In this document: one piece after another, positions 1-64,000 of the stretch
Layout of the letters: the number at the start of each line of letters is the position of its first letter
How positions within the stretch are numbered: position 1 is the first letter of the stretch
Virus record (IMG/VR): IMGVR_UViG_3300014838_000015
Coordinates: 1-64,000 of that record
Strand: one strand, 5' to 3'
Origin: a virus
Length of the DNA stretch: 64,000 nucleotides
Program-made: the position numbers and the translations under genes
The notes under the pieces: generated by a model
What the model was told of the DNA's origin: nothing
Databases searched by the model: none
What the model saw: only the letters and a program-made list of their open reading frames with translations

Positions 1-1008
1 TGAAACAAACGTCCCGCTAACGCCGATAATTGCTGGCCAGTTACCGATCATCGATGTAACTGTACCAGAAACTGCTTGTGGTCCTGAAGTGTATGCATTA
101 ACAGAACCCGTCACATTCTGAGGCCCAGAAGTATATGAAGATCCCGGTGTTGATGTTAAAGAACCACTGACACCGATGATTGCCGGCCAATTTGTGATAG
201 CAATTGAACCGCTAACAAGTTGAGCGCCTGAAGTGTAAACATTCTGACCACCTGTCGCAGGCGAAAGAGTTCCGCTAACGCCGATAATTGCAGGCCAGTT
301 GCCGATCATCGATGTCACGGTGCCAGAAACTGCTTGAACGCCGCTGGTGTATACGTTCAGTCCCGGTTGACCTGAAATAGCAACAGTTCCAGAAACATTC
401 TGAGGACCAGACGTAAAAACAGACGTGCCACCAACTGGCATTGAATTTATTGTTCCACTAACGCCTAACGTCACCGGCCAATTGGTAAGAGCGACTGACC
501 CAGAAATGCCTTGTAATCCAGACGTATAAACATTGGTACCACCAACTGAAAGCGTCGAGACGGTACCTGAAACACCTTGAAGACCACTAGTAAAGACATT
601 CGTTCCTGGAACACTGACAACCGCAATAGATCCACTTATTCCCTGTGGACCTGAAGTGTAAACATTCACGGTTCCTGACACGCCTTGTAAACCAGACGTA
701 AAAACGTTCAGACCAGGTTGACCAATCACAGACACAGAACCTGAAACACCAATCAATGAAGGCCAATTGGTTATAGTTGCACCAACGGTTCCCGATACGT
801 TCTGTGTTGTTGGAAATGCAACTTGGCTAGTAACTGATCCAGTGATGACCAAGCTACCAGAAGAAATTTGAAGGAATCGAACGTAACCGATTGAATCAAC
901 GCCAGCAGTCACCAATCCTATGTTACCAGCGGGCAGCAACACGCTGCTCGAGACACCCATTGGATTGCCGTTAACATCAAAAAGTATCGCTGCTGGTGAT
1001 CCGCTCAT
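1..1008 (-). CDS. Repeat-rich virion/fibre-like protein (3' end outside window)
   Basis: An open frame of 336 codons starts at the ATG at 1008, which overlaps the TGA of the upstream gene (ATGA), and runs off the left edge without a stop. After about 60 residues the protein becomes an irregular tandem array of roughly 20-residue units of the type YTSGPQxVSGTV, alternating with NWPxxxGVSGS units. Such Gly/Ser/Val/Thr repeats suggest stacked beta structure, as in phage fibres, but no named family is recognised. It is a paralogue of the gene at 1573-2523, which uses the same units. It is the last visible gene of a translationally coupled set of virion-like genes. A fibre role is inferred from composition and context only. 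Confidence 0.8.
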   Translation of the reverse strand, partial: MSGSPAAILFDVNGNPMGVSSSVLLPAGNIGLVTAGVDSIGYVRFLQISSGSLVITGSVTSQVAFPTTQNVSGTVGATITNWPSLIGVSGSVSVIGQPGLNVFTSGLQGVSGTVNVYTSGPQGISGSIAVVSVPGTNVFTSGLQGVSGTVSTLSVGGTNVYTSGLQGISGSVALTNWPVTLGVSGTINSMPVGGTSVFTSGPQNVSGTVAISGQPGLNVYTSGVQAVSGTVTSMIGNWPAIIGVSGTLSPATGGQNVYTSGAQLVSGSIAITNWPAIIGVSGSLTSTPGSSYTSGPQNVTGSVNAYTSGPQAVSGTVTSMIGNWPAIIGVSGTFVS

Positions 1009-1568
1009 GGTTGTGACCGAGTACGCGACGTTTCGAATACGCCACTATATGTAACGGTGTCTGTGTACGACTCGACCACAGACACACCATCTGATGCATA
1101 TGCCCGCCATTTTATCACAGTTGGAAGTTTATTAGAATTTCTAGTCACGATTGAATCAACTATCCTCTTTGTCCTCGTTGAATCAGTCCACCATACGGTT
1201 CCCGATGGAAATGGCGATGAACTATCGGTATCCTTCACGAGGTTGTTCGGCCATTGAATACCACGAGGACCATCGTCATCAGATAGATGAATGACCTGTT
1301 GAAGCAATTCATGTAACTGAGAGTTCGGTAACCCTGACGATGCAGTTGCAACGATATATGACGCCGTTGTGTTCGATAAAGCGCTACTAGAAATTGCAAG
1401 AATGCTGCCGGCACCATAATCATTGATCGTTACACCTGGACCCGCAGCTAATTGCCTCGCATTGCCCAAGCTACCTGTGTTGGCAACAAGAACGAATTCT
1501 GCATTCGGATCAGCACCTTGAATGATTGTGTTTATGTTAATTGAAGAAGGTGGATATGTTACTGGCAT
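1005..1568 (-). CDS. Putative virion structural protein (187 aa)
   Basis: ATG at 1568 lies 2 nt after the stop of the upstream gene, and its TGA overlaps the start of the downstream gene, so it sits in a tightly coupled cluster. The N-terminal half is Ser/Thr/Ala-rich. A helical stretch LHELLQQVIHLSDDDGP is followed by a beta-rich C-terminal region containing VWWTDSTRTKRIVDS and ending in SGVFETSRTR. I have the impression of similar C-terminal regions in other large-phage virion proteins, but no function is assigned. Attachment or fibre assembly is an inference from its neighbours. Confidence 0.75.
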   Translation of the reverse strand: MPVTYPPSSININTIIQGADPNAEFVLVANTGSLGNARQLAAGPGVTINDYGAGSILAISSSALSNTTASYIVATASSGLPNSQLHELLQQVIHLSDDDGPRGIQWPNNLVKDTDSSSPFPSGTVWWTDSTRTKRIVDSIVTRNSNKLPTVIKWRAYASDGVSVVESYTDTVTYSGVFETSRTRSQP

Positions 1569-1572
1569 TTAG

Positions 1573-2523
1573 TTATTGCTCCGTGACCATTAAATTGCCG
1601 GGAATTGCATCAAACACGTAACTAATTTCTTCAGTCGACAACGTATCCATCGAATAATAAGTACCAGGAAGCATCTGTATGATGAATGATCCTGTCGAAG
1701 CAATTGGGCCCAATGAAATATACGCATTTCCCTTGCTTGTGAACGTGTTAAAAACGCTGACACCAAACCTATTTGCATTCGAAGCAAGGGCAACCTGACT
1801 AACGAGGCTGGCAGTCAAATTTTGCGTTGTGTGAGACGTTGAACGTGGTGATGTAAAATTAGTCACCTGAACAGAACCGGTAACCTGTTGAACTCCAACG
1901 TTCGTCGCAAACGAACCTGTCACCCATATTGGCGCTGATTGAGGTGCTGTAACAATGATCGAACCAGAAATACCGACCGTACCAGATATGAACTGAGCAC
2001 CGCTTGTATAGATGTTCTGACCGCCTGAAGCAGTCGACAACGTTCCACTAACGCCAATCGTAGCCGGCCAATTCGTTATCGTCGTAGGTTGATTTGCGGG
2101 AAAATTGTTTACATTGATCGATCCACTTACGCCAACAAACGCTGGCCAGTTACCGATCATCGATGTAACTGTACCAGAAACGTTTTGAGGACCTGTGGTA
2201 AACACCGATGTTCCACCGACTGGCGTTGAACTTACAGATCCACTAACGCCGACAATCGATGGCCAATTCGTCACAACGATAGAACCAGAAATTCCTTGAA
2301 GCACAGGAAAGTTGGCAACCGTGACCGGCAATGAACTGCTAACAGATACATTGACCTGATTCAGAACGGTGACATCCGCGCTTCCACTCGTCGTCGTGCT
2401 ACCGCCGATTGAACCTGTGATCCACAACGGATTTGTTATCGAAGTTCCAACTATGCTAACGCTACCCGTCACAACGACAGGTGCCGACGTCGATAAATCC
2501 GCTTTGTCGTTAAAGAGAGGCAT
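1573..2523 (-). CDS. Repeat-rich virion/fibre-like protein with C-terminal beta domain
   Basis: This 316-residue protein starts at the ATG at 2523, directly after the TAA of the upstream gene. Residues from about 20 to 215 consist of repeats with SGSV, NWPxxxGVSGS and QxVSGTV cores, the same units as in the protein at 1-1008. The last 90 residues (NANRFGVSVFNTF through LPGTYYSMD to MVTEQ) match the pattern of the C-terminal half of the protein at 2524-3003, so the two genes share a terminal domain. Probably a fibre or head-decoration component. Its position among coupled genes supports co-assembly with them. Confidence 0.75.
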   Translation of the reverse strand: MPLFNDKADLSTSAPVVVTGSVSIVGTSITNPLWITGSIGGSTTTSGSADVTVLNQVNVSVSSSLPVTVANFPVLQGISGSIVVTNWPSIVGVSGSVSSTPVGGTSVFTTGPQNVSGTVTSMIGNWPAFVGVSGSINVNNFPANQPTTITNWPATIGVSGTLSTASGGQNIYTSGAQFISGTVGISGSIIVTAPQSAPIWVTGSFATNVGVQQVTGSVQVTNFTSPRSTSHTTQNLTASLVSQVALASNANRFGVSVFNTFTSKGNAYISLGPIASTGSFIIQMLPGTYYSMDTLSTEEISYVFDAIPGNLMVTEQ

Positions 2524-3003
2524 TTATTTGTGAAATTCAGTGATGAATAACGTACCTACGTTTGTGTCCCACGTGCCGTCAATCTCACCTGGATAAGTAA
2601 AAGGCATCTCGTAGTAGCCACCAGGTCGAAGCTTAACGCTGTAGCTATTCGTTGCTGCACCAGCGCCAAACTTCACGTATACACTACCGGATGAAAAATC
2701 ATCACATGTGAATATTATACCCAAACGCGCGGTATTCGATTGAAGCAAAACAACGTTTGCAAAGCTTGCAGTAACGACAGTCAACGTTGTTCCTGATGCT
2801 GAAACAGGTGAAGACGTCACAGGAATCGAACCAGTCGTTGAAATGAACCATGGCGCGCTGGGATTACCAGGACCCTGACCCATTGACGTCCCAACGTTGA
2901 CGTTGAAGCTCGCAGAGAGCTGAACGTTATCAATGGCGACGCTTCCGGTAACCTGAACGACGTTACCGACTGAAACGATGTCTGTTAAAGCATATGCTGT
3001 CAC
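2524..3003 (-). CDS. Virion-like protein with shared C-terminal beta domain (159 aa)
   Basis: The start is GTG at 3003, preceded by AGGGATC. A TATATT box lies further upstream. The N-terminal half has VTGS-type strands. The C-terminal half (NTARLGIIFTCDD, YVKFGAGAATNSYSVKL, PGGYYEMP, IDGTWDTN) is homologous by eye to the end of the next protein (1573-2523), suggesting duplication of a beta-sandwich domain. It is the first gene of the coupled leftward fibre-like cluster. Function unknown; structural by context. Confidence 0.75.
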   Translation of the reverse strand: MTAYALTDIVSVGNVVQVTGSVAIDNVQLSASFNVNVGTSMGQGPGNPSAPWFISTTGSIPVTSSPVSASGTTLTVVTASFANVVLLQSNTARLGIIFTCDDFSSGSVYVKFGAGAATNSYSVKLRPGGYYEMPFTYPGEIDGTWDTNVGTLFITEFHK

Positions 3004-3052
3004 GCAGGATCCCTAACAAATATACCCCACGCAACGTACATATGACCGCAAC

Positions 3053-3343
3053 TCACTCGTTACCGTTGATGCACTCACCTATAAGAAGACGTAAAGAACC
3101 GATGGAAATCCTCAACGATCTCCCTTCAGGATAAACAGGACCCTTCATCGTGGTATCGATGTTTTCATCGCTGTTTGCTTCATCATCAGTTAGAAGCTCT
3201 TCACCCGGATCAAGCTCATCCTCTGCTCCAGCCACACACATCATCCCACCGCGTGCCTGTGGAGGAGTTCCAAACGCATCCTCATGGATACACAAGTCAG
3301 ATCCAACGAACGATCTCAAACGATTCAATCGCCTCTGTGCCAC
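3053..3343 (-). CDS. Small acidic protein with C-terminal LRxLIxE motif (96 aa)
   Basis: GTG start at 3343. The middle is strongly acidic (DELDPGEELLTDDEANSDEN). The protein ends with LRISIGSLRLLIGE, the amphipathic motif found at the N-terminus of several other proteins in this window (near 16.3, 16.9, 19.0, 25.8 and 37.7 kb). Here the motif is at the C-terminus instead. No family recognised. The reading frame is supported mainly by this motif and by fitting the gap between neighbours. An internal start is possible. Confidence 0.55.
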   Translation of the reverse strand: MAQRRLNRLRSFVGSDLCIHEDAFGTPPQARGGMMCVAGAEDELDPGEELLTDDEANSDENIDTTMKGPVYPEGRSLRISIGSLRLLIGECINGNE

Positions 3344-3442
3344 AACGATACGTATACTGAACGTTACTTATTGATGATCTTTAGCTCGTCAATCTCATCG
3401 ATGTGTTCAATAATGATATTATATGCTGAACTTGGGATAATT

Positions 3443-3464
3443 GTGTGACAACGCGTTGTCACAC
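3443..3464. repeat. 22-bp perfect palindrome
   Basis: The sequence between 3343 and 3481 contains a perfect inverted repeat with half-site GTGTGACAACG. As RNA it would form a 9-bp stem with a CGCG loop just after the stop of the gene at 3481-4017. No U-run follows on either strand, so an operator or processing site is as likely as a terminator. Confidence 0.6.
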
Positions 3465-3480
3465 GACCGAACAAACGTCG

Positions 3481-4017
3481 CTAACGCCGGACGACACCCA
3501 AATGTCCGCGCCCTTCGCGCCGAACGAGATCGAATTGAACGGGCTTCGCCTCGTTTGCGATGCGTTCGATTTCATTCGCGGCGTCCCGAAGCACTTGCGA
3601 CTGGCTGTCCGTCCGTACTTCACCGACGCGCGCAGTTTTGTTCGTAGCCATATCAATAAGACTCTTTTTCACAAGAACACCATCAATATCAACATAATTT
3701 GTGTCAGCGTTAACATCAATAACGCTGATCCATTTTACAAATGCTTCTTTTGTTCTTTTACAAACTTCTTCTTCAAGATTAGGTGCAGTTTCAGAAAAAT
3801 TTTCATAAACATATTGTTGAACTTGATCAATTATTTGATCAAGAACTAGATCAATTTTACGTTGTTTGAGTATATTACAAACAAGATCTTTTGATGATTT
3901 AACATCATGTTCAACGTCAGTCGTTACAACGATTGAACTTTCTTTTCTTTCTTCTAACGCCTTAAATCGTTCATCAAGCTTTGAAAACGTTTCTTCAATC
4001 ACATCAATATTGTCCAT
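3481..4017 (-). CDS. Unknown protein, helical/coiled-coil rich (178 aa)
   Basis: I prefer the ATG at 4017 because AAGGTG lies at good spacing in front of it. An in-frame ATG at 4035 overlaps the end of the upstream gene and has no such site. The first 30 residues (ETFSKLDERFKALEERK) look like a coiled coil and most of the protein is charged and helical. The stretch covering about residues 40-120 is noticeably AT-rich compared with neighbours, whereas the 3' end is GC-rich. No family recognised. Confidence 0.7.
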   Translation of the reverse strand: MDNIDVIEETFSKLDERFKALEERKESSIVVTTDVEHDVKSSKDLVCNILKQRKIDLVLDQIIDQVQQYVYENFSETAPNLEEEVCKRTKEAFVKWISVIDVNADTNYVDIDGVLVKKSLIDMATNKTARVGEVRTDSQSQVLRDAANEIERIANEAKPVQFDLVRREGRGHLGVVRR

Positions 4018-4027
4018 GTTAACACCT

Positions 4028-4687
4028 TCAATCATTTAACGCTTGCCATGCACGACCTAACACGATCTCAGCACCGTGTGTTGTCGGATGCACGCCGTCT
4101 GCTAACTGCACGCTAGCATCATCTATACTAACATACACACATGCTGGCATCACAATATCATGTAACATTGAATTGATGGGCCACGTGCGACCATGAACTG
4201 ATGTGTTTCCAACCCAAACGCATCCAATGTGATAACTACGAACAACGTCAAGAATTTGATCAACATTGGGCGCTTGAACGGCATAATAATCGTTCGTTCC
4301 CAAGAACACAATGACATCATCAACGTTAGAGTGAGAACGTAGCGATGTTGCAAATCGATCGTTCAACGTCCAATATTCAATCGTCGTTCCTGGCCTACAA
4401 TCAACATCGAACGTATCGATCAATCTATTGTTTGCACGATCAACGCCTTCAACGACGCGTTGCATGATTGCACCAACTGCGCATGCCTGTGAATCGCCTA
4501 CAACGAGAACGTGTCGAGACGGTTTACGATCGAACACGGTTCGATCAACGCACATCGTTGGTTCAACTGACTGTGCTGTACACTGATCGATTCCATCGCT
4601 GCTCGTTGCAATAGCGTGATCGAACGTGCCAGCGAACGCACCGTAGCAACAACACGTAATCGCAACGAACGACGACCATGAACGCAA
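4028..4687 (-). CDS. SGNH/GDSL-family hydrolase, possibly exported
   Basis: The protein (219 aa) shows the SGNH hydrolase blocks in order: GDSQA with the nucleophile Ser in block I, FLGTNDYY (the GxND block III) and ADGVHPTTHG (block V, DxxH). This family hydrolyses ester bonds in lipids, acetylated glycans or peptidoglycan. The first 20 residues (MRSWSSFVAITCCCYGAFAG) are hydrophobic and could be a signal peptide, implying action in the envelope. Small genes follow downstream. A role in lysis or in trimming surface polysaccharide is inference; the substrate cannot be read. Confidence 0.8.
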   Translation of the reverse strand: MRSWSSFVAITCCCYGAFAGTFDHAIATSSDGIDQCTAQSVEPTMCVDRTVFDRKPSRHVLVVGDSQACAVGAIMQRVVEGVDRANNRLIDTFDVDCRPGTTIEYWTLNDRFATSLRSHSNVDDVIVFLGTNDYYAVQAPNVDQILDVVRSYHIGCVWVGNTSVHGRTWPINSMLHDIVMPACVYVSIDDASVQLADGVHPTTHGAEIVLGRAWQALND

Positions 4688-4690
4688 TGA

Positions 4691-4924
4691 TCACCTGCCC
4701 GCGATGAGCACCTGTGCAGCTAGCTCAACACGTTTGCGAAGTTCATCAGGTAATGCCGAAAGAAGAATATACGTCTCAGCCTTAACGATACCATGTGGCA
4801 CGCCTTCGCTGATCGAATCACCGTTTATCACGCCCACTCGCAGAGCCAACGGTGGCAATCCTGCCCTGTTCGCAATCATCGGTTGGTACAGATCGACCCT
4901 TTGAGGGGTCACTTGAGTTCCCAT
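4691..4924 (-). CDS. Unknown small protein (77 aa)
   Basis: The ATG at 4924 is chosen because GGAAGGA precedes it at 6-7 nt; a longer reading from a TTG at 4948 lacks a ribosome site. It begins MGTQVTPQRVDLYQPM and ends with a helical segment LPDELRKRVELAAQVLIAG. It ends 3 nt before the SGNH hydrolase gene. Its first 107 bases overlap the 3' end of the gene at 4818-5102 in another frame, which is unusual here. Function unknown. Confidence 0.65.
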   Translation of the reverse strand: MGTQVTPQRVDLYQPMIANRAGLPPLALRVGVINGDSISEGVPHGIVKAETYILLSALPDELRKRVELAAQVLIAGR

Positions 4925-5102
4925 TGTTTTTCCTTCCATTCGTTTCAAGTGCTAGCTTTTTATCAGCAGGTGCATCACGCATGATTCGAACAAGTTCATC
5001 CTGTAACGGTTTAGGATCGCCACCCGTGAGCGCAGTCGCCATCACACGTTCAAGAAAACACGCAAATTTTGCATCCCAACCATGCAAACGTCGAGAGGAC
5101 AT
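4818..5102 (-). CDS. Unknown small protein, long overlap with next gene (94 aa)
   Basis: ATG at 5102 with GGGG and GTGATG just upstream. Residues 1-52 look like a genuine protein (DAKFACFLERVMAT, PLQDELVRIMRDAPADKKLAL). The last 40 residues are low-complexity, charged, and overlap the start of the next gene out of frame. Either the overlap is natural or the original stop was lost by a small indel. No family recognised. Confidence 0.5.
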   Translation of the reverse strand: MSSRRLHGWDAKFACFLERVMATALTGGDPKPLQDELVRIMRDAPADKKLALETNGRKNNGNSSDPSKGRSVPTDDCEQGRIATVGSASGRDKR

Positions 5103-5109
5103 TTCTACA

Positions 5110-5292
5110 TCACCCCTTCAACAACGCATTCTTGCACTCATTGAGCGCTTCTGTGGCACTAGCGAGTTGCTTCTGCAACTCAACAAGTAGTTCCTTCATC
5201 GTAATGATGTTACGTGAACCAACGTGCTCGTTCTTTATTTGTTCTTCTAATGTGGAAATCTGTTCCACTAATAGCTCAGTCCTTGCCGACAT
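5110..5292 (-). CDS. Small coiled-coil protein (60 aa)
   Basis: The 60-residue product is almost entirely heptad-like: LLVEQISTLEEQI, then KELLVELQKQLASATEALNE. A dimerising coiled coil is likely. It is followed after 7 nt by the gene starting at 5102, so the two are probably co-transcribed. No further function can be given. Confidence 0.6.
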   Translation of the reverse strand: MSARTELLVEQISTLEEQIKNEHVGSRNIITMKELLVELQKQLASATEALNECKNALLKG

Positions 5293-5360
5293 ACTATGAT
5301 CCTACTCCATTCTCGGGTCACTGTGAACCCAAAGAATATGTAGGCGTACGCAGCGACGTG

Positions 5361-5618
5361 TTACAGTACCCACGACCTACGAACGAATCCTTCAACAACA
5401 TCAACGTTCACACACTTTGTGAACTCAGATACACACTGTTGTTGCTTGACAACGCCATCCAACCTGCCTACGTTGAGCTTAAATCCAGCAGACCTAACGG
5501 TAACGAACGCTTGAGCTAGCATCATTCCGTTTATGCTCTGTGCAACCTTCATTGCCAATTCATAACCCTCTAAACGTTTACCGTTGCTCTTACGATACGT
5601 GTTCTTTCTGTCACTCAT
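5361..5618 (-). CDS. Unknown small protein (85 aa)
   Basis: ATG at 5618 opens a frame whose first 45 residues are basic and helical (MSDRKNTYRKSNGKRLEGYE, then AMKVAQSINGMML). The C-terminal half has predicted strands (AFVTVRSAGFKLNVG). It is the first gene after a 500-base stretch without recognised genes. No family or function is recognised. Confidence 0.5.
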   Translation of the reverse strand: MSDRKNTYRKSNGKRLEGYELAMKVAQSINGMMLAQAFVTVRSAGFKLNVGRLDGVVKQQQCVSEFTKCVNVDVVEGFVRRSWVL

Positions 5619-6154
5619 TTGTTGATGATAATGACATCGCTCATTCAGTTGTAACCCAACATTGGATAATCACAAAATAAACGATTCATTTCCTTTTCAT
5701 TGTTGATGTAAAAACATTGGTGGAGATGTCGGCATCCGAGAGCCGAGTCTACGACCTTTCCTCGAAAAAATTCTACAAGCTTAATCCTTCTGTTTGATCG
5801 TCCTAGGATGGGACTATGTGACCTGTTTTTCGTCGGATTCACAACACGACGTTTCGTTTTTACACCCGACGGTGTTTTTAGTGAATCGCTCCACCAGCGC
5901 TCGACTTGCTGTTCCTAGGTTGTCGAGTACCCGTTCCGTCAGGCCGCGTTAGCGAGCGAGACAGAGACGACGCCGTTATCGTTGGCAGTCAAACGTGGTC
6001 ACGTTTTTGTCGAGGTTCATAACCATCCTCGGCTTGCATTTCTTCAATTCTTCGCCGTATCGAATCCTTTCATCCCCATATGGTGATCAGGAACGTTCCC
6101 TGACCAACAATAGTAACTATACCACCCACGAGCATCGCTTTGCACCGCAAGACG
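5619..6154. other. 536-bp stretch without a convincing gene
   Basis: A 65-codon minus-strand frame (5645-5842) exists but has no ribosome site and atypical composition, so I do not call it. The stretch is richer in GC than its neighbours around 5720-5990. It contains short inverted elements such as TCGGC/GCCGA near 5732-5750 and TCAGG/CCTGA near 6090-6105. A minus-strand segment ends in CATCTCCACCA, which looks like a tRNA 3' end, but the matching acceptor and arms are absent. A non-coding RNA or decayed gene is possible. Confidence 0.4.
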
Positions 6155-6388
6155 TTAACGTCGTTCAACGATCGAATCAAGGTGTTCTATCTTCTTCTTC
6201 TCACGCTTCATGAAGGCATCAAATTTATCACGAAACTCGCTGTCGTATGTTTTAACAGACTCAAGTGAGTCAACGATGCATGCTCGAACCTTTGCTAGCA
6301 CTGTTTCAGCTTCATCGGTCATTTCATCGTGCATCACCAACGTATCGTACAGAAACATCAATTCACCAGCGTTTAGATTGAGCTTCAT
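6155..6388 (-). CDS. Small acidic/helical protein (77 aa)
   Basis: ATG at 6388 is preceded by AAAGGATG at suitable spacing. The sequence starts MKLNLNAGELMFLYDTLVMH and is mostly helical with alternating acidic and basic residues, ending KREKKKIEHLDSIVERR. No motif or family recognised. An 18-bp palindrome lies just upstream of the ribosome site and may influence its expression. Confidence 0.65.
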   Translation of the reverse strand: MKLNLNAGELMFLYDTLVMHDEMTDEAETVLAKVRACIVDSLESVKTYDSEFRDKFDAFMKREKKKIEHLDSIVERR

Positions 6389-6411
6389 TTGTTCATCCTT
6401 TTAACGATCAA

Positions 6412-6429
6412 TGGCAGGATATCCTGCCA
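6412..6429. repeat. 18-bp perfect palindrome upstream of 6155-6388 gene
   Basis: Half-site TGGCAGGAT followed by its exact complement, about 24 nt upstream of the ATG at 6388 and downstream of the gene at 6480. It could be a repressor operator or a short hairpin in the leader. There is no U-run. Confidence 0.55.
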
Positions 6430-6479
6430 CCAACCTTACAACTCACGGTGTCAAAAGTATATCAGCAAGCAAAATCCGC

Positions 6480-6782
6480 TTAGTATCGAAGGTCAGGCTC
6501 CGACAATCCAACAGCATCAAAGTGCTTGCGTAGAGCAAGAAACAACGTTCGAGCCTCGCGACCGTTGAATTCAAGCGTCGGATACCCAAACTCACGTCCC
6601 TCACAATCAATGAACAAACGAGTGCTGTTCATTCGTGGATTGGTTGAAATCGCAAGTTCAAGCGATCCGGGATCACGACGGGACGTCTCTGTTCGAACAT
6701 TACCGTTCTTATCTGACCGAACGATGACACGGGAATTGCTGTTCGTTGATCGTACCACTTTGCTACCTGTTTTCGTTCCCAT
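6480..6782 (-). CDS. Unknown small basic protein (100 aa)
   Basis: The start at 6782 is set by AGGAGAG placed 4 nt before ATG; a longer frame to 6851 would read through a good promoter and is rejected. The N-terminal 45 residues are basic and Ser/Thr/Asn-rich (MGTKTGSKVVRSTNSNSRVI). The C-terminal half has a compact fold pattern (TRLFIDCEGREFGYPTLEF, then ARTLFLALRKHF). No family recognised. It has its own promoter and is therefore likely expressed separately from the virion genes. Confidence 0.65.
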   Translation of the reverse strand: MGTKTGSKVVRSTNSNSRVIVRSDKNGNVRTETSRRDPGSLELAISTNPRMNSTRLFIDCEGREFGYPTLEFNGREARTLFLALRKHFDAVGLSEPDLRY

Positions 6783-6822
6783 TTTCTCTCCTGGTTTGAT
6801 CGTTGATCGATCATGTAAAGAG

Positions 6823-6851
6823 ATAGTACATTCGCACGCGCCTGTGTACAA
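6823..6851 (-). promoter_or_regulatory. Sigma70-like promoter for gene at 6480-6782
   Basis: On the minus strand, TTGTAC is separated by exactly 17 nt from TACTAT. The gene start is about 40 nt downstream with a strong ribosome site. This is one of the few sites in the window with a recognisable -35 element. Confidence 0.55.
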
Positions 6852-6940
6852 ACCGCCCCCGTTAAAAGACTTTGGCGTAACCTTGAGATATTAGATCACG
6901 CCAAATGAACGATTCCGTGGGCGGCCCGTGGGCAGCAAAA

Positions 6941-7378
6941 TCACGGCTTGAGCGTTACGCTACCGGAAACTGCACAGAGCAACCAACCCTTGCTATCAGA
7001 CCAAAACCCAACGGTTCCGCCCGCTGGAACCTGCAACTTGGTGCCGAGCGAAGAAGAAACCGTCTGAATTCCACCAGTACCAGGTACGTTCACGGCCATA
7101 GAACCGGAGATGAGGTACGGGTATTGACCAAGCGAATCAGTGATGAGAATGTCACCGCCCGGCCATGCCGAAGCCGCAGGAAGCGAACCGGTGAACAAAC
7201 CAGCACCGGCCGAACCGGTGACAGAAACGATGTAGAAACCAGGAGCGGGAATTTGAACAGCGCCGCTTCCAGCAGCGCCGAGAGGCAACATCACCTCAGC
7301 GGCCATCGCCGTCACACCGTTGATGGTTATGTTGTTGCTTCCATCATCTACAAAACCACGTTGATCGAGTGTAGCCAT
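6941..7378 (-). CDS. Putative virion/decoration protein (145 aa)
   Basis: ATG at 7378 follows GGGAGA; the ribosome site sits in one arm of a small GTCTC/GAGAC hairpin. The product is Gly/Ser/Val-rich (QIPAPGFYIVSVTGSAG, PYLISGSMAVNVPG, GFWSDSKGWLLCAVSGSVTL) with beta character like the fibre-like proteins at the left end. A TACTTA box lies 22 nt before the start, as with other structural genes here. No named family. Head or tail decoration is inferred. Confidence 0.65.
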   Translation of the reverse strand: MATLDQRGFVDDGSNNITINGVTAMAAEVMLPLGAAGSGAVQIPAPGFYIVSVTGSAGAGLFTGSLPAASAWPGGDILITDSLGQYPYLISGSMAVNVPGTGGIQTVSSSLGTKLQVPAGGTVGFWSDSKGWLLCAVSGSVTLKP

Positions 7379-7400
7379 GTTATGTCTCCCGCTTGAGACT

Positions 7401-7406
7401 TAAGTA
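7401..7406 (-). promoter_or_regulatory. TACTTA box before virion gene 6941-7378
   Basis: TACTTA on the minus strand, 22 nt from the ATG, with a ribosome site between. It is one of six such boxes at 17-27 nt from structural-type genes in this window; candidate late promoter. Confidence 0.4.
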
Positions 7407-7440
7407 TGGACGATAACGAAGAAATCATTGAAGCATTAAT

Positions 7441-8322
7441 TCACAACTTCAACAGGAATATCTTGTGACCCGCACCCCACACGGGCCTGACGCCTGCTTC
7501 ATCAACGACCTGCTTCTCCGTCTTTCCAGGTTGAGCACGGTACTTGAAACGATCGAAACGCACTGCGCCGTCGGTGTACCAGTAGTTGACAGTTGTTTCA
7601 CCAACGTTCGTAAACCCACACTGATCGTAGACTCTGCCCGTACCGAACCTCAATTCAGCATACGATAGAATCCCATCAAACGCACGTTGTTTAGCATAGT
7701 CCTTGACGAACGACACCATCTTGCTAGAACCACCACGAACGGAAAAACCTGGTTTGAACGCAACTCGAGCTAGCTCACACACGTGACCCCACTTTTTCTG
7801 AATTGGCGTCCTGATCGTGACTGCGCCGACAATTCCATGCAACGGATGAACGAGAAGCATGTGGCCTGATGAACGCGTGGCACCCTGAACGTGCGATGAA
7901 TCAAGAAACGGTTTCGTCTCGAGCGCCGTGACCACATTCATCTCGCAGTCTCTGGCGTGGAGCTTCATCGGCGTTGAACCAAGCGCATTCGTGACAACTG
8001 ACCTACATACCGCTTCCTTCGCTCGCCATTCATCGCTGAAGAACTGCACGTACCTGACGTTCGCCGCACGTGACCTGACGAGCTTGTTCCTCAGGAAACC
8101 TCGATCATAGATCCCAGGACGGCCACCCATCAGGTCGTGTAGGTCAAAACCAACGTTCTTTGACGGCACCCATGCGTCGAACGTGAGGTCATCTGATGGT
8201 CCTGCTGAACGTTCAGCAACCAATCCAAGCGATGAAACGATCGACAACGCGGTGTTTGTGAAAGCATCCTGAACGGCAACGTCATCAAGGAAACACGGAT
8301 TCGCTTCTGCGGCATGTGACAT
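7441..8322 (-). CDS. Homing-nuclease-like protein with acyltransferase-like C-terminus
   Basis: The 293-residue product resembles a family of phage selfish nucleases. A Vsr/PD-(D/E)XK-type core is followed by a conserved tail containing VQFFSDEW, ARDCEM, then a GNAT-like half with CELARVAFKPGFSVRGGSSKM, YAELRFGTGRVYDQCGF and VNYWYTDG. In related proteins the catalytic core reads roughly D-x-YIP...IEFDG; here it is FDAWVPSKNVGFDLHD with the acidic and aromatic residues altered, so nuclease activity may be lost. ATG at 8322 with AGGAG at long spacing; a TACAAT box is at 8352-8357. It lies next to two other nuclease genes. Family placement is from pattern memory. Confidence 0.6.
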   Translation of the reverse strand: MSHAAEANPCFLDDVAVQDAFTNTALSIVSSLGLVAERSAGPSDDLTFDAWVPSKNVGFDLHDLMGGRPGIYDRGFLRNKLVRSRAANVRYVQFFSDEWRAKEAVCRSVVTNALGSTPMKLHARDCEMNVVTALETKPFLDSSHVQGATRSSGHMLLVHPLHGIVGAVTIRTPIQKKWGHVCELARVAFKPGFSVRGGSSKMVSFVKDYAKQRAFDGILSYAELRFGTGRVYDQCGFTNVGETTVNYWYTDGAVRFDRFKYRAQPGKTEKQVVDEAGVRPVWGAGHKIFLLKL

Positions 8323-8414
8323 GTGATGGTGAAAACTCCTGTATGAGATACCATTGTAACACGAAAGATGAGAAAGTTACACCATCACTCGCAATGTCGC
8401 TGATACGTTAGTGT

Positions 8415-10460
8415 TCAATCATCAATGGTAACAAATTCGGTATTTTTACTATGCTTACAAAGAACAACAAACCTCTCAACAACCTGTGCAGAATCGTTCT
8501 TTCTAGAAAAGTGATCACGACGAATGTTAACATCAATGTCAAGGTTTGAACAATGATCAAATCCAACGCTTTGCGCAGCATCAATGACAGTGTTAACAAG
8601 TTCGGCCGAAACATTGAATACGCACAGCTTGCCGCGCTTGAGACCCATCGACGCTGCCTCGAACGTCGGAACGAGGTAACCATTGATCCAATCATCGAAC
8701 GTTGGATGATCTCGCCAACACTGTCCTGGTTCATCAAAGTACTTCTCAACGTCAAAGTATGGCGGCGACGTGAAAACAAAGTCCAATGAATCAGGTTCAA
8801 TGGGATAGAACTCCGATCCAACGTTGTTCAATTCAAATTCAACGTTCGGCTTCAACTCACGTATCGCGTGTTTAACACGATCAGCGTCTGCATACATGCG
8901 TTTTGATGGATCGGTACCGATGTACATTCCACGATCGAACGTTGCAGCAAAACCCAACATTCTGGCAGAGAATCCAATGGATGGATCCCAGACGACAGGT
9001 TCACTAACGTCACCAATGAACTTTTTATAAATGAACGCTGCATACGATGGATTGAACCATGAAACTGCCTTGCGCTGCACGATGAACCCACGTCTGATAT
9101 TATGAAAATTGACATCGAACGTTTCGTTGGAAGTTATTCTTGTTCCGTCGCTCAACCTGTACGTGTAAGGCTTGCTGTTGTTCAGACCTAACCTGTACGA
9201 TAGAACCCTTGACAACGTCTTGTCGTTGAAGAACGTTTGCATTGGTCCATCATCAACGTCCCAGTACGATTTGATGAACGACTTCAACCACATTGAACTT
9301 GTAAGGTCAGATCCAAGCGTTCGAACGTCGCTGATAGACGATAGAGCGTCCTTCAGTATTCTTTCCGTAGGAGGATAGAACCAACCATGATATGCAACGT
9401 GTGCTCGTAGCAGCGACACGATCGCAGGTAGGTACAGCTTTCGAACGCGTTCCTTGTCGTTTATTCGCAGCAACGTCTCCCTCGAGACTATCGGAGCGTT
9501 CTCATCGAGACGCAACGTTGCTTCCTTCACAACGACACCATCGATCACAACGTGGTACGCCAACGTTACCAAATCATCGAATGATTCGATGCGTGATACA
9601 TCTGTACCCTCTGCGATGCGAAGCAACGTCAGCTTGTGATCGATGGCAAGTTTGTTCTTCAAGATGTCGTTCGCGATGTTCGTGATCTGTATAAGCGAGA
9701 AGTCGCTGTGCTTACCTATGCCATGATAGAACATGCCGTCGAACTCAACGATCGCGCGCTGCGTTGGAAGCCACACATCTGCACACCACGTACGTTCGGT
9801 GAAGTTGAAGTACTTTGAACCAACGGCATCTGGAAAGACGCGAATGATAGAACCAAGAAACGCCGTCTCCTTCTTCGAAGAACGGTTGAGCTTGCGACGC
9901 ATGTTTGCGAGCGAGATCTTCCTGCCGAATTCCTTTGTGAAGACGGTGCTACGACGAATTTTACCTGCTTCGCCTTGCCACGACACAAGCTGCGACATAT
10001 GAAATTTAGCGATCCTTTCAGGGTTCTGCCAACCACGAACATGACCGTTGATGAGACATTGCTTCTTTTCTACGTCCATGAATGCATTCATCACTGATTC
10101 GCTGATCTTCACTGATATTTCTGCACCACGTTCAGCGTATGCTTTTCTGATCATATCGTTACGATGTGCAATTTGTTCAGGCGTTTGCTTATAACCATTT
10201 CTTGTAAATCCACCTGCATCATTGTGCCCATTCACATAATCGTTGAATTTATACCTTACGTTGTGCCATTCAACGTTCTCGCTACAACCACACTTGCACA
10301 ATGGTGTATTTCCGTCTAGCAAGTGCTTGATTACGTAACCCTTGAGGTGACCTAGATCCTTATGCGATCGAGCAACGTGGTTTCCCAACGAACGCCTGTT
10401 GACACACTTCCTGCCACATTCAAAACATGTCTGTTCGACGTCGTCTATACCTGCACCCAC
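8415..10460 (-). CDS. Zinc-finger/Vsr-like nuclease fused to DNA methyltransferase
   Basis: With GTG at 10460 the protein has 681 residues. Residues 12-35 form a C2H2-type finger (CFECG ... H ... H), followed by a CKCGC cluster. Around 195-255 a Vsr/DUF559-like endonuclease core is visible (CADVWLPTQRAIVEFDGMFY). The C-terminal third is a SAM-dependent DNA methyltransferase: motif I DPSIGFSARMLG at 492-503 and catalytic TSPPYFDVEKY around 564-574, typical of amino-methylases acting on A-N6 or C-N4. So one polypeptide combines DNA recognition, cleavage and modification. GTG 10460 is preferred because it aligns with the start of the sister gene, follows a TATAGT box by 6 nt and avoids overlap with that gene. 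Activity and specificity are untested. Confidence 0.8.
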   Translation of the reverse strand: MGAGIDDVEQTCFECGRKCVNRRSLGNHVARSHKDLGHLKGYVIKHLLDGNTPLCKCGCSENVEWHNVRYKFNDYVNGHNDAGGFTRNGYKQTPEQIAHRNDMIRKAYAERGAEISVKISESVMNAFMDVEKKQCLINGHVRGWQNPERIAKFHMSQLVSWQGEAGKIRRSTVFTKEFGRKISLANMRRKLNRSSKKETAFLGSIIRVFPDAVGSKYFNFTERTWCADVWLPTQRAIVEFDGMFYHGIGKHSDFSLIQITNIANDILKNKLAIDHKLTLLRIAEGTDVSRIESFDDLVTLAYHVVIDGVVVKEATLRLDENAPIVSRETLLRINDKERVRKLYLPAIVSLLRAHVAYHGWFYPPTERILKDALSSISDVRTLGSDLTSSMWLKSFIKSYWDVDDGPMQTFFNDKTLSRVLSYRLGLNNSKPYTYRLSDGTRITSNETFDVNFHNIRRGFIVQRKAVSWFNPSYAAFIYKKFIGDVSEPVVWDPSIGFSARMLGFAATFDRGMYIGTDPSKRMYADADRVKHAIRELKPNVEFELNNVGSEFYPIEPDSLDFVFTSPPYFDVEKYFDEPGQCWRDHPTFDDWINGYLVPTFEAASMGLKRGKLCVFNVSAELVNTVIDAAQSVGFDHCSNLDIDVNIRRDHFSRKNDSAQVVERFVVLCKHSKNTEFVTIDD

Positions 10461-10466
10461 ATCAAG

Positions 10467-10472
10467 ACTATA
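10467..10472 (-). promoter_or_regulatory. TATAGT box 6 nt before GTG of methyltransferase fusion
   Basis: Part of an 18-base block (10461-10478) identical to 11356-11373 in front of the sister nuclease. No ribosome site lies between box and start, so a leaderless transcript is suggested. Confidence 0.45.
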
Positions 10473-10491
10473 CACCACGTTATTGTAGCGT

Positions 10492-11355
10492 TCACCCTTC
10501 TTTTGGTTCCCACTCGGCATACTTCCAACCATTCTCATCGCAATAACGTATCGCTGCCTCTCTTTTAGCAACATTCATCGGAATGTCACGCATCGAACGT
10601 GGCTTGATTTCAACGAGACATTGCGATCCATCAACGTACGTTACGTGTACGTCAGGTACATAGTGCCTTGATTTGCCGTCTAATTCATATGGTATAGAAG
10701 TGAATTCCGATTCATATGTTGCAACGTTTTGATCGTTGTCTAACAGCTTGAAGTATTTGAGTTCATACGACGACCTGTACACATATCGTTTACCCGTCTT
10801 TGTCGAATCATGAAATCCTTTCGTCCAATTGAATGAACAATCAACGTACATCGATGCGATCGTCTCTGATATCTTTTTTGAATTGATGGTAAGCTCGCCT
10901 GAAGCGATCATTTTGCTTCTAGTCACGCTGATTTTATCACGGGTCTCTTGACTCATGATCTTTGATGTCATGTGTTCAGAAACTAGCTTTGCAAGCTCTG
11001 GATGTGCTTTATGATATGCTTTAGTGGCAATCGATCGTTTTTCATTTGATTCAGCTGATTGTTTCTTGCCTTTAACGGCTTTTGAAATTCTAAAACGAGT
11101 AAGTTCAGATTTATTGTAAACAGATTTAGGAATATGCGTTTTTCTATACGTCATGAATTTGCCGCTGAAATAAGAAACTTCCTCGCCACAACCACATGCA
11201 CACGTTGGCACAACGCCGTTAAATTCATACTTCACAACGTAATCTTTGAATAAAAGATTATGCATATGCGAAACGTGATATGATAATCCCTTACGATCAT
11301 CGAATGAACGATTACACACCACGCAAGTTACGCGTTGTTTAACACCTGCTTCCAT
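10492..11355 (-). CDS. Zinc-finger homing endonuclease with gp4/TnsA-like nuclease domain
   Basis: From ATG 11355 the protein has 287 residues. It opens with a C2H2-like finger (VTCVVCNRSFDDRKGLSYH) and a CACGCGEE cluster, the same layout as its neighbour at 8415-10460. A middle region has NUMOD3-like basic helices (SAESNEKRSIATKAYHK, SQETRDKISVTRSKM). The C-terminus is a PD-(D/E)XK nuclease of the TnsA/T4-gp4 type: YRSSYELKYFKLLD, HYVPDVHVTYVDG and CLVEIKPRS (D...ExK). The same fold occurs in the gp4-like gene at 33181-33582. A longer frame to 11460 would run through the capsid gene terminator, supporting the later start. Confidence 0.75.
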   Translation of the reverse strand: MEAGVKQRVTCVVCNRSFDDRKGLSYHVSHMHNLLFKDYVVKYEFNGVVPTCACGCGEEVSYFSGKFMTYRKTHIPKSVYNKSELTRFRISKAVKGKKQSAESNEKRSIATKAYHKAHPELAKLVSEHMTSKIMSQETRDKISVTRSKMIASGELTINSKKISETIASMYVDCSFNWTKGFHDSTKTGKRYVYRSSYELKYFKLLDNDQNVATYESEFTSIPYELDGKSRHYVPDVHVTYVDGSQCLVEIKPRSMRDIPMNVAKREAAIRYCDENGWKYAEWEPKEG

Positions 11356-11361
11356 ATCAAG

Positions 11362-11367
11362 ACTATA
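11362..11367 (-). promoter_or_regulatory. TATAGT box 6 nt before ATG of nuclease 10492-11355
   Basis: Lies in the block shared with 10461-10478. Directly downstream of the capsid terminator, so it would restart transcription for the nuclease gene. Confidence 0.45.
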
Positions 11368-11422
11368 CACCACATTATGGTGGTATTCATAACGATAACA
11401 AATAAAATAAATTGTTAAACGA

Positions 11423-11448
11423 CGAAAGGCCCCAAGAGGGACCTTTCG
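11423..11448 (-). terminator. Intrinsic terminator after major capsid gene
   Basis: On the minus strand CGAAAGGTCCC, loop TCTT, GGGGCCTTTCG form an 11-bp stem with one T-G pair, followed by T-rich sequence (TCGTTTAACAATTTATTTT). It sits about 45 nt after the capsid stop codon. Confidence 0.85.
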
Positions 11449-11493
11449 AGAATCATCCAACCATGTAAGTGGTTGAAATCATTGAACGAATAA

Positions 11494-13386
11494 TTAAATC
11501 GTATTCATATCCAATATAGTAACAGTTCCGTAGAAGTCTGTGCGAACCATCTTTTTCCCGTACCTTGTCATTACGCCCTTCCTGGGTGTAAAATCTTCAG
11601 GAGCGAAGATCGTCGGAGTCACAATCAATGGAACGTACGGACTGTATACGTACCCAGTCTCGAGGTAGCTTCCGCCCTTGAATCCAACGAGGATTCTGTT
11701 CCGTGCAAAGTACGGATCCTTGTACACCGTGAAGCGGTTGCTTAGAGTACCAATGGCTTCCGCACCGATGGTGAACGGAGAACCGACCTGTCCTTCGCCG
11801 TCGAGCGAGAACTTCGGCTTGTAGAGCACCGAGGACTCGAGGATGGTTGCAACGTCCGGACCGGTGACCATGAAGTTCGCCGAACCACGTAGCGTCTTGC
11901 GGTGAATGGTGTTCGCAACGTCGATGATCGTCTCGATCAACGTTTCGTACCACTCGCGGACCGTACCGGTGAACTGCGGACCGATGCTCAACGAGGTGTT
12001 GAGGACGACCGGCACGCCGGTGAGCTTGTTGACGAACTTACCAGGAGCGCGGCTCCAGTACATGTTCGCACCGTTTGCCTGAGTGACCAGATCATTGAGA
12101 ATCTCTCGATCGATCTCAAGGGCAATCTGTTCAGAGAGGATGCTCGTGAGCTCGACCTCTGCGTCCATCGAGTGGTACGCATTGAGGTCCTGTGCCAGCT
12201 CGGGGCTCCACCGTGCACGCAGCTTTCGCGTTGTTGCAACGATGGCAATCGACTCGATCTTGATGTCGATCTCTGGGATCGCCGGTGTCGGATTGACGCT
12301 GAAGTCAGACTCGAAGGACGGAATCGTCAGCGTTGCACCATCGTCAGCCTGAACGGTGATGCCGTCGGCCGTAGCCATGGAGATGAATGCCTTACCAGCA
12401 TTAAAGGTCGGGGTCGTTGCTCCGGAGAGCTTGATGACAAGCTGAACCTGCGAACCGTTGAGCGGCGCCGCGGTGAAGTTGGAACTCGTCCAGTTACCGC
12501 GCTTGTTGAGGCGTCGGAGGTTAAGGAGACCCGTACCGGTTTGGTACGTTTGCGTCCATGCCTGCGAATTGTCTGTCGAGGAGAAGGTGAACAGTGCGAC
12601 CTGCTCGATTGCCATCAGATCACCGGTCGGGATCGCTGCCTGAATGTCAGAGGTATTGAGGTAAACGAAGGTGACACCGTAAACGCTGTTCGACTGCAGA
12701 TCAACGTCCAACTGCGGATCGAAGTTGCAAAGCTGACCGTTCACACCGGACATCGCCGTGACGATGCCGCCGGCAACGAACGTACCGTTAGTGTTGTTCC
12801 ATGCACCGATCTGAGCGTTGCTACCGGTGACAGATCCGGAGACCTGAACCTTGGTGTAACCAACGTTGACGAGATCGTACATACCACCGGTTGCGAGAGA
12901 CCCAGACTGAATTCCCTTGCCAGTCGGGTTATTGTAGATGGACTGCCCAGCGGTGTACGTCGACTGAGCGCTACCGTTCGGTCCGCTGAGCTGCAACCCG
13001 GACTGACCACCAACGTTGCTACCGTAGGTGTAATCGAGGTAGAAGATCAGTCCTGAAGGAAGGCTCATCGGCTGAATGCTTACGAGCTCGTTGGCAACGA
13101 GGCCACCGAACACTCGACGAACGATCGGGAACGCGATATTCGTGAAACCCTGAATCTGACCCGACGAAGCAACGTTTCCGCCACCGGTCGAGATGCTGTT
13201 GCCAGCCTCTTTGAGCACCTGAGCCGCCTGGTTCTCCAGGAGCTGAGCCATGGTCTCGCGCTTGACGCCATCGAGACCACGAAGCAGGCCGGTGCGGCTC
13301 CACTTCTCAACAAGCCGCGTGCGCTCTGCACCAACGTGCCTGTCTTTAATTCCAGCAGCGAGCTGGTCCATCGTAAAGTACTTCAT
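11494..13386 (-). CDS. 23: Major capsid protein, T4 gp23-like
   Basis: The start at 13386 (MKYFTMDQLAAGIKD) is preceded by GGAG; the frame is open further upstream but without a ribosome site. The 630-residue protein has gp23 hallmarks: LLENQAAQVLKEAG near residue 50-62, NIAFPIVRRVFGGLVANELVSIQPM, then KLRARWSPELAQDLNAYHSM and EQIALEIDREILNDL in the C-terminal half. gp23 is cleaved by the prohead protease after an LxE/IxE site; VLKE at residues 57-60 fits, giving a mature N-terminus at about residue 61 (T4: 65). A central Gly/Ser/Thr-rich insert with VSGSVTGS may be an extra surface domain. Scaffold lies upstream and a strong terminator downstream. Confidence 0.93.
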   Translation of the reverse strand: MKYFTMDQLAAGIKDRHVGAERTRLVEKWSRTGLLRGLDGVKRETMAQLLENQAAQVLKEAGNSISTGGGNVASSGQIQGFTNIAFPIVRRVFGGLVANELVSIQPMSLPSGLIFYLDYTYGSNVGGQSGLQLSGPNGSAQSTYTAGQSIYNNPTGKGIQSGSLATGGMYDLVNVGYTKVQVSGSVTGSNAQIGAWNNTNGTFVAGGIVTAMSGVNGQLCNFDPQLDVDLQSNSVYGVTFVYLNTSDIQAAIPTGDLMAIEQVALFTFSSTDNSQAWTQTYQTGTGLLNLRRLNKRGNWTSSNFTAAPLNGSQVQLVIKLSGATTPTFNAGKAFISMATADGITVQADDGATLTIPSFESDFSVNPTPAIPEIDIKIESIAIVATTRKLRARWSPELAQDLNAYHSMDAEVELTSILSEQIALEIDREILNDLVTQANGANMYWSRAPGKFVNKLTGVPVVLNTSLSIGPQFTGTVREWYETLIETIIDVANTIHRKTLRGSANFMVTGPDVATILESSVLYKPKFSLDGEGQVGSPFTIGAEAIGTLSNRFTVYKDPYFARNRILVGFKGGSYLETGYVYSPYVPLIVTPTIFAPEDFTPRKGVMTRYGKKMVRTDFYGTVTILDMNTI

Positions 13387-13445
13387 CTGCGTTTTTCTCC
13401 GTTTTGTAAAAGTTGATTGATTCGTTACCTGTTCACACAGCACCA

Positions 13446-15407
13446 TCACTTGACGATGCCAGCGAGCTGCGCCCATCGATCGGTCTCGACACCCTCGTTG
13501 AGGGTCTGCGTCGACGCCGGCTTATTGACCCTGCTCGAAGAACCGATGACCTGACGACGATCAACGCCTTCCTGCAGAGATTTCGAGGGACTCGCAATTG
13601 TCTTGACGAGGCTCTCGTAGACGAGCTTTGCTTCCCGCACCGTGTGGGCTTCGTCCAACTGCTTGATGACCTGCGATTTCTGCTTGGCCGTCAATTCAGA
13701 TTGTAGAAGCTTGTTGGTGTAGAGCAGCTTCGCGTTGAACAGATTCGATTCTGCCAACTTGGTGCGGAGCGTTCCGATGGCCTTGTTCTCCGCGGGCCGT
13801 GATGCAGCGCTATTCGAGCGCGACTCCTGAAGCTTTTTCGAGGCCTTGGCCGCGATGAGCGACATTTTCTTTCCGCGAGCGAGCGATTCATTGTATCGCT
13901 TAGCTAACGTATTGAACTCTTTCTTCGCTTCCGTGAAGCGTTTGGTATTGCCAGACGCCTTAGCGCGCGATGCTTCACGTTTGATGGCGACAGCACGCAC
14001 GGTGGCTCGCTCCTGAAGCTTCTTCTCGAAGTTCAACCTGCGAAGCGCCTCGTGACGTCGTTTATCCCACGTTGCGGTCTCGTGACCATCAGAAACGTCG
14101 GTACCATACTCATCCTGCTTGCGTCGATTCTGTAATTGATCGAGGTCTTCGCCACACGCTTCCTCGAGATCATCATCGTCGGACTCGTCAAGGTCCTGAT
14201 CGTCCTGTTCCTCAAGGTCCTGATCATCAGATTCACCCAACGGACGAGATGCAATTCCAGGCGATAGATCAGTGATTTCCTGATCGCGTGGATCTCCCTC
14301 TTCCTTGCCATCACCAAAGTCAGCAAGAATCTCAGAATCACCTGGACCATTGCCCCAAGAATCAGGCTTCGTTTCCTCACGAAGCGAACGCAAACGAGCG
14401 ATCTCTCGACGAAGCATTCCCTCATCAATTTCAACGATCGTATCGTCGCTCAATCTTCGTCCTTCCATCTGCTGATCCTCCTCATCGGCCATCTGATCAT
14501 CTCCATCGACGGCATAATCATCGAGACCTTCAGGCGCCTCTTCATCACCGCCTCCCATGTCCTCGAAACCCTCAGCACCTTCCTCATCCTCTTCACCGGT
14601 GATGAGATCGACACCGACATTCTCGAGATCGTCCTCAACATCATCAGGAAGCCCAGTCAGCTTCAGCGTGAGATCTGCTTCGGTCATCTTTTTCTTGGAC
14701 ATTGTCGTTGACTCCTGGAGTTTGTTGAGAACTTTGAAACTAGCTTCAAGCGCGTTCTCGTATGAGCTCTTCTTAGCAGGATCAGTTATCGACTCCTGCA
14801 CGTGGTCATACATATCTTCCACACGAGAAATCATTTGCGTAACATGCACACCGTACGCCGGTGTTTCCTTCACGATCTTGCTAGCCTTATTAAACAATGA
14901 AACGCTTTCGGTGATTTTTTCAATTGCACCACCAATATTGATAGGTTTATTGACCACTGATCTCAGCGCATCAACCGATTCAAGGCTTATCTCATACTCA
15001 TCGTCTGATTTCGGCATAGGTTCGCCGAACATCGGCGGAGGTACTGCAGGACCAGGTACGTTTCTAGGCATTCCATCAGCGGACGAATTACCAGCACACA
15101 TCGTATCGATGTCTAACGTTACCTTTCCTTCTGCGTCAGGTGAAGTCACGCATGCATCAGAACCATCCATTACAACCCCTGAGCCGTCATCAGTGAGCAT
15201 TTCACCGCCCATTTCGGTGGCTACAGGTGCAACAGAAACTCGATCCATCTCGTCACCTTCAGCGTCCTCCTGAAGAATTGCACGATCAATGAACTCACGA
15301 ATTCGCGGAGTGACAGCTTCAGTGAGAGCGCGCAGCGCATTTTCCTCAGCGACTTGCTTCACCCTCTTAACGTCAGCCAGCGCTTCCTCAAACAATTGCT
15401 TGGTCAT
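13446..15407 (-). CDS. 22: Prohead scaffold/core protein, gp22-like
   Basis: A 653-residue protein directly upstream of the capsid gene. Residues from about 230 to 420 are extremely acidic (runs of D and E such as SDDQDLEEQDDQDLDESDD). The next part is basic and helical. The C-terminus ends ETDRWAQLAGIVK, the type of ending seen in gp22-like cores of T4-type phages. Scaffolds assemble inside the prohead and are degraded by the prohead protease; several LxE and IxE sites are present. Much longer than T4 gp22 (269 aa), so it may be a fusion of core functions. Assignment rests on position, composition and the C-terminus. Confidence 0.75.
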   Translation of the reverse strand: MTKQLFEEALADVKRVKQVAEENALRALTEAVTPRIREFIDRAILQEDAEGDEMDRVSVAPVATEMGGEMLTDDGSGVVMDGSDACVTSPDAEGKVTLDIDTMCAGNSSADGMPRNVPGPAVPPPMFGEPMPKSDDEYEISLESVDALRSVVNKPINIGGAIEKITESVSLFNKASKIVKETPAYGVHVTQMISRVEDMYDHVQESITDPAKKSSYENALEASFKVLNKLQESTTMSKKKMTEADLTLKLTGLPDDVEDDLENVGVDLITGEEDEEGAEGFEDMGGGDEEAPEGLDDYAVDGDDQMADEEDQQMEGRRLSDDTIVEIDEGMLRREIARLRSLREETKPDSWGNGPGDSEILADFGDGKEEGDPRDQEITDLSPGIASRPLGESDDQDLEEQDDQDLDESDDDDLEEACGEDLDQLQNRRKQDEYGTDVSDGHETATWDKRRHEALRRLNFEKKLQERATVRAVAIKREASRAKASGNTKRFTEAKKEFNTLAKRYNESLARGKKMSLIAAKASKKLQESRSNSAASRPAENKAIGTLRTKLAESNLFNAKLLYTNKLLQSELTAKQKSQVIKQLDEAHTVREAKLVYESLVKTIASPSKSLQEGVDRRQVIGSSSRVNKPASTQTLNEGVETDRWAQLAGIVK

Positions 15408-15429
15408 GCTTTCTCCACGAACCTAAAAG

Positions 15430-15435
15430 TAAGTA
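15430..15435 (-). promoter_or_regulatory. TACTTA box before scaffold gene
   Basis: TACTTA on the minus strand 22 nt before ATG 15407, with GTGGAGAAAG as ribosome site. Candidate late promoter driving scaffold and capsid. Confidence 0.4.
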
Positions 15436-15455
15436 TTGATGATTTATGCACAACA

Positions 15456-16013
15456 TCAGGAGTTTGCACCCGAATCACCGATTGATTGAGATTGACCCGC
15501 CTGATTGGCGTTGTAAATCTCCGGACCGGTGACGATTGGATTACGTAGGTTCTGATCACCGGCGTCCTCTGTCGTAGCGATCGAACGAGCCTGTTCAACG
15601 GTGATCTGAGGATCAACGTTCTTATCCGTACCATCGGTCAAACCAGGACCGGGAGAAGTAATGTCAGGAATGTACGGGTTGGCAGGATCACCGGGTTTCG
15701 TCCACTTGACTGTCGAAACATCAGGAGGAGTTGACACAGGCGACGACGGAGCTCGCATTGCGAACGAGAGATCAACGCCGTTCGGAAACATTCCAAGATC
15801 ACCGGCTTGAATTCCATCGCTTGGTTGCAAACCGCTAACGCCGTTCGACAGTTTCATCGTTGATTCGGCCTCAATATACGCACGAGCCTTCACCTCATCA
15901 GCGTTAGCAACCATGGTAGCGAACGGGCCGGCAGGGAACAACTTGCTAAGCAACGTATGCGCGGCCGTCTGAGCTCCGCCAACGTATGTCGTGTACTTTC
16001 CTAACAGACCCAT
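15456..16013 (-). CDS. Head-module protein of unknown function (185 aa)
   Basis: ATG at 16013 with AAGGAAAG upstream. The N-terminus (MGLLGKYTTYVGGAQTAAHT) is followed by a helical region. The rest is Pro/Gly/Asp-rich and probably extended (PGDPANPYIPDITSPGPGL), which suggests a flexible virion or core component. It lies between two small genes and the scaffold gene, a place occupied in T4 by small core genes. No homology is claimed. Confidence 0.7.
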   Translation of the reverse strand: MGLLGKYTTYVGGAQTAAHTLLSKLFPAGPFATMVANADEVKARAYIEAESTMKLSNGVSGLQPSDGIQAGDLGMFPNGVDLSFAMRAPSSPVSTPPDVSTVKWTKPGDPANPYIPDITSPGPGLTDGTDKNVDPQITVEQARSIATTEDAGDQNLRNPIVTGPEIYNANQAGQSQSIGDSGANS

Positions 16014-16040
16014 GTGTTCAACTTTCCTTATCGATTCGAG

Positions 16041-16307
16041 TTAGATCTTCGCGATCAGTTTGTTGGATGCTCGCTTGAGAGCCTCCTTTATCTGACCGAT
16101 TCGACGAATCAATCGAGATTCCTCAATCTTCAGAGCACGCATATAATCAATGTGCTTATCAACGGATTTATCGGTGCCCAATTCATCGGCATCGATCTCT
16201 TCGGTGTCCTTGGCACGTTTCTCAACGTCTTCCTCGTCGCCGAATTTACCGACCTCTTCCTCGATGATGCTACGAAGCAACGATGGCGTCAACTTGACTG
16301 ATCTCAT
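16041..16307 (-). CDS. Small head protein with N-terminal capsid-targeting-like motif (88 aa)
   Basis: AAGAGG lies 6 nt before the ATG at 16307, so I choose it over an upstream frame. The first residues VKLTPSLLRSIIEEE form the amphipathic LRxIIxE motif shared by six proteins here. The rest is a charged helix with a long coiled-coil-like C-terminus (YMRALKIEESRLIRRIGQ). The motif ends in IIEE, a plausible LxE/IxE prohead protease site. In T4 comparable N-terminal signals direct internal proteins into the prohead. This is inference from pattern and from location in the head module. Confidence 0.7.
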   Translation of the reverse strand: MRSVKLTPSLLRSIIEEEVGKFGDEEDVEKRAKDTEEIDADELGTDKSVDKHIDYMRALKIEESRLIRRIGQIKEALKRASNKLIAKI

Positions 16308-16373
16308 TTCAACCTCTTGTGTCTTTCGATATGTATATGACACCGTGTGTTCGATATCGAACGCTTAACGTAA

Positions 16374-16403
16374 TTCGCCGTGAATATGATAATCCACGGC
16401 GAA
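16374..16403 (-). repeat. 9-bp stem hairpin downstream of 16433-16876 gene
   Basis: TTCGCCGTG and its complement CACGGCGAA are separated by 12 nt, about 30 nt after a stop codon and upstream of the next gene. No U-run follows, so termination would be weak or factor-dependent. Confidence 0.4.
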
Positions 16404-16432
16404 ACTTCACAATTCAAAACGTATTATATCAA

Positions 16433-16876
16433 TTACTTTTTATCATTCATAAACGCAAGCTCTGCCCAATGATTAGCTGCTTCCTCGCCAAAAACCTCTT
16501 CAGGATCACCGATGTGTTCCTGCTGCGTTAATCTACTAGAAGACTGACCACCGTCTCCACCGCCTGCAAATTGTCTATCGCTCTCCACCATCGTCTTATA
16601 CGTTGTTTGTGCGGTATCTGCGAGAATGTTTGCCATGACAGAACTACCGCCTGCTTGACGTTGAATATTCTCACGCATAGCATCGTTGTGAACAGGTACG
16701 TCTAAAGAAGGATTAAACGTTGGTTTCCTACGTTGACCCTGTGAAAGCACCTGTTTTCCTGACACAAGCGTTTGAGCGTTACGCGTTGTTCGCAACGAAC
16801 CGCTTAATCCCTCGTTCAGTATTTCAACCATTATTTCTCTAACGATCAACTTGAGATCTGATCTTGACAGTGACAT
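16433..16876 (-). CDS. Head-module protein with N-terminal capsid-targeting-like motif (147 aa)
   Basis: ATG at 16876, AAGGTGG upstream, adjacent to the stop region of the deformylase gene. The protein opens LSRSDLKLIVREIMVEILNE, a member of the LRxLIxE-type motifs in this window. The middle is polar and disorder-prone, rich in Gln, Ser and Gly. The end (GDPEEVFGEEAANHWAELAF) is acidic. Likely an internal head protein by motif and position. No family recognised. Confidence 0.7.
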   Translation of the reverse strand: MSLSRSDLKLIVREIMVEILNEGLSGSLRTTRNAQTLVSGKQVLSQGQRRKPTFNPSLDVPVHNDAMRENIQRQAGGSSVMANILADTAQTTYKTMVESDRQFAGGGDGGQSSSRLTQQEHIGDPEEVFGEEAANHWAELAFMNDKK

Positions 16877-17377
16877 TCAAACCACCTTACCCTTCAATGA
16901 TCGCTTCTTTACGTCTCTTCTTATCAAAGTACCAACGTGATCAAAAAGCATGATGCCGTATAAATGATCGATCTCGTGCTGAACGATCCTCGCCATCAAA
17001 CCATCGTACTTCACGATCGAAGCGTTTCCATAAACATCATTGAATTCAACGGTGATTTCACACGAACGAAGAACGTTTAGAAAAACGCCAGGCAACGATA
17101 AACAGCCCTCCTCACCCAACGTAGTGTCACCTGATAACCACATAACGTGTGGATTGATCATCGTAACCTGCTCTCCAGATTTATCACCAGCAGACGAATC
17201 AATGACAACGATCGTCTCCAACACACCAACCTGCGACGCTGCAAGTCCAATGCCGTTTAACGTATACATCGTTTCGTACATCTCATCAACGAGAACACGC
17301 AAACGATCGTCGAACTCCTTCACCGGTGAACAGTGTTTGATCAGCAATTCACTTGGATATTCAACTATCTGCAACAA
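16877..17377 (-). CDS. def: Peptide deformylase
   Basis: All three deformylase motifs are present: GIGLAASQVG (42-51), EGCLSLPG (90-97, metal ligand Cys92) and QHEIDHLYG (133-141, His134/His138 ligands and Glu135 as base). The enzyme removes the formyl group from nascent N-terminal methionine in the host cytoplasm. At 166 residues it has the usual bacterial length, longer than many cyanophage versions. The start is TTG at 17377 with AAGG at good spacing. It sits inside the head module between two structural-type genes. Phage deformylases are known mainly from cyanophages, where they are thought to support translation of particular proteins. Confidence 0.95.
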   Translation of the reverse strand: MLQIVEYPSELLIKHCSPVKEFDDRLRVLVDEMYETMYTLNGIGLAASQVGVLETIVVIDSSAGDKSGEQVTMINPHVMWLSGDTTLGEEGCLSLPGVFLNVLRSCEITVEFNDVYGNASIVKYDGLMARIVQHEIDHLYGIMLFDHVGTLIRRDVKKRSLKGKVV

Positions 17378-17386
17378 GCATCGACC

Positions 17387-17779
17387 TTAGCCCACACCTG
17401 ACCATGCAGTACCATCAGGAAAGCTGCCCGACAACATCGGCATGCTACCAGCAGGAACGGTTGTCAGTCCAACCGCCAGGCTGAACGACACTGAACCCAC
17501 GGCACCCGCCAACCACAGGTTAGAACACCTCCATTCAAGCGTCAACGTTTGAGCTGGAGCGACTGTTGCGTAGTTTTGACCATTGATTCCATTCAATGTG
17601 AAACCAAGCTTCAGAGCTCCCGTGGTGTTAAGGTTCGTCAGCGAAATGAAACGCGTGACGTAGTTAAACGTCACCTGTGAAGGCACGGTGTTAACGTTCG
17701 ACGATGACACCCAAGGCAACGCGGAGCTTTGAAACTCCGGAGCAAAGTTGAAACCACCAGCTGGATTACCTAAGGGCAT
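17387..17779 (-). CDS. Putative head decoration/virion protein (130 aa)
   Basis: ATG at 17779 follows GAAGGTGG and a TACTTA box. The 130 residues alternate predicted strands: VTRFISLTNLNTTGALKLGF, then TLTLEWRCSNLWLAGA and VSFSLAVGLTTVP, ending with SGSFPDGTAWSGVG. The pattern resembles small beta-sandwich virion proteins of large phages. The protease gene originally lay immediately upstream; a 1.2-kb insertion now separates them. Function not established. Confidence 0.65.
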   Translation of the reverse strand: MPLGNPAGGFNFAPEFQSSALPWVSSSNVNTVPSQVTFNYVTRFISLTNLNTTGALKLGFTLNGINGQNYATVAPAQTLTLEWRCSNLWLAGAVGSVSFSLAVGLTTVPAGSMPMLSGSFPDGTAWSGVG

Positions 17780-17796
17780 TAAACACCACCTTCATT

Positions 17797-17802
17797 TAAG
17801 TA
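17797..17802 (-). promoter_or_regulatory. TACTTA box before gene 17387-17779
   Basis: TACTTA 17 nt upstream of ATG 17779, at the edge of the duplicated protease end. The matching position at 19060-19065 reads TACTCA, so only this junction keeps the box. Confidence 0.4.
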
Positions 17803-17851
17803 GGTCAACCCTATCGTTTGAACGACAGGATCTCGTTCAGAACGCGATCAA
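17799..17851 (-). repeat. 53-bp direct repeat, copied 3' end of protease gene
   Basis: Identical over 53 bases to 19062-19114, which is the real 3' end and stop region of the prohead protease gene. Here it encodes the last residues and stop of the inserted gene in a different frame. Confidence 0.9.
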
Positions 17852-19003
17852 TTCATCAGCTAACGTCTTTACTATATCGGGAAAGTCTTCTATCAAATCA
17901 GGATAATTTTGCAATTTATCCCATATTATTTTTTTAAAATAAATAGAAAAATCATATTGATCATATCGTGTCAATATCGTTTTAAATATTTCAACAGGAA
18001 GATTATCATTTAAAATAAGCGCACGATCAATTTCTTTATCATCACGTTCTAAAAGTTTAAACAAAACATCTTTTGGCGTGTTTGAATTACGTGCAAAATT
18101 GTTCAATGTTCTTTCTATTGCCGAAGATTTCTTCTTACTTTTATGAAGCGAATATTGTTCTTTCTCAAAAAATAAGAATTTATTATACATCTTTCTAAGA
18201 TCAACGGAAGACTCAGTAAAACCAATTGTATCTTCATTTTTTTCAATTTCAGATTGAAGTTTATTTTTAAACGCATCAACGTGTTCAATCGCTGAACGTG
18301 AAAAAAACACCGCCTGAGTGGGTTCGTTGGGATGAATCGTGCCGCTACCTTCGTCATCAACGCCATCTATTCCTATATCCCGAAACAATTTATTCCAATT
18401 TGTTGGGTTTTTTGACTTTAAACGAACACCGTTCCAAAACACCCTTGTAGGAGTACCAAGATACTTTTTTAAACGAGCTAAATTTACTTTGTCATCTACA
18501 TCTAGATAATCAGGCAAAGTACCATCTTCTATTTGACGTTTAACATTCATCATTTCTTTTTCAATTATTTCTCTTTTATGTTGTTCATAATCACATGGAG
18601 GCAAGTTTAACAGGTCATTTATTTTATTCAATAACTGCGTAGCATCAGTTTCTGTAACGTCATTTAATTTAAGAATTCGAGAAGGATTCCTCGGTTTTAT
18701 GACTTGAACATAATCTCTTTCGGTTGCAAAAAATTTTGCACGAGAACGTTTGTTAATAAGTTTTTTCAATATTTCATCTGTGATGGGATATGTATAAATT
18801 CCTAAAGGTGTTTTGAAATTACTTTGAGGATTTATTCCAACCTTATCTTCAGTCGTGAACGTCATATATCCAATTCCAACGTATTTTTTTAATTCATCGA
18901 TGAATTGCTGTTTCGTTCTAACAACAACGTCACCAACGCCTTCCTTATCTGAACGATTGCGTTCCTGTATCAATTGACGTAGTTCGCCCATCATTATAAA
19001 CAT
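17837..19003 (-). CDS. AT-rich inserted gene: targeting motif, ART-like region, LRV-like repeats
   Basis: The 388-residue protein begins MFIMMGELRQLIQE, the capsid-targeting-like motif. A region around 195-245 (WNKLFRDIGIDGVDDEGSG, IHPNEPTQAVFFSRSAI) recalls a domain of large polyvalent phage proteins that I associate, tentatively, with ADP-ribosyltransferase-type folds. The C-terminal part carries repeats of the type NSNTPKDVLFKLLERDD and NDNLPVEIFKTILTRYD, like leucine-rich variant repeats. The DNA is clearly AT-richer than its neighbours. Its stop and last residues come from a copied protease end, so the gene may have been truncated when it arrived. A packaged effector is a hypothesis. Confidence 0.75.
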   Translation of the reverse strand: MFIMMGELRQLIQERNRSDKEGVGDVVVRTKQQFIDELKKYVGIGYMTFTTEDKVGINPQSNFKTPLGIYTYPITDEILKKLINKRSRAKFFATERDYVQVIKPRNPSRILKLNDVTETDATQLLNKINDLLNLPPCDYEQHKREIIEKEMMNVKRQIEDGTLPDYLDVDDKVNLARLKKYLGTPTRVFWNGVRLKSKNPTNWNKLFRDIGIDGVDDEGSGTIHPNEPTQAVFFSRSAIEHVDAFKNKLQSEIEKNEDTIGFTESSVDLRKMYNKFLFFEKEQYSLHKSKKKSSAIERTLNNFARNSNTPKDVLFKLLERDDKEIDRALILNDNLPVEIFKTILTRYDQYDFSIYFKKIIWDKLQNYPDLIEDFPDIVKTLADELIAF

Positions 19004-19012
19004 GACTTTAAC

Positions 19013-19061
19013 TATTCATTGTTCATAGCGTCAACCAACTATAATCGCTTATCTCTCGTTG
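19013..19061 (-). repeat. 49-bp copy of terminase 3' end
   Basis: Matches 25892-25940 with a single difference (19044). In the terminase gene this encodes the last residues (QREISDYSWLTL, stop). Here it lies non-coding between the protease stop and the inserted gene start. Confidence 0.9.
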
Positions 19062-19114
19062 AGTAGGTCAACCCTATCGTTTGAACGACAGGATCTCGTT
19101 CAGAACGCGATCAA
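19062..19114 (-). repeat. 53-bp direct repeat, original protease 3' end
   Basis: Partner of 17799-17851. It spans the final codons and TAG of the prohead protease gene plus 12 bases of its downstream flank. Confidence 0.9.
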
Positions 19115-19730
19115 CGCGATCCGAGCGCTTTATTGATTTTCTAAGGTCATTTGAATTGATAACATAACCCTCAGGAATCATGAATGCCTGGCTCGTGGAG
19201 GGTTCGCTGACCATGTCCCAACAGATTATCTGAAAATCGTCCTGAACAACGTGGTACTCGCCTTGCTTCTTCGTTGAACCAACGCCTCGACTGCTAATGC
19301 CAAGCTTGACCTTCGACTCGACGAGCGACTGCAGAATCTGACCTGCAGGCGTGTTTAGCAACTCTATCGTACCCTTGACGTCGTTTCCTTCCATGTAAGC
19401 TTCACGAACGATGTGCGATACGTTCTTTAAATTGACGACGCTTGAATCTGGGTGATCACATTCGCCTAGCGCGCGGTTCTCAAGGATGAATTTTTGATAG
19501 TTTCGTATCTCCCTTTCGAGAACCGCGAGTGGGTAAATGCGACCGTTTTGGTTCAGAGCGTCTGCACGTTGAAGAATTCCCCTGAGCATCACCTTCTTGA
19601 CGGCGGGCGCGATGATCGGTTTACCGTGCGTATCCTCACCAATGACCTTCGACGGCGTGACCTCCTCGGCCACAACATCACCCGTAAACACCTCGTACGA
19701 ATTTAAAAGCCTCATTGAATCAACCGACAT
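19074..19730 (-). CDS. 21: Prohead maturation protease, T4 gp21-like
   Basis: A 218-residue serine protease of the herpesvirus-assemblin-like gp21 family. Visible landmarks are NQNGRIYPLAVLEREI near residue 60-75, the catalytic His in GECDHPDSS (about residue 92) and the catalytic Ser in LGISSRGVGS (about residue 143). It cleaves scaffold, capsid and internal head proteins at LxE/IxE sites inside the prohead. Its start overlaps the end of the gene upstream (19720-20583), and the order portal, unknown, protease, scaffold, capsid matches T4-type head modules. Its last codons have been duplicated downstream together with an inserted gene. Confidence 0.92.
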   Translation of the reverse strand: MSVDSMRLLNSYEVFTGDVVAEEVTPSKVIGEDTHGKPIIAPAVKKVMLRGILQRADALNQNGRIYPLAVLEREIRNYQKFILENRALGECDHPDSSVVNLKNVSHIVREAYMEGNDVKGTIELLNTPAGQILQSLVESKVKLGISSRGVGSTKKQGEYHVVQDDFQIICWDMVSEPSTSQAFMIPEGYVINSNDLRKSIKRSDRVDRVLNEILSFKR

Positions 19731-20583
19731 CTGAATCCTCCGTCACCAGCTCATCGTTGAGCTTGCTGTACAACATGAACCTCGTCACGGTGTCATCGTC
19801 AACGTCGACAAGCGTTTCGCTCTGAATCCTGTTCACCGCCTCATCGATCTTCGCTCGATCCAACGTCGAATCACCGGTACTGTCGTTGAGCCTCTTGAGA
19901 ATGTTCGACTTGATCTCGTGAAGTTTGGTGCTAAGCGCATCTGGATCATCGTTCGCCGTAGAAAATGCATATGCACGAAGCAAGCACTTCTGCTCATCGG
20001 ACAACGCATTTGCATATCGCTCGTTCAATCGCTTCATCATCAGCTTCATCAGCAACCGCGTCGAACCAGGTGCATCACCGGTGCCGACCTGCTCGTTGCC
20101 AGACTGCGTCCTCTCGGTGATCAGCCACTTGATCAACTGATCCTCATACGTTGCAATACGTCCCAGGTCTGATCCAGGAGTACGCCAATCATTTATCAAC
20201 GTCTGAATCGTCGCCAACATCCTGTACTCGTTCACCTGCCTGTCATAAAAATCGGCATCATTAAGCGATTTATTTATCGCGCTGATCAACAAAGATTTCT
20301 CGCTATCGAGCTGCGCTGTGTCGTGCGATCTGACGACCTGTTTGGCTTCCTGTAGAATGGACGCGGCAACGTGTTCGCTCGATACGCTTGTCCTGAACAG
20401 CGCGTTGACCAACCTAAACTCCTTGTAGAGCTCTGTTCCAGGCTTGAAGTACCTCTTTATAATACGTAGAGCTGCGTTCGAACGCTTCGTATCACCACGA
20501 ACGATGGCCTCAGACACGCTGAGAACGAGGAACTCGTGCAGCAAACCAACGGATCGCTTCTTGTTGTGCGACTTAGCCATCAT
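19720..20583 (-). CDS. Conserved head-module protein between portal and protease (287 aa)
   Basis: Start codon ATG at 20583 overlaps the portal stop and its end overlaps the protease start, so translation is coupled on both sides. It begins with a basic segment (MMAKSHNKKRSVGLLHEFLV), followed by NAALRIIKRYFKPGTELYKEF and a long all-helical body. From memory, similar proteins occupy the same place in other large T4-like phages, but no function is known to me. A portal-associated or core role is plausible. Confidence 0.75.
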   Translation of the reverse strand: MMAKSHNKKRSVGLLHEFLVLSVSEAIVRGDTKRSNAALRIIKRYFKPGTELYKEFRLVNALFRTSVSSEHVAASILQEAKQVVRSHDTAQLDSEKSLLISAINKSLNDADFYDRQVNEYRMLATIQTLINDWRTPGSDLGRIATYEDQLIKWLITERTQSGNEQVGTGDAPGSTRLLMKLMMKRLNERYANALSDEQKCLLRAYAFSTANDDPDALSTKLHEIKSNILKRLNDSTGDSTLDRAKIDEAVNRIQSETLVDVDDDTVTRFMLYSKLNDELVTEDSDVG

Positions 20584-23500
20584 TCATCCTCGCTATCATC
20601 ATCAAAATCAGCATCGCCATCGATCGTAAGTACACTCTCATTAATCAAAGGTTCGTCGGGTGCAGCTCCATTCGACCTTAAATCTTCATTGATCACAGCG
20701 TTCGACTTCGAATCGATCTCATCCTGAACGTCGGTTCCCTCGGAAATTAGAATCGCTCGTTGCTCGTCGGCGTGTTCGCTGAACGCCTTAGATTCCGTCA
20801 TCTTACGAAGCATGTACACCGTGTCGTTCGGTAACCGTCCACCCGCTATCTTCCTTGGCTTCTGAACGATGCGATCGACGCTCTCACCGAACGGGTTAGA
20901 AACCATCGAATTGATGAAGTTGTTGTCGTATGGATCACCCATCGCCTCATTGTCGTTGCTCGTCATCTTGTTGAGGTCTGGAGTCGCGGTCGAGTTCGAT
21001 CCGTGGTGACGACGCCTTCCGCGATTGTAGAGAGAACGTTGCAGCTGCGACTGTGCCTTGATGGGCGGACCAACGTCGCCGTAGAGATGCGGAAGCTTGA
21101 GCGAGAACGATTCATCGTCGTCGAGGTCATCGCTGCCGGTCAACAACTGAACGCCGGCGTTCGTCTCTTCCTCGGGTTCATCGCCAGCGTTTTCAGGCGC
21201 TGGTGTCGCTTCTTCGCCTGCACCCGATTCCTCACCACCGCCACCCGATTCCTCGCCACCGCCGCCACCGAACAATCCCTCGGCGCCGCCTTCTGTCCCA
21301 CCACCGCCGAAGCCACCGTCGCCGCCTTCGATGTCATCGTTGACCTGCTTCTCCTCGAGGCGTTCGGTGTCGAGAACCTTGATCTGCTCGTCGTTGAGCC
21401 CCCAGATCTCCTTGCGGATGAACTTCTTGCTGGCCATTCCCTCAGGAGCTGACCCGGCGATCTCGAACTTCGCTCGCCACAGCTCGAGCTTCTGTTGCTG
21501 AGCGACCGTTGACGGATTTGACAGGTGGAGCGTGAAGTTCTGAAGATCCTCGTTGTCGAAACCGTGAGCGTAGAGGTGAATGATCGCAAGTTTATTCAAT
21601 TCGGCGGTGATTGTCTTTTGAATAACGTTTGTCGTACGAGAAAATCTTATGTCTTCCTGAGCTAATGTCGCTTTCGAATTATGAACGAAAACAAATCCAT
21701 CAAGACTTAAGTCAGAAATTGCAAAATTGTGGTATTTTTCAACCTCAAGATCATAAACCGCAATTGGTTCATCAACGGTGATGATTTCAACAGATAGAAC
21801 CTTATGATTATTTTTCAACGTTTTCTTAAAATCTATAAATGTTGCATATCCATTCTCTTTAATAATACGTTTAACAACCGATCCACAAAATGGAACATTT
21901 CCTAATCGTTTCCAATCTGTCATTGACGTAACGTTGTTTTTAACACAAAACTCAGTCAATTGTTCAATTGTATACGTTAACCTTGGTCTAGTTCCACGTG
22001 GATACCCACCAAAGTGTTGTACCAACCATTGTGATATATTAATACCGTTTCTCGTTAGATTATTTCTAAAACAACTCCAACTAACATTAATATCCAAAAG
22101 TTTACACATGAAATCGTTACGATCGCTGCATTTTTTTGCTATTTCATGTAATTCATTAACAGATACATTTTTTTGCTTATACTTTGAATTATTATTTGAT
22201 ATTGCCTCTCGTCTGCTTCCATCATCATTATCCCAAGCGTATTTAACACCATTAACATGTGCTGTTAAATATTTTTCAGTTTTCATAACTTCACGTAACT
22301 TATCGCGAGAAGACTCAGATAACAAATTTGACAATGCACCCTTCGAATGAAGTAATGCATGAGCCTTCCTACCCATCTTCAACAAATTAATTGGTGAATT
22401 ATTTCGTTTGTTACAATCAACGTGGTGAACAACATAAGAACGTTCAAGCTTACGTGAAGGATCATCACTAACAAGACCTGCTTCACTCACCAAACGGTGT
22501 GTGTATTTCCATTCACAATTCTTATCAAGAACCATCTCGTAACCGTTAAGTTCATCATCTCCACCTTTCTTTTTCGTCGATGATGTTCTACGATAAAGTG
22601 GCATCAAGCTATCACAAATTTTAAGTTCATCAGCTCTCTTATATGAACCATCTCTCATCATGAATGGATGATTTTCTGTCACATCAAACGTAGTCCCATC
22701 ATCTAACATGATCCTGTGAAATTGTGTTACATCCTTTGTTTTCCATACTCTGTTAACTTTACCTGGTACAACATTTCCAGTTTCATTATCAATTGAGTAA
22801 ACCCAAACATCCTTACAATCAGATTTTGCTAATGTTTCAATCGTTTGCGTTGAACCATCCAATAAAGCAACGTTCGTATTGCCACGTAGACAACTCAACA
22901 TTTCATCGTAACCGAGGTATGCTCTTGGAATCTTCAACGCTGCAAATAATTTTTTCTGAATATAAGCGACGTCCTCAACGGCGGCCGTGTTTTGTCCACC
23001 CGCGAGCGTGTCGATCTTCGTGCCCGTTTCGCCACCACGAATGGGAATGAAGAAATCTTCCTCGACGGAGTTGTGCAACATTACGTAACCAAGCGATTCA
23101 TTGTTTGATTCATCAAACGATCCCGCGGCAAAGTTGTGCCAACGTTCAACGTTGATGCAACCGGTGTCCTCTCGAACGCGCAACCTCTCAACGCCATCGA
23201 CCTTCGACGATTTCTTGGCACACGACGGCATCAGGGGCTGGTCATGTTGCAGTTCGTCGGCTCGTTGGTACATACCATCGAGCAGCATGAAGCGGTGATC
23301 GGGTGTAACGTCGAGCGAAGAACCATCGTCGAGCGTCACTCTAACGAGCTCCGCGTTCCTACGAGTGATTCCGGCCCAGGTGACCTTGCCAGGAACGTAC
23401 TTCTTCGTCTCAGCGTCAAATGAATACACCCACTGATTGCGCTTACCCGCATTCCACTCGGAAATCAGATCACCGAGTCGCAGCGTCCCGGCGTCACGTA

Positions 23501-25295
23501 TCTTGATTCCGGTGTCGAGCGAGAGGCACATCGGATTGTAACGTAAATCGACCCTTCCGGTCGTCCTGTCCACGACTGGCGTCGTTCGCATCTGCTGACG
23601 TTGCTGTTCGATGTACGTATTGACCTCGCCAGGCGGCAGGTTCGCAACGTCGATGTAGAACACGCGACGCTCAGGAGCTCGAACGACGCGGTACACGAGC
23701 ATCGCGTCCTCGATGAGAATCAGCTGACGCCAAATCCGTCGAGCGGGTTCAATGATCGACGAACCATACGGCAAAAACATATCATTTCCTAGAAGCCTAA
23801 AGTGGGTGACCTCCCAGTTCTCAAGCGTTCTGTTGCCGAGCGTTACCCACCTGTAACGAACGGCGAAAGGATCGTCACGATCGTAGTTCTCCTCGCGTTC
23901 GATCTCATTGACTGGAATGGGAAACGCATTGATTACGCCGTATTCGGGAGACACGTCGTTGTAGAGGAAAAAATCGCCGTACTTACACAGGTTCCTAGCC
24001 CACGACCTGAGGTTAAACTCGACGTTGAGGACGTTGTAGAACAGATCCTCCAACAGTTCACGGACACGCTCGTTGTCGGAATAAACGTGAAGTATACGAC
24101 CCTTCTCGTCCTGAGCACACGTTTCATCAGCGTAGATGTCCATCGCCGCGGCGATCTCTGGCGTGTTGTGAGAAACAACGCTGTCGGTCGCAAAGTTCTT
24201 GTACCCGTCGACTGTCAGATCGTAGAGGGGTTGAATGCCCGCGCTTTTGACGCCGACGACCTTGCAATCATGGTACGAATCGACCCACCGTGAGAACCCA
24301 TCGAACCCTTGACCACGAAGACACTGCATCACAGCGTTGATCGACGTTCCAAGCTTCTTCGCTAGATCAACGCGACTCATTCCTTGTTCGTAAGCATCGC
24401 ACACTCGCTTGTACGTTAGTTCAACGCCTAGCACACCGTCGTTCTTCAGGTTGTAATCGTACGTTTTTGCAAAAACTTCGAAGTTCGCAAATCCAAACTC
24501 TGCAAGCCTGGCACGAATCAAGCTAAGGTTTGCACACAGTGCCTCGCTAACGATCGACTGATTGAATCCCAATTCATCACATGTCTGAAGTATCTTTGCA
24601 AACGTAACATCGTTTCGCTTCGGTTGATCGTTGTCCCGTTTCTTACCAGACACAAGCTCAGAGAACAACACGTGTTCAGGAACCCATGGTCGTTCCTTCT
24701 GCATCGTGTAAACACGCCGGTGTTCTTCGTATCCGCACTCGCTCTCACGGCAGAACGGCATCATTGCATCACCAACGACGAGGTCCTTGACCTTGCGATA
24801 CGATCCGTCTCTGAGCATCAAACGATGTTCGCCTGAGGCGGTTATTGACTTACCGCTGTCGAGTTTCACCTCGAACGTTTCGTCAACGCACGTTTGTCTA
24901 GCCTGCTTACCGATCGCAGGAACGATAGTTTGCGTAGCATGATCATATGAATAAACAATGAACGTATGATTTGGATCTTTGTCACATTCGCTTGATAACT
25001 CACCGATGGTTTTAAACCCACCAGGAACAGCAATTTGCGTCGACTCAATTAAACTGTACTCCATTTCCTGAAAATCTTGATATCTCATTAATCTCTCGGA
25101 GAGATTGTACGCATTACTCGTGATTGTCGCATACGTTGGCGATAATGATTTTTGAAACAGTAACGTTCCAGATGATTTCGTTTTATCTGCAACTGCGATC
25201 GTTGTATCGAGTGCTCTAATCTTCCTCTTAACGATCGGTCCTGACTTGAACAATCGTGATAATCGCCGAAATAGGCTCTTCGGTTCTTTTGCCAT
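20580..25295 (-). CDS. 20: Portal vertex protein (gp20-like) containing three inteins
   Basis: The 1571-residue precursor would splice to about 716 residues. Extein landmarks are RLMRYQDFQEMEY joined to TPEIAAAMDIYADET, the LVYRVVRAPERRVFYIDVA core, EEDFFIPIRGGETGTKIDTL and SKATLAQEDIRFSRT, all typical of gp20-like portals, which form the DNA entry ring and nucleate the prohead. After the conserved core comes an acidic, Gly-rich low-complexity tail of some 170 residues. ATG at 25295 is preferred over a TTG at 25340 because GGGA precedes it and portal homologues begin near there. Three in-frame interruptions are annotated separately as inteins. Without splicing the protein could not form a normal portal. 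Confidence 0.93.
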   Translation of the reverse strand: MAKEPKSLFRRLSRLFKSGPIVKRKIRALDTTIAVADKTKSSGTLLFQKSLSPTYATITSNAYNLSERLMRYQDFQEMEYSLIESTQIAVPGGFKTIGELSSECDKDPNHTFIVYSYDHATQTIVPAIGKQARQTCVDETFEVKLDSGKSITASGEHRLMLRDGSYRKVKDLVVGDAMMPFCRESECGYEEHRRVYTMQKERPWVPEHVLFSELVSGKKRDNDQPKRNDVTFAKILQTCDELGFNQSIVSEALCANLSLIRARLAEFGFANFEVFAKTYDYNLKNDGVLGVELTYKRVCDAYEQGMSRVDLAKKLGTSINAVMQCLRGQGFDGFSRWVDSYHDCKVVGVKSAGIQPLYDLTVDGYKNFATDSVVSHNTPEIAAAMDIYADETCAQDEKGRILHVYSDNERVRELLEDLFYNVLNVEFNLRSWARNLCKYGDFFLYNDVSPEYGVINAFPIPVNEIEREENYDRDDPFAVRYRWVTLGNRTLENWEVTHFRLLGNDMFLPYGSSIIEPARRIWRQLILIEDAMLVYRVVRAPERRVFYIDVANLPPGEVNTYIEQQRQQMRTTPVVDRTTGRVDLRYNPMCLSLDTGIKIRDAGTLRLGDLISEWNAGKRNQWVYSFDAETKKYVPGKVTWAGITRRNAELVRVTLDDGSSLDVTPDHRFMLLDGMYQRADELQHDQPLMPSCAKKSSKVDGVERLRVREDTGCINVERWHNFAAGSFDESNNESLGYVMLHNSVEEDFFIPIRGGETGTKIDTLAGGQNTAAVEDVAYIQKKLFAALKIPRAYLGYDEMLSCLRGNTNVALLDGSTQTIETLAKSDCKDVWVYSIDNETGNVVPGKVNRVWKTKDVTQFHRIMLDDGTTFDVTENHPFMMRDGSYKRADELKICDSLMPLYRRTSSTKKKGGDDELNGYEMVLDKNCEWKYTHRLVSEAGLVSDDPSRKLERSYVVHHVDCNKRNNSPINLLKMGRKAHALLHSKGALSNLLSESSRDKLREVMKTEKYLTAHVNGVKYAWDNDDGSRREAISNNNSKYKQKNVSVNELHEIAKKCSDRNDFMCKLLDINVSWSCFRNNLTRNGINISQWLVQHFGGYPRGTRPRLTYTIEQLTEFCVKNNVTSMTDWKRLGNVPFCGSVVKRIIKENGYATFIDFKKTLKNNHKVLSVEIITVDEPIAVYDLEVEKYHNFAISDLSLDGFVFVHNSKATLAQEDIRFSRTTNVIQKTITAELNKLAIIHLYAHGFDNEDLQNFTLHLSNPSTVAQQQKLELWRAKFEIAGSAPEGMASKKFIRKEIWGLNDEQIKVLDTERLEEKQVNDDIEGGDGGFGGGGTEGGAEGLFGGGGGEESGGGGEESGAGEEATPAPENAGDEPEEETNAGVQLLTGSDDLDDDESFSLKLPHLYGDVGPPIKAQSQLQRSLYNRGRRRHHGSNSTATPDLNKMTSNDNEAMGDPYDNNFINSMVSNPFGESVDRIVQKPRKIAGGRLPNDTVYMLRKMTESKAFSEHADEQRAILISEGTDVQDEIDSKSNAVINEDLRSNGAAPDEPLINESVLTIDGDADFDDDSEDE
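21678..22892 (-). mobile_element. Portal intein 3, full length with HNH endonuclease
   Basis: 405 residues from Cys (CLRGNTNVALLDGS) to the terminal VFVHN, followed by Ser as +1 residue. Block B-like FDVTENHPFMMRDGS and terminal blocks YDLEVEKYHNFAI and HN are present. The centre contains an HNH nuclease (VVHHVDCNKRNNSPINLL, then HALLH) plus helix-turn-helix-like repeats. The DNA is clearly AT-richer than the exteins, suggesting recent arrival. It sits in the conserved SKATLAQEDIRF site of the portal, so the extein after splicing reads DEMLS-SKATL. Confidence 0.9.
23070..23528 (-). mobile_element. Portal intein 2, mini-intein without endonuclease
   Basis: 153 residues from Cys (CLSLDTGIKIRDAG) to YVMLHN followed by Ser. 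Block B is seen as LDVTPDHRFMLLDG and the C-terminal block as VERWHNFAAGSF. There is no room for a homing nuclease, so the element can splice but should not home by itself. Composition matches the exteins, in keeping with long residence. Confidence 0.9.
24165..25055 (-). mobile_element. Portal intein 1, decayed endonuclease region
   Basis: 297 residues from Ser (SLIESTQIAVPGGFKTIGEL) to VVSHN followed by Thr. Block B is ITASGEHRLMLRDGS and the C-terminal block YDLTVDGYKNFATDS. The region between splicing halves aligns in layout with intein 3, but the HNH catalytic residues are missing; helix-turn-helix-like segments (SRVDLAKKLGTSINAVMQC) remain. It looks like an intermediate between the full intein 3 and the mini-intein 2. 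Confidence 0.9.
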
Positions 25296-25352
25296 CAGTT
25301 GATCCCATTCCTCATTCGGTGTAGAATTCCAAGCGTACAACGCAGCAAAGGC

Positions 25353-25373
25353 GCAACGGTTCCTCGCCGTTGC
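25353..25373 (-). repeat. 7-bp stem hairpin in portal leader
   Basis: GCAACGG and CCGTTGC flank a 7-nt spacer, about 58 nt upstream of the portal ATG. There is no U-run. It could affect portal mRNA processing or attenuate read-through from the gene upstream. Confidence 0.35.
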
Positions 25374-25496
25374 ACCGTTTCTTCGTTACCGATCGTTCTG
25401 TTTACCATCTGTGATCTGCCTTCCTATTCCAGGAACGGCTCCTCTCGCGCTTTAAACATACACCATCGGTGCAAGCGTTACGCTATAGCTGTTGAC

Positions 25497-25808
25497 CTAC
25501 TTGCCACCCTTCGTCGACTTCAACGATATCCTCTTCGGTTCAATCCTCTGTTTCGGTACGTACGATCCTGGACTCGACAACATGTTCTCAAGCACGTTCT
25601 CGAGTTCGCTGACGTGCGGAGTCACTGCGTTCAAAGCTGCATGAGGCGCCTTTTCCTTGAACGTTTCGATGGCCGCCAGAAGCTTGCTAGCCACGGTGAC
25701 GATGCTGTTGATGCTCTTGTGATCGACCGATTCATCGATCTTTGCGAGCTCCTCCATCACGAGCTGACGCATTCTGAGGTTGCTGATCCTAACGTTCGAA
25801 CGCTTCAT
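25497..25808 (-). CDS. Small head-module protein with capsid-targeting-like motif (103 aa)
   Basis: ATG 25808 is chosen over 25832 because AGAGG lies 8 nt upstream. The N-terminus VRISNLRMRQLVMEE is the LRxLIxE-type motif. The remainder is helical (SINSIVTVASKLLAAIETF) with a basic C-terminus (KQRIEPKRISLKSTKGGK) that could contact DNA. Located between terminase and portal genes and preceded by a TACTTA box. An internal head protein is inferred. Confidence 0.7.
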   Translation of the reverse strand: MKRSNVRISNLRMRQLVMEELAKIDESVDHKSINSIVTVASKLLAAIETFKEKAPHAALNAVTPHVSELENVLENMLSSPGSYVPKQRIEPKRISLKSTKGGK

Positions 25809-25833
25809 TTCACGCGCCTCTTTCCATTTCACT

Positions 25834-25839
25834 TAAGTA
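25834..25839 (-). promoter_or_regulatory. TACTTA box before gene 25497-25808
   Basis: TACTTA lies 25 nt upstream of ATG 25808 and may also serve the portal gene downstream. Confidence 0.4.
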
Positions 25840-25891
25840 TCTAACCTGTTGTCATCATAGATCTTGAGTCACCGGCTTCGCAACACGATCA

Positions 25892-25940
25892 TATTCATTG
25901 TTCATAGCGTCAACCAACTATAGTCGCTTATCTCTCGTTG
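25892..25940 (-). repeat. 49-bp terminase 3' end, original copy
   Basis: Partner of 19013-19061. It covers the last codons and TGA of the terminase gene plus 10 downstream bases. Confidence 0.9.
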
Positions 25941-27542
25941 GTACGGGTTCCTCGGTGAGACCTGCGATGCATCCTGTGGTCTATAAACGCTGTGTGCATT
26001 CATTCCCCTGATGTTCGGATTGACCAACGGTTGAGCATCGTTTATTCCGCCTGGAAGCTTGTTGATGTCTCGACGATCGACCTTCGTTGCATTCAACAAC
26101 GCATACATCATCTCACGGTCCTGTTCAGAAACTCCTGAACTGCCATCGACTAACCAACAACCTATCGCGAGGCTCATGATAAGATCGTCGTAGCTATCCT
26201 TGCTCGCTTCTGGTTTGTTGCCGTTCCAGATGAACGCCTGGATCTGATCATAGAGTCGTCTCGAGTGTGAGTGCAGCTTCTTCGTGCGAATAAGGTCCTC
26301 GAACTTCGACAGAATCTGCGTCCTCGAACTCTTGTTCGTTGAGAATCCGGGTTGCTCGTCGGAGTTCAGTGGCATGTAGTTGAATGGATCACCCGCGTTG
26401 CTAGCGTAGTACAGGCACCTGTAGTTCAGGTCATCCCGCAATCGAACGTTCGTGAAGTAACCGAACGTGTTGTTCTCGGGTACGAGCAAAGCGTTGTTGT
26501 AGACCTTTCCCCAATCTGCCATCATGTCAGCGAGCTTCGACGGAGACACCTTTCCCATGTACTCCGCTGAAACGGAGCACTCATTCGCATCGATCACGTG
26601 GAATGCAGAGAAATCCCTTGCATCTCCGCGAGAGACGTCGGCGCTGATGACGTACCTGTGACCAGGCACAGATCGTTTCCAGATCCACACGTTTCGATCG
26701 TGACCCGTCTTCTCAATGGGTTCAAGTATTTGAGCGCGCAGCTCATCGATATCGTTTGGTTGAAGGAACGTATCACCCGATGATATGAAATCGCATAGGT
26801 ACTCTTGCGCAATTTTGCGGCGCGTTAGGCTCCTCGTTTCTTTATCATACCATGCTTGATCGTGCTCAGGATGAACGTTCCACAACAACCTTGTCGTGTG
26901 AAAATCGTTCTGTCCAGAAATTGCCTCCATCCATAACCTATAGTATTGACCGCCCACGCCATTCGGCGTTGATAGGATTATTGCCGATCCACCGGTTGAA
27001 ATCGTCGGTGCAAGGCCGGTCCATATATCCTCAAAATCACGTATAAAGGCACACTCATCAACGATTAATAAAGATAATCCTTCTGAACGACCTGCGTCGT
27101 CAGACGTTGGAATTGCAGTAACGCTGCTACCGTTTGTGAACGCTATCGATTGCTTCGTGGGCTCGAACTTCGTGAGCAGCAACCACGGTGGCAGGTTCTC
27201 AAGCATGACCTTGATCTTCTTGATGAAGTTTATCGCCGTCGGTAGCTTCGTCGCTATGACGAGAACGTTCTTGTCCTTATGAAAAATCGTGAACCACAAC
27301 GAATATGCAGCGCTGATCGTCGATAGACCTAGCTGTCTAGATTTCAGAACGATGTTGAGCCTGTGCTCGACGAAATCATGAATGCACTGATCCTGAAAAG
27401 GATACGTTTCGAATGGAATCATCCCACGCTTAGGATGTTGTATTCTACAATAGTTCTTTATGAAGTAGATCGGATCCTTGCCACACTTTAGGATCTCATT
27501 GACCTGATAATTCTTGTTTTGAGACAGTACGTTTATTGCCAT
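25902..27542 (-). CDS. 17: Terminase large subunit, T4 gp17-like
   Basis: The 546-residue packaging motor has an ATPase half with Walker A SRQLGLST (68-75) and Walker B LLIVDECAF (158-166). The nuclease half has the acidic residue D302 in ISADVSRGDARDF and a second acidic pair in DSYDDLIMSL near 452. ATP hydrolysis drives DNA into the prohead through the portal; the nuclease cuts concatemers. Its ATG overlaps the last base of the gene upstream (27542-27925). Length and motif order match gp17-type terminases, apart from a shorter N-terminus than T4. Its final codons are copied at 19.0 kb. Confidence 0.95.
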   Translation of the reverse strand: MAINVLSQNKNYQVNEILKCGKDPIYFIKNYCRIQHPKRGMIPFETYPFQDQCIHDFVEHRLNIVLKSRQLGLSTISAAYSLWFTIFHKDKNVLVIATKLPTAINFIKKIKVMLENLPPWLLLTKFEPTKQSIAFTNGSSVTAIPTSDDAGRSEGLSLLIVDECAFIRDFEDIWTGLAPTISTGGSAIILSTPNGVGGQYYRLWMEAISGQNDFHTTRLLWNVHPEHDQAWYDKETRSLTRRKIAQEYLCDFISSGDTFLQPNDIDELRAQILEPIEKTGHDRNVWIWKRSVPGHRYVISADVSRGDARDFSAFHVIDANECSVSAEYMGKVSPSKLADMMADWGKVYNNALLVPENNTFGYFTNVRLRDDLNYRCLYYASNAGDPFNYMPLNSDEQPGFSTNKSSRTQILSKFEDLIRTKKLHSHSRRLYDQIQAFIWNGNKPEASKDSYDDLIMSLAIGCWLVDGSSGVSEQDREMMYALLNATKVDRRDINKLPGGINDAQPLVNPNIRGMNAHSVYRPQDASQVSPRNPYQREISDYSWLTL

Positions 27543-27925
27543 CAGCTGATCTCAAACACTGCCTTGTGCCTGTAATAGGCAGTCCTACGAGGATTGTGCA
27601 CGTTGAAATTGATGATTTCAAGGTTATCAACGTTTGAGATCTCCTTAAACGTAACGTTCTCATCACACAAATCCTTGTACGCCTTCTTGACGTACTTTAT
27701 CATGGCAGACGTAACGGCCTTCGCCTCTTCCTCGTAACGACGTTTGAGCTCGATCATGTTCCTCTCGGTCGCAAACGAAACGATCGCAACGTACGACGCA
27801 GCGACTCTATCCGTTCCAATCAACGTTAGCTTGATCGATTGCGATGCGGTCTTTGGCGTTGACGATCGACCGAACGTTGTGTCCATGGCCTGTCCAAGCG
27901 CATTGTAATCGATTTCTTTTGCCAT
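27542..27925 (-). CDS. Unknown conserved protein coupled to terminase (127 aa)
   Basis: ATG at 27925 with AGGA 4 nt upstream; the stop overlaps the terminase start. The protein reads MAKEIDYNALGQAMDTTFGR, then a strand-rich segment (IKLTLIGTDRVAASYVAIVS) and a helix (IELKRRYEEEAKAVTSAM). The position could fit a packaging partner, but it does not look like a typical gp16 small terminase. Function not assigned. Confidence 0.7.
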   Translation of the reverse strand: MAKEIDYNALGQAMDTTFGRSSTPKTASQSIKLTLIGTDRVAASYVAIVSFATERNMIELKRRYEEEAKAVTSAMIKYVKKAYKDLCDENVTFKEISNVDNLEIINFNVHNPRRTAYYRHKAVFEIS

Positions 27926-27946
27926 GTTCCTAACGTATCTCCTCGT

Positions 27947-28261
27947 CTAAGTATTGCATACGTTGATGTTAATGACGACCGTGGTTGGCACGCGGTCGCG
28001 CTCAGCATCAACAACCTGTTCATTCGTTGGTCTCCAACCATCAATCCACGCACGCTGCCTGGGCCAGGCCCACAGCCTTGCACATCTATCGCAGCAAGTG
28101 AACCTATTGTAGGAAACCTCATCGTCACAGGAACGCATCAGGTGATCACACAGTGGGCACGAAATTGGAACGCTCGGCGTAGCATCGTTCGGTACGATGA
28201 CAACGAATCCCTCAAGTTGTTCCTCGATCAAACGATCGTTCAGGTACGGTCTCCACGCCAT
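27947..28261 (-). CDS. Small zinc-ribbon protein (104 aa)
   Basis: Two cysteine pairs (CPLCDHLM and CCDRCARLWAWP) about 27 residues apart suggest a bound zinc ion. The N-terminus MAWRPYLNDRLIEEQLEGF overlaps the end of the gp46-like gene by 22 bases, and the reading frame is well conserved in style with its neighbours. The gene lies between recombination and packaging genes. Function unknown. Confidence 0.7.
   Translation of the reverse strand: MAWRPYLNDRLIEEQLEGFVVIVPNDATPSVPISCPLCDHLMRSCDDEVSYNRFTCCDRCARLWAWPRQRAWIDGWRPTNEQVVDAERDRVPTTVVININVCNT
27948..27953 (-). promoter_or_regulatory. TACTTA box before gene 27542-27925 and terminase
   Basis: TACTTA 22 nt before ATG 27925, overlapping the last codons of the zinc-ribbon gene. 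A good place to start a late terminase transcript. Confidence 0.4.
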
Positions 28262-30849
28262 GACTCATTATACGTCACGCGTGAATCCTTTTCGTCCCTC
28301 GTTATCTCGATCACGTGATCAGCTATGTCCTTTGCGCCATCGACGTGCGTTATCAGAATTATCGTCCTAAAGTAATGTTTCAACGAAACAAGCAAACGAT
28401 TGCACGCTTCGACCTGCGCAGCATCCAGGTTTCCAATCTCATCAAGAACGAAGAAATCAGGTTTCGGCAACGATGAAACGTTGATCAACGCAACTCGAAG
28501 CGCTATCGAGGCAATCGTCTTCTCCATGCCGCTACCAAGTTCAATAGGACGACGCGAATCACCATAGTTGATGTAGATTTCAAGCGAATCACCTGTCTCA
28601 TCGTCTAAAACCAACTCAACGTTGAAATCAACGATCCCTTGAAGTATCTTCGTTATCTCTGCATTGATGATAGGAAGCTGCGAAGCAACGATCATGCTAG
28701 GAATACCCTTCTTAGAAAACGCCTGCATGATCAGCTCGTGAGCACGCATCGTTTGTAGCAAATCAGAACGATTCTTAGCATCAATCATCAATTTATCGAG
28801 TTCAAGTTGGACGCGTCCCATCTCCGTTGCCAACGACATGCTCTCAGACTCAAGCTTCTTGAACGAACGTGATGCCTCGTCTATGCTATGTCGCAACGTG
28901 ACAACCTCAAGGTTTTCCTCGTTCTTCAACGCCTCTGTGATTTCAACCAGCCTCTGCTTCGATGAAACAATGAACGTTTCAAGCTCCAACTTCTGCGTCT
29001 CCAACTTCACGAGTTCAGTGTTCTTCATCGACGTGTCAAGGCGTAGCCTGTTTCGAAGTTCAATCAGTTGCTCAAGCTTCTGTACCTTCCCAAGCAAATC
29101 CTCACGTTTCAATTCATCGAATGATTTGATCACAACGTTGAGCTTTTCTAAGGCATCGTTAACCCTCTCACGTTGCGGCCCGATACGTTCCTTATTCTTA
29201 TGAGCATCCTTGATGAACCTACATGTTGGAAAAGAATCACCGCACGGTACATCATCAAGTATTTTAAGCGATCTCTCCTGCTGCGCAAGCAACGTTTCGT
29301 CCCTCTCGTGAACCAACTTCAACGATTCAACGGATGATTCAATCGCTCTATACGCATCCAACCTTCTCTTCAACTCAGCGGGGTCGTTATCATTAAGCAA
29401 ACGTTCGATTGAAGAAACCTTTCCATCGTTCTTTTCTATGTCACTTTTCGTTTTACCAATGTTTTTGATCACAACGTTCAACTTGTTAGAAAGAGATACG
29501 ATCCTATTTTCTTCGTGTTCTCGCTGTATTTCAGTGACTGGAACGATGTCGCTAAACGATAACAACTCGTGCTTCAATGAATCAAGCATCATGCTTATAC
29601 CGTGACGCTCATAATCATTATCACGTATTGAATCTGCACACGTTATCAACCGTTGCCTAAACGTCGTTTCAAGCTTCGACCAATCGCGATCAGGAACGCT
29701 TCGAAGAGCCAATTTGCTGACGTTGACATCATCCTTTGCAAGTGAATGCATCTGATCAAATATGTCAAGGTCAAGAAACCTTGAAAGGTGTTGACGACGC
29801 TTCGTCGATCCTTGATTTATGTACTGTTTAACATCATCCTGCGTTGCTACGCTAGTCAATAAACAATCATCACCCGTTCCAATCAACCTACGTATCGTTC
29901 TTTCTGTGTCCTTCCTTTCTTCGCCTACAAGGTCAATCGCCTCACCATTCTCATTCATTCTGAAAACGTTCAATGATGTGTTTGCATTGACCTGACCCGT
30001 ACGTTTCTCGTGTTTCGTCGTCTGACGTTCAATCACATAATCAACACCAGCAACGTTCACTATCGCTCGTGTATAACAGTATGGATGACGAGCGTTGACA
30101 ACGTAAAGGTTCTTTATGTTTCCTCTGTCGGTCATGTTGAACAGTGAATACATGATCGTACCGATGATCGATGACTTACCTGCACGGTTCTGGCCAAAGA
30201 TTCCAACTATTCCAGGAAGCTTATCAAAGCTTATCTCGTTGCCTTTACCGTAATTGAACGTGTTGTCGAACTGCACGTGCCGCAACGACCACTTCGTGTT
30301 ACGAACGTCATCGTCCTTACCGACACAACCCGCAAGGTACGTTACAACCTGTTCACGAACAACGTTCCATTCGTTATCAGTGATGTTTTGTTGACCGTCG
30401 TAGTAATCCTTCAATAGACTAAGAAGAACATCGGGACTGCGTAGATCATCCTTGACCAACGTTGCTACGCCGGTCATTATCACATCGTTGTTCACCTGTT
30501 GATCGTTTTTGAACGTAACCTCAGTTGCCTTCAACGATTGTTGAAGCTCGCTTGTGATGTCAACAAGGTCCTTCTGCGTGAGCAGATTTGTGCTCCTGAT
30601 CCTAAACCTGCTCCCCTCAGGATACGATCGAGCAACATCAATGATATCAGACGTGTTACCATTCCAATCAAGCGTAACGTAAGGATTGCTGTTTGGTAGT
30701 TCATGAAACGAAACATCGAACCTAGATCGTTCATCAATATCCCACAATAGGAAACCATGCGAAAGAGATTCAGCATAATTCTGTTGAATAACAGTTCCAG
30801 GATATGCAATGAATGGCTTTTTCGTTCTAATCTTCAGTTTATTACTCAC
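28240..30849 (-). CDS. 46: SMC-like recombination ATPase, gp46/Rad50-like, with nuclease-derived N-terminus
   Basis: The ATPase parts are clear: Walker A GQNRAGKSS (219-227), two long coiled coils, signature LGSGMEKTIASIALR and Walker B DFFVLDEIGNLDAAQ near the C-terminus. At the coiled-coil tip the usual CxxC zinc hook is replaced by CGDSFPTC. Residues 14-40 (AYPGTVIQQNYAESLSHGFL) are not Rad50-like; they look like the capping end of the partner nuclease gp47/Mre11. The start GTG at 30849 overlaps the TGA of the nuclease gene. Together with gp47 it should resect DNA ends for recombination-dependent replication. Confidence 0.9.
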   Translation of the reverse strand: MSNKLKIRTKKPFIAYPGTVIQQNYAESLSHGFLLWDIDERSRFDVSFHELPNSNPYVTLDWNGNTSDIIDVARSYPEGSRFRIRSTNLLTQKDLVDITSELQQSLKATEVTFKNDQQVNNDVIMTGVATLVKDDLRSPDVLLSLLKDYYDGQQNITDNEWNVVREQVVTYLAGCVGKDDDVRNTKWSLRHVQFDNTFNYGKGNEISFDKLPGIVGIFGQNRAGKSSIIGTIMYSLFNMTDRGNIKNLYVVNARHPYCYTRAIVNVAGVDYVIERQTTKHEKRTGQVNANTSLNVFRMNENGEAIDLVGEERKDTERTIRRLIGTGDDCLLTSVATQDDVKQYINQGSTKRRQHLSRFLDLDIFDQMHSLAKDDVNVSKLALRSVPDRDWSKLETTFRQRLITCADSIRDNDYERHGISMMLDSLKHELLSFSDIVPVTEIQREHEENRIVSLSNKLNVVIKNIGKTKSDIEKNDGKVSSIERLLNDNDPAELKRRLDAYRAIESSVESLKLVHERDETLLAQQERSLKILDDVPCGDSFPTCRFIKDAHKNKERIGPQRERVNDALEKLNVVIKSFDELKREDLLGKVQKLEQLIELRNRLRLDTSMKNTELVKLETQKLELETFIVSSKQRLVEITEALKNEENLEVVTLRHSIDEASRSFKKLESESMSLATEMGRVQLELDKLMIDAKNRSDLLQTMRAHELIMQAFSKKGIPSMIVASQLPIINAEITKILQGIVDFNVELVLDDETGDSLEIYINYGDSRRPIELGSGMEKTIASIALRVALINVSSLPKPDFFVLDEIGNLDAAQVEACNRLLVSLKHYFRTIILITHVDGAKDIADHVIEITRDEKDSRVTYNESWRGDRT

Positions 30850-31496
30850 CCAATCACCTCTGCTCCTGGGTACTTGCTAAGATCACATTCATCAATTTCT
30901 AACTCAACGTCCCTATGTGCAAGATACTGCAACTTGTGTATATCACCAAGCATCACGAAGTCCCAACCATCAAAAAAATCCGTTGTCACACCCTCATCTA
31001 TCAACCATTCAGTTTCTGACAAAGCACCACGAACCGGACCATGATAACACGCAATGTTGATCTTACCTTCAACGGGTTTAACAATCGACCAATTGTTCGA
31101 ATCAAACAAGCTAAACACACCAAACACGTAACCCGCAGCAAACTCATAAACTCCACTGTTCTTGTAAAGATGAACCTTTGGGTTGTTGAGTGCTGCAACG
31201 ATTGGTGAAATTGCATCTTGCCTCGTGAGATTTGCAAGGTTCATATCGTGGTTTCCCAACGTAACATGAACATCAGCAACCAAAGACAACGTGTTAAACA
31301 TCCAACACATGAACTCAATGCATTCAGGCGACATACCCGAACACTTCGTATGAAACACATCGCCACCAATGTAAATGTGATCAATGCAGTGCAGTTTACA
31401 CTGCTTCACAAACTCAATAAAAACCGCCTTGTATTCCTGGTGTCGAGAGATGTTACGGACGTGCACATCAGCGATGTGCGCAATACGAATTGCCAT
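30846..31496 (-). CDS. 47: Recombination nuclease subunit, gp47/Mre11-like, shortened
   Basis: A calcineurin-type phosphoesterase with all metal-binding motifs: IAHIADVHV, YIGGDVFH, VTLGNHDM, ACYHGP and VMLGDIHK. At 216 residues it is much shorter than T4 gp47 (339 aa) and stops soon after GDIHKLQYL; the following capping region seems to be encoded at the start of the ATPase gene downstream. ATG 31496 gives the expected N-terminus MAIRIAHIADVH. A TTG at 31508 is also in frame and lies 6 nt after a TAGAAT box, so it may be the true start. Confidence 0.88.
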   Translation of the reverse strand: MAIRIAHIADVHVRNISRHQEYKAVFIEFVKQCKLHCIDHIYIGGDVFHTKCSGMSPECIEFMCWMFNTLSLVADVHVTLGNHDMNLANLTRQDAISPIVAALNNPKVHLYKNSGVYEFAAGYVFGVFSLFDSNNWSIVKPVEGKINIACYHGPVRGALSETEWLIDEGVTTDFFDGWDFVMLGDIHKLQYLAHRDVELEIDECDLSKYPGAEVIG

Positions 31497-31514
31497 GTTT
31501 AAACACAATAAAGC

Positions 31515-31520
31515 ATTCTA
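31515..31520 (-). promoter_or_regulatory. TAGAAT box before gp47-like gene
   Basis: TAGAAT lies 6 nt before an in-frame TTG (31508) and 18 nt before ATG 31496, within the spacer after the primase gene. Confidence 0.35.
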
Positions 31521-31541
31521 CGATGGTTTACACGTGAACTA

Positions 31542-32507
31542 TCACAGCGCTTCCAATCGATCGTTAAACGTATCATCCCAACAATATTGCTTCGCTTCAC
31601 GTAAGCGCTCTAAAAATTCGCTTTTTGTCATATCACCTGGATCAGTTGGCACGTGAACGATCCTCACGCTAACATCGTACTCCGCCAACTTCCTTGCGAC
31701 TCTAGGCATCTTCTTCGTACGCATATCAGCGTCCATTGCAAGCGCGATCGGTGTGTTGTTGACAACGATGGCATTGAACAATGCCGAACGTTCATTCAAA
31801 TCGCTACCCAACATCGACACTGCGTTATCTGGACACTTCATCAGGTCGAACGGTCCCTCGCATAGCACGAGCTCACGTGACCAATCAACGTTGAGCTCAT
31901 TGAAGATGATTGGGTACTTGTCAACGTTTGGACTATCATACTTCGGTCGACGAAACTTATCAACCGCTCTACCGGTGAAGTAATTGAGCTCTCCATCAAC
32001 ATCAAACGACGGTACAATCACTCGACGTCTCCATCTAGGATCATCGCTATAACCTAGCTTGAAGTACCACATATCACGCTCGCTTACCTTCCTACGAGAT
32101 AATTCACTACGAAGAGCCAATGCATCAGGATCGCGCATTGATGACGTAACGATCAACCTAAAATCATCTGGCAGAACTAACTTTGGTGCTAAATCAACGT
32201 CAATGTCGCGTTGTTTCTTCGCTCGCTCGGTTTCAGGCATGTACCTGTTACGATACTCGTTTAGTTTATCTGCAGAACCGTACTTTTTTATCAACGGTGC
32301 TAGAGTAAACGCCTTGTACCCGCAAGACCAACAATGCAAACGTCCATCAGCGATGTGAATTGATAACTTCTTCTTCGTTTTATCAGTTGAAGCGCAAATG
32401 GGACACCACACGTCGAAGTTCGCTGAGTCACGCGACAGCTTACCAGAACCAAATATCGATTCAACGAATCGAATGTGTTCGGTGATGCTGATGGGTGACA
32501 CGACCAC
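31542..32507 (-). CDS. 61: DnaG-type primase (T4 gp61-like role)
   Basis: The N-terminal zinc ribbon has CPICAS and CWSCGY cysteine pairs (residues about 36-60). The Toprim domain shows LVLCEGPFDLMK with the catalytic Glu and the ALAMDADMR acidic motif. The intervening RNA-polymerase basic region contains FTGRAVDKFRRPKY. It would make RNA primers for lagging-strand synthesis. The GTG at 32507 has no ribosome site but follows a TATGGT box by 5 nt. Located between the RuvC-like and gp47-like genes in a replication-recombination set. Confidence 0.88.
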   Translation of the reverse strand: MVVSPISITEHIRFVESIFGSGKLSRDSANFDVWCPICASTDKTKKKLSIHIADGRLHCWSCGYKAFTLAPLIKKYGSADKLNEYRNRYMPETERAKKQRDIDVDLAPKLVLPDDFRLIVTSSMRDPDALALRSELSRRKVSERDMWYFKLGYSDDPRWRRRVIVPSFDVDGELNYFTGRAVDKFRRPKYDSPNVDKYPIIFNELNVDWSRELVLCEGPFDLMKCPDNAVSMLGSDLNERSALFNAIVVNNTPIALAMDADMRTKKMPRVARKLAEYDVSVRIVHVPTDPGDMTKSEFLERLREAKQYCWDDTFNDRLEAL

Positions 32508-32512
32508 AAACT

Positions 32513-32518
32513 ACCATA
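32513..32518 (-). promoter_or_regulatory. TATGGT box 5 nt before primase GTG
   Basis: Minus-strand TATGGT followed by AGTTT and the start codon. No ribosome site; leaderless-type arrangement. Confidence 0.35.
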
Positions 32519-32528
32519 ATTGAGGCAT

Positions 32529-33134
32529 CTACTTCACTTTTTGTTTCTTTTGCTTCTTCACAACAACGATTGGACCACAAATTGATGCCGCTCTCGCAAC
32601 TACGTATGCATCCGTGGTATCGTAACTACGATCAACGGGTTCACCATTTTTCTTTAGTTCCCAAGCAACGTGTTTCAGATCATGTTCGCGCATGTGCTTG
32701 AAAACCTGAGATTTCTGTGGTCCGCCAAGAGCGGTTTTTAGTAGTTTGATTCCACAAAGCTTTCTTGCGTGTCCAGAACCAATATATTCAGGTTCCTTCT
32801 GAAAAACGTTGCGAGCAACGTAGCTAACAATGCCATTGAACTTCATCAACGTTGAAATTGTCATAGCAGACGACATACCCGGTCTAAACGACATCAATGC
32901 TTCTTCAAGAACGATGCGATCCAGCATAATTTCTAACCCATTGGAACTGAGCATTTTTTGAAAAAAACGTACTACGCAATCAGCCTTTTCAAACAACGTC
33001 TTTTTGCCCTTGGTGAAATCAACAGAATCAAGCAACAATATGTGACTTCCCTTGTCATCAGGTACAACTTCAGAATCGACGATGGCCACGCCCATAACGC
33101 TCGTTGAAACGTCAAGTCCTAAGATAGTGCTCAT
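32529..33134 (-). CDS. RuvC-like Holliday junction resolvase
   Basis: RNase H-fold resolvase of 201 residues: ILGLDVSTSVMGVAIVD with the first catalytic Asp at residue 8, the second acidic motif RIVLEEALMSF, and the C-terminal DTTDAYVVARAA helix with the last acidic residues. It would cut branched recombination intermediates before packaging, a role played in T4 by the unrelated gp49. It has a basic lysine-rich end (KKQKKQKVK). A TATAGT box stands 5 nt before the ATG. Confidence 0.85.
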   Translation of the reverse strand: MSTILGLDVSTSVMGVAIVDSEVVPDDKGSHILLLDSVDFTKGKKTLFEKADCVVRFFQKMLSSNGLEIMLDRIVLEEALMSFRPGMSSAMTISTLMKFNGIVSYVARNVFQKEPEYIGSGHARKLCGIKLLKTALGGPQKSQVFKHMREHDLKHVAWELKKNGEPVDRSYDTTDAYVVARAASICGPIVVVKKQKKQKVK

Positions 33135-33139
33135 GATCG

Positions 33140-33145
33140 ACTATA
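33140..33145 (-). promoter_or_regulatory. TATAGT box 5 nt before RuvC-like ATG
   Basis: TATAGT, then CGATC, then ATG. No ribosome site fits; suggests a leaderless transcript for the resolvase. Confidence 0.45.
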
Positions 33146-33180
33146 ACACACCTGCACCCACAGGTGGTCACGAGAACGCA

Positions 33181-33582
33181 CTACTTCAAGAGACCAAGAA
33201 CCTTCAACTCGTTCTCAGTGATCACGACCAGGGCGGTTTGGTGGGCACTACACCACTCCCGTGCAGCGTTTAGCTTCTTTACCACGTTCGCCTGCGTGAC
33301 ACGCTTCGAAGGTTTGATTTCAACAATGGCATGCGTATCATCAACGTACGTTAGTAAAAAATCAGGATAATACTTCCGAATTTTCCCAGTTCTAACGTTG
33401 CTCACATATGGTATGATGACGCTCTCATATGACCATGTCAAAATCGATGGTTCGCCATCAAGATATTGCATATACGATAATTCCCAGCCACTCCTATACT
33501 TGCACGTCAATCCGGTTTTTAACGATGTGTAAATTCCTGTGTGATAGTGACCACGACGCTTCTTTCGTCTACGTTTCTTCAT
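33181..33582 (-). CDS. 4: Head completion nuclease, T4 gp4-like
   Basis: From ATG 33582, 2 nt after the TAA of the large virion gene, the 133-residue protein shows the gp4/TnsA-type core: YRSGWELSYMQYLD, ILTWSYESVIIPYV, YYPDFLLTYVDD and AIVEIKPSKR, i.e. the E...D...ExK active site of a PD-(D/E)XK nuclease. In T4, gp4 acts late in head completion after packaging. The start (MKKRRRKKRRGHYHTG) is strongly basic. Downstream is the RuvC-like gene. The same domain is used in the homing nuclease at 10492-11355. Confidence 0.85.
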   Translation of the reverse strand: MKKRRRKKRRGHYHTGIYTSLKTGLTCKYRSGWELSYMQYLDGEPSILTWSYESVIIPYVSNVRTGKIRKYYPDFLLTYVDDTHAIVEIKPSKRVTQANVVKKLNAAREWCSAHQTALVVITENELKVLGLLK

Positions 33583-33583
33583 G

Positions 33584-36500
33584 TTAAAAATCAAACTTGC
33601 ACTTGAACATAATTGCATCGCCTTGTCTCTTTGCAATTGGCTGCGCCAGTGATGTTTTTAAAACAACGTTTAGATCCTTATCGTGAAAATTAATGTTTGA
33701 CACATATACAAACTTATTTTCAGGATCGTTCGGATAACCAGTCGGAGGCAACGGTAAATAACACGGATTGCTTGATGAATTCAATTGATTGCTTGGCGCA
33801 AGCGCATCAAGCTTCATGACGTGAACGTGTTGCTCACCACGCATGTACATTGACCACTGGTTCTGACCGAAAAAGTACAAGTGCGGGCTCTTAATGATCG
33901 CCAATCCCTCATCGTAGTACAAATTTCCGACGGAATTCCACGTTGCCTGTGTCGTCAAACAATCTGCGCGGTAAACGTTTCCTCGTCCATCGTCGGCAAG
34001 TTTGATGCGAATGGGCCCCGATTTAGGCGTCATATTCGATCCGAGAAGGCTTGACTGCAACAAGTCTTGATCGCTGACCGTAAACGTCGTCGGACTGATC
34101 CTGAATCCGTAGAACATGTTGCTAGCGTCGAACACAACGACCTCGTTCGATGATGGATCCTGCGTACGTTGATACACCGTGAGAGGTGCACCTGCCTCCA
34201 CATCGCTTCCTGACTGTACAGTGTTGATGTAGTTCGACATCGCCGGACCTGTATTCGCGAACGGCGTTTCGGGTGTCGCACCTATCTGAATGTTAGCGAA
34301 CTCGTTCACGTCTGCATCAGGTTGCGAACCATCATCAAACGTACCTGCACCAAACATCAACGTTGTCGGTGAAACCATGTTATCGAGACCAATGAAGCTC
34401 AGTTCGTCTATTCCAAGATCGTCGATGGCACGAACGAGGCTCTCTGATTGCAGGTATTGAAAGCTAGGAACGAAGTTACCATCATCACATGGTAGGATCG
34501 TTAGGTTACGCTTAGCAACGAACGGTTGCGAATACAGAAACTCATTGCACGTCTCTGCTTCCGGAGTCGATGACTGCAACGCAACGCCGGTGAGATGGTG
34601 AAGCATTGGAAATTGCTTTGCCGCAAAATCCTTGACAAAGTTCTCTAGGTTGATGTAGTGACCTGCAACGCCAAACGATAACGCAACGCTGAACGGAGTG
34701 TACGTCGTACCATCAACCTCCTCAAACGGTGTGACCAACAACCCGCCGTGATCATCGACGAACTGTCTATACGGCGATTGTTCAACGAAGAACGGTGGCA
34801 CAAAGAACGCAAACGTCTTATCAAGAAAAACTGGTCCAATCGACGATGACGTAGCGATATCGAGGTCGGAAAGGTAACACGTCCTGAACGAAACGTTGTG
34901 CAGCTCAGCGTTCAACGGATGATTGAATGCATACGATGGAGGCGTTTCTATCGTAGCGGTATCATCGGCAAGAAGAACGTTTAGACCATCACGTGTCGCT
35001 GGATCGGTCGCAAAGAACATTGCCTGAGCGTTCGCCGTATTATTCGAACCCTCGTAGAAGTTACCCAAGCATAGAACGTCAGGATCCTCTTGCACAACAT
35101 CAACGGGTTTATCATCAGACCACCGCGATAGATCAAACGATGTCGGAGAGATAGAACTGCATGGAACAACGAACGAACCAACGTCTGTGCCATCAACGTT
35201 GAAGGTGCCTGAACCGTGATTTATGAGGTTGGTTCCCCATCTAACAACAACGTGGTGCCAGTGATTGTGTTGCAGAACGTTATCGTTAGAAATGAACACC
35301 ATGCTGCTAGACGGGTACTGAATCACGCTATCAATGTTACGATACGTGCCAAACGGGGCATTCACGTGAATGCCCCCAGAACTATCCTGTAACACGTACG
35401 ATGGAGGAATGTCAGCTGAACAACTCAACTGCAACTGCAACCTGAAACCAGACGTTCGACCGTTCACGTCCTTCGCTGAACCGCTGATCAACGATAACGC
35501 AAACGTCGATGAAAGGTGCATGATGCAACCAGGTTTGAACGAACCGTTTTGTTCATCTGGTTGATAGCGTGGGTTGATATAGAAATCAAAGCTCCAGCTT
35601 GTCAATGGCGTGTAAACACCAACATTGACATTTTTAGTTGGAATGTTTGGGTACAACAAAACAGATGATTCAGGAACGACTGACGCGGTGAAGAAATTCA
35701 ATGCATTGTAGTTCGTGTACGCATAGTGTGCGGTCGGATACGAAACCCTGTAGTACGGATTTAGTTGGTCCTTGATCGTCAACTTCCTCAACGTATTGCT
35801 GTTGAACAACGGTGGAGGAGAAAAGATGTTGATATCCAACGTTTCAGCTAGACGAGCGGCTTGAGGCTGCGTAGCACAACCGATCATGTATTGATCAATG
35901 ATTGATGTGAAATCTGGTTGCAAATCAGACGTTAGAAACGTAAAAGTGCTGGCCTCTGGAGTCAAGAACGTACCCACGCTTGACGGAGCAAATCCTGAAG
36001 GAAACGTGTAAAAAGCTGGTGTCAAAGGAGACGACAAACTCTCTGGATATGAAACGGATTCAAGATTGATGTACTTCGAAAACACAGGACCCGACGTCAG
36101 CGTCGTCGAACCCACTACGGTGGGTAACACCGCGTGAGATACAGTGTCAGTCAACAAACCCGTCAACGTTGTTGCCATAGACGAAAAGTAGTTGTTCGTC
36201 AATCCTGTAACGTTGATTCTAGACAAACTCTGCGCTTCCTGAGCGATCTGTGACGGCGTCAACGCCGTGTTTGCCCACAACGACACCTCGCAAACATCGA
36301 CGTTGTAACCAGTTTCATCAAAATAATAATATGCACTAGAATTTGACGAAATTCCCGTTGCTAACGTAACGCTTGATGGAACATGACCAGCAAGTCCATA
36401 ATACAATGTTAAATTTCCGCCGATCGTTCCAACGATTGCGATGTAGTTCCAAACACCAGGCACCGTGATTGGTGAACCATAAGTGTACTGCGTACCAGCG

Positions 36501-36997
36501 TAGTAGAAGTATAGGTTACCACCCCCCTGAGCAACGGCAAATTGTCCTGAAGCAGCACCCAAATACGATGCACTGCCAGCAATCGAGGTGGTATTGTAGA
36601 AGCACATATACGTAAATGCCGTGGTGAATGCGGGAATGCTACCGCCAACACCTTGCACATATGCCCCAGCGGGAATTGAAATTGCAGAAGCAGGAAATCC
36701 ATTCACGAACTGTGCATAGTACGAACCAACAACGTCGGTGTACGTCGATGCATTTCTGATAGACTTACCAACGTTCTGTGCCGATTGTAACAACGTCGAT
36801 AGATCGGAATCATCGTGCGCGCCATCGATGAACGATGAATCGGGTTGAATATCCTTCTGAATCAACGAGTGTCGTGGATATAGGTTGATCGATCCAACTG
36901 GACCACCCGTTGAGCTCGACGAGTACGAAACGATCGGATTCGTGACAACGCTGAACGTTTCAACGTCTGTTTGATCAAACGGGTAAATCGATGGCAT
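33584..36997 (-). CDS. Very large virion protein with concanavalin/LamG-like domain (1137 aa)
   Basis: The 1137-residue protein has a LamG/ConA-like jelly-roll region around residues 100-260 (FAVAQGGGNLYFYYAG, WNYIAIVGTIGGNLTLYYG, DVCEVSLWANTALTPSQI) and a second similar region near 460-650 (SWSFDFYINPRYQPDEQ, HWHHVVVRWGTNLI). Such domains bind glycans or act as structural lectins. It lies in the block of large virion genes and has the same gene order neighbours (gp4-like). Tail, neck or head-tail connector location cannot be decided. No ribosome site precedes ATG 36997; a TATAGT box is at about 37013-37018. Confidence 0.8.
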   Translation of the reverse strand: MPSIYPFDQTDVETFSVVTNPIVSYSSSSTGGPVGSINLYPRHSLIQKDIQPDSSFIDGAHDDSDLSTLLQSAQNVGKSIRNASTYTDVVGSYYAQFVNGFPASAISIPAGAYVQGVGGSIPAFTTAFTYMCFYNTTSIAGSASYLGAASGQFAVAQGGGNLYFYYAGTQYTYGSPITVPGVWNYIAIVGTIGGNLTLYYGLAGHVPSSVTLATGISSNSSAYYYFDETGYNVDVCEVSLWANTALTPSQIAQEAQSLSRINVTGLTNNYFSSMATTLTGLLTDTVSHAVLPTVVGSTTLTSGPVFSKYINLESVSYPESLSSPLTPAFYTFPSGFAPSSVGTFLTPEASTFTFLTSDLQPDFTSIIDQYMIGCATQPQAARLAETLDINIFSPPPLFNSNTLRKLTIKDQLNPYYRVSYPTAHYAYTNYNALNFFTASVVPESSVLLYPNIPTKNVNVGVYTPLTSWSFDFYINPRYQPDEQNGSFKPGCIMHLSSTFALSLISGSAKDVNGRTSGFRLQLQLSCSADIPPSYVLQDSSGGIHVNAPFGTYRNIDSVIQYPSSSMVFISNDNVLQHNHWHHVVVRWGTNLINHGSGTFNVDGTDVGSFVVPCSSISPTSFDLSRWSDDKPVDVVQEDPDVLCLGNFYEGSNNTANAQAMFFATDPATRDGLNVLLADDTATIETPPSYAFNHPLNAELHNVSFRTCYLSDLDIATSSSIGPVFLDKTFAFFVPPFFVEQSPYRQFVDDHGGLLVTPFEEVDGTTYTPFSVALSFGVAGHYINLENFVKDFAAKQFPMLHHLTGVALQSSTPEAETCNEFLYSQPFVAKRNLTILPCDDGNFVPSFQYLQSESLVRAIDDLGIDELSFIGLDNMVSPTTLMFGAGTFDDGSQPDADVNEFANIQIGATPETPFANTGPAMSNYINTVQSGSDVEAGAPLTVYQRTQDPSSNEVVVFDASNMFYGFRISPTTFTVSDQDLLQSSLLGSNMTPKSGPIRIKLADDGRGNVYRADCLTTQATWNSVGNLYYDEGLAIIKSPHLYFFGQNQWSMYMRGEQHVHVMKLDALAPSNQLNSSSNPCYLPLPPTGYPNDPENKFVYVSNINFHDKDLNVVLKTSLAQPIAKRQGDAIMFKCKFDF

Positions 36998-37046
36998 AAC
37001 GTTACGTGTATGTAACTATACCCCGTGATCAGGCCGCGAGCTGCTA

Positions 37047-37703
37047 TCAACCACGGTGCTTGCCAAGAACGAGCGGAACGTAATCGTTTGGAACAGGTCT
37101 ATACATACCAAGATCTTTATTGACGACAACGATCAATCCTATTCTATCGGCGTTCGTTGGCTTAGTCGACCAAACCTCGTGCGTCTCATCAGCGTCAGGT
37201 ACAGAATCCTCAAGTGCCTTTGGAACCCCGTATTGACTGTTAGAATCAGGTTCAACGAACTGCTCAGGCACCTCATCGTTGTTCGTGGCCCACTTCTCCC
37301 ACTTTGGAAGATCAAAGTTCATTCCGTACTTGTTGTCGTTCGACGTTGGAAAATTACCGCTCGTGAGCTCAACATCAATCTCACCCGGTAGATTGTTACA
37401 TGCATACACGTGAATTATGTCGCCGTTAACAGCCGGCGACATGGCTTCGAATGCATCGTGAACAGATGGCGCCCATGAAATGCGACGCGTAAAATCATCC
37501 TCAATAACGTAGCCCCCATGACCGAACATGGGCATAGATGGTCGACGAGGAGTGAACGTGAACGAATCACCCAAATCTTGCCTGCTAAGGTGAAAGAAAT
37601 TCCATTTAGATTCATCAAAAAACGTTTCTTCATCGGCATCATCATCGCCGGGATCAAGCGATTGTTCGATCAATAGACGAAGGTCACGTATGCTGATCCT
37701 CAT
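37047..37703 (-). CDS. Unknown protein with capsid-targeting-like motif and HLSxxDLG domain (218 aa)
   Basis: It begins MRISIRDLRLLIEQ, the motif repeated in five other proteins here, followed by an acidic linker. A domain with WNFFHLSRQDLGDSFTF, RRPSMPMFG and EDDFTRRISWAPSVHDAFEAM occurs, as far as I recall, in phage and bacterial proteins of unknown function. The N-terminal motif ends in LIEQ, a possible prohead protease site. The combination suggests a packaged effector or internal protein, but enzymatic activity is not shown by any recognised catalytic motif. Confidence 0.7.
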   Translation of the reverse strand: MRISIRDLRLLIEQSLDPGDDDADEETFFDESKWNFFHLSRQDLGDSFTFTPRRPSMPMFGHGGYVIEDDFTRRISWAPSVHDAFEAMSPAVNGDIIHVYACNNLPGEIDVELTSGNFPTSNDNKYGMNFDLPKWEKWATNNDEVPEQFVEPDSNSQYGVPKALEDSVPDADETHEVWSTKPTNADRIGLIVVVNKDLGMYRPVPNDYVPLVLGKHRG

Positions 37704-37720
37704 GGAGTGTAAATATCAAA

Positions 37721-38554
37721 TCAATCAACGTATGACCACAAAAACCCACCAGCGGTGCCACAACCGTTGTAACAAACGCGGCGGACGTTGTCCTCACCGA
37801 TGCTCGTTGCTTCGCTAGCTATGCGTGCAGTTTCGAACGTTGCAACGAACTCACCCGTCAACGTTCGTTGCACGACGGATCGCTTGTACGCGCTTTCGTG
37901 CATGTTTGCTTTGCATGAATCCGATCTGATGACTGCACGATCGGGTTCGACGTACCTCCACATGAATCCCTTCGATTGCTTGAGGTGACCTTGACAACAC
38001 CTCACAACGTTGGCACCCTGACACAGTAACATCGCTTCTTTTATGGAAGAATGAACGGCAATCAATTCGCCGTCGAGCGTTAATTGCTCGACGGGTTTGT
38101 TTGCTGCTTGACGAACGTCAAGTGGTCGAACCGATCCCATCGAACCTTCACCGCCTGACGAAAAGTTCGATCCCCAAAAACCGTCTCCACCGTGGTGATA
38201 CGTTCTCAATTCACCTATCAAACGAACCTCTTCATCGAACGCAAGTCGTTCATTCAACGTTACAAACACAACGATTCGTTTCAATCCATGCATTGAAGCA
38301 ATTGCGTCGTGCAGCTTGTTACGGACCTTAGAGTTGATGCGGCCACGGTTGCCTTTGCCAACGTACTGTGCTCTGGGAACTTCTTCAGTCGTCCAATCAA
38401 CGTACGTAAAGAAATACTTTTCAACGTCGAGCTCTATCTTACGTAGCTCAACAAGCTGTGTGAGCGAATCATCAGAAAATGACACCCAATCACGTAATTT
38501 AACGAACTCAACGTTGCTCAACGTTTCACTTTTCTTAGCGAAATCAGAAATCAA
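37721..38554 (-). CDS. GIY-YIG homing endonuclease with two NUMOD1-like repeats
   Basis: Residues 45-130 match a GIY-YIG nuclease (YFFTYVDWTTE, AQYVGKGNRGRIN, then EEVRLIGELRTYHHGG with the catalytic Glu, and FSSGGEGS). The rest contains two NUMOD1-like DNA-binding units, PVEQLTLDGELIAVHSSIK ... GFMWRYVE and VVQRTLTGEFVATFETAR ... GFLWSYVD. The TTG start lies within the 3' end of the virion gene 38544-39857 (11-nt overlap). Free-standing, between two virion-cluster genes, like T4 seg genes. Confidence 0.85.
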   Translation of the reverse strand: MISDFAKKSETLSNVEFVKLRDWVSFSDDSLTQLVELRKIELDVEKYFFTYVDWTTEEVPRAQYVGKGNRGRINSKVRNKLHDAIASMHGLKRIVVFVTLNERLAFDEEVRLIGELRTYHHGGDGFWGSNFSSGGEGSMGSVRPLDVRQAANKPVEQLTLDGELIAVHSSIKEAMLLCQGANVVRCCQGHLKQSKGFMWRYVEPDRAVIRSDSCKANMHESAYKRSVVQRTLTGEFVATFETARIASEATSIGEDNVRRVCYNGCGTAGGFLWSYVD

Positions 38555-39857
38555 GCCTGACGCGGAACGTTAGATCTCTGTCTGGCGACTTTTGAATCGG
38601 ACGTGAGACCTTTGCGATCGCCAATAAATTGTCGTTCGCATCGTAAAGCCCTATCGAACTGATGTACGTAAACGATTGCTGCGTGTCCTCCTGACCAACG
38701 TCAATGACAACGATCCTGTTTGAAGAATCGGTGTACGTTGGATTGGAGGAGTAGTTAAATTCATCTGCTTCCGCTCGACAGAATATCAGCGTCGAATTAA
38801 TATTCGTTACGTTCTGGAACGTGATCGCCGTCTGGCTACCGCTACCCATCCTGCACGATGCGACGTGATCTATGATGTTGTCTAACGATCCACTCACCAC
38901 AAAATCAGGAATGAACTTCGATGCAAACTGCGTCTGCGTACCCTTGGATCCCAACACCTGGTTACCAAGCGGTGCCATGGCATCGATGGTACCAGAAACG
39001 AACTGGCTGCCACTCGTCACCTTGGCGAGGTCCAGGACAAGAACGCCACGGTCGTAGAACATCAGACCAACGTTTCTAGTCGTGTTCGCCGAATCGACAA
39101 CGTTTCCGACCTGACCACCAAACGTCGACAGCTTGTTCGACGCAGCACCGATGTCGGTGTAGATCGCACTGCCACTACAAGACGTTGAGTACAGGTTTGG
39201 AGACGTCACTCCAAAAGTACCGTTAATCGTGTTGCCACCCGTGGATGGATTGTTCGCAGAACCTAGGTACGTCTCGACTAGACCTGAAACGTTTCCGGAG
39301 TATGGAACTGGAGCCGATGGACTGGGCGAATAAACGCTGGCTGTCTGAAAAAACCTCATCGCAAACGTCTCACGTTTGATGCTATCGCGAGCGAACAGTC
39401 GCTTGAAAGAGATGAACAGAGCAACGTCGATCTGATCTGAGGCGTTTGAGCTGTTTAGCGGAGACGAGAACACGTTCGACGCGTTGCCAAGCAATAACTG
39501 AGCGAACTGACGATAGACGTCCAACTTCTCGCGCATCATGAGGCTAGAACTTGGAAACAGTTCCTTGCCTGCAGAATCGACGCCGGTCTGAGCAGTCAGC
39601 TCCGTTGGACCTCCGGGTTGTAGACCCATCGTCATGTCAAAGATCGAATTGGCAGTCTGAAGCGTAAAATCCTGATCATAAATTGTTTGAAATATCGACG
39701 ATGTTACGCCTGGGCCTATTCCCCCAGTCACAAAAAGTTGATATTTTCTGCGCGAAACTGACCCGCTAATGTCCTCTTGAAGAACGTCCACCAGTTGGTT
39801 CAAAAAACTTCGTGCAGTCTTTATGTCTGCAGGAAGTATCTCTTTAAATGTCGCCAT
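38544..39857 (-). CDS. Virion structural protein (437 aa), unknown
   Basis: ATG 39857 with GGAG upstream. The start MATFKEILPADIKTARSFLN is followed by SVSRRKYQLFVTGG and FQTIYDQDFTLQTANSIFD, then MREKLDVYRQFAQLLLGNA. A Ser/Gly/Thr-rich middle and a beta-rich end (YISSIGLYDANDNLLAIAK, ending FRVRLDF) follow. Its last residues resemble the end of the 1137-residue virion protein (MFKCKFDF). I recall similar proteins among large-phage structural proteins; exact position in the particle unknown. It is bracketed by two homing nuclease genes. Confidence 0.75.
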   Translation of the reverse strand: MATFKEILPADIKTARSFLNQLVDVLQEDISGSVSRRKYQLFVTGGIGPGVTSSIFQTIYDQDFTLQTANSIFDMTMGLQPGGPTELTAQTGVDSAGKELFPSSSLMMREKLDVYRQFAQLLLGNASNVFSSPLNSSNASDQIDVALFISFKRLFARDSIKRETFAMRFFQTASVYSPSPSAPVPYSGNVSGLVETYLGSANNPSTGGNTINGTFGVTSPNLYSTSCSGSAIYTDIGAASNKLSTFGGQVGNVVDSANTTRNVGLMFYDRGVLVLDLAKVTSGSQFVSGTIDAMAPLGNQVLGSKGTQTQFASKFIPDFVVSGSLDNIIDHVASCRMGSGSQTAITFQNVTNINSTLIFCRAEADEFNYSSNPTYTDSSNRIVVIDVGQEDTQQSFTYISSIGLYDANDNLLAIAKVSRPIQKSPDRDLTFRVRLDF

Positions 39858-40902
39858 ATACTACATTCTCCGTTGTTTTGTTCTGTTCTTTCAATGGATA
39901 CCCTGGTTCATGAACGAAGTACGACACAGCGTTGGACGCAGATCGCAATTGTTCAACCAACACGTCATATGTATGCTGTTTCACTACCTTACCCCACTGT
40001 AAATCTGTCAGCCTGAACAGCTTAAATCCTTCGTGTTGCTCAAACCACTTCATCGTTGCAACATCATTCTTCATAGTTACTCTGATTTTATCATTAATAC
40101 GTTCTTCACCCATCAACCCGTGCCAATATACACCATCAACCTGAATGTAAAGATCGAGCGATTTGACGTAAAAGTCAATTGAATGACGTGCAATCCAGCT
40201 CTGCGTTTTTATGTCATCAACTCCAAACGTGCTACTCAAAAACTTACCAACATCACGTTCAGGTTTTGAAACGAACAATCGACCCTCAGCAATCAACGTC
40301 TCTCGACGTTTTCTATTCGATTCAACGTAATCGATCTTACTCTTGACATTTGCCGACTTAAAAGGATTATCAACGCCGTAATTTTTTAACCACGTTACAA
40401 TTCTTTTGTTTAAAACACTTTTCAATCCTGACGGTGATGACACACCGTATTTTTTAAATGAATTACTTCTACGTTTTTCTAAAACAACGGAAGAACGCAT
40501 TGGATGCTTTACACCATAACGTTCAAGCATCGTTTTTTCATATATTGGCCTAAGAACCGGCGATCCAAGAGAACCGGCGGATCTAAACCTTTCGATCGTC
40601 GTTGCTACGCACTTATCCCTAATGACCTTCAACTTCCATGGATGATCAACGCCGTACAACTCAAGGCACGTTTCCCTACACTTTTGTTGAACTTCGTTAG
40701 ATATTGCTTTTTGTATATCAGATAATCTTTTCCGTCGCGTGGGACAGGCATACGTACACTTCTGAGAACAGTACAACGCTTTTGTCTTTTTATGCGCAAT
40801 GAATTCATTACCACAAAAATCACACTTGGCGCATAGAACGGTCTTCGTACGTCGCCTTCCCAATGAATCATTCACCTGCAAACGCTCAACGTTGACTAGC
40901 AT
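39844..40902 (-). CDS. Homing endonuclease, zinc finger plus YGVxxP repeats plus Vsr-like core
   Basis: From ATG 40902: an N-terminal zinc motif (CAKCDFCGNEF, CSQKCTYAC), then four repeats of the type LYGVDHP, RYGVKHP, KYGVSSP, NYGVDNP with a basic helix between, as in phage selfish nucleases, and a C-terminal Vsr-like core RHSIDFYVKSLDLYIQVDG followed by VYWHG. The gene ends inside the start of the virion gene 38544-39857 (14-nt overlap). It is preceded by a TAGAAT box 7 nt before ATG without a ribosome site. Confidence 0.82.
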   Translation of the reverse strand: MLVNVERLQVNDSLGRRRTKTVLCAKCDFCGNEFIAHKKTKALYCSQKCTYACPTRRKRLSDIQKAISNEVQQKCRETCLELYGVDHPWKLKVIRDKCVATTIERFRSAGSLGSPVLRPIYEKTMLERYGVKHPMRSSVVLEKRRSNSFKKYGVSSPSGLKSVLNKRIVTWLKNYGVDNPFKSANVKSKIDYVESNRKRRETLIAEGRLFVSKPERDVGKFLSSTFGVDDIKTQSWIARHSIDFYVKSLDLYIQVDGVYWHGLMGEERINDKIRVTMKNDVATMKWFEQHEGFKLFRLTDLQWGKVVKQHTYDVLVEQLRSASNAVSYFVHEPGYPLKEQNKTTENVVYGDI

Positions 40903-40909
40903 CAATCAG

Positions 40910-40915
40910 ATTCTA
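40910..40915 (-). promoter_or_regulatory. TAGAAT box 7 nt before nuclease ATG 40902
   Basis: GTATAGAAT, then CTGATTG, then ATG. Leaderless-type arrangement for a homing endonuclease gene. Confidence 0.45.
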
Positions 40916-40951
40916 TACATTGTTCAACAATCTTACGCTAAATGCACGTTT

Positions 40952-41134
40952 CTATTTCGCTCGTACAACGTTTGGCCTCGTCGGCGCCTCCAACGCAGCA
41001 ACGTACTCACTAATCAACTCGTGTAGTCTGATCGACTCCCTGGTCCTGTTGATCCTAACGCCGCAGAACACACACCTATCGTTGTCAACGGAATCCCTCC
41101 ATTCCAGGAGAGCGTTGAGAAGTTCCTTGTCCAT
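40952..41134 (-). CDS. Small protein with CxxC motif (60 aa)
   Basis: ATG at 41134 with AAAGG about 9 nt upstream. The helical N-terminus MDKELLNALLEWRDSVDNDR is followed by a single CVFCG knuckle and a second helix (RLHELISEYVAALEA). One CxxC suggests zinc binding through a dimer or a redox pair. It lies between virion gene 41242-41970 and a homing nuclease. Unknown function. Confidence 0.5.
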   Translation of the reverse strand: MDKELLNALLEWRDSVDNDRCVFCGVRINRTRESIRLHELISEYVAALEAPTRPNVVRAK

Positions 41135-41241
41135 GTTCGAACGCCTTTCTCCCCGCAGTGCGAAGTGAAGCCAACGTTCTTAACTATCGTTGAATGTAAT
41201 ATAAATGAATGTTACAACTATGAAACAATTTGTGCTAGAGC

Positions 41242-41970
41242 TCAGAGGTTCTGCTGAATGACGATGCCGATATCCTGTACGGAGCCGCTCTGAACGCCTG
41301 TCACCTTCATGTATGCCTTGATCACCGTCTTATCCGCCGTCGTCCCATACACCTGGAACGTTGCATTTGACATGCTCTTGACAGAGAGCGTGAACTGCAC
41401 TGACGAACCACCGAACGAGTTCTCAGTCGGAGATCGCGTCAGAACATACGTTGCTCGTTGGTTGCCATCAATGTTCTCTGGCGTCTGCTGCATGATCTGC
41501 ACAAACAGGTTTGGCACGTCGATCACAAACGTCTGATCGCGAAGTTCAACGTCTATAGACGTTTCATTCTGTATCGTCTGCTGCACTGTGATAGTAGCTG
41601 TCTGTTGCGTTTGGATTCCAAGGGTCACTAGACCATTGAGACCATCGACGTTCGCATCACCCGAAAGCGCAAGGTTCGGCATATAAAGCAGGTTTGGATT
41701 AGAAACGGAGATTAGCTTGTACTTCTGAGCGATCGCTTGGTTTGTTAGGGCTTCAAAGATCGGTGTATTTTTCTCCAACTTTTCGGCGCCGACCGTACGA
41801 CCATATTTGGTGATGACAGAATAATTGACTTCATCATCGCCTGCCGCCCATTTATGAACAGAAAAAGATCCATCGTTGCGTGCTAAAAACTGTCTGCCAA
41901 CGTCCGTGAGGACTGCATCAAGAATAATGTTGTTGGTTGAATTATCGAGAAATCCTATTTTACACGTAAT
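41242..41970 (-). CDS. Virion protein (GFLDN family) lacking a normal start codon
   Basis: The frame extends well upstream of its first TTG and reads ITCKIGFLDNSTNNIILDAV, then LTDVGRQFLARNDGSFSVHK and DDEVNY, closely parallel to the start of the gene at 51676-52671 (GILDNKSRVLDTILTLEGRR). The proteins should therefore begin near ITCK. There is no ATG, GTG or TTG there; an ATT at 41968-41970 occupies the expected Met position, and the in-frame codon 6 nt before it is the TAG stop of the GIY-YIG gene. The C-terminal half (IQQTPENIDGNQRATYVLTR) is beta-rich. Likely tail or neck protein. Initiation at ATT is my best guess. Confidence 0.75.
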   Translation of the reverse strand: MTCKIGFLDNSTNNIILDAVLTDVGRQFLARNDGSFSVHKWAAGDDEVNYSVITKYGRTVGAEKLEKNTPIFEALTNQAIAQKYKLISVSNPNLLYMPNLALSGDANVDGLNGLVTLGIQTQQTATITVQQTIQNETSIDVELRDQTFVIDVPNLFVQIMQQTPENIDGNQRATYVLTRSPTENSFGGSSVQFTLSVKSMSNATFQVYGTTADKTVIKAYMKVTGVQSGSVQDIGIVIQQNL

Positions 41971-41976
41971 TTCTTT

Positions 41977-42930
41977 CTACGGTAGATTACCGCCTTCACG
42001 AGAATACCTCCATACGTATCCAGCGCTTGTCTTTGTTAGGCCTGATGCAGCGTGAGAAATAGCACAACCTGTAACACCAACGAAATGTGCTGCCTTATTG
42101 ATTGAAGAGAACGTTCTCAACAAGTTTCCGTTCTTATCGAACATTTCAACCGGTTTAGATGAAATTTCAGACAAAACCTCCAATCTTTTTGCTAAAAGGT
42201 TTTCACGTCTGTTTGCTCGACCAAGAATTTCTTTCATTCCATTTTTCATCAAACCGTTTACAATTGCTCGCTTGTGTTCTTCCGTAAGTTTCCTTCCGGT
42301 GAGCTTCTTCCTTATCATTTCACGTTGTTCTTCAGGAATCACCTTGCCTTTCTGCGACGCAGATAACCTTTCAAGGTGTTGTTGAGAACGATTCTTCGAA
42401 TACTCGCTTTTCTTTGCTCGCGTTTGGTCAGAATCCTTGACACCGGTGTGAACAACGCTTTGTTTAACACGTGTTTCTTCTGACGCTTGCAAACCTAAGT
42501 GAGACTCACGCATTGCCCTTCTAGTTTCATCGCTTGGTATCCAACCAATTCTTGCTTTGCTGGCCCGTTTTTTCGATTCATCGTTCCACTTCAATCCTAA
42601 CGTTCCATCGCCGCCCTTCGTCATATTATAACCACTTTGAGGATGCTCAACAAAGTATGTCTTCAATTCAGCGATGAGCCTAACATCAGCGTCCTTCAAT
42701 GATTTAGAGTCTACGTGAGTTTCTAGAACGCTTCGTTCAAATGCATCAATACCGTACTTCCTTATCGCACGGTGAATTAAACACATTGATCTCTTTTTAA
42801 ACGCATCATTAATGTGACCGTTCCAACGCTCATCAATGGTCGTAGCAGTTATTCCCACATACCCCTTCCCATTCACACGGTTCCTGATGAGGTACACCTT
42901 TCCATCGATCGCTTTACCATCATCGATCAT
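41977..42930 (-). CDS. GIY-YIG homing endonuclease with NUMOD3 and NUMOD1 repeats
   Basis: Classic layout: GKVYLIRNRVNGKGYVGIT as GIY-YIG start, RWNGHINDAF, the catalytic Glu around IAELKTYFVEHPQ and YNMTKGGDG. Then at least four NUMOD3 units (WNDESKKRASKARIGW, SEETRVKQSVVHTG, SDQTRAKKSEYSKN, EEQREMIRKKLTGRKLTEEH) and a C-terminal NUMOD1 unit (PVEMFDKNGNLLRTFSSINK, ending GYVWRYSREG). It is inserted exactly between a virion gene and the 5' end of the GFLDN-family gene, which appears to have lost its start codon. ATG 42930 has no ribosome site but follows a TAGAAT box. Confidence 0.9.
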   Translation of the reverse strand: MIDDGKAIDGKVYLIRNRVNGKGYVGITATTIDERWNGHINDAFKKRSMCLIHRAIRKYGIDAFERSVLETHVDSKSLKDADVRLIAELKTYFVEHPQSGYNMTKGGDGTLGLKWNDESKKRASKARIGWIPSDETRRAMRESHLGLQASEETRVKQSVVHTGVKDSDQTRAKKSEYSKNRSQQHLERLSASQKGKVIPEEQREMIRKKLTGRKLTEEHKRAIVNGLMKNGMKEILGRANRRENLLAKRLEVLSEISSKPVEMFDKNGNLLRTFSSINKAAHFVGVTGCAISHAASGLTKTSAGYVWRYSREGGNLP

Positions 42931-42936
42931 CGTTAA

Positions 42937-42942
42937 ATTCTA
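42937..42942 (-). promoter_or_regulatory. TAGAAT box 6 nt before GIY-YIG ATG
   Basis: GTGTAGAAT, then TTAACG, then ATG, directly after the TGA of gene 42949-44907. This may once have served the virion gene now displaced downstream. Confidence 0.45.
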
Positions 42943-42948
42943 CACCGT

Positions 42949-44907
42949 TCACGCTGAACCGTTCTGAACGGCTTTGTTGTTCCTCTTTCTACCCAACTGC
43001 ACCTGCGTCGTTGCCAATGGTTGTGTACCAGCAGGTAGCTGATCGTCGATAGTAATATTGATCGTTGCCGCCTTACCGTTATCAACGTTGATGAATTGTA
43101 GCTGGTAGCTCCCGCCCTTCTGCTTCGTCGCCACGACCTGATCAACCTTGTTCTGATCATCATAAACGTAATAATATTCGGGATTGAAGTAAAGCTTCAC
43201 GTTCGTCGAGCTGGGACCGTTTGCCTTGATCGTGTTGACGAACAATTCACCGTCGAGGTACAGGTTCGGGTACTGTTTCGGGGCACCCAAGTGACTCACG
43301 TGCTTCTTGACGAGCACGTTCTTGAAAGCATCAAACCACACAACGTACTGCGCCGAGAGGCAACTGGAGAGCCCGTGTGCATCTACGCAAGACACGCTGT
43401 AAATAAAGCCACGTTCCTCCTTCGTCTGAGTAAGCCAATCAAAATCATCATCAACGTAGTATTGAGCAGGTGACGTAAGGTACTCAACCAGCGAAGGATC
43501 TGGTTGTTCGTTGTCAGGAAACTTAACGTCCGAATCATCGAAATTGTAGTTCTTCTGCAATGCAAACGGTTGTTTGACGCTTGAACGTCTGAACACCTGA
43601 AACTGCTTGATGTCCTGCTGCGACCACACCGGAAATGCCCACGTCACCGTAAGCTTGTTCGTCTCGTAGTTCCAAATAAAATCAACGTCGCCAGGAGGTG
43701 GAGGCGCATCGAGCTTCGTGGTGCTAACGTACACCTTGTTCGATGGTTTGCTGCTCACGAGGACCTTGATCGTTGCAACGTCACCGTTGCTATCATCGAT
43801 CGCTGGCATCGTCAACAATCCTATTGATCTGATAGTGTAGCAGTAGTTTGCGTGGAACTTCACAGCAAAATCTGCGGTCGTGGCGACGTTCGGACTGTCG
43901 ATGACAATCGGTGCCATCTTGATCGTGCTACCGTCCTGTAGAACCTCGTACTTATCAATAATGAACCCAACGATCTCTGTGCCATACTTCTCGTGGTGAA
44001 GCGCTGTTTTCTGTCTCTTCACGTCGATGTATGGTATGAACGTCTTATAATCGCTTTCGCACACCTGCGTTGAAAACTTGATCGACGATTGCTTCGCTGA
44101 TTTTGCATACCCGTGAATGTTCGATATTTCGTTTGCCAACGTTGCCGTTGGATCGAACGCAAGGTTGTTGGCCATATCCTCAAGCAACTTTGAATTCACC
44201 TGCGTATTGACAGCAACGTTCTTCAATCCCTCGAAGTAACCATTGACGAACCTTTTCTTCTTCGATTTTGGGTGCGTTGTAGGCGCAGAAGTTCTTCCAG
44301 CCGACGTTGGACTGTAAAATTGCGCGTTACCTGATTTGTCTGGTTGCGTTAAAGCGCGATAGACGAAGTGAGGTTTGATGCTGTTTGGTAGAGACGAGTT
44401 CAATCGTTGAGCAGAATGGTACGAACTTGCGTTGTCGTTGTGTTCGTTCTCGAGCGTTTGCATTGCCAACGTTCCGGACACGATGTTGAATGCTTTTGTT
44501 CCTATGTCGCCATCGTGAAAGCTGATGGCGACGAAGTTGTTTCCAGAAAAGAAATCTTCATCAACAACCTTATCGATGTTATCAAGTATCAACGAACCAT
44601 TTTGCATACCTGTTATTCGCGTTGAATTATTACGTTGAGCTAATGCACTAACGGTGTTGCCAACGTCTGCAATCTTGGGAGGCGAAAATTTGAAGTCTAC
44701 CTCCCGAGGAACACGCGTCATTGACCATTGAATGAAGCTCGAATCTATCAATGCACCAGGTCTAGAAAGCGCGCGAGCAGGAACACCTCCAGTATCATTG
44801 ATGCACTCATCAGGAGTAAAAAAATTGTACGCAAACGTTGCGGTAAAATTCCTCACCTGAGGAACGTCTACGGCATACACAAGTTTCGAAGGTTGAGAAA
44901 TTGTCAT
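42949..44907 (-). CDS. Virion protein with fibronectin-III-like domains (652 aa)
   Basis: Start ATG 44907 overlaps the stop of the 1431-residue gene. Early landmarks are FTATFAYNFFTPDECINDTG and ALSRPGALIDSSFIQW. The second half has an Fn3-like unit: DAPPPPGDVDFIWNYETNKL, TVTWAFPVWSQQDIKQFQVF, then YVDDDFDWLTQTKEERGFIY and YSVSCVDAHGLSS. Fn3 domains are common in tail and baseplate-distal proteins. It forms a coupled row with the two larger genes upstream. Baseplate or tail location is inference. Confidence 0.75.
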   Translation of the reverse strand: MTISQPSKLVYAVDVPQVRNFTATFAYNFFTPDECINDTGGVPARALSRPGALIDSSFIQWSMTRVPREVDFKFSPPKIADVGNTVSALAQRNNSTRITGMQNGSLILDNIDKVVDEDFFSGNNFVAISFHDGDIGTKAFNIVSGTLAMQTLENEHNDNASSYHSAQRLNSSLPNSIKPHFVYRALTQPDKSGNAQFYSPTSAGRTSAPTTHPKSKKKRFVNGYFEGLKNVAVNTQVNSKLLEDMANNLAFDPTATLANEISNIHGYAKSAKQSSIKFSTQVCESDYKTFIPYIDVKRQKTALHHEKYGTEIVGFIIDKYEVLQDGSTIKMAPIVIDSPNVATTADFAVKFHANYCYTIRSIGLLTMPAIDDSNGDVATIKVLVSSKPSNKVYVSTTKLDAPPPPGDVDFIWNYETNKLTVTWAFPVWSQQDIKQFQVFRRSSVKQPFALQKNYNFDDSDVKFPDNEQPDPSLVEYLTSPAQYYVDDDFDWLTQTKEERGFIYSVSCVDAHGLSSCLSAQYVVWFDAFKNVLVKKHVSHLGAPKQYPNLYLDGELFVNTIKANGPSSTNVKLYFNPEYYYVYDDQNKVDQVVATKQKGGSYQLQFINVDNGKAATINITIDDQLPAGTQPLATTQVQLGRKRNNKAVQNGSA

Positions 44908-47900
44908 GTGCCCTCATCAAACGTTTCAATTGTGATGAAGTATTTGTCGGCTGTTACATCGCCTTGATTCGTATCACGATCCCTATACTTCCACGAATTA
45001 ACGTTCGGAGATGATCTATTTTGAATGAATGATCTGCCTCCAGGCGTAATTTGATTCGTGCCAATTTGCGTTGTGCTCGACAACGCAACATCGTTTTCAG
45101 TTGCAGGAACTACATCGCCATTTTTAATCATCAAGTTAAGTGCTTGTCGACCAAACGGTGTTGCTGTCGTACGTGCAACATCAATGTCGAATGCTGTTGG
45201 ATCAACAACAACGTTGAAAATACGATCGAATTGCTTTGGATTGATGAGTTTTTGATTCACGGCTAAAGGACTGGATATCGTTGACATGGTGTTTGACAAG
45301 CTACTGATGGTGCGTAGTGTTTCTGCAACAACTGGAGCGTTTCTTGATGAGATTGTGCTAAGGTTGTTTCCAACATTTCCTGTGACGGTCACCTGTTGCA
45401 ACGTTTTTATCGGAACGTTTGCAGATTGTATGTTCTTCAATCTTGATGACAAAGAAACGTTACCCGCTATACCAGAAGGATTAGACAATTGAGATTGCGT
45501 TATTGATAACGGTGAAACACTACCTTGTAATATTGATGTTGCAGTCGGTCGAACGTTCGTTGTTGAAAACATAACACCGCCAGTTACGTTCGACTGACTT
45601 TGCGTAGACGTTGATTTTTGCTTCACAACGTCTGAAACGTGTTGCATGGAATGTTCAAGCAACGTTTTTACGAGCGTTTGATCGACCGGTTGCATTGAAT
45701 CTACCATGTCAAAATCAGATTCTGCAACGCTCAATCCTGTCATCAAATGAATGTACGCCTCAAGAAGTTGACTAACAATGTGATTATTTAAAATTGATGC
45801 CTTCTGATTCACAGTTAAAAATGAATATGAATCATCATCAAACGCAACTCTAGCATTTTTTATTCCATCAGCGCCAGCAACAACAGATGACGCATATTCT
45901 ATTCCATTCGTTATTGCAGTTGACGTGCTTATGTCTACGTTTTGACTAAAATTCAACGTTGGAATCGAATTCACGATGTCTGACAACGATGGTTTTTGAG
46001 GAATCGGTAACCATTGTGACGTAGAAACCTTCACGGGGAACCTCGACAACTCAAACATAAACTTCAATGGTTTGTAAACGATGTCGCTATTGATCATATC
46101 AACCTTATAAACACAAACATTTACTATGTCATTTCGTCTATTTTCAAATGATGCACGTCCTTGTTTTTGAATGTTAACTTTTTGCTTGATACGTTGCGTA
46201 AATCCTAAAGGAATTCCAACAGAAAGTATTCTCTTGTTCGTTCCTCTGTTTGATGCAAACTCATCCTGTCCAAGGTAACCAAGCACTGCATCATGTGTCG
46301 CTTGAGATATTTGAGACTCATCAAGTATTGTAATTTCTTCAAAGTTGTTTGCATCACTTGGACTGCTAGGTTGCTTCGTTCCCGACGTCTCGCTGGTTGC
46401 AGCTAGCAAATTCTGAACAGACGCAGCCAAAAGCATGATTTGTTGCTCAGAAAACAGCATCTGCATCATTTGATTATCGTTATTAAGAATGCCATAAATT
46501 TCTAACATTTTAGAATTAACGTCGGAAGAATTCAAGTAATTGCTAACACCGGCTAGCGATGCTTTGAGCGTTGATAACGTATTTGTAACAGTTAATACCA
46601 ATTGTTGAACTCTTGCATCTTCACCATTTACACGTTGCATAACTTCATTGATGGAATTTTTGTGATTTATTGAATTCGTTGAAATAATGTAATTCACGGT
46701 GCTAGACGTTATGTTTCCAACGCTTTTTGTAGTACCAACGATGCTTTGACTACCATATTTTGCAATCATTGAAATGATTAAATCAAACGCAACCATCATG
46801 ATGCTAGTGTCAATGTAACCGTTAAACAACGTATATGAACCCGTGATTGCGCCGCTATCAACGCGTAATTGTGATAAAATTTTACCCATCATCTGCATGA
46901 CCCACGTAACCAACTGCGATCTCTGTCTCAACGCAGTTTCAAATCCGTTAGCAGTCGTTGCAAACGTAATGCCCTGTCTCTCGTTCAACGTTAGCGATGA
47001 TTTTGACGTTGGTATTGTTGCTAGCAATGAATTTAATATAACGTCAACCAACGTATCCATCAACGGCGTGTTTTCAAAAGCAATTTCGTTAGAAACCATG
47101 GATGAAACGCTGGTGGCGACTTTGGCGTTCGACAATGGCGTTGTGATATTAGAAACATTTGACATGTTGTTAACATACGTAATATTTTCACCGTAACTTC
47201 TTGATATCAATGTCATTATGTACACAAATAACGACGATTTAAGATCGGGATAATAAAATGCATGATGAAACACTGCAGCCAATTTATCAGTTTTTAACAT
47301 CGCAGACGTTTCATTTGTTGAATCAAGAAGTTGATTACTCAACAACGTGATCAATTTGCCGGCTGTCATCAAATCCTGTTGAGAAACATTTGTTGACGTA
47401 CTAACATAATCTAATGGATTTGCCAATAAATTTAATTTATCTGTTATGATATTAAATGAATTAATTGAATTTTGAAGTGTAGTGACAAATGTATCAATGT
47501 TTTTTGTGTCAAACGACGTTCCATTCACTTGTAAAACTTGATCAAAGAAATAATCTCCGCCAGGAGACAATGTACCCGTATCGCCTTCAACGTACTTTGA
47601 TTCAAAAGTAAGAACGCCTGTGGCACCTGCAACCTGTTGACCAATCGATACTAGCGAATTTATTTGTTGCGTTGGAAAATCAGTAATATTGTTACCAAAA
47701 TTGCCAATGATGCTATCGAATATAGTTGAATTAGCAAACGTTGGAACAACTGTAAAGTTATAATATTTGTTTAACGTCTGTTGAACAGTTTTTAATGCTA
47801 ACCCATTTGAATACCTATATTCTGTAGATAAAAGGTGAGCTAGCGCAGCAATGCGCGCTTCTTGATCCTTAAATGGAACGTTTTGATACAACGAATTAAA

Positions 47901-49199
47901 CGCAGACGTTATTGCTTTCGTTGTGACTAAAACGCCGTCATACGGCGTACTAATAACCTCTGATAAAGGTGGAAGTTCTGGCAAATTAGATGATAAACTG
48001 AATCTTGAAGCATTTGGATTCAATATCGTCGTTGGATTTGAATCATTACGTTGGTACGATGGATCTACGTCAATGAATTGTAACGTGTGGTATCGTAAAG
48101 CATACGATAACTCAACTAACGTCTGTATCCAAATCTTGCTAGACGCATACACGTTCTGAACGTTATCTTTTGTATATCCTAAACTCGTCAGTGTATCAAC
48201 AAAATCATACGTTGGTGGATGATTTACAGCGATTGATGACGTGTTTCCAGATGAAGTTGGATTTACGTCTGATTGAATTTGTTGAGAATAATTTGCTGCA
48301 CCTAACGTACCAACCTGAGTTACATCAACGGTGTAAATATCGTGTCGTAAATCAAGCTGACTTTTTTGTGATTCAAGTATTCTAACAAGATTTAATAAAA
48401 ATGATGCATCATCCTGTAATGAAGAAAGAGCGATTGAAAAATTAGCTTGAGCCTTAGCAACATCGGCGCTAACGTTGGCATACGTAGCATTTAGCGTTTT
48501 CATCAAACTTTGAGAATTAAACGATCGCATATTTCGCATATAAAATTGAACGTCAAAAAACCTACCTGCGTCAGTCATATATGGATGAATGCCAGCGTTC
48601 TGTAACACATCAGTAAACTTTTGTCCGGAGTGTTGCTTATCATTGATGAACAATGGTTGAAAATTTGTGATCATAACAACTTCAGGACGTTCCTGAGAAA
48701 TACCTGTCAATTGTTCATATGGTTGAAATTTCGTAGTTGTTGTAATAAATGAAGAATTCTGTCTTAAATCATAATCTTTTCCACGCCATAATGAAAGATT
48801 ATATGTTGGTAAAATTTTTGCAATTGATACTATTGTAGCCGCTGTACGAGTGGGTGTAGTTGCTGCAGCCGCTGCCGCAGCAGCTTTTCCCGCAGCGGCA
48901 CCAGCTGCAGCTCCAGCGGCTGCCTGAGATGCAGATGTTGAAACAATCTTTGCCGTAGTACTCAGCGCTTGAGCTACTTCTTCTAAAGAAGAAGATGATG
49001 AAGTTTGCGTTACACTACCAATGGCTGTTTTAACAAGTGATAACGTAGTAGAAGCAGCTTGACTGGGTGATGTCTTTCCTAAAATTGTTGAACTTTGTGA
49101 TTGATTTGCAATTATTGCAAGAGGATTCGTTGTAGGTTGCAATGAAACGTTGCCGAGGTTCACAAACGAACCATTGTTTGCTAGCAACGAACTGATCAT
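44904..49199 (-). CDS. Giant virion protein of unknown function (1431 aa)
   Basis: The largest unspliced product in the window. Near residues 90-120 there is an Ala/Gly-rich helix (AAAGAAAGAAAGKAAAAAAA). Otherwise it is Ser/Asn/Thr-rich with many helices; examples are PYMTDAGRFFDVQFYMRNMR and LGYLGQDEFASNRGTNKRIL. No catalytic motif is visible. Its start overlaps the stop of 49196-51673 (ATGA), and its stop overlaps the next start, so three very large proteins are translated in a row. Baseplate, tail-spike or internal virion protein are all possible. Confidence 0.75.
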   Translation of the reverse strand: MISSLLANNGSFVNLGNVSLQPTTNPLAIIANQSQSSTILGKTSPSQAASTTLSLVKTAIGSVTQTSSSSSLEEVAQALSTTAKIVSTSASQAAAGAAAGAAAGKAAAAAAAATTPTRTAATIVSIAKILPTYNLSLWRGKDYDLRQNSSFITTTTKFQPYEQLTGISQERPEVVMITNFQPLFINDKQHSGQKFTDVLQNAGIHPYMTDAGRFFDVQFYMRNMRSFNSQSLMKTLNATYANVSADVAKAQANFSIALSSLQDDASFLLNLVRILESQKSQLDLRHDIYTVDVTQVGTLGAANYSQQIQSDVNPTSSGNTSSIAVNHPPTYDFVDTLTSLGYTKDNVQNVYASSKIWIQTLVELSYALRYHTLQFIDVDPSYQRNDSNPTTILNPNASRFSLSSNLPELPPLSEVISTPYDGVLVTTKAITSAFNSLYQNVPFKDQEARIAALAHLLSTEYRYSNGLALKTVQQTLNKYYNFTVVPTFANSTIFDSIIGNFGNNITDFPTQQINSLVSIGQQVAGATGVLTFESKYVEGDTGTLSPGGDYFFDQVLQVNGTSFDTKNIDTFVTTLQNSINSFNIITDKLNLLANPLDYVSTSTNVSQQDLMTAGKLITLLSNQLLDSTNETSAMLKTDKLAAVFHHAFYYPDLKSSLFVYIMTLISRSYGENITYVNNMSNVSNITTPLSNAKVATSVSSMVSNEIAFENTPLMDTLVDVILNSLLATIPTSKSSLTLNERQGITFATTANGFETALRQRSQLVTWVMQMMGKILSQLRVDSGAITGSYTLFNGYIDTSIMMVAFDLIISMIAKYGSQSIVGTTKSVGNITSSTVNYIISTNSINHKNSINEVMQRVNGEDARVQQLVLTVTNTLSTLKASLAGVSNYLNSSDVNSKMLEIYGILNNDNQMMQMLFSEQQIMLLAASVQNLLAATSETSGTKQPSSPSDANNFEEITILDESQISQATHDAVLGYLGQDEFASNRGTNKRILSVGIPLGFTQRIKQKVNIQKQGRASFENRRNDIVNVCVYKVDMINSDIVYKPLKFMFELSRFPVKVSTSQWLPIPQKPSLSDIVNSIPTLNFSQNVDISTSTAITNGIEYASSVVAGADGIKNARVAFDDDSYSFLTVNQKASILNNHIVSQLLEAYIHLMTGLSVAESDFDMVDSMQPVDQTLVKTLLEHSMQHVSDVVKQKSTSTQSQSNVTGGVMFSTTNVRPTATSILQGSVSPLSITQSQLSNPSGIAGNVSLSSRLKNIQSANVPIKTLQQVTVTGNVGNNLSTISSRNAPVVAETLRTISSLSNTMSTISSPLAVNQKLINPKQFDRIFNVVVDPTAFDIDVARTTATPFGRQALNLMIKNGDVVPATENDVALSSTTQIGTNQITPGGRSFIQNRSSPNVNSWKYRDRDTNQGDVTADKYFITIETFDEGT

Positions 49200-51673
49200 G
49201 ATGCATCCACAATAATAGTATTTGATGTAACTGCAACACCAACGTTATAATCATTCATCACTGGCGTTACCACATAAGAAATACCACCATCATCGTGTTT
49301 TGTAACCTGATGAAAGTACTGACATGCCGTCGTTGGAAACTGTGAATGAGCTTTTCCTATCAGTGTCTTCACTCCATTCACCAACTTAAACACCAAAAAA
49401 TGATCAACCTGTGTAATATCACCATTCGCCTGCCACGATATGATGTTAAGATCACGGTTGAAGTTTGTTGCAGTTAAATTCGACACCAATGACGTACTAA
49501 TGTTAAATGACACATTGACAGTGACCAAAGATCCAACAATACCAAATGACATTGGATCCTTTGCATAACGTTGACTAGCACCCTGCGTCGAAACTAACAC
49601 TCCTCGTGTCAACGCTAACGGATGTAAAAACTTTGCAGGCGAAAATGAGTACGGCTTCTTTGTTGTTGGATCAATAGACGTCTTTACAAACCCATCAAAC
49701 ATCGTTTCAGATGCTCGAAGTAACGGATAAATTTCATACCTGTACAAATGACTATATTGTAATGGATCTATCGCTCTGTTTTTTCTAAGCGCTGAATCAT
49801 CAAAGTTATTTGTTGTAATCGTTCCAAAATCCTCACGTTTTCCCGTTGATAAATCGACGCGTTGAACGCTGTACGCAATAAGTTTTTGCAATTGATCACG
49901 TTGTGATTGAACATCACCTTGAAAATACTGTTGCAAATTCTGATTTGTTAACATCTGCGTAATTTGATCCATGTCAGTTGCAGCGGTTGTTGCAGCGATC
50001 GTAAACGTTACGTTAGGTGCAGTCATGGTATCGCTAACGGCCAAATTTGTAGTTGTTACAGAAACCTGACCCGGTGCTGGTTTGACAAATTCTAACGTAA
50101 CATCACCAAAATCCTCTGTCACGCCGTTCGTGTAAATTAATCTTGCAACGTATCTATAAATGTTAGAATCAAACACGTTGTTATCAACGATCACGACCAA
50201 ATCAGCAGCGCGTGTGGCATCATCAATGAAAGCAACGTCACCGTTCACTGTTGTGTATAGTTTATCAAACGTTGTCATGTTCCATCTAAGCAGTTGAATT
50301 GCAATGACTTTCGTTGGCAACTTACGCATCTCTATTTGAATACCTTCGTTCACCTGAACACCTGTCAACGCAATGCTACGCAATGGTGTATACCTCAACG
50401 GTTTAACGACGGCATTATTAAATTCAAATCCAAGCGTTGCTTGAACACCAACAGGTATTGCCCTATAAATCGTCGGACAAGATTGAGGAACATCAATCTG
50501 CACCTGCAACGCTTGATCACGTGACGTTAGTGAATACGTACCTATCAATGAATAAGAATCAAGATCAGATGATGCAACGAAGATTGATTTTTTATAAATA
50601 CTAACAGATGTCGCTCCTGGATCGTTTTGTTTAACACGAAGCGTAGCATACGTTGACGCCGCCGAAACAGACGTTTTAAGCGTTGGCGGCAATTTCGGCG
50701 TATTATAAACCTGTATTTCTTTCGTAATATCAAGAGTTTTAATGACAGTGTCTATTGGTTCATTTGAATTTGAATTTAATAAATCAAATTGAACAAATAC
50801 TTTTGTGAGATCAGCATTCTCAAGTTTTAATTTTGATTGCAATAACGTAACGTTGACAGGAACTTCAACTGTGCTACTCGTTATCGTTGATAACACCGTG
50901 ACAAGATCGTTGTCGATGAGTTGATCAGTGTTTGTTGGCGGAACTGATAACGACGTTGGAAACACGTGATAGTTTAATAACTGTGAAGCTGGGTCGGTTG
51001 TTTTTTCAAGTGCAGTAGACGTGTTAGACAATCCACCACGCGTTGAAATTTCATCCTGTGATCGTGACGTCAATTGAGAAATGTACGTTGGATCGAGTCC
51101 CTGTCTAACGAGCATGTCATACATCAACGTACGTAAATCAATGATTGTATTGGAAGCTATCACATTCTGAAGATCAGGAACGGCGGCTGAATTAGCAATC
51201 CTTTGTAAGACTGGTTGCGAGTTGTTTGTGTTTTTGATGTCACCAGCTTTAACAACGTTCAATTGTGGCGTGTTCAGTTGTTGTATGTTTTCACTTGGTA
51301 CCTGAGCTAACATCTGCTGAATGACTTCATTATTAACAAAACTCATGATGTTACTATTATTTGAAGCAATAACGTACTTGTCTCGTTGTTGAACGGCTGT
51401 TTTTGCATCAGGAAGCAAAGATCTAACGTTATTGATGATTGATTTATTATCGATAATTCCTCGTTGAGTTAACCCCAACAAATCTTTTGAGTGAACGTAC
51501 CTGCTAAGCACCGTTACAGCAACAACGTTTGCATTGTAGTTTAGAACGGTGCTAGGATTGACTGAATACGTAAATTGAAATTGCAGATTGCCATCAGGAG
51601 AAATTGACACGAGTTCAGCATAATCATCATCAATTGTGATTAAATTCGCTATTTGCTGGTACCTGAAGTACAT
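49196..51673 (-). CDS. Virion protein with repeated beta-sandwich segments (825 aa)
   Basis: ATG 51673, 2 nt after the stop of the gene upstream. It begins MYFRYQQIANLITIDDDYAE. Several segments look Fn3-like, e.g. LPPTLKTSVSAASTYATLRV and NFNRDLNIISWQANGDITQV followed by DHFLVFKLVNGVKTLIG. In this it resembles the Fn3-containing neighbour at 42949-44907. Part of the coupled row of large virion genes. No enzyme motif. Tail or baseplate component by inference. Confidence 0.72.
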   Translation of the reverse strand: MYFRYQQIANLITIDDDYAELVSISPDGNLQFQFTYSVNPSTVLNYNANVVAVTVLSRYVHSKDLLGLTQRGIIDNKSIINNVRSLLPDAKTAVQQRDKYVIASNNSNIMSFVNNEVIQQMLAQVPSENIQQLNTPQLNVVKAGDIKNTNNSQPVLQRIANSAAVPDLQNVIASNTIIDLRTLMYDMLVRQGLDPTYISQLTSRSQDEISTRGGLSNTSTALEKTTDPASQLLNYHVFPTSLSVPPTNTDQLIDNDLVTVLSTITSSTVEVPVNVTLLQSKLKLENADLTKVFVQFDLLNSNSNEPIDTVIKTLDITKEIQVYNTPKLPPTLKTSVSAASTYATLRVKQNDPGATSVSIYKKSIFVASSDLDSYSLIGTYSLTSRDQALQVQIDVPQSCPTIYRAIPVGVQATLGFEFNNAVVKPLRYTPLRSIALTGVQVNEGIQIEMRKLPTKVIAIQLLRWNMTTFDKLYTTVNGDVAFIDDATRAADLVVIVDNNVFDSNIYRYVARLIYTNGVTEDFGDVTLEFVKPAPGQVSVTTTNLAVSDTMTAPNVTFTIAATTAATDMDQITQMLTNQNLQQYFQGDVQSQRDQLQKLIAYSVQRVDLSTGKREDFGTITTNNFDDSALRKNRAIDPLQYSHLYRYEIYPLLRASETMFDGFVKTSIDPTTKKPYSFSPAKFLHPLALTRGVLVSTQGASQRYAKDPMSFGIVGSLVTVNVSFNISTSLVSNLTATNFNRDLNIISWQANGDITQVDHFLVFKLVNGVKTLIGKAHSQFPTTACQYFHQVTKHDDGGISYVVTPVMNDYNVGVAVTSNTIIVDAS

Positions 51674-51675
51674 GT

Positions 51676-52671
51676 TTACTCGAATACCAAGGTGAATAGG
51701 TGAATGAACGTATCGGATCCCTTTTCATCGATCATAACCTTGCCAACAAAGTAAATGTGTGATGTTGGCGCTGATCTATCACCGGTTCGATGCATGCCAA
51801 AATCAACGACGTCAAGCTTTCGTAACGTATCATAATTCTTTTCAAAAAATTGACCAAACACGTTGTTCTTCAACGATGTTGGATCAAACGATATTTGTCG
51901 CATGTAACCTAATGACTCATAATATCCCAGTTCGTTTTTGATTTGAGCATACGTTAAAGACGCAACTGTTGAAGCACCAAGAGTTGGATACGTTGCAAGT
52001 TGACTTTTCGCCATTGCATCAAAATCATCCAAATTTCCAGTAGTTTTATTGACTGGAGGGAGATACGCAAAATTTGGCATGTGACTAAATCGTGGATCGC
52101 TAAAAATACTATCGAGCGAAGTGACATGCGTTGAGTACAAATCAGGATCAGATATTGGTCTATTGCTGTTTAACGTGAAAGTGATATCGCTAGGACCTGC
52201 TGCAAACCCATCATCTTCAAACGTCATGTCATGAGTTGCTACTACCATCAATTTATTGAAATTACCCAACGAATTTCCCAGCAACTGTCCAGTTAGATCA
52301 GAAAATGAATTACCTTGCGAAGCTGCAACATTCTGATCACCACCAATGATCGTACCAGAAACTCCTGAATACGTGTACGCAAGTATCTTTCCAGGCGATT
52401 GTGGAATGCCATCTGCGTTGCTAAACGGTAAAACGTTTCCTGCATCGTCGGCTCGAAACGTCACCTGATCCTGAGGCAATTGACACGCTTCAAAGTAGAT
52501 CCTTTGCGTGGCATCTTGACTACCGCTTTGAATGTCAGCCTTGTAAAACGTCGTTGAATCGCTAAACGACACGTACGAAACATCAACACCACCCTGCGAT
52601 AGTTGCCGACGGCCTTCTAACGTGAGGATGGTGTCTAAAACACGCGATTTATTATCAAGAATTCCACCCAT
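51676..52671 (-). CDS. Virion protein, GILDN family (331 aa)
   Basis: Starts MGGILDNKSRVLDTILTLEG, then RRQLSQGGVDVSYVSFSDST. This N-terminal region is paralogous to that of gene 41242-41970 (GFLDNSTNNIILDAVLTDVG). The rest is beta-rich without known motif. Directly downstream of the PhoH-like gene and first of the row of large virion genes. A TACAGT box lies 8 nt before the ATG and no ribosome site is seen. Confidence 0.78.
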   Translation of the reverse strand: MGGILDNKSRVLDTILTLEGRRQLSQGGVDVSYVSFSDSTTFYKADIQSGSQDATQRIYFEACQLPQDQVTFRADDAGNVLPFSNADGIPQSPGKILAYTYSGVSGTIIGGDQNVAASQGNSFSDLTGQLLGNSLGNFNKLMVVATHDMTFEDDGFAAGPSDITFTLNSNRPISDPDLYSTHVTSLDSIFSDPRFSHMPNFAYLPPVNKTTGNLDDFDAMAKSQLATYPTLGASTVASLTYAQIKNELGYYESLGYMRQISFDPTSLKNNVFGQFFEKNYDTLRKLDVVDFGMHRTGDRSAPTSHIYFVGKVMIDEKGSDTFIHLFTLVFE

Positions 52672-52679
52672 GACGGTCT

Positions 52680-52685
52680 ACTGTA
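52680..52685 (-). promoter_or_regulatory. TACAGT box 8 nt before ATG of gene 51676-52671
   Basis: GTACAGT, AGACCGTC, ATG. It heads the run of large virion genes. Confidence 0.4.
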
Positions 52686-52715
52686 CGTATCCCGATGGCG
52701 AACCTTCAAGGCACA

Positions 52716-54110
52716 TCACAGAATCTTAGAAGCAATGGTAGCTAACTCGCTTCGCTCACCCTTTATGAGCGTGATGTGACCCGCAATTTTTTGATCCTTA
52801 AACCTCTCAACTGCACACGTTAAACCATTGGTAAAAACATCAACATGTACGTTGTCGATCTGTTCAATGTCACCCGTCAATACGATCTTTGTTCCCTCAC
52901 CAGCACGCGTGATGATTGTCTTTAGTTCATGCATTGAAAGGTTTTGAGCTTCATCAATCACTATGAATGCCTTCGGTATAGATCTTCCCCTGATGAACGT
53001 TATCGCTTCAATTTCAATGAGACCACGATCCTGCATCATCGCAAGATATGCATCATCATTTGAAATTGGTTTATCAGATTGACCCGTTGCACGTTTTCTC
53101 TTTGGCCTATCACGTTTATATTCCATCAAAAAGTTCAAATTATCACGTATTGGTGCGATCCACGGTTCCATTTTCTCCTCTAGAGAACCTGGTAGGAATC
53201 CTATGTCGTTGCCAACTGGGTGCACAGGTCTGGTGACTATCAATTTATCATACCTAGGTGTACCTCCCAACGTTTTAAGCTGTTCAAGGCCTGAAGCAAG
53301 AGCAAGCAACGTCTTACCACATCCACTTGGACCTGTCATCGTAAGTAATTTAATGCTTTCGTCCATCAACAAATCCAACGAAAACGACTGTTCTTTATTC
53401 CTTGGAGACAACCCATACGCACTCTCAACCTTTGAGATTGGTACGAGTGGTTTCGTTGAATCGATGAACTTCGTCAACGCTGATTTCGTTGTCTGACCAT
53501 CACAAGTGTTTTTAATGACAACTATCTGATTAGGATAAAACGTGTGTTGCAACAATAAATCGCTAGATAATTGAAGTTGATTGTTTCTATAGAATGAATC
53601 AATGAGTTCCTCTTCAACCTCAACAACGCTAACACCATGATAGAATTTCTGAGGATCATCAGCAACACGCATCTTCAGGTAATCCTGACATGGAACGCCA
53701 ATAGCATCGCACTTCACCCGAACGTTGATGTCCTTTGACACCAGAATGGGGTCACTGCCATATGACGCCGTCCCTAGAATGCTCAACATCAATGCAATGA
53801 TGATGTTATCAGCCTTCGTTGAATCGAACTCGTGGGGCAACTCAGCGCCTTTTTGAAGTGCTAGCACTCGTAACGTTCCACCATTTGGCAGACGAACACC
53901 GTTCGTCAAGCTGTTTCCTGGCATTCGCATATCATCAAGAACGCGATTTACCTGTCTCGCATTCCTACCGACCTCGTCAGGCCTGCTCTTATGCCTATCG
54001 AGCTCCTCTAAAACGATCAGAGGAATCACAACATCATTGTCTTCGAATGCAAAGACAGAATTTGGATCGGAAAGCAATACGTTTGTGTCAACTACGTACG
54101 TTTTCTTCAT
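52716..54110 (-). CDS. PIN-PhoH (PhoH2-type) ATPase/RNase
   Basis: Residues 1-140 form a PIN-type RNase domain (TYVVDTNVLLSDP, VIPLIVLEELDRH, then the ADNIIIALMLS and VSKDINVRVK acidic motifs). The PhoH ATPase follows: Walker A GPSGCGKT (260-267), FLPGSLEEKMEPW and Walker B AFIVIDEAQNLS, with VLTGDIEQID. PhoH2 proteins combine RNA unwinding and cleavage; in phages they may act on host or phage mRNA. Full length (464 aa) for the PIN-PhoH class. A -35/-10 promoter is found upstream, overlapping a small divergent gene. Confidence 0.93.
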   Translation of the reverse strand: MKKTYVVDTNVLLSDPNSVFAFEDNDVVIPLIVLEELDRHKSRPDEVGRNARQVNRVLDDMRMPGNSLTNGVRLPNGGTLRVLALQKGAELPHEFDSTKADNIIIALMLSILGTASYGSDPILVSKDINVRVKCDAIGVPCQDYLKMRVADDPQKFYHGVSVVEVEEELIDSFYRNNQLQLSSDLLLQHTFYPNQIVVIKNTCDGQTTKSALTKFIDSTKPLVPISKVESAYGLSPRNKEQSFSLDLLMDESIKLLTMTGPSGCGKTLLALASGLEQLKTLGGTPRYDKLIVTRPVHPVGNDIGFLPGSLEEKMEPWIAPIRDNLNFLMEYKRDRPKRKRATGQSDKPISNDDAYLAMMQDRGLIEIEAITFIRGRSIPKAFIVIDEAQNLSMHELKTIITRAGEGTKIVLTGDIEQIDNVHVDVFTNGLTCAVERFKDQKIAGHITLIKGERSELATIASKIL

Positions 54111-54177
54111 GCGTTTTTCACTACTTTCATTTCTCTAATTCGTGATCGACTTGTACACAGATGGCGTCTTCCGTTAG

Positions 54178-54206
54178 ATTATACCTTGTAAGCATGCAAG
54201 AATCAA
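54178..54206 (-). promoter_or_regulatory. Sigma70-like promoter for PhoH gene
   Basis: Minus-strand TTGATT, 17-nt spacer, TATAAT, about 68 nt upstream of ATG 54110. The best -10 match in the window. It lies under the 5' end of the divergent gene 54194-54469. Confidence 0.6.
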
Positions 54207-54469
54207 ACAAACGCTTAAATGTCATTGGTGCAGATCGTATCGTTGATGGAACAACGTGTTTTGATGTTCAATCCAAGGCAGGCGTCAGTTGTCAAAGACA
54301 ACGTTGTCCTCATTGGATGGCGTTTGATGAAGGAGGAAATTGCGTACACATTGCATCAAAGATGGGTCCACATACGTTACAACGTATAGGTCAGATCTAC
54401 AATCTGACAAGAATGCGAATCTGTCAGATCGAAAAAAGCATCTTTGATCGTATTCGAAACGATTCGTGA
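54194..54469 (+). CDS. Small sigma-region-4-like HTH protein (91 aa)
   Basis: A lone plus-strand gene. From ATG 54194 (an in-frame ATG at 54161 would run over the opposing promoter) the product has a zinc-like cluster (CQRQRCPHW ... C) and a C-terminal helix-turn-helix LQRIGQIYNLTRMRICQIEK, very like region 4.2 of sigma70 factors (TLEEIGEIFGVTRERIRQIE). Sigma region 4 binds the -35 element. A small separate region-4 protein could redirect host RNA polymerase or act as an anti-sigma or activator. It converges on the gene at 54475-54822. Confidence 0.75.
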   Translation: MQESNKRLNVIGADRIVDGTTCFDVQSKAGVSCQRQRCPHWMAFDEGGNCVHIASKMGPHTLQRIGQIYNLTRMRICQIEKSIFDRIRNDS

Positions 54470-54476
54470 TCGTTTC
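54456..54476. terminator. Possible bidirectional terminator between convergent genes
   Basis: GAAACGAT, 5-nt loop, ATCGTTTC. The stem spans the stop of the plus gene (54469) and the end of the minus gene (54475). T-rich tails are weak on both sides. Confidence 0.35.
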
Positions 54477-54822
54477 ACGTTGCTTGCTTAACTTTCTTAT
54501 TTTTCTTGCTGCTAGCAACAACATGAACTTCATCTAGTGCTGGTTGAACGTCGTGTTCAACGAGTTGTTCAGCAATCTGCTGTTCTTGTTTATCTTCAAT
54601 GACGTCAATTGATGTCGATTGTGCGATTGGTTCTACGACATGAAGTTCTTCTTCAATTTGTGGCGGGTCAAGAAAAACCAATGCTGACTTCAATTCAGGT
54701 TGTTCAGGAACAACTGACGTAACGTTAGCAACCAATCGTCCATTATGGGTTCTGGTATGCTTCTCCTTTGGATTGAGGCCAAATTCATGAATGTCACGAA
54801 GTATTGCTTTAGGTGCAGGCAT
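54475..54822 (-). CDS. Small acidic protein with Lys-rich end (115 aa)
   Basis: The ATG at 54822 has GGAG at 6-7 nt and gives the start MPAPKAILRDIHEFGLNPKE. The middle is acidic and rich in Val, Glu and Gln; the end (SSKKNKKVKQAT) is basic. Probably disordered. No family recognised. It belongs to the leftward group below the helicase and converges with the sigma-like gene. Confidence 0.6.
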   Translation of the reverse strand: MPAPKAILRDIHEFGLNPKEKHTRTHNGRLVANVTSVVPEQPELKSALVFLDPPQIEEELHVVEPIAQSTSIDVIEDKQEQQIAEQLVEHDVQPALDEVHVVASSKKNKKVKQAT

Positions 54823-54909
54823 AATGATCTCCAGCTCTAAATATGGAGGCCAAGAAACAGCAAAACCCCAGCACATCGCCAGGGTTTTGAAGAAACGATC
54901 AATGAACAG

Positions 54910-55122
54910 TTACTTGGCTTTTGCAGCTAACTTATTCGCCTTGTCCTGTTCTAGGCTTGTCTTGACGAGCGAAGAAGCCTTTGCCTTGAGCTCACGAAGA
55001 ACCTTTCGTGCTCGAAGACCTGCAGCCGCATTTCCCTTTGCGTTCTTCACAACATCAAGCTCAAGATCGTCAATGATTGCCTTGATTTCTCCCCACAACG
55101 CGATGATTTGATTTTCGTCCAT
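54910..55122 (-). CDS. Histone-H1-like small basic protein (70 aa)
   Basis: ATG 55122 with GAGAGG 5 nt upstream. The sequence MDENQIIALWGEIKAIIDDL ends with NAKGNAAAGLRARKVLRELK and a Lys/Ala-rich tail, the layout of Hc1/H1-like proteins found in many bacteria and phages. These bind nucleic acid through the AGxRARK segment and basic end. It may help compact phage DNA or displace host factors. Assignment is by pattern and moderate. Confidence 0.65.
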   Translation of the reverse strand: MDENQIIALWGEIKAIIDDLELDVVKNAKGNAAAGLRARKVLRELKAKASSLVKTSLEQDKANKLAAKAK

Positions 55123-55207
55123 TGAAACCTCTCTCCAACTAGATATACCACCTTGAGCAGGCCTGTAAAACATTAAGTGCTTTGAATTGCATATAATGTC
55201 AACATTA

Positions 55208-56875
55208 TCATGTCAAGGCACTTGAAAACTCTTCTGGAAACATTGAAGCGTTCTCCCTATAAAACCTTGTCCAGTCGGCGTCGAGTATGTAAGAAACGGC
55301 GTGATCCTTGCTGTTACGAACCGATCTACCTAACGCTTGTATAACCGTTCTTGCAGTTTGACATGCGTACCATTGTTGGTTCTTTGCTTTACGTAACTGA
55401 ATGACTTTATCACCCAAATACGGGTATGGAACCTTACACAAAATTTGAAACCTGCTTACATCATCAGCGAGATCGACGCCCTCCGTCATCGAAGGACTTA
55501 CAAGCACGGTTGGTTCGACGCTATCCTTGTGAAATTGTATCGTTTCATCACGATTGTCGCTATTGTGAAGCAACAACCTCTTTGATCCAACGTTATCAAT
55601 TATATATTGAGCTATCTTATACGATACACAGTGTATTATTCCCTTCTCTTTTACGTGCAATTCAAGCAAATCCTTGATCGTTGATACAATGTTTGGCAAC
55701 GTTTGATCAATGCATCTCATTGACATGCTACCGACGCCGAGGTAATGAATTGGTCTGTTCTCCTTCGGAAACGGCGATGGAATGTCAAGAAATGAGACTT
55801 CATTCAAAGGAACGCCGACTGACTTACAAAATGTATCTTTGTCAACGATCGTTGCTGACATCATCAAAATGCGTGAACCCAATTCATAAAGGTGATCGTA
55901 CCCAAATGATGATACGTCAACAGGTTTAAACTCGAACTTTCGATTGCTTTTTTTGTCTTTTTGCGTTGATTTGATGTAATTCATGATCCAGTTGTCTGGA
56001 TTATACGATTCAATGAATCTATTCACCTTGCATATGTGCTTATCAAGCATCTCGTGACGTTTGCTGTGTTCAACAAGACCCGTCGAGTCGTCCGTGTTAA
56101 AACATGAATCTAACTTGGATTTAACATCACTTATGTGTTTAAGAAGATTTTTCCTGTATGCACCCTTGATCCAAGCAAACGTCGCAGCGTCAGAATCTAA
56201 CTTCGGTACTCGACATCCCAACACGGTACGTGCAAACCTTTCAGAAAACGTTACCTCAATGAACCTTGATAGTTCGTTTTCTATGTTATGAGCTTCATCG
56301 ATCACAAGTAATGCCCTAGGACCTAACTGACCTGCGTACATCGTCTCTGCAAGAAAGTACGAAAAGTTCGTTATTCCCAATGGGAACTCAATGAATTCTT
56401 GCTTATCAATGACGTATGGACAGTTACCCTTGCAACACTTGTGAAACTCTGTACCATTGACCTGATCGCCTAGTTGTTTGAGCAAACGCCTTGACTCTGC
56501 ACACGATTGATCGGTGTAAAACCTACACTTATAATTGCTTGATGACTTGAGCGATCTCATCATATTTCGACCAGATGTCGGTCCAAAATCATCCATGTAC
56601 TGTTGTTGCAACAGTTTTTGCGTCGTTAAAACATACGAGCCGGTTGTCTCTTCGCCCTTATCATCGTACGTTTTGCCACCGTTTGAGTTGAGGTACCTTG
56701 CTACAGTGACACCAATTATTGATTTTCCAACTCCTGTACCTGCTTGCAAAATTACATAACGTTTTCTTTCATTGATGAAAGAATTCAAAATGAAATTAAT
56801 TGCCTTTTCCTGTTCAGACCTCACGCTTTTGAACGGAAAAAATTCCTGCCAATCACGAATCGTAATTTCTTTCAC
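55208..56875 (-). CDS. DinG/XPD-type iron-sulphur DNA helicase
   Basis: Superfamily 2 helicase of 555 residues: Walker A AGTGVGKS (45-52), DEAH box LLVIDEAHN, motif V/VI SPSMTEGVDLADD and QALGRSVRN. Between motifs I and II four cysteines (YKCRFYTDQSC, HKCCKGNCPY) fit the 4Fe-4S cluster of XPD/DinG enzymes. It would unwind DNA or RNA-DNA hybrids 5' to 3' in replication or recombination, perhaps taking the place of T4 Dda or UvsW. GTG start at 56875 (VKEITIRDWQEFF). Confidence 0.92.
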   Translation of the reverse strand: MKEITIRDWQEFFPFKSVRSEQEKAINFILNSFINERKRYVILQAGTGVGKSIIGVTVARYLNSNGGKTYDDKGEETTGSYVLTTQKLLQQQYMDDFGPTSGRNMMRSLKSSSNYKCRFYTDQSCAESRRLLKQLGDQVNGTEFHKCCKGNCPYVIDKQEFIEFPLGITNFSYFLAETMYAGQLGPRALLVIDEAHNIENELSRFIEVTFSERFARTVLGCRVPKLDSDAATFAWIKGAYRKNLLKHISDVKSKLDSCFNTDDSTGLVEHSKRHEMLDKHICKVNRFIESYNPDNWIMNYIKSTQKDKKSNRKFEFKPVDVSSFGYDHLYELGSRILMMSATIVDKDTFCKSVGVPLNEVSFLDIPSPFPKENRPIHYLGVGSMSMRCIDQTLPNIVSTIKDLLELHVKEKGIIHCVSYKIAQYIIDNVGSKRLLLHNSDNRDETIQFHKDSVEPTVLVSPSMTEGVDLADDVSRFQILCKVPYPYLGDKVIQLRKAKNQQWYACQTARTVIQALGRSVRNSKDHAVSYILDADWTRFYRENASMFPEEFSSALT

Positions 56876-56907
56876 TGTGTTGAAAGATTACCACATAACA
56901 CACGGTT

Positions 56908-57159
56908 TTACACAGCATTATCATCAACGAACTCAGCTTTTCCTATGAGAAATAAATCATCGCCACCAACATCACGAACAACGCTTGTCAACGTTTGCAT
57001 CTGTTCAACGTTTTCAAGCTCCTGTGCCAACAGATAAATTACCATCAACACCTGACGTTGTGAGACGCCAAAATTGCTTATTTCTCGTGCAATCTGACGA
57101 CAAACTTGATTTTCTTCTGCACGTTTTTCAGACTCTAGTTTGCTGTACAATTCACTCAT
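56908..57159 (-). CDS. Small helical protein (83 aa)
   Basis: GAGAGGAG precedes ATG 57159, which overlaps the stop of the upstream gene (AAATGAG). The sequence is helical (EENQVCRQIAREISNFGVSQ, RQVLMVIYLLAQELEN) with an acidic end. Coupled to its upstream gene and followed by the helicase. No family recognised. Confidence 0.7.
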   Translation of the reverse strand: MSELYSKLESEKRAEENQVCRQIAREISNFGVSQRQVLMVIYLLAQELENVEQMQTLTSVVRDVGGDDLFLIGKAEFVDDNAV

Positions 57160-57620
57160 TTGATAATCTCCTCTCGAACGAAAGGTTCAACCTTGAACAT
57201 GTTCTCTCCCAAAATTCGTACGTACTTACCTTGCCTCGTACCTGATTCTTCATCCATCGTAAGCACCACAAAATTTCCCCATTGCTTGTTTTCATAAATG
57301 TATTGAACGTATTCCCACGTTGCAATGTCTGCATTGTTGGATTCAAGCAAATCAGATAATCTAGCGGGCAATGATAATTTAATATCATCAATCGTTACAA
57401 TAGATTTCATCTCTTCACGACCCTGAACAATTTCTGACTTATTGATTTCAGTCACTCTGTGAACAATCCCACAATTATTACACGTAACGAACTTCTGTTC
57501 AACAACATCGTCATCAATTATTGAAAAAACAACGAATTGATGTGATGGTGGATTCTGTTGACGTTTGAATTGCTGCAAAATGCACCTACACGTGATGAGA
57601 TGCTTTAATCCTGTTACCAT
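57156..57620 (-). CDS. Conserved CxxC protein, unknown (154 aa)
   Basis: The product has an early CRC pair and a knuckle FVTCNNCGIVHRVTEI, then MKSIVTIDDIKLSLPARLSD, ATWEYVQYIYENKQWGNFVV and MDEESGTRQGKYVRILG. Its length and pattern fit a family I recall from large phages, with unknown role; zinc binding is likely. ATG 57620 has no ribosome site but follows a TACAGT box by 6 nt. A plus-strand gene diverges from the same spacer. Confidence 0.7.
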   Translation of the reverse strand: MVTGLKHLITCRCILQQFKRQQNPPSHQFVVFSIIDDDVVEQKFVTCNNCGIVHRVTEINKSEIVQGREEMKSIVTIDDIKLSLPARLSDLLESNNADIATWEYVQYIYENKQWGNFVVLTMDEESGTRQGKYVRILGENMFKVEPFVREEIIK

Positions 57621-57626
57621 GCATAG

Positions 57627-57632
57627 ACTGTA
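57627..57632 (-). promoter_or_regulatory. TACAGT box 6 nt before ATG 57620
   Basis: GTTACAGT, CTATGC, ATG. A TTTACT element 17 nt upstream could be a weak -35. Back-to-back with the plus-strand TACTTA box at 57639. Confidence 0.4.
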
Positions 57633-57638
57633 ACGTCC

Positions 57639-57644
57639 TACTTA
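57639..57644 (+). promoter_or_regulatory. TACTTA box before plus-strand gene 57672-58751
   Basis: TACTTA 27 nt upstream of ATG 57672 with CAGGAAC as ribosome site: the only plus-strand member of the TACTTA group. Confidence 0.4.
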
Positions 57645-57671
57645 GCAAAAGTAAACCACAGGAACAAAACA

Positions 57672-58751
57672 ATGGCAAAAACGCTGAAAAAACTGTACGA
57701 TGTCAAACGAATTGAACTCATCAAGGAACGAGCAAAATCAGCGAACGTTCAATTGTTGAACGAACAACGAACCGTAACGTTGCTTTTAGAAGTGATGGAT
57801 CAAGATGATTTGAACAAAGTAACAGCAATCATCCAAAAACTGGATAGCATCAAAACTCCTGAGTTACCAAGACTAAGCGCTGCAATTGAACAAGCGATTT
57901 CAGAAATAAACAAGTACACCGGTGGTGGACCATTGACGAAGGCATGGAACAAACTAAAAACGATGGCAGGAATCGATAATCCCGTTGTCAAGGTCACCGT
58001 ATTTGCAAACGCGCTTGAACGTGGCTTTGCTCAGGTACCAACGATCCTCAGAAACAACGGCATCAATCTAAAAAATGCCGACCTCACAAAAAGCCTGGCA
58101 ACCATGCTCGCTGACCCGAAAAAAACCGGCGAAAAATCCGATAAAGACATCGGCATGCAACCTCCAGAACAACCTGAATCGTTCAACGTACCAGAAGGCG
58201 TGCAGAACGAAGCAAGGGTTGACGTTGCAGGAAAGCTCAAGATCGTTGTTGATCAGCTACAAAAGGCACTTGCACCCGGAGGAATATTCGGTGCGTTCAA
58301 GAAGGTTCCTTACATCAACGGTCAAGAATTAGCACAGGAACTCGTTCAGGCACCGATCAACGTATTTGCAAAGATCGCAAAGAAAATACAAACAGGTGCA
58401 AAGGCCGCAGACGTAGCTCCGGACCTCAAATCACAGATCACTGGACAGGGTGGCGAACAAACGAAACCCACAACTGACGATGATCCAACGAAGAAGACGC
58501 AACAAACACAACCAACGTCACCAAGCGGGCCAACCAACTCTCCGCAGCCCACCGTGCCCACAGGAGAACATCCAACAAACGGAGCGCCCGGTGAGAGAGG
58601 TGGAGGTGCACCGCCTGCACAAGATCACGAGAAGGTGATTCTGGGGCAATTGAAGGATAATGGTACACTTACACGATTGGGAATCAATATTCCAAACGCT
58701 AAAGCATTTATAAAAGCAATAAACGACCTAGGCGTTTTTAAGCAAAAATAA
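57672..58751 (+). CDS. Unknown plus-strand protein with Pro/Thr/Gln-rich linker (359 aa)
   Basis: ATG 57672 with AGGA at 7 nt. Residues 1-120 are helical and basic (MAKTLKKLYDVKRIELIKER), with VTLLLEVMDQDD and LPRLSAAIEQAI. A Pro/Thr/Gln/Gly linker lies around 255-315 (KKTQQTQPTSPSGPTNSPQP). A short helical C-terminus follows (VILGQLKDNGTLTRLGINI). The modular layout suggests a virion-associated or adaptor protein. It runs against the leftward block and overlaps the end of the GroEL-like gene tail to tail by 14 bases. Confidence 0.7.
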   Translation: MAKTLKKLYDVKRIELIKERAKSANVQLLNEQRTVTLLLEVMDQDDLNKVTAIIQKLDSIKTPELPRLSAAIEQAISEINKYTGGGPLTKAWNKLKTMAGIDNPVVKVTVFANALERGFAQVPTILRNNGINLKNADLTKSLATMLADPKKTGEKSDKDIGMQPPEQPESFNVPEGVQNEARVDVAGKLKIVVDQLQKALAPGGIFGAFKKVPYINGQELAQELVQAPINVFAKIAKKIQTGAKAADVAPDLKSQITGQGGEQTKPTTDDDPTKKTQQTQPTSPSGPTNSPQPTVPTGEHPTNGAPGERGGGAPPAQDHEKVILGQLKDNGTLTRLGINIPNAKAFIKAINDLGVFKQK

Positions 58752-59931
58752 TTCCATCAAGATCGTTCAACGTTCTCATACACTGCACAACGTATGTTTG
58801 TGCTGCAATCTCTTTCGCAACGAGCTCACCATCGATCGTTAACCCGTGTTCGATCATCGACTTGACAGAGCGCAATGATTGATCTATCGCTTGCGAATTC
58901 ACAATGAAATTCCTGTTGTTGGGCAATCTAACGATGACGTGATTTGGCGTTAGAGACCTGATTCGTTTATCAAACAACATTCCCTTATCATCTATGCTTT
59001 CATCGTTTCTACGATTTCGCAACTCGTAAACGTGTTGAGACACGCGATTATGTGTTTTTGAATTCGTTACAACGACGCGACCATTTTGAACCGTAATTTG
59101 ATCAATGATTGGAGCATCGCTAAATCTTATGCTGCTGATTAAATCACCCTTAAGGCTAGACACAAGATCACAACCACAAACAATTGATATATCAACCAAC
59201 GTATTCATTCCCTCAAGATCAAAGTTCACGGCGATTGGAATGACACGTAGGCTACCTCTATCGTAGTTTGTTCGTAACGTATGAATAACATCATCTGAAG
59301 CTCCACGTAAAAAAACAACGCATGGTTCTTTAGCTTCACCCGCAGACTCCAACAAATGATGTATTTCTGACACGTTTTCAACGTAACCATCGATGCAAAA
59401 GATCCTTGAATGAGTAAATGTTACATTGAGTGGTATCAATTGTTTTAATAAAAACGTGTAACCTCTAACGAGTTCAACGGATGGCACGTTCGATTGCGTC
59501 TTTTCAACGATCACCTTTCCACAGAATCCAGCCGACAAAATTGCCTTATTTGTCAGGTTTTCAATGAAAGCATCAGCATCTTTTGTACACGTTGAAACAA
59601 TTCGCTTAACATCGTTCATCGTTGGTGCGATTGCAGAGCGTGAAACAACGTTTGTGCTGGATGTTTGCTCATTGATGAGCAATTCGATGAACCTATCGAA
59701 TCCACCAACGCAGAACTTTTCAGCCATCACCGCATTGCTCATTATCGTTTCATGAATCAATCGTTCGGCATCCGTTTTTAACTTCAGTCCAAACAACACC
59801 TGCATTTTAGTGTGTAACATTATTCCATTCTTTTCTCTAGTCAATGCAGATGATTTGATACAAGAATGTATTCTCTTGATAACATTCAAAACGTTTGAAA
59901 TAATTGCTTGAGCGTTGCTTGTTGTTCCCAT
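58738..59931 (-). CDS. Divergent GroEL-like protein lacking ATP-binding motif (397 aa)
   Basis: Residues 100-300 follow the GroEL intermediate/apical layout: GKVIVEKTQSNVPSVELVRG (GroEL: GVITVEDG...LDVVEGMQFDRGY), RIFCIDGYVENVSEIHHLLE, AKEPCVVFLRGASDDVIHTL (GroEL: GKPLLIIAEDVEGEAL), RVIPIAVNFDLEGMNTLVDI and CGCDLVSSLKGD. Residues 330-380 (IRSLTPNHVIVRLPNN, SLRSVKSMIEHGLTIDGELV) recall GroEL's return into the intermediate domain and VEEGVVAGGG. The GDGTTT phosphate loop is absent; KFCVGGFDRFIELL stands at its place. So it may bind substrates or host GroEL without ATPase activity. A TACATT box precedes ATG 59931. Confidence 0.72.
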   Translation of the reverse strand: MGTTSNAQAIISNVLNVIKRIHSCIKSSALTREKNGIMLHTKMQVLFGLKLKTDAERLIHETIMSNAVMAEKFCVGGFDRFIELLINEQTSSTNVVSRSAIAPTMNDVKRIVSTCTKDADAFIENLTNKAILSAGFCGKVIVEKTQSNVPSVELVRGYTFLLKQLIPLNVTFTHSRIFCIDGYVENVSEIHHLLESAGEAKEPCVVFLRGASDDVIHTLRTNYDRGSLRVIPIAVNFDLEGMNTLVDISIVCGCDLVSSLKGDLISSIRFSDAPIIDQITVQNGRVVVTNSKTHNRVSQHVYELRNRRNDESIDDKGMLFDKRIRSLTPNHVIVRLPNNRNFIVNSQAIDQSLRSVKSMIEHGLTIDGELVAKEIAAQTYVVQCMRTLNDLDGIIFA

Positions 59932-59937
59932 GCCAAC

Positions 59938-59943
59938 AATGTA
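59938..59943 (-). promoter_or_regulatory. TACATT box 6 nt before GroEL-like ATG
   Basis: TACATT, GTTGGC, ATG, with TTAACG 17 nt upstream as possible -35. Transcribes away from the repeat region. Confidence 0.45.
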
Positions 59944-59980
59944 ACACTGGACGACACGCGCGTTAAGAATATGTTTAACA

Positions 59981-60029
59981 GAAATTTCTAAATTTCTAGA
60001 AATTTCTAGAAATTTAATCTTTAAAGATT
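59981..60029. repeat. Tandem AAATTTCTAG units and TAATCTTTAAAGATTA palindrome
   Basis: Three near-perfect 10-base units (AAATTTCTAG) run from 59982 to about 60015, followed by a 16-base AT palindrome. Phased AT tracts of this sort bend or melt easily. Confidence 0.6.
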
Positions 60030-60048
60030 AAATTTTCATTTACAGTGG

Positions 60049-60198
60049 TCGCTGTACGCCGTTCGCTGTAAATGAAAATTTAAATTTTCATTTACAGCTG
60101 ATAGCTGTTGCCGTTTAATCATTACTACTAAATTTAAGCTATCAGCTTAAAGCTTAAATTTAAGTTAAATTTAACAGTACAGCTTAACAGCGTAGCAT
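60049..60198. repeat. 150-bp tandem repeat unit 1
   Basis: Starts TCGCTGTACGCCGTTCGCTG, contains the 34-bp palindrome at 60065-60098 (half-site GCTGTAAATGAAAATTT) and TTAATCATTACTACTAAA at 60115. The second unit begins exactly 150 bases later. Confidence 0.85.
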
Positions 60199-60324
60199 TC
60201 GCTGTACGCCGTTCGCTGTAAATGAAAATTTAAATTTTCATTTACAGCTGTTAGCTGTCTCTGTTAATCATTACTACTAAATTTAAGCTTAAACTGATAG
60301 CTTAAATTTAGTAGTAATGATTAA
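60199..60324. repeat. Tandem repeat unit 2 with 26-bp stem inverted repeat
   Basis: First 52 bases are identical to unit 1, including the 34-bp palindrome (60215-60248). Its TTAATCATTACTACTAAA block at 60264 is mirrored at 60299-60324, making a 26-bp perfect stem with a 9-base loop. Confidence 0.85.
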
Positions 60325-60376
60325 GCGGTTGTTAACGTAACCTGTACAAGAAGCGTGAATAGATTATCTTGTCTAG

Positions 60377-62281
60377 ATGGTACTAGACTTCAGCAGAAGT
60401 ATCTTCGAAGAACAGATCAACATCCCTCCAGAAACTCAGATCATATTCATTTCAGATATGTTCGCTAGCGAATTTATCGGAGGAGCTGAGCTAACAACGC
60501 AAGCGTTGATTGATTCCAGTCCTTTCAACGTTGCAAAAATCAGAAGCAAGGATGTAACTGAGGAATTCATACGTAAGAATGCGAACAAATTTTGGATCAT
60601 CGGGAATTTTTCTCAGCTGAATCCTGAGTGTATCCAGAAATTAATGCTCACTTCGTACTCGATTCTCGAATTCGATTACAAGTATTGTACGTACAGATCG
60701 CCTGAAAAACACGCCGCAATTGCAACGATGCCATGTGATTGTCACAACAAAAACAATGGAAAATTCGTTGAAAGTTTCTACAACGGATCAATGGGATTGT
60801 GGTGGATGTCAAAGAAACAGGAAGAACGTTACACAACAGCATTTCCAGTTCTTTGTAACGTGTCTCAACCAACGCTATCCAGCGTTTTTGATATACGAAC
60901 GCTTGATCTTTTACGAACGTTACGTATGAAGTATGCGTCAGTTGAACGATTGAAATGGGTCGTTTTAGGAAGTGATTCTTGGATAAAGGGATCAAAAATA
61001 GCGATTCAGTGGTGTAAAGATTCAAATAAACAATATGAGGTTATTTCAAATTTACCGTATGAACAAATGCTTGAGAAATTGGCATCTGCGAAGGGACTCG
61101 TGTACCTTCCACGAGGTGGTGATACGTGTCCTAGGTTGGTGATTGAAGCAAAGTTGTTGGGTTGCGAATTACACCTCAATGATAACGTTCAACACAAGGA
61201 TGAGGAATGGTTCGCAACAAACGATCTTGAAGCGATTGATTCATATCTCAGATCGTCTCCAGAACGTTTTTGGAATTCAATCAGACGAATGATTGATAAT
61301 GAACCAACGATAAGTGGTTATACAACAACGTACAATTGCATTGATCAACAATACCCGTATAAGCAATGCATTTCATCGATGCTTGCGTTTTGTGATGAAG
61401 TCTGCATCGTTGATGGCGGATCAATTGATGGAACGTGGGATGAATTATTGCAATGGAATCTAACAGAACCAAAATTGATCATTAAACAAATCAAGCGTGA
61501 TTGGTCGAGCAAGCGTCATCCGGTGTTTGATGGAATGCAAAAAGCTGAGGCAAGAAAACTTTGTACGTCAAAGTACTGTTGGCAACAGGATTCTGATGAA
61601 ATTGTTCATGAAAATGATGCTAAATTGATTGCTGGTATGTGTAAATTCATGCCAAGCAATGTTGATATTATGGCGCTTCCCGTGATTGAATATTGGGGAA
61701 GCGCAGATAAAGTACGTTGTGATGTAACGCCGTGGAAATGGCGATTGAGTAGAAATAAATTGAACATCACGCATGGAATTCCAAAGCAACTACGTCGAAC
61801 AGACGAAAATGATGAGATCTATGCAGCACAAGGTACAGATGGTTGCGATATGATCGATTCTGTCACTGGATTATCATTACCGCTTGTGAACTTTTACAAT
61901 CAACAGGTAGAATCATGTAGGATGAATGCTTTACGCGGTGATGATCGCGCACGTGTTGAGTATGAACGTTGGTTCAATGATGTTGTGAATTGTTTGCCAA
62001 GCATTTTTCATTATTCGTGGTTTGATCTTTCACGAAAAATTCGATTGTATCGTGATTACTGGCAAAACCATTGGAGAGCGTTATACGATCAAGATACGTC
62101 AGACACTGCACAAAATAATATGTTCTTTGATTTACCATGGTCAGAAGTTACAGATGAAATGATTGATGCACGCGCCGAGGAGTTAACACAAATTGGCGGT
62201 CATATTTGGCACAGCAAGTACAACGGCGAACGTACACCATGGATAACGTGTGGTAGGATTCAACCCAAGGTGATGTTATGA
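60377..62281 (+). CDS. Two-domain glycosyltransferase (GT-B-like plus GT2)
   Basis: The 634-residue protein has an N-terminal GT-B/GT4-like half (IIFISDMFASEFIGGAELTT, LKWVVLGSDSWIKGSKIAI, then GLVYLPRGGDTCPRLVIEAK, the donor-binding-type loop). The second half is a GT2-type domain (YPYKQCISSMLAFCDEVCIV, DGGSIDGTWDE, WQQDSDEIV as DxD-like motif). First gene of the rightward block, coupled to a methyltransferase (ATGA). It may build or modify a glycan on DNA, on the virion or on the host surface; the acceptor is not known. No ribosome site precedes ATG 60377. Confidence 0.85.
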   Translation: MVLDFSRSIFEEQINIPPETQIIFISDMFASEFIGGAELTTQALIDSSPFNVAKIRSKDVTEEFIRKNANKFWIIGNFSQLNPECIQKLMLTSYSILEFDYKYCTYRSPEKHAAIATMPCDCHNKNNGKFVESFYNGSMGLWWMSKKQEERYTTAFPVLCNVSQPTLSSVFDIRTLDLLRTLRMKYASVERLKWVVLGSDSWIKGSKIAIQWCKDSNKQYEVISNLPYEQMLEKLASAKGLVYLPRGGDTCPRLVIEAKLLGCELHLNDNVQHKDEEWFATNDLEAIDSYLRSSPERFWNSIRRMIDNEPTISGYTTTYNCIDQQYPYKQCISSMLAFCDEVCIVDGGSIDGTWDELLQWNLTEPKLIIKQIKRDWSSKRHPVFDGMQKAEARKLCTSKYCWQQDSDEIVHENDAKLIAGMCKFMPSNVDIMALPVIEYWGSADKVRCDVTPWKWRLSRNKLNITHGIPKQLRRTDENDEIYAAQGTDGCDMIDSVTGLSLPLVNFYNQQVESCRMNALRGDDRARVEYERWFNDVVNCLPSIFHYSWFDLSRKIRLYRDYWQNHWRALYDQDTSDTAQNNMFFDLPWSEVTDEMIDARAEELTQIGGHIWHSKYNGERTPWITCGRIQPKVML

Positions 62282-63012
62282 AAAAACTACACATCAAAGA
62301 CAAGCTTGAGGAGATCGGCGTTTCAGTTGATTCAATCGTTCTTGGAGATTTCGATCGTTTAGGTGAATTTTGTGCTAAACGTGAGAGATCATCGAATGAT
62401 CCCAATTACAAAAAATATGGATTATATTATCGATCAAACTACGAACGCGGAATTCTCATTTATTACCTCATTCGACAATTTAACCTTTCATCCATGCTTG
62501 AAATAGGATTTGGACGTGGTTATGGTACGTTTTGTGCAGCGAAAGCATTCCATGATGCAGGAATCGTTGGAAAGGTGACGACCGTTGATCCTAACTTTGA
62601 TGAACGATTCATGAGTGCGCTCAACCAAGTGTTGCCAAAGGAATGGTTCAATTACGTACAATTCGCTAAAGGTACGTCAAGTGATGTCATTCCTCAACTT
62701 AATCAAGAATATGATCTCGTGTACGTTGATGGCGATCATTCGTACCTAGGCACGAAGAGCGATTGGGAGAACGTAAGGAGCAGGTTCAACAGCTTTTGTT
62801 TATTCGATGATTATCATCTTCCATCGAAGGATGATCCAGGAATCAGGTGTCGTGATGCAATTGATGAAATTATTGAGGACGATATCAAATGCAATGAAAA
62901 AGAATTAATACTGATGGATCGTCTCATATTTAACGATGATAAACGAGACGTTGTACGTGACTACGGTCAGGTGTTACTAACGAAACAAGGAATCAAACGC
63001 GATGACTGGTAG
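62278..63012 (+). CDS. Class I SAM methyltransferase (Methyltransf_24-like)
   Basis: Rossmann motifs: SSMLEIGFGRGYGTFCAAKA (motif I), KVTTVDPNFDE (motif II), YDLVYVDGDHSYLGTKSDWE (motif IV) and FNSFCLFDDYHLPSKDDPG (metal-type motif). This sub-family often methylates sugars or small hydroxylated groups and commonly sits in glycan clusters. The start overlaps the glycosyltransferase stop (ATGA). 244 residues, full length for the family. Confidence 0.85.
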   Translation: MKKLHIKDKLEEIGVSVDSIVLGDFDRLGEFCAKRERSSNDPNYKKYGLYYRSNYERGILIYYLIRQFNLSSMLEIGFGRGYGTFCAAKAFHDAGIVGKVTTVDPNFDERFMSALNQVLPKEWFNYVQFAKGTSSDVIPQLNQEYDLVYVDGDHSYLGTKSDWENVRSRFNSFCLFDDYHLPSKDDPGIRCRDAIDEIIEDDIKCNEKELILMDRLIFNDDKRDVVRDYGQVLLTKQGIKRDDW

Positions 63013-63346
63013 GTGTCACGTTCCACCAAAGGGTTGGTATTGTTCACGTGAAGAGTATCATGATGGACCTTGTGCTGCACATCCTGTGAAAAATATCTGG
63101 AATAGATTGAACGATCTCTTCAAGAGAGATGATGTTAAACAAAGTTCTTTAAATTTACGTTTAACGTTTTCTCCCAATGAAATTGAATACACAAAAGCTT
63201 GTGAATGGATCAATATTCACTGTTGTAAAGGTTCAACCGGCGATTCATATACGTGGTGTTTCACACCGACAGGTTTAGGCGTTGCGTGTACAGTACGTTG
63301 TTCATGCGGTGCAGAGCTAAACGTTACAGACTATGAGTCTTGGTAA
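63002..63346 (+). CDS. Cysteine-rich small protein (114 aa)
   Basis: N-terminus CHVPPKGWYCSREEYHDGPC is a zinc-knuckle-like pattern (GWYCSR..HDGPCAA). More cysteines follow (CEWINIHCCKG, VRCSCGAEL). ATG 63002 overlaps the methyltransferase stop. A metal-binding structural role is likely. Not further recognised. Confidence 0.7.
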   Translation: MTGRCHVPPKGWYCSREEYHDGPCAAHPVKNIWNRLNDLFKRDDVKQSSLNLRLTFSPNEIEYTKACEWINIHCCKGSTGDSYTWCFTPTGLGVACTVRCSCGAELNVTDYESW

Positions 63347-63350
63347 CGTC

Positions 63351-63776
63351 ATGAAAGCTCTTGGATTATGGCAACCATATGCTGGATTGATTCGTTGTGG
63401 TATAAAAACTATCGAAACGAGGTTCTGGCCAACATCGTACAGAGGACCGTTGTTGATCTGTTCAACCAACAGAAAGATGAACATCACTGATCATCAAGTG
63501 ATAGCACACTACAATGATTCACGGTTGTCAACAGATGCATTTAGCTTCAATCTAGGCGTGATGCAGTGCGTTGTTGATGTGGTTGATTGCAGGTTGGGAA
63601 CAAAGGATGATGAACGTGCCGCATGTTGTGAACTATATGCGCTGAATCCACGAACGGGTATTGAACAACAAAAGTATGCATTCATTCTTGAAAACGTTAG
63701 ACTTGTGGATGAAAAACCCGTGAAGTGCGGTAGGAAGTGGTTTGACGTTCTAGATGAACTTGTCGTGGAGGTTTAA
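63351..63776 (+). CDS. ASCH-domain protein (141 aa)
   Basis: The start MKALGLWQPYAGLIRCGIKT is the hallmark ASCH opening, followed by IETRFWPTSYRGPLLICSTN. ASCH proteins are RNA-binding or act on modified nucleosides (e.g. amidohydrolases of acetylcytidine). ATG 63351 gives this typical start; an ATG at 63333 is also in frame. In the rightward cluster, before a glycosyltransferase. Confidence 0.85.
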   Translation: MKALGLWQPYAGLIRCGIKTIETRFWPTSYRGPLLICSTNRKMNITDHQVIAHYNDSRLSTDAFSFNLGVMQCVVDVVDCRLGTKDDERAACCELYALNPRTGIEQQKYAFILENVRLVDEKPVKCGRKWFDVLDELVVEV

Positions 63777-63777
63777 C

Positions 63778-64000
63778 ATGGTTGATAATAAATTTGTGTT
63801 CATTGCACCGATCTACAATGCTTCAAAAACGTTGAATCAGATGATTGTATCGATTGTCGGTCAATCGTATTGCAACTGGAAAATCATATTGATTGATGAT
63901 GTGTCAGAAACTGTTCTAGAACGTGATAGTGAAAAATTCATAATCAATCAATGGAAAGACGTGTATGGATCAGATCGTATCGTAACGCTTTGGAACGATG
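63778..64000 (+). CDS. GT2-family glycosyltransferase (5' part, runs off window)
   Basis: ATG 63778 with GTGGAGG upstream opens a frame that stays open to the window edge. The product starts FVFIAPIYNASKTLNQMIVS, then YCNWKIILIDDVS, the typical beginning of a GT-A glycosyltransferase of family 2 (PxYN...S and I-D-D-x-S, UDP-sugar binding). Continues the glycan/modification cluster. Confidence 0.8.
   Translation, partial: MVDNKFVFIAPIYNASKTLNQMIVSIVGQSYCNWKIILIDDVSETVLERDSEKFIINQWKDVYGSDRIVTLWND

Follow-up and report, generated by a model that had tools for sequence, protein, structure and literature searches.

Inteins within phage portal genes are already known from the cluster C1 mycobacteriophages (PORT inteins). 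These belong to a different kind of phage and, in the accessible part of that report, are presented as one group with no mention of a portal with three inteins (PMC5050341). Genes with several inteins, in which full-length and mini-inteins stand side by side, have been described for mcm of the haloarchaea and Thermococcus and for dnaB of Mycobacterium smegmatis (PMC10643990). The TerL gene of a crAss-like phage contains two inteins (PMC7886860). In this report, we describe the portal gene of a T4-like environmental phage, with three inteins, from the window, which is the whole stretch of 64,000 nucleotides of viral DNA that was analysed. As in mcm and dnaB, a single gene has several sites that hold full-length and mini-inteins, but those are cellular replication genes, whereas here three sites are filled in a phage structural gene; the haloarchaeal intein endonucleases are of the LAGLIDADG type and that of the window portal is of the HNH type (PMC10643990). 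The crAss-like TerL is also a phage packaging gene that carries multiple inteins, but it differs in the number of inteins, the gene, and the phages (PMC7886860).

The original prediction considered portal genes with three inteins to be unknown, and this did not hold. The unannotated huge-phage record LR756508 contains a T4-like portal (35-49% identical, approximately) with three inteins, the third of which has an HNH nuclease and lies two residues from site 3 of the window portal; its other two sites differ from those of the window. Among the relatives collected here (designated L with a number), the portal of L086 has at least four inteins and those of L115, L122, L126, and L226 have three splicing domains each, although some of these reading frames end at contig edges; others have two or three. 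A T4-like portal with three inteins was not found in the open-licence literature, represented mostly by titles and abstracts. Portal inteins, and genes that mix full-length with mini-inteins, were thus already known; the setting in the window is unusually clear.

Three Inteins in the Portal Gene

The open reading frame of the portal gene encodes 1586 amino acids when counted from a TTG codon and 1571 when counted from the ATG at 25295, which is the likely start codon because the relatives begin at the same MAK. In profile searches, the extein matched the Portal_T4 family. The gene for the large terminase subunit (Terminase_6N) is located upstream at 25902-27542, and the Gp23 major capsid protein is encoded downstream at 11494-13476. 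The features of the gene are presented in Table 1.

Table 1. Portal gene, exteins, inteins, and intein subregions in the window
Feature	Position	Strand	Properties
Portal (gp20-like) gene, whole ORF	20580..25340	(-)	PF07230, E = 2e-60; relatives begin at same MAK
Extein 1	25056..25340	(-)	AT-rich, GC3 0.43
Intein 1 (I1)	24165..25055	(-)	297 aa, residues 96-392, Ser1...HN/T; PF14890 47.6 bits
HTH-like repeats remaining in I1	24270..24605	(-)	weak PHROG HTH matches, E = 0.0025; conserved in same-site relatives
Extein 2	23529..24164	(-)	at most 96% identity to relatives
Intein 2 (I2), mini-intein	23070..23528	(-)	153 aa, residues 605-757, Cys1...HN/S; PF14890 41.8 bits
Extein 3	22893..23069	(-)	final 26 codons (22893-22970) within GC3 trough
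Intein 3 (I3)	21678..22892	(-)	405 aa, residues 817-1221, Cys1...HN/S; PF14890 66.2 bits; AT-rich, GC3 0.25
HNH nuclease region of I3	22347..22514	(-)	H156, H157, N165, N169, H178, H182
Probable DNA-binding repeats of I3	21819..22175	(-)	assigned by resemblance to I1 and L086
Extein 4	20580..21677	(-)	initial 34 codons (21576-21677) within GC3 trough

The three in-frame inteins that had been predicted between 21678 and 25055 were recovered with that exact span and with every boundary correct to the residue. Each of them exceeds the curated cut-off of 35.8 bits for Intein_splicing (PF14890) when searched singly, with E values of 2e-12, 1e-10, and 4e-18 for I1, I2, and I3, respectively, and TIGR01445 has three matches. 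A search of the whole 101,225-base viral record found no inteins beyond these three. All three have the residues of a class 1 intein, which are Cys or Ser at position 1, T/SxxH in block B (SxxH in I1), a penultimate His, and a final Asn followed by Ser or Thr, and the predicted Cys/Ser starts and HN ends were seen in each. Block F of I2 contains Cys in place of the usual Asp.

Removal of the three inserts restores a conserved portal that is gapless across all three junctions, with the joints EMEY-TPEI (site 1), YNPM-SVEE (site 2), and EMLS-SKAT (site 3). The joined exteins amount to 716 residues from the ATG at 25295 and a computed mass of 80.3 kDa, slightly larger than the originally estimated 79 kDa; the computed mass of the unspliced precursor is 177 kDa. 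Over residues 13-482, the joined exteins share 90-92% identity with intein-free portals from viral contigs, which are ungapped at every junction. A second sample of relatives (n = 80) was collected with extein 2 alone, to avoid favouring intein-free genes. In this sample the occupied fraction is 24/79 for site 1, 3/80 for site 2, and 4/79 for site 3, the gap at the empty sites is exactly 0 residues in every case, and all three sites are filled together in none of the 80. The inteins of sites 2 and 3 tend to occur together (2/3 vs 2/76, Fisher p = 0.006; L240, L269, L279, L086, and the window), from either co-homing or shared descent.

A second IMG/VR contig contains the same three-intein allele with 99.97% nucleotide identity (4 mismatches in 13.2 kb), and thus an assembly error does not account for the arrangement. 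Group I introns were rejected as the source of the inserts, with zero Rfam matches at E values up to 1. The AlphaFold models of I1 and I2, with mean pLDDT values of 57 and 65, respectively, were too poor for use.

State of the Endonuclease in Each Intein

The original prediction assigned an HNH nuclease to I3, only HTH-like parts to I1, and a mini-intein to I2, and all three assignments are borne out by comparison with inteins at the same sites. I3 is 52% identical to the same-site intein of L277 and 45% identical to that of L086. Its six HNH residues are intact and are invariant in the site-3 relatives. The best match to the PHROG HNH families has an E value of 4e-9, and that to the Pfam family HNH_3 (5e-5) is slightly below the Pfam cut-off. 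Judging from these residues, the HNH nuclease of I3 probably still supports homing. A Streptococcus phage match that spans I3 was rejected as a portal; it is a DNA polymerase intein.

I1 is 54% identical to the intein found at the same site in L075. It corresponds to a same-site intein of 439 residues from which the 62-residue HNH core and one optional repeat have been subtracted. The 62-residue block, with the HNH core VHHxNF..DNRxENL..M, is present in four of four aligned site-1 relatives and absent from I1, where the deletion point falls after residue 139, near 24639. The additional repeat of about 65 residues is found in two of these relatives and is missing from the other two and from I1. 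I1 has retained its splicing blocks and HTH-like repeats. Environmental T4-like portals (L075, L082-L084, and L154-L230) have inteins at the same site and of the same lineage as I1, and nearly all of these inteins keep the HNH that I1 lacks; their first residue is mostly Cys, with Ser in I1 and L075. Lengths of 367-449 residues were determined for 63 of the 65 site-1 inteins surveyed, and the HNH block is missing only from those of the window (297 residues) and L166 (293 residues), which have different deletion edges.

I2 is 63% identical to the 396-residue site-2 intein of L279, which contains an HNH nuclease. Relative to this intein, I2 is without approximately 235 internal residues (about 12 + 223), with the main deletion point near 23175, and both splicing halves are kept. 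Neither the HNH nor the HTH-like parts are found in I2, and its sequence matches the solved DnaE mini-inteins across nearly the full length. The comparison suggests that the whole endonuclease and DNA-binding region was lost from I2, for which fewer same-site relatives are known than for I1.

An alternative is that I1 and I2 are ancestral mini-inteins in which an endonuclease was never present. Mini-inteins do exist elsewhere, and absence of the nuclease by itself gives no direction. However, the same-site relatives have the HNH at the exact position of the gap, and 63 of the 65 site-1 inteins have the length of HNH-bearing forms, so this alternative is quite unlikely. It is thus strongly favoured that I1 is a decayed form that would have lost its HNH by internal deletion.

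Intein Lineages, Base Composition, and Alternative Explanations

In a maximum-likelihood tree of the N-terminal splicing region, I1 groups with the site-1 intein of L075 (95/92), I2 with the site-2 intein of L086 (99/89), and I3 with the site-3 intein of L086 (99/98); I1 is in a separate clade from I2 and I3. Because each is paired with an intein from the same site in this supported tree, we infer that the portal gene was invaded three separate times by different intein lineages. Had a single intein entered and then been copied to the remaining two sites, a common Hint fold family and the fairly close positions of I2 and I3 in the tree would be accounted for, but the supported grouping of each with a same-site intein of another phage, and the different clade of I1, make such copying very improbable. 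The end branches of I1 and I2 are several-fold longer than those of their HNH-bearing sisters and that of I3 is not, which hints, from only three cases, that inteins change faster once the nuclease has been lost.

The GC3 values of I1, I2, and extein 2 are 0.53, 0.64, and 0.66, respectively. I3 is flanked by a GC3 trough at codons 341-400 of the joined gene (0.40 vs 0.69; scan p = 0.0008) that is deeper than in any compared relative. These AT-rich flanks suggest co-conversion, in which flanking DNA from the donor was brought in by homing. L086 ranked first of 81 as donor-like over codons 341-366 in an initial comparison. With more carriers in a non-redundant set, the site-3 carriers were not significantly closer to the window at the I3 flanks (p = 0.10), and L086 was dropped as the donor. 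The GC3 values fit with I3 as the youngest and I2 as the oldest of the three, but donors of different GC content would yield the same ranking.

Other patches and repeats were observed in the window. A second AT-rich patch (24920-25340) covers extein 1 and the initial 45 codons of I1 in an otherwise GC3-rich gene. It ends inside I1, where GC3 changes from 0.29 to 0.57, and this end is possibly a recombination breakpoint within an intein. At 17796-19114, two 56-bp direct repeats (98% identical) flank an AT-rich orphan reading frame (17837-19003, 388 aa, GC3 0.24) that has no match in Pfam and PHROG searches and seems to be an inserted gene. The 49 bp at 19013-19061 are repeated at 25892-25940, and the 67-bp repeats at 60049-60115 and 60199-60265 (94% identical) each contain a long palindrome.

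The in-frame insertion, the precisely empty sites, the splice motifs, and the HNH that is present in same-site relatives and absent from I1 and I2 are directly observed. They bear on the possibility that the mature portal retains the inserts as ordinary additional domains (Hedgehog/Hint-like or lineage-specific). Some weaker matches to the Hint and PT-HINT families would agree with this. However, most relatives are precisely without the segments, including those with 90-92% identity that are without all three with zero-residue gaps, and the HN/S or HN/T ends and the profile matches are specific to inteins; retained domains are barely conceivable. It is also very unlikely that splicing has been lost and that the portal gene is inactive, as the long end branches of I1 and I2 might be read. 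The portal is essential in T4-like phages, the open frame extends over 1586 codons, and the splice residues have been preserved.

We therefore regard it as very likely that this portal gene was invaded separately by three inteins, which are in different states of decay and are all expected to splice. Inteins of different lineages would have entered at three conserved sites on three separate occasions, with I3 probably the last to arrive, from an AT-rich source and with an HNH homing endonuclease that is apparently intact. I1 would have had its HNH core removed by internal deletion with its HTH-like repeats kept, and the endonuclease and DNA-binding region of I2 would be entirely gone; both would persist solely by inheritance or by carriage alongside a neighbour. 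All three would be translated inside the 177-kDa precursor, and each, from its class 1 residues, is expected to excise itself and leave the exteins joined as the 80.3-kDa portal. This splicing, like the homing of I3 and the order of arrival, is what we infer from the motifs and the established chemistry of inteins.

T4-like Portals as Hosts of Inteins

About a dozen intein insertion sites in all were found in the portals of the surveyed collections. In L077 and L078 another site (QDF/CEMEY) precedes site 1 by five residues, with an intein of 237 residues in L078 against 346 residues in L077 and the HNH-like block kept. In the N-terminal portion of the L226 portal (reading frame from 3997), two inteins are separated by only about six residues. 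The inteins of L086 and L155 (site 154) and of L221 and L269 (site 307) have a Pro start, a Cys in block F (VYCM), and an SN or KN end, and from these residues they may be class-3-like. The gene immediately upstream of the LR756508 portal (L002, 877-2658) contains another intein, LAGLIDADG-like by eye.

We lean toward the reading that the T4-like portal of environmental phages is a general sink for inteins, with about a dozen sites that unrelated lineages have invaded repeatedly and with repeated, independent loss of the endonuclease. The proposal that the window portal displays the life cycle of an intein stands for the three decay states, each of which has an HNH-bearing relative at the same site, but these states belong to separate lineages and are not one element followed through time. 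With site 1 filled in 24/79 near relatives, there is a warning that metagenomic gp20-like portal sequences are often interrupted by inteins, and the wider pattern of portal inteins may merit a separate study. The homing cycle (invasion, fixation, loss of the nuclease, and shrinkage or disappearance) is usually assembled from scattered genes, and several of its stages are found here in one gene. At its three sites, near relatives have alleles that are empty, full-length, or HNH-less, so that the rates and order of loss, and the effects between neighbouring inteins, are open to measurement. If the portal is such a sink, this gene family would be a natural record of the entire cycle.

Follow-up and report, generated by a model that had tools for sequence, protein, structure and literature searches.

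What function is served by a dense array of palindromes and repeats that lies where the genes of a phage turn from leftward to rightward? A first-pass annotation had offered a replication origin, a partition-like site or a bidirectional operator. The window analysed here comprises the first 64,000 nucleotides (1-64000) of a virus record of 101,225 bp. As judged from its proteins, the virus (W) is an uncultured giant phage of the T4 superfamily: the capsid protein matched Gp23 (E 4e-77) and the terminase was of the T4likevirus type (E 6e-13). SbcC/SbcD-type and primase proteins were also encoded. Three relatives carried end overlaps of 110-190 bp and were therefore apparently complete, with lengths of 309, 340 and 369 kb; it is thus likely that the 101-kb record covers only part of a jumbo genome. 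Isolate phages searched by DNA and with the GroEL-like, glycosyltransferase and 154-aa proteins returned no match, and no match was confirmed among genome contigs searched with the GroEL-like alignment.

Other features of the window were recorded. A tmRNA gene was found at 5718-6077 on the minus strand by Rfam (RF00023, 94 bits), and ARAGORN reported no tmRNA. The portal gene (20580-25340, minus strand) encoded 1586 aa with an HNH-endonuclease segment, which is probably an intein or an inserted homing endonuclease; the terminase of relative G011 was likewise interrupted. Homing-endonuclease-like genes (HNH, GIY-YIG) were scattered amid the structural genes on the minus strand, at 7441-8322, 10492-11460, 39844-40905 and 41977-42930.

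The array occupied the spacer bounded by two start codons, that of a GroEL-like gene read leftward and that of a glycosyltransferase gene read rightward (Table 1). ORFs to the left of it lay nearly all on the minus strand and those to the right nearly all on the plus strand, and no other large transcription divergence was present in the 101-kb record. The switch between leftward and rightward transcription, a feature of T4-type origins, was thus confirmed at 59932-60376. No ORF of at least 45 aa was found within the spacer, in agreement with the earlier statement that nothing is encoded there. A conserved 359-aa gene just left of the divergence (57672-58751, plus strand; homologues 50-60% identical) ran opposite to the direction of its neighbours. 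In the right arm of record G000 (63.0-93 kb), genes for nicotinamide phosphoribosyltransferase, a UDP-glucose dehydrogenase-like protein, an epimerase and a glycosyltransferase were present.

Table 1. Spacer, repeat elements, promoter-like elements and flanking genes, in window coordinates
Feature	Position	Strand	Remark
GroEL-like protein, 397 aa (PHROG 5725)	58738-59931	-	leftward flank, ATG adjoins spacer
Non-coding divergent spacer, whole array	59932-60376 (445 bases)	.	31% G+C vs 44.5% in record
CGCGCGTTAA, left-edge element	59957-59966	.	similar form in many relatives' spacers
ATTCTTA, candidate leftward promoter	59964-59970	-	6/7 match to ATACTTA, 39 nt before GroEL-like start
AAATTTCTAG-type short repeat, ~10-bp period	59982-60016	.	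positional counterpart of relatives' 10-bp-phased repeats
28-bp perfect palindrome	59989-60016	.	inside AAATTTCTAG-type repeat
26-bp perfect palindrome	60010-60035	.	
67-nt direct repeat, copy 1	60049-60115	+	holds palindrome copy 1
34-bp perfect palindrome, copy 1	60065-60098	.	
26-nt element TTAATCATTACTACTAAATTTAAGCT, copy 1	60115-60140	+	
67-nt direct repeat, copy 2	60199-60265	+	94% identical to copy 1
34-bp perfect palindrome, copy 2	60215-60248	.	identical, 150 bp from copy 1
26-nt element TTAATCATTACTACTAAATTTAAGCT, copy 2	60264-60289	+	left arm of inverted repeat
26-nt element TTAATCATTACTACTAAATTTAAGCT, copy 3, inverted	60299-60324	-	right arm of inverted repeat
CTGTACA-N16-TATCTT, degenerate promoter-like	60342-60370	+	ends 6 nt before glycosyltransferase ATG
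634-aa family-2-like glycosyltransferase	60377-62281	+	rightward flank, ATG adjoins spacer

All four of the record's longest perfect palindromes (34, 34, 28 and 26 bp) fell within the spacer, and the count of 34-bp perfect palindromes expected in 101 kb was approximately 7e-6. Much of the anatomy described earlier was reproduced, with corrections. The identical 34-bp palindromes were indeed 150 bp apart, but the "150-bp tandem units" said to carry them repeat only in part, sharing stretches of 67 nt (94% identical) and 26 nt (100% identical) spaced 149-150 apart, with an overall ungapped identity of 59%. The inverted repeat with a 26-bp stem was complementary at 26 of 26 positions around a 9-nt loop. 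Three phased units had been described; the period of about 10 bp was observed, but only two exact copies of AAATTTCTAG were present (59990 and 60000), flanked by AAATTTCTA at 59982 and AAATTT at 60010. A further copy of the 26-nt element, the third and in inverted orientation, had been missed, as had the match of 60111-60328 to its own reverse complement (72%, BLAST).

Repeat density at the spacer was the extreme of the record (-log10 p of 241, compared with 20 at the next peak), and among 200-bp windows its AT-richness ranked in the highest 0.1%. Folded as single-strand DNA, the spacer reached -104.7 kcal/mol compared with -31.8 in shuffles (z -20). Its predicted local curvature was not exceptional, and intrinsic bending was rejected. 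The array was unique in the 101 kb and so did not recur at unrelated places; a search of IMG/VR with two exact patterns, the 34-bp palindrome and the 26-nt element, gave no match. The palindrome/repeat array is a real, strong structure, though an assembly error is conceivable.

The divergent GroEL-like/glycosyltransferase pair was kept in over 30 contigs of uncultured phages, found by searches from both proteins. The nearest syntenic relative was represented by L009 and L087, which were identical over the compared 821 bases; relative to W, the GroEL-like protein was 53% and the 154-aa protein 69% identical. The L009 spacer had no palindromes, and the palindromes and 150-bp repeats of W were absent from the nearest relatives. 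The W array sat between counterparts of the two promoter elements found in the relatives' spacers, but its palindromes were not conserved.

Repeats of other kinds were found in the relatives. The 10-bp lag was the strongest in their spacers (z 11.7), and short repeats occurred in many of them, including (ACTAGATCAG)n in L252 and clusters of GATCTAGA in L249 and L247; further examples came from L042, with a unit of 26 bp, and from L055, with a repeat of 61 bp. In G004 (complete, 309 kb) the spacer was the top repeat peak of the genome, as in W. By unselected repeat density, W and G004 were the only ones in which the locus was the highest peak of the genome, and most relatives' spacers did not stand out as repeat peaks within their genomes. 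The second-highest non-coding repeat peak of record L086 contained a tRNA-like gene, recognized by eye, at about 1720-1795. In each of the ten records, the AT content of the spacer ranked among the highest 0-3% of 200-bp windows. In line with the similar forms of the left-edge element in many relatives' spacers, CGCGCG was observed 11 times against 0.5 expected.

Words common to the relatives' spacers exceeded chance with a combined p of approximately 1e-9, a value inflated by near-identical spacers. In a leave-one-out test W scored 0 and shared none of the common words of the other spacers; sharing of motifs by W is therefore not claimed. GATCT, CTTAAG and AAATTT were considered as a clade signature that included W, in which they peaked, and were rejected because the words had partly been picked from the same spacers. 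Since the relatives' spacers carry repeats and W lacks the shared words, the place and the style of the locus are conserved and its sequence is not.

Between the GroEL-like gene and the spacer, most relatives carried a small conserved gene (L006-L056) with the motif LNGGFDxL, whose product is probably a membrane-anchored coiled-coil protein. This gene was missing from the 101 kb of W and from L020, L042 and L047. The array could accordingly be a lineage-specific expansion of little function, in which slippage or recombination filled the space of the lost gene. The absence of the array from the nearest relatives and the SbcC/SbcD-type homologous-recombination proteins encoded by W would fit such an event. 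However, two perfect, identical 34-bp palindromes and three identical 26-nt elements must be very recent or selected, and relatives that possess the small gene also have repeats here. We regard expansion as improbable.

Promoters were sought in five phage records as words that, ahead of genes, favoured the sense strand. ATACTTA occurred upstream of genes in the sense orientation only (11 versus 0 in G004, 3 versus 0 in W, and also in others), about 20-30 nt before genes; W and relatives had it ahead of the same ORF beside the capsid gene. T4-like late promoters differ between phages, being TATAAATA in T4 and CTAAATA in Aeh1 (PMC1524935); because of this variation, ATACTTA is read as a putative late-type promoter of the clade. 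In the spacers of 32 relatives, TACTTA was found 15 times leftward and 0 times rightward, against an expectation of 2.2 on each strand. TGAACA, in the last 60 nt before the glycosyltransferase start of the same spacers, was found 15 times rightward and 0 times leftward or at the mirror position, with 0.5 expected. The fuller rightward element of the relatives was TTGAACA-N16-18-TANNAT, and its -10-like hexamer often ended 6-19 nt before the start codon, which suggests very short rightward leaders. In W the candidate elements were less exact, with 6/7 matching positions at the left edge and 5/7 plus 4/6 at the same place on the right.

Conserved promoter motifs that face outward in the relatives thus give good support to a bidirectional control region, as annotated earlier. 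The promoter-like elements at the edges of the W spacer also face outward, so that the array lies upstream of both and transcription of it from them is not expected. A reading of the array as an RNA element was rejected: the Rfam search gave no match in the spacer, no terminator was present, and both elements point away from the array.

The plan of the locus resembled that of known phage origins. The active T4 origins oriE, oriF and oriG are located where transcription diverges; oriE contains iterons of 12 nt, and oriF and oriG need a promoter and an A+T-rich unwinding element (PMC3016281). W shares with them membership of the T4 superfamily (Gp23 capsid, T4-type terminase), a transcription switch point, AT-richness, candidate promoters at hand (degenerate in W) and repeats, as in the oriE iterons. 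Unlike the T4 origins, W has long perfect palindromes and 150-bp repeats in place of 12-nt iterons; no MotA-type middle promoter was identified in W, and its origin activity is putative. No box of type TTATNCACA was present in the spacer (one occurred in 101 kb, at 15444), and a DnaA-type origin (oriC) was rejected. The promoter-early-stem-loop (PeSL) cassettes of T4-like phages (named in PMC4503421) similarly have an intergenic stem-loop just upstream of a host-like promoter. However, they are many and scattered, whereas the W locus is single and lacks a terminator-like stem; with 0 terminator-like sites in 59700-60600, a PeSL cassette was rejected. Baculovirus hr elements consist of AT-rich repeats centred on a palindrome of about 30 bp and are reported to act as origin and transcription enhancer (PMC6669502). 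W resembles them in AT-rich repeats and palindromes, a resemblance of plan only: the viruses are unrelated, and hr are many per genome, with imperfect palindromes bound by IE-1. In the literature on palindromic origins in jumbo phages we found no precedent.

The reading that we favour, tentatively and at somewhat under an even chance, is an island of divergent promoters with an AT-rich core of repeats that acts as a T4-type replication origin. The late-type motif at the left edge would drive the leftward arm of chaperonin and structural genes, and at the right edge a promoter of host sigma70-like type would drive the rightward glycosyltransferase arm. Transcription from the flanking promoters, or an initiator or regulator on the repeats, may open the AT-rich, hairpin-prone DNA, and forks would then depart co-directionally with both diverging transcription units. 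No initiator gene was identified in support of this reading.

GC skew, which had been named earlier as a check, gave a mixed answer. Within W the flip of raw skew was fully confounded with gene orientation, and because gene strand and side could not be separated, raw skew was rejected as origin evidence. The raw cumulative skew of the three complete relatives had no extremum at the locus. When skew was taken at third-position/fourfold sites and corrected for gene strand, G002 and G003 had their best switch, in the origin sense, no farther than about 4 kb from the locus. In G004 this switch lay 6-16 kb away, depending on the gene cut-off; the best switch of G001 was displaced by 57 kb. The result for G003, which is linear in its record and was treated as circular, is therefore weak. 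These signals were small (t = 1.1-3.6). Among incomplete records, G006 and G013 agreed with an origin at the locus and G012 was opposite. The strand-corrected skew in relatives is suggestive of an origin at the locus, with weak support. The proposed replication origin is thus plausible and favoured on circumstantial grounds, with the T4-like plan in its favour and raw skew against it.

Alternatively, the palindromes and repeats could be sites at which a phage regulator, dimeric or multimeric, binds to switch the rightward operon (early) and the leftward one (late), with replication starting elsewhere. Such a pure operator/enhancer, itself well short of probable, is nearly as likely as the origin. 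It accounts equally well for promoters and dyads: the left and right promoter motifs belong to different classes and both have the array upstream, dyad-symmetric sites are repeated at a spacing of 150 bp, and the 10-bp-phased sites of the relatives suggest a protein on one face of the DNA. However, 34-bp perfect palindromes exceed one ordinary dimer site, the fast sequence turnover would demand a co-evolving regulator, no regulator gene is adjacent, and some relatives' strand-corrected skew gives a hint of replication. Nothing was found in support of the partition-like site proposed earlier. A partition, packaging (pac) or cohesive-end site would suit a unique non-coding locus with repeats, but the terminase is about 34 kb away, the 110-190-bp end overlaps of the complete relatives are located elsewhere, and no ParA/ParB-like neighbour occurred among the genes scanned; we consider it very improbable.

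The locus is ordinary in kind, a divergent control region and possible origin, and unusual in degree for a T4-type phage. A bolder version of the favoured origin, which we think rather unlikely, is a single-copy, cruciform-prone palindromic origin/enhancer at a clade-wide divergent early/late switch, where repeats turn over while place and phasing are kept and W is the most palindromic case. Origins of giant phages have mostly been guessed from GC skew, and protein searches of the isolate collection returned no relative of this clade. If true, the GroEL-like/glycosyltransferase divergence would provide a gene-anchored site for the origin and the early/late switch across a whole uncultured 300-370-kb clade, and would offer a testable case of palindromic, fast-evolving origin DNA.
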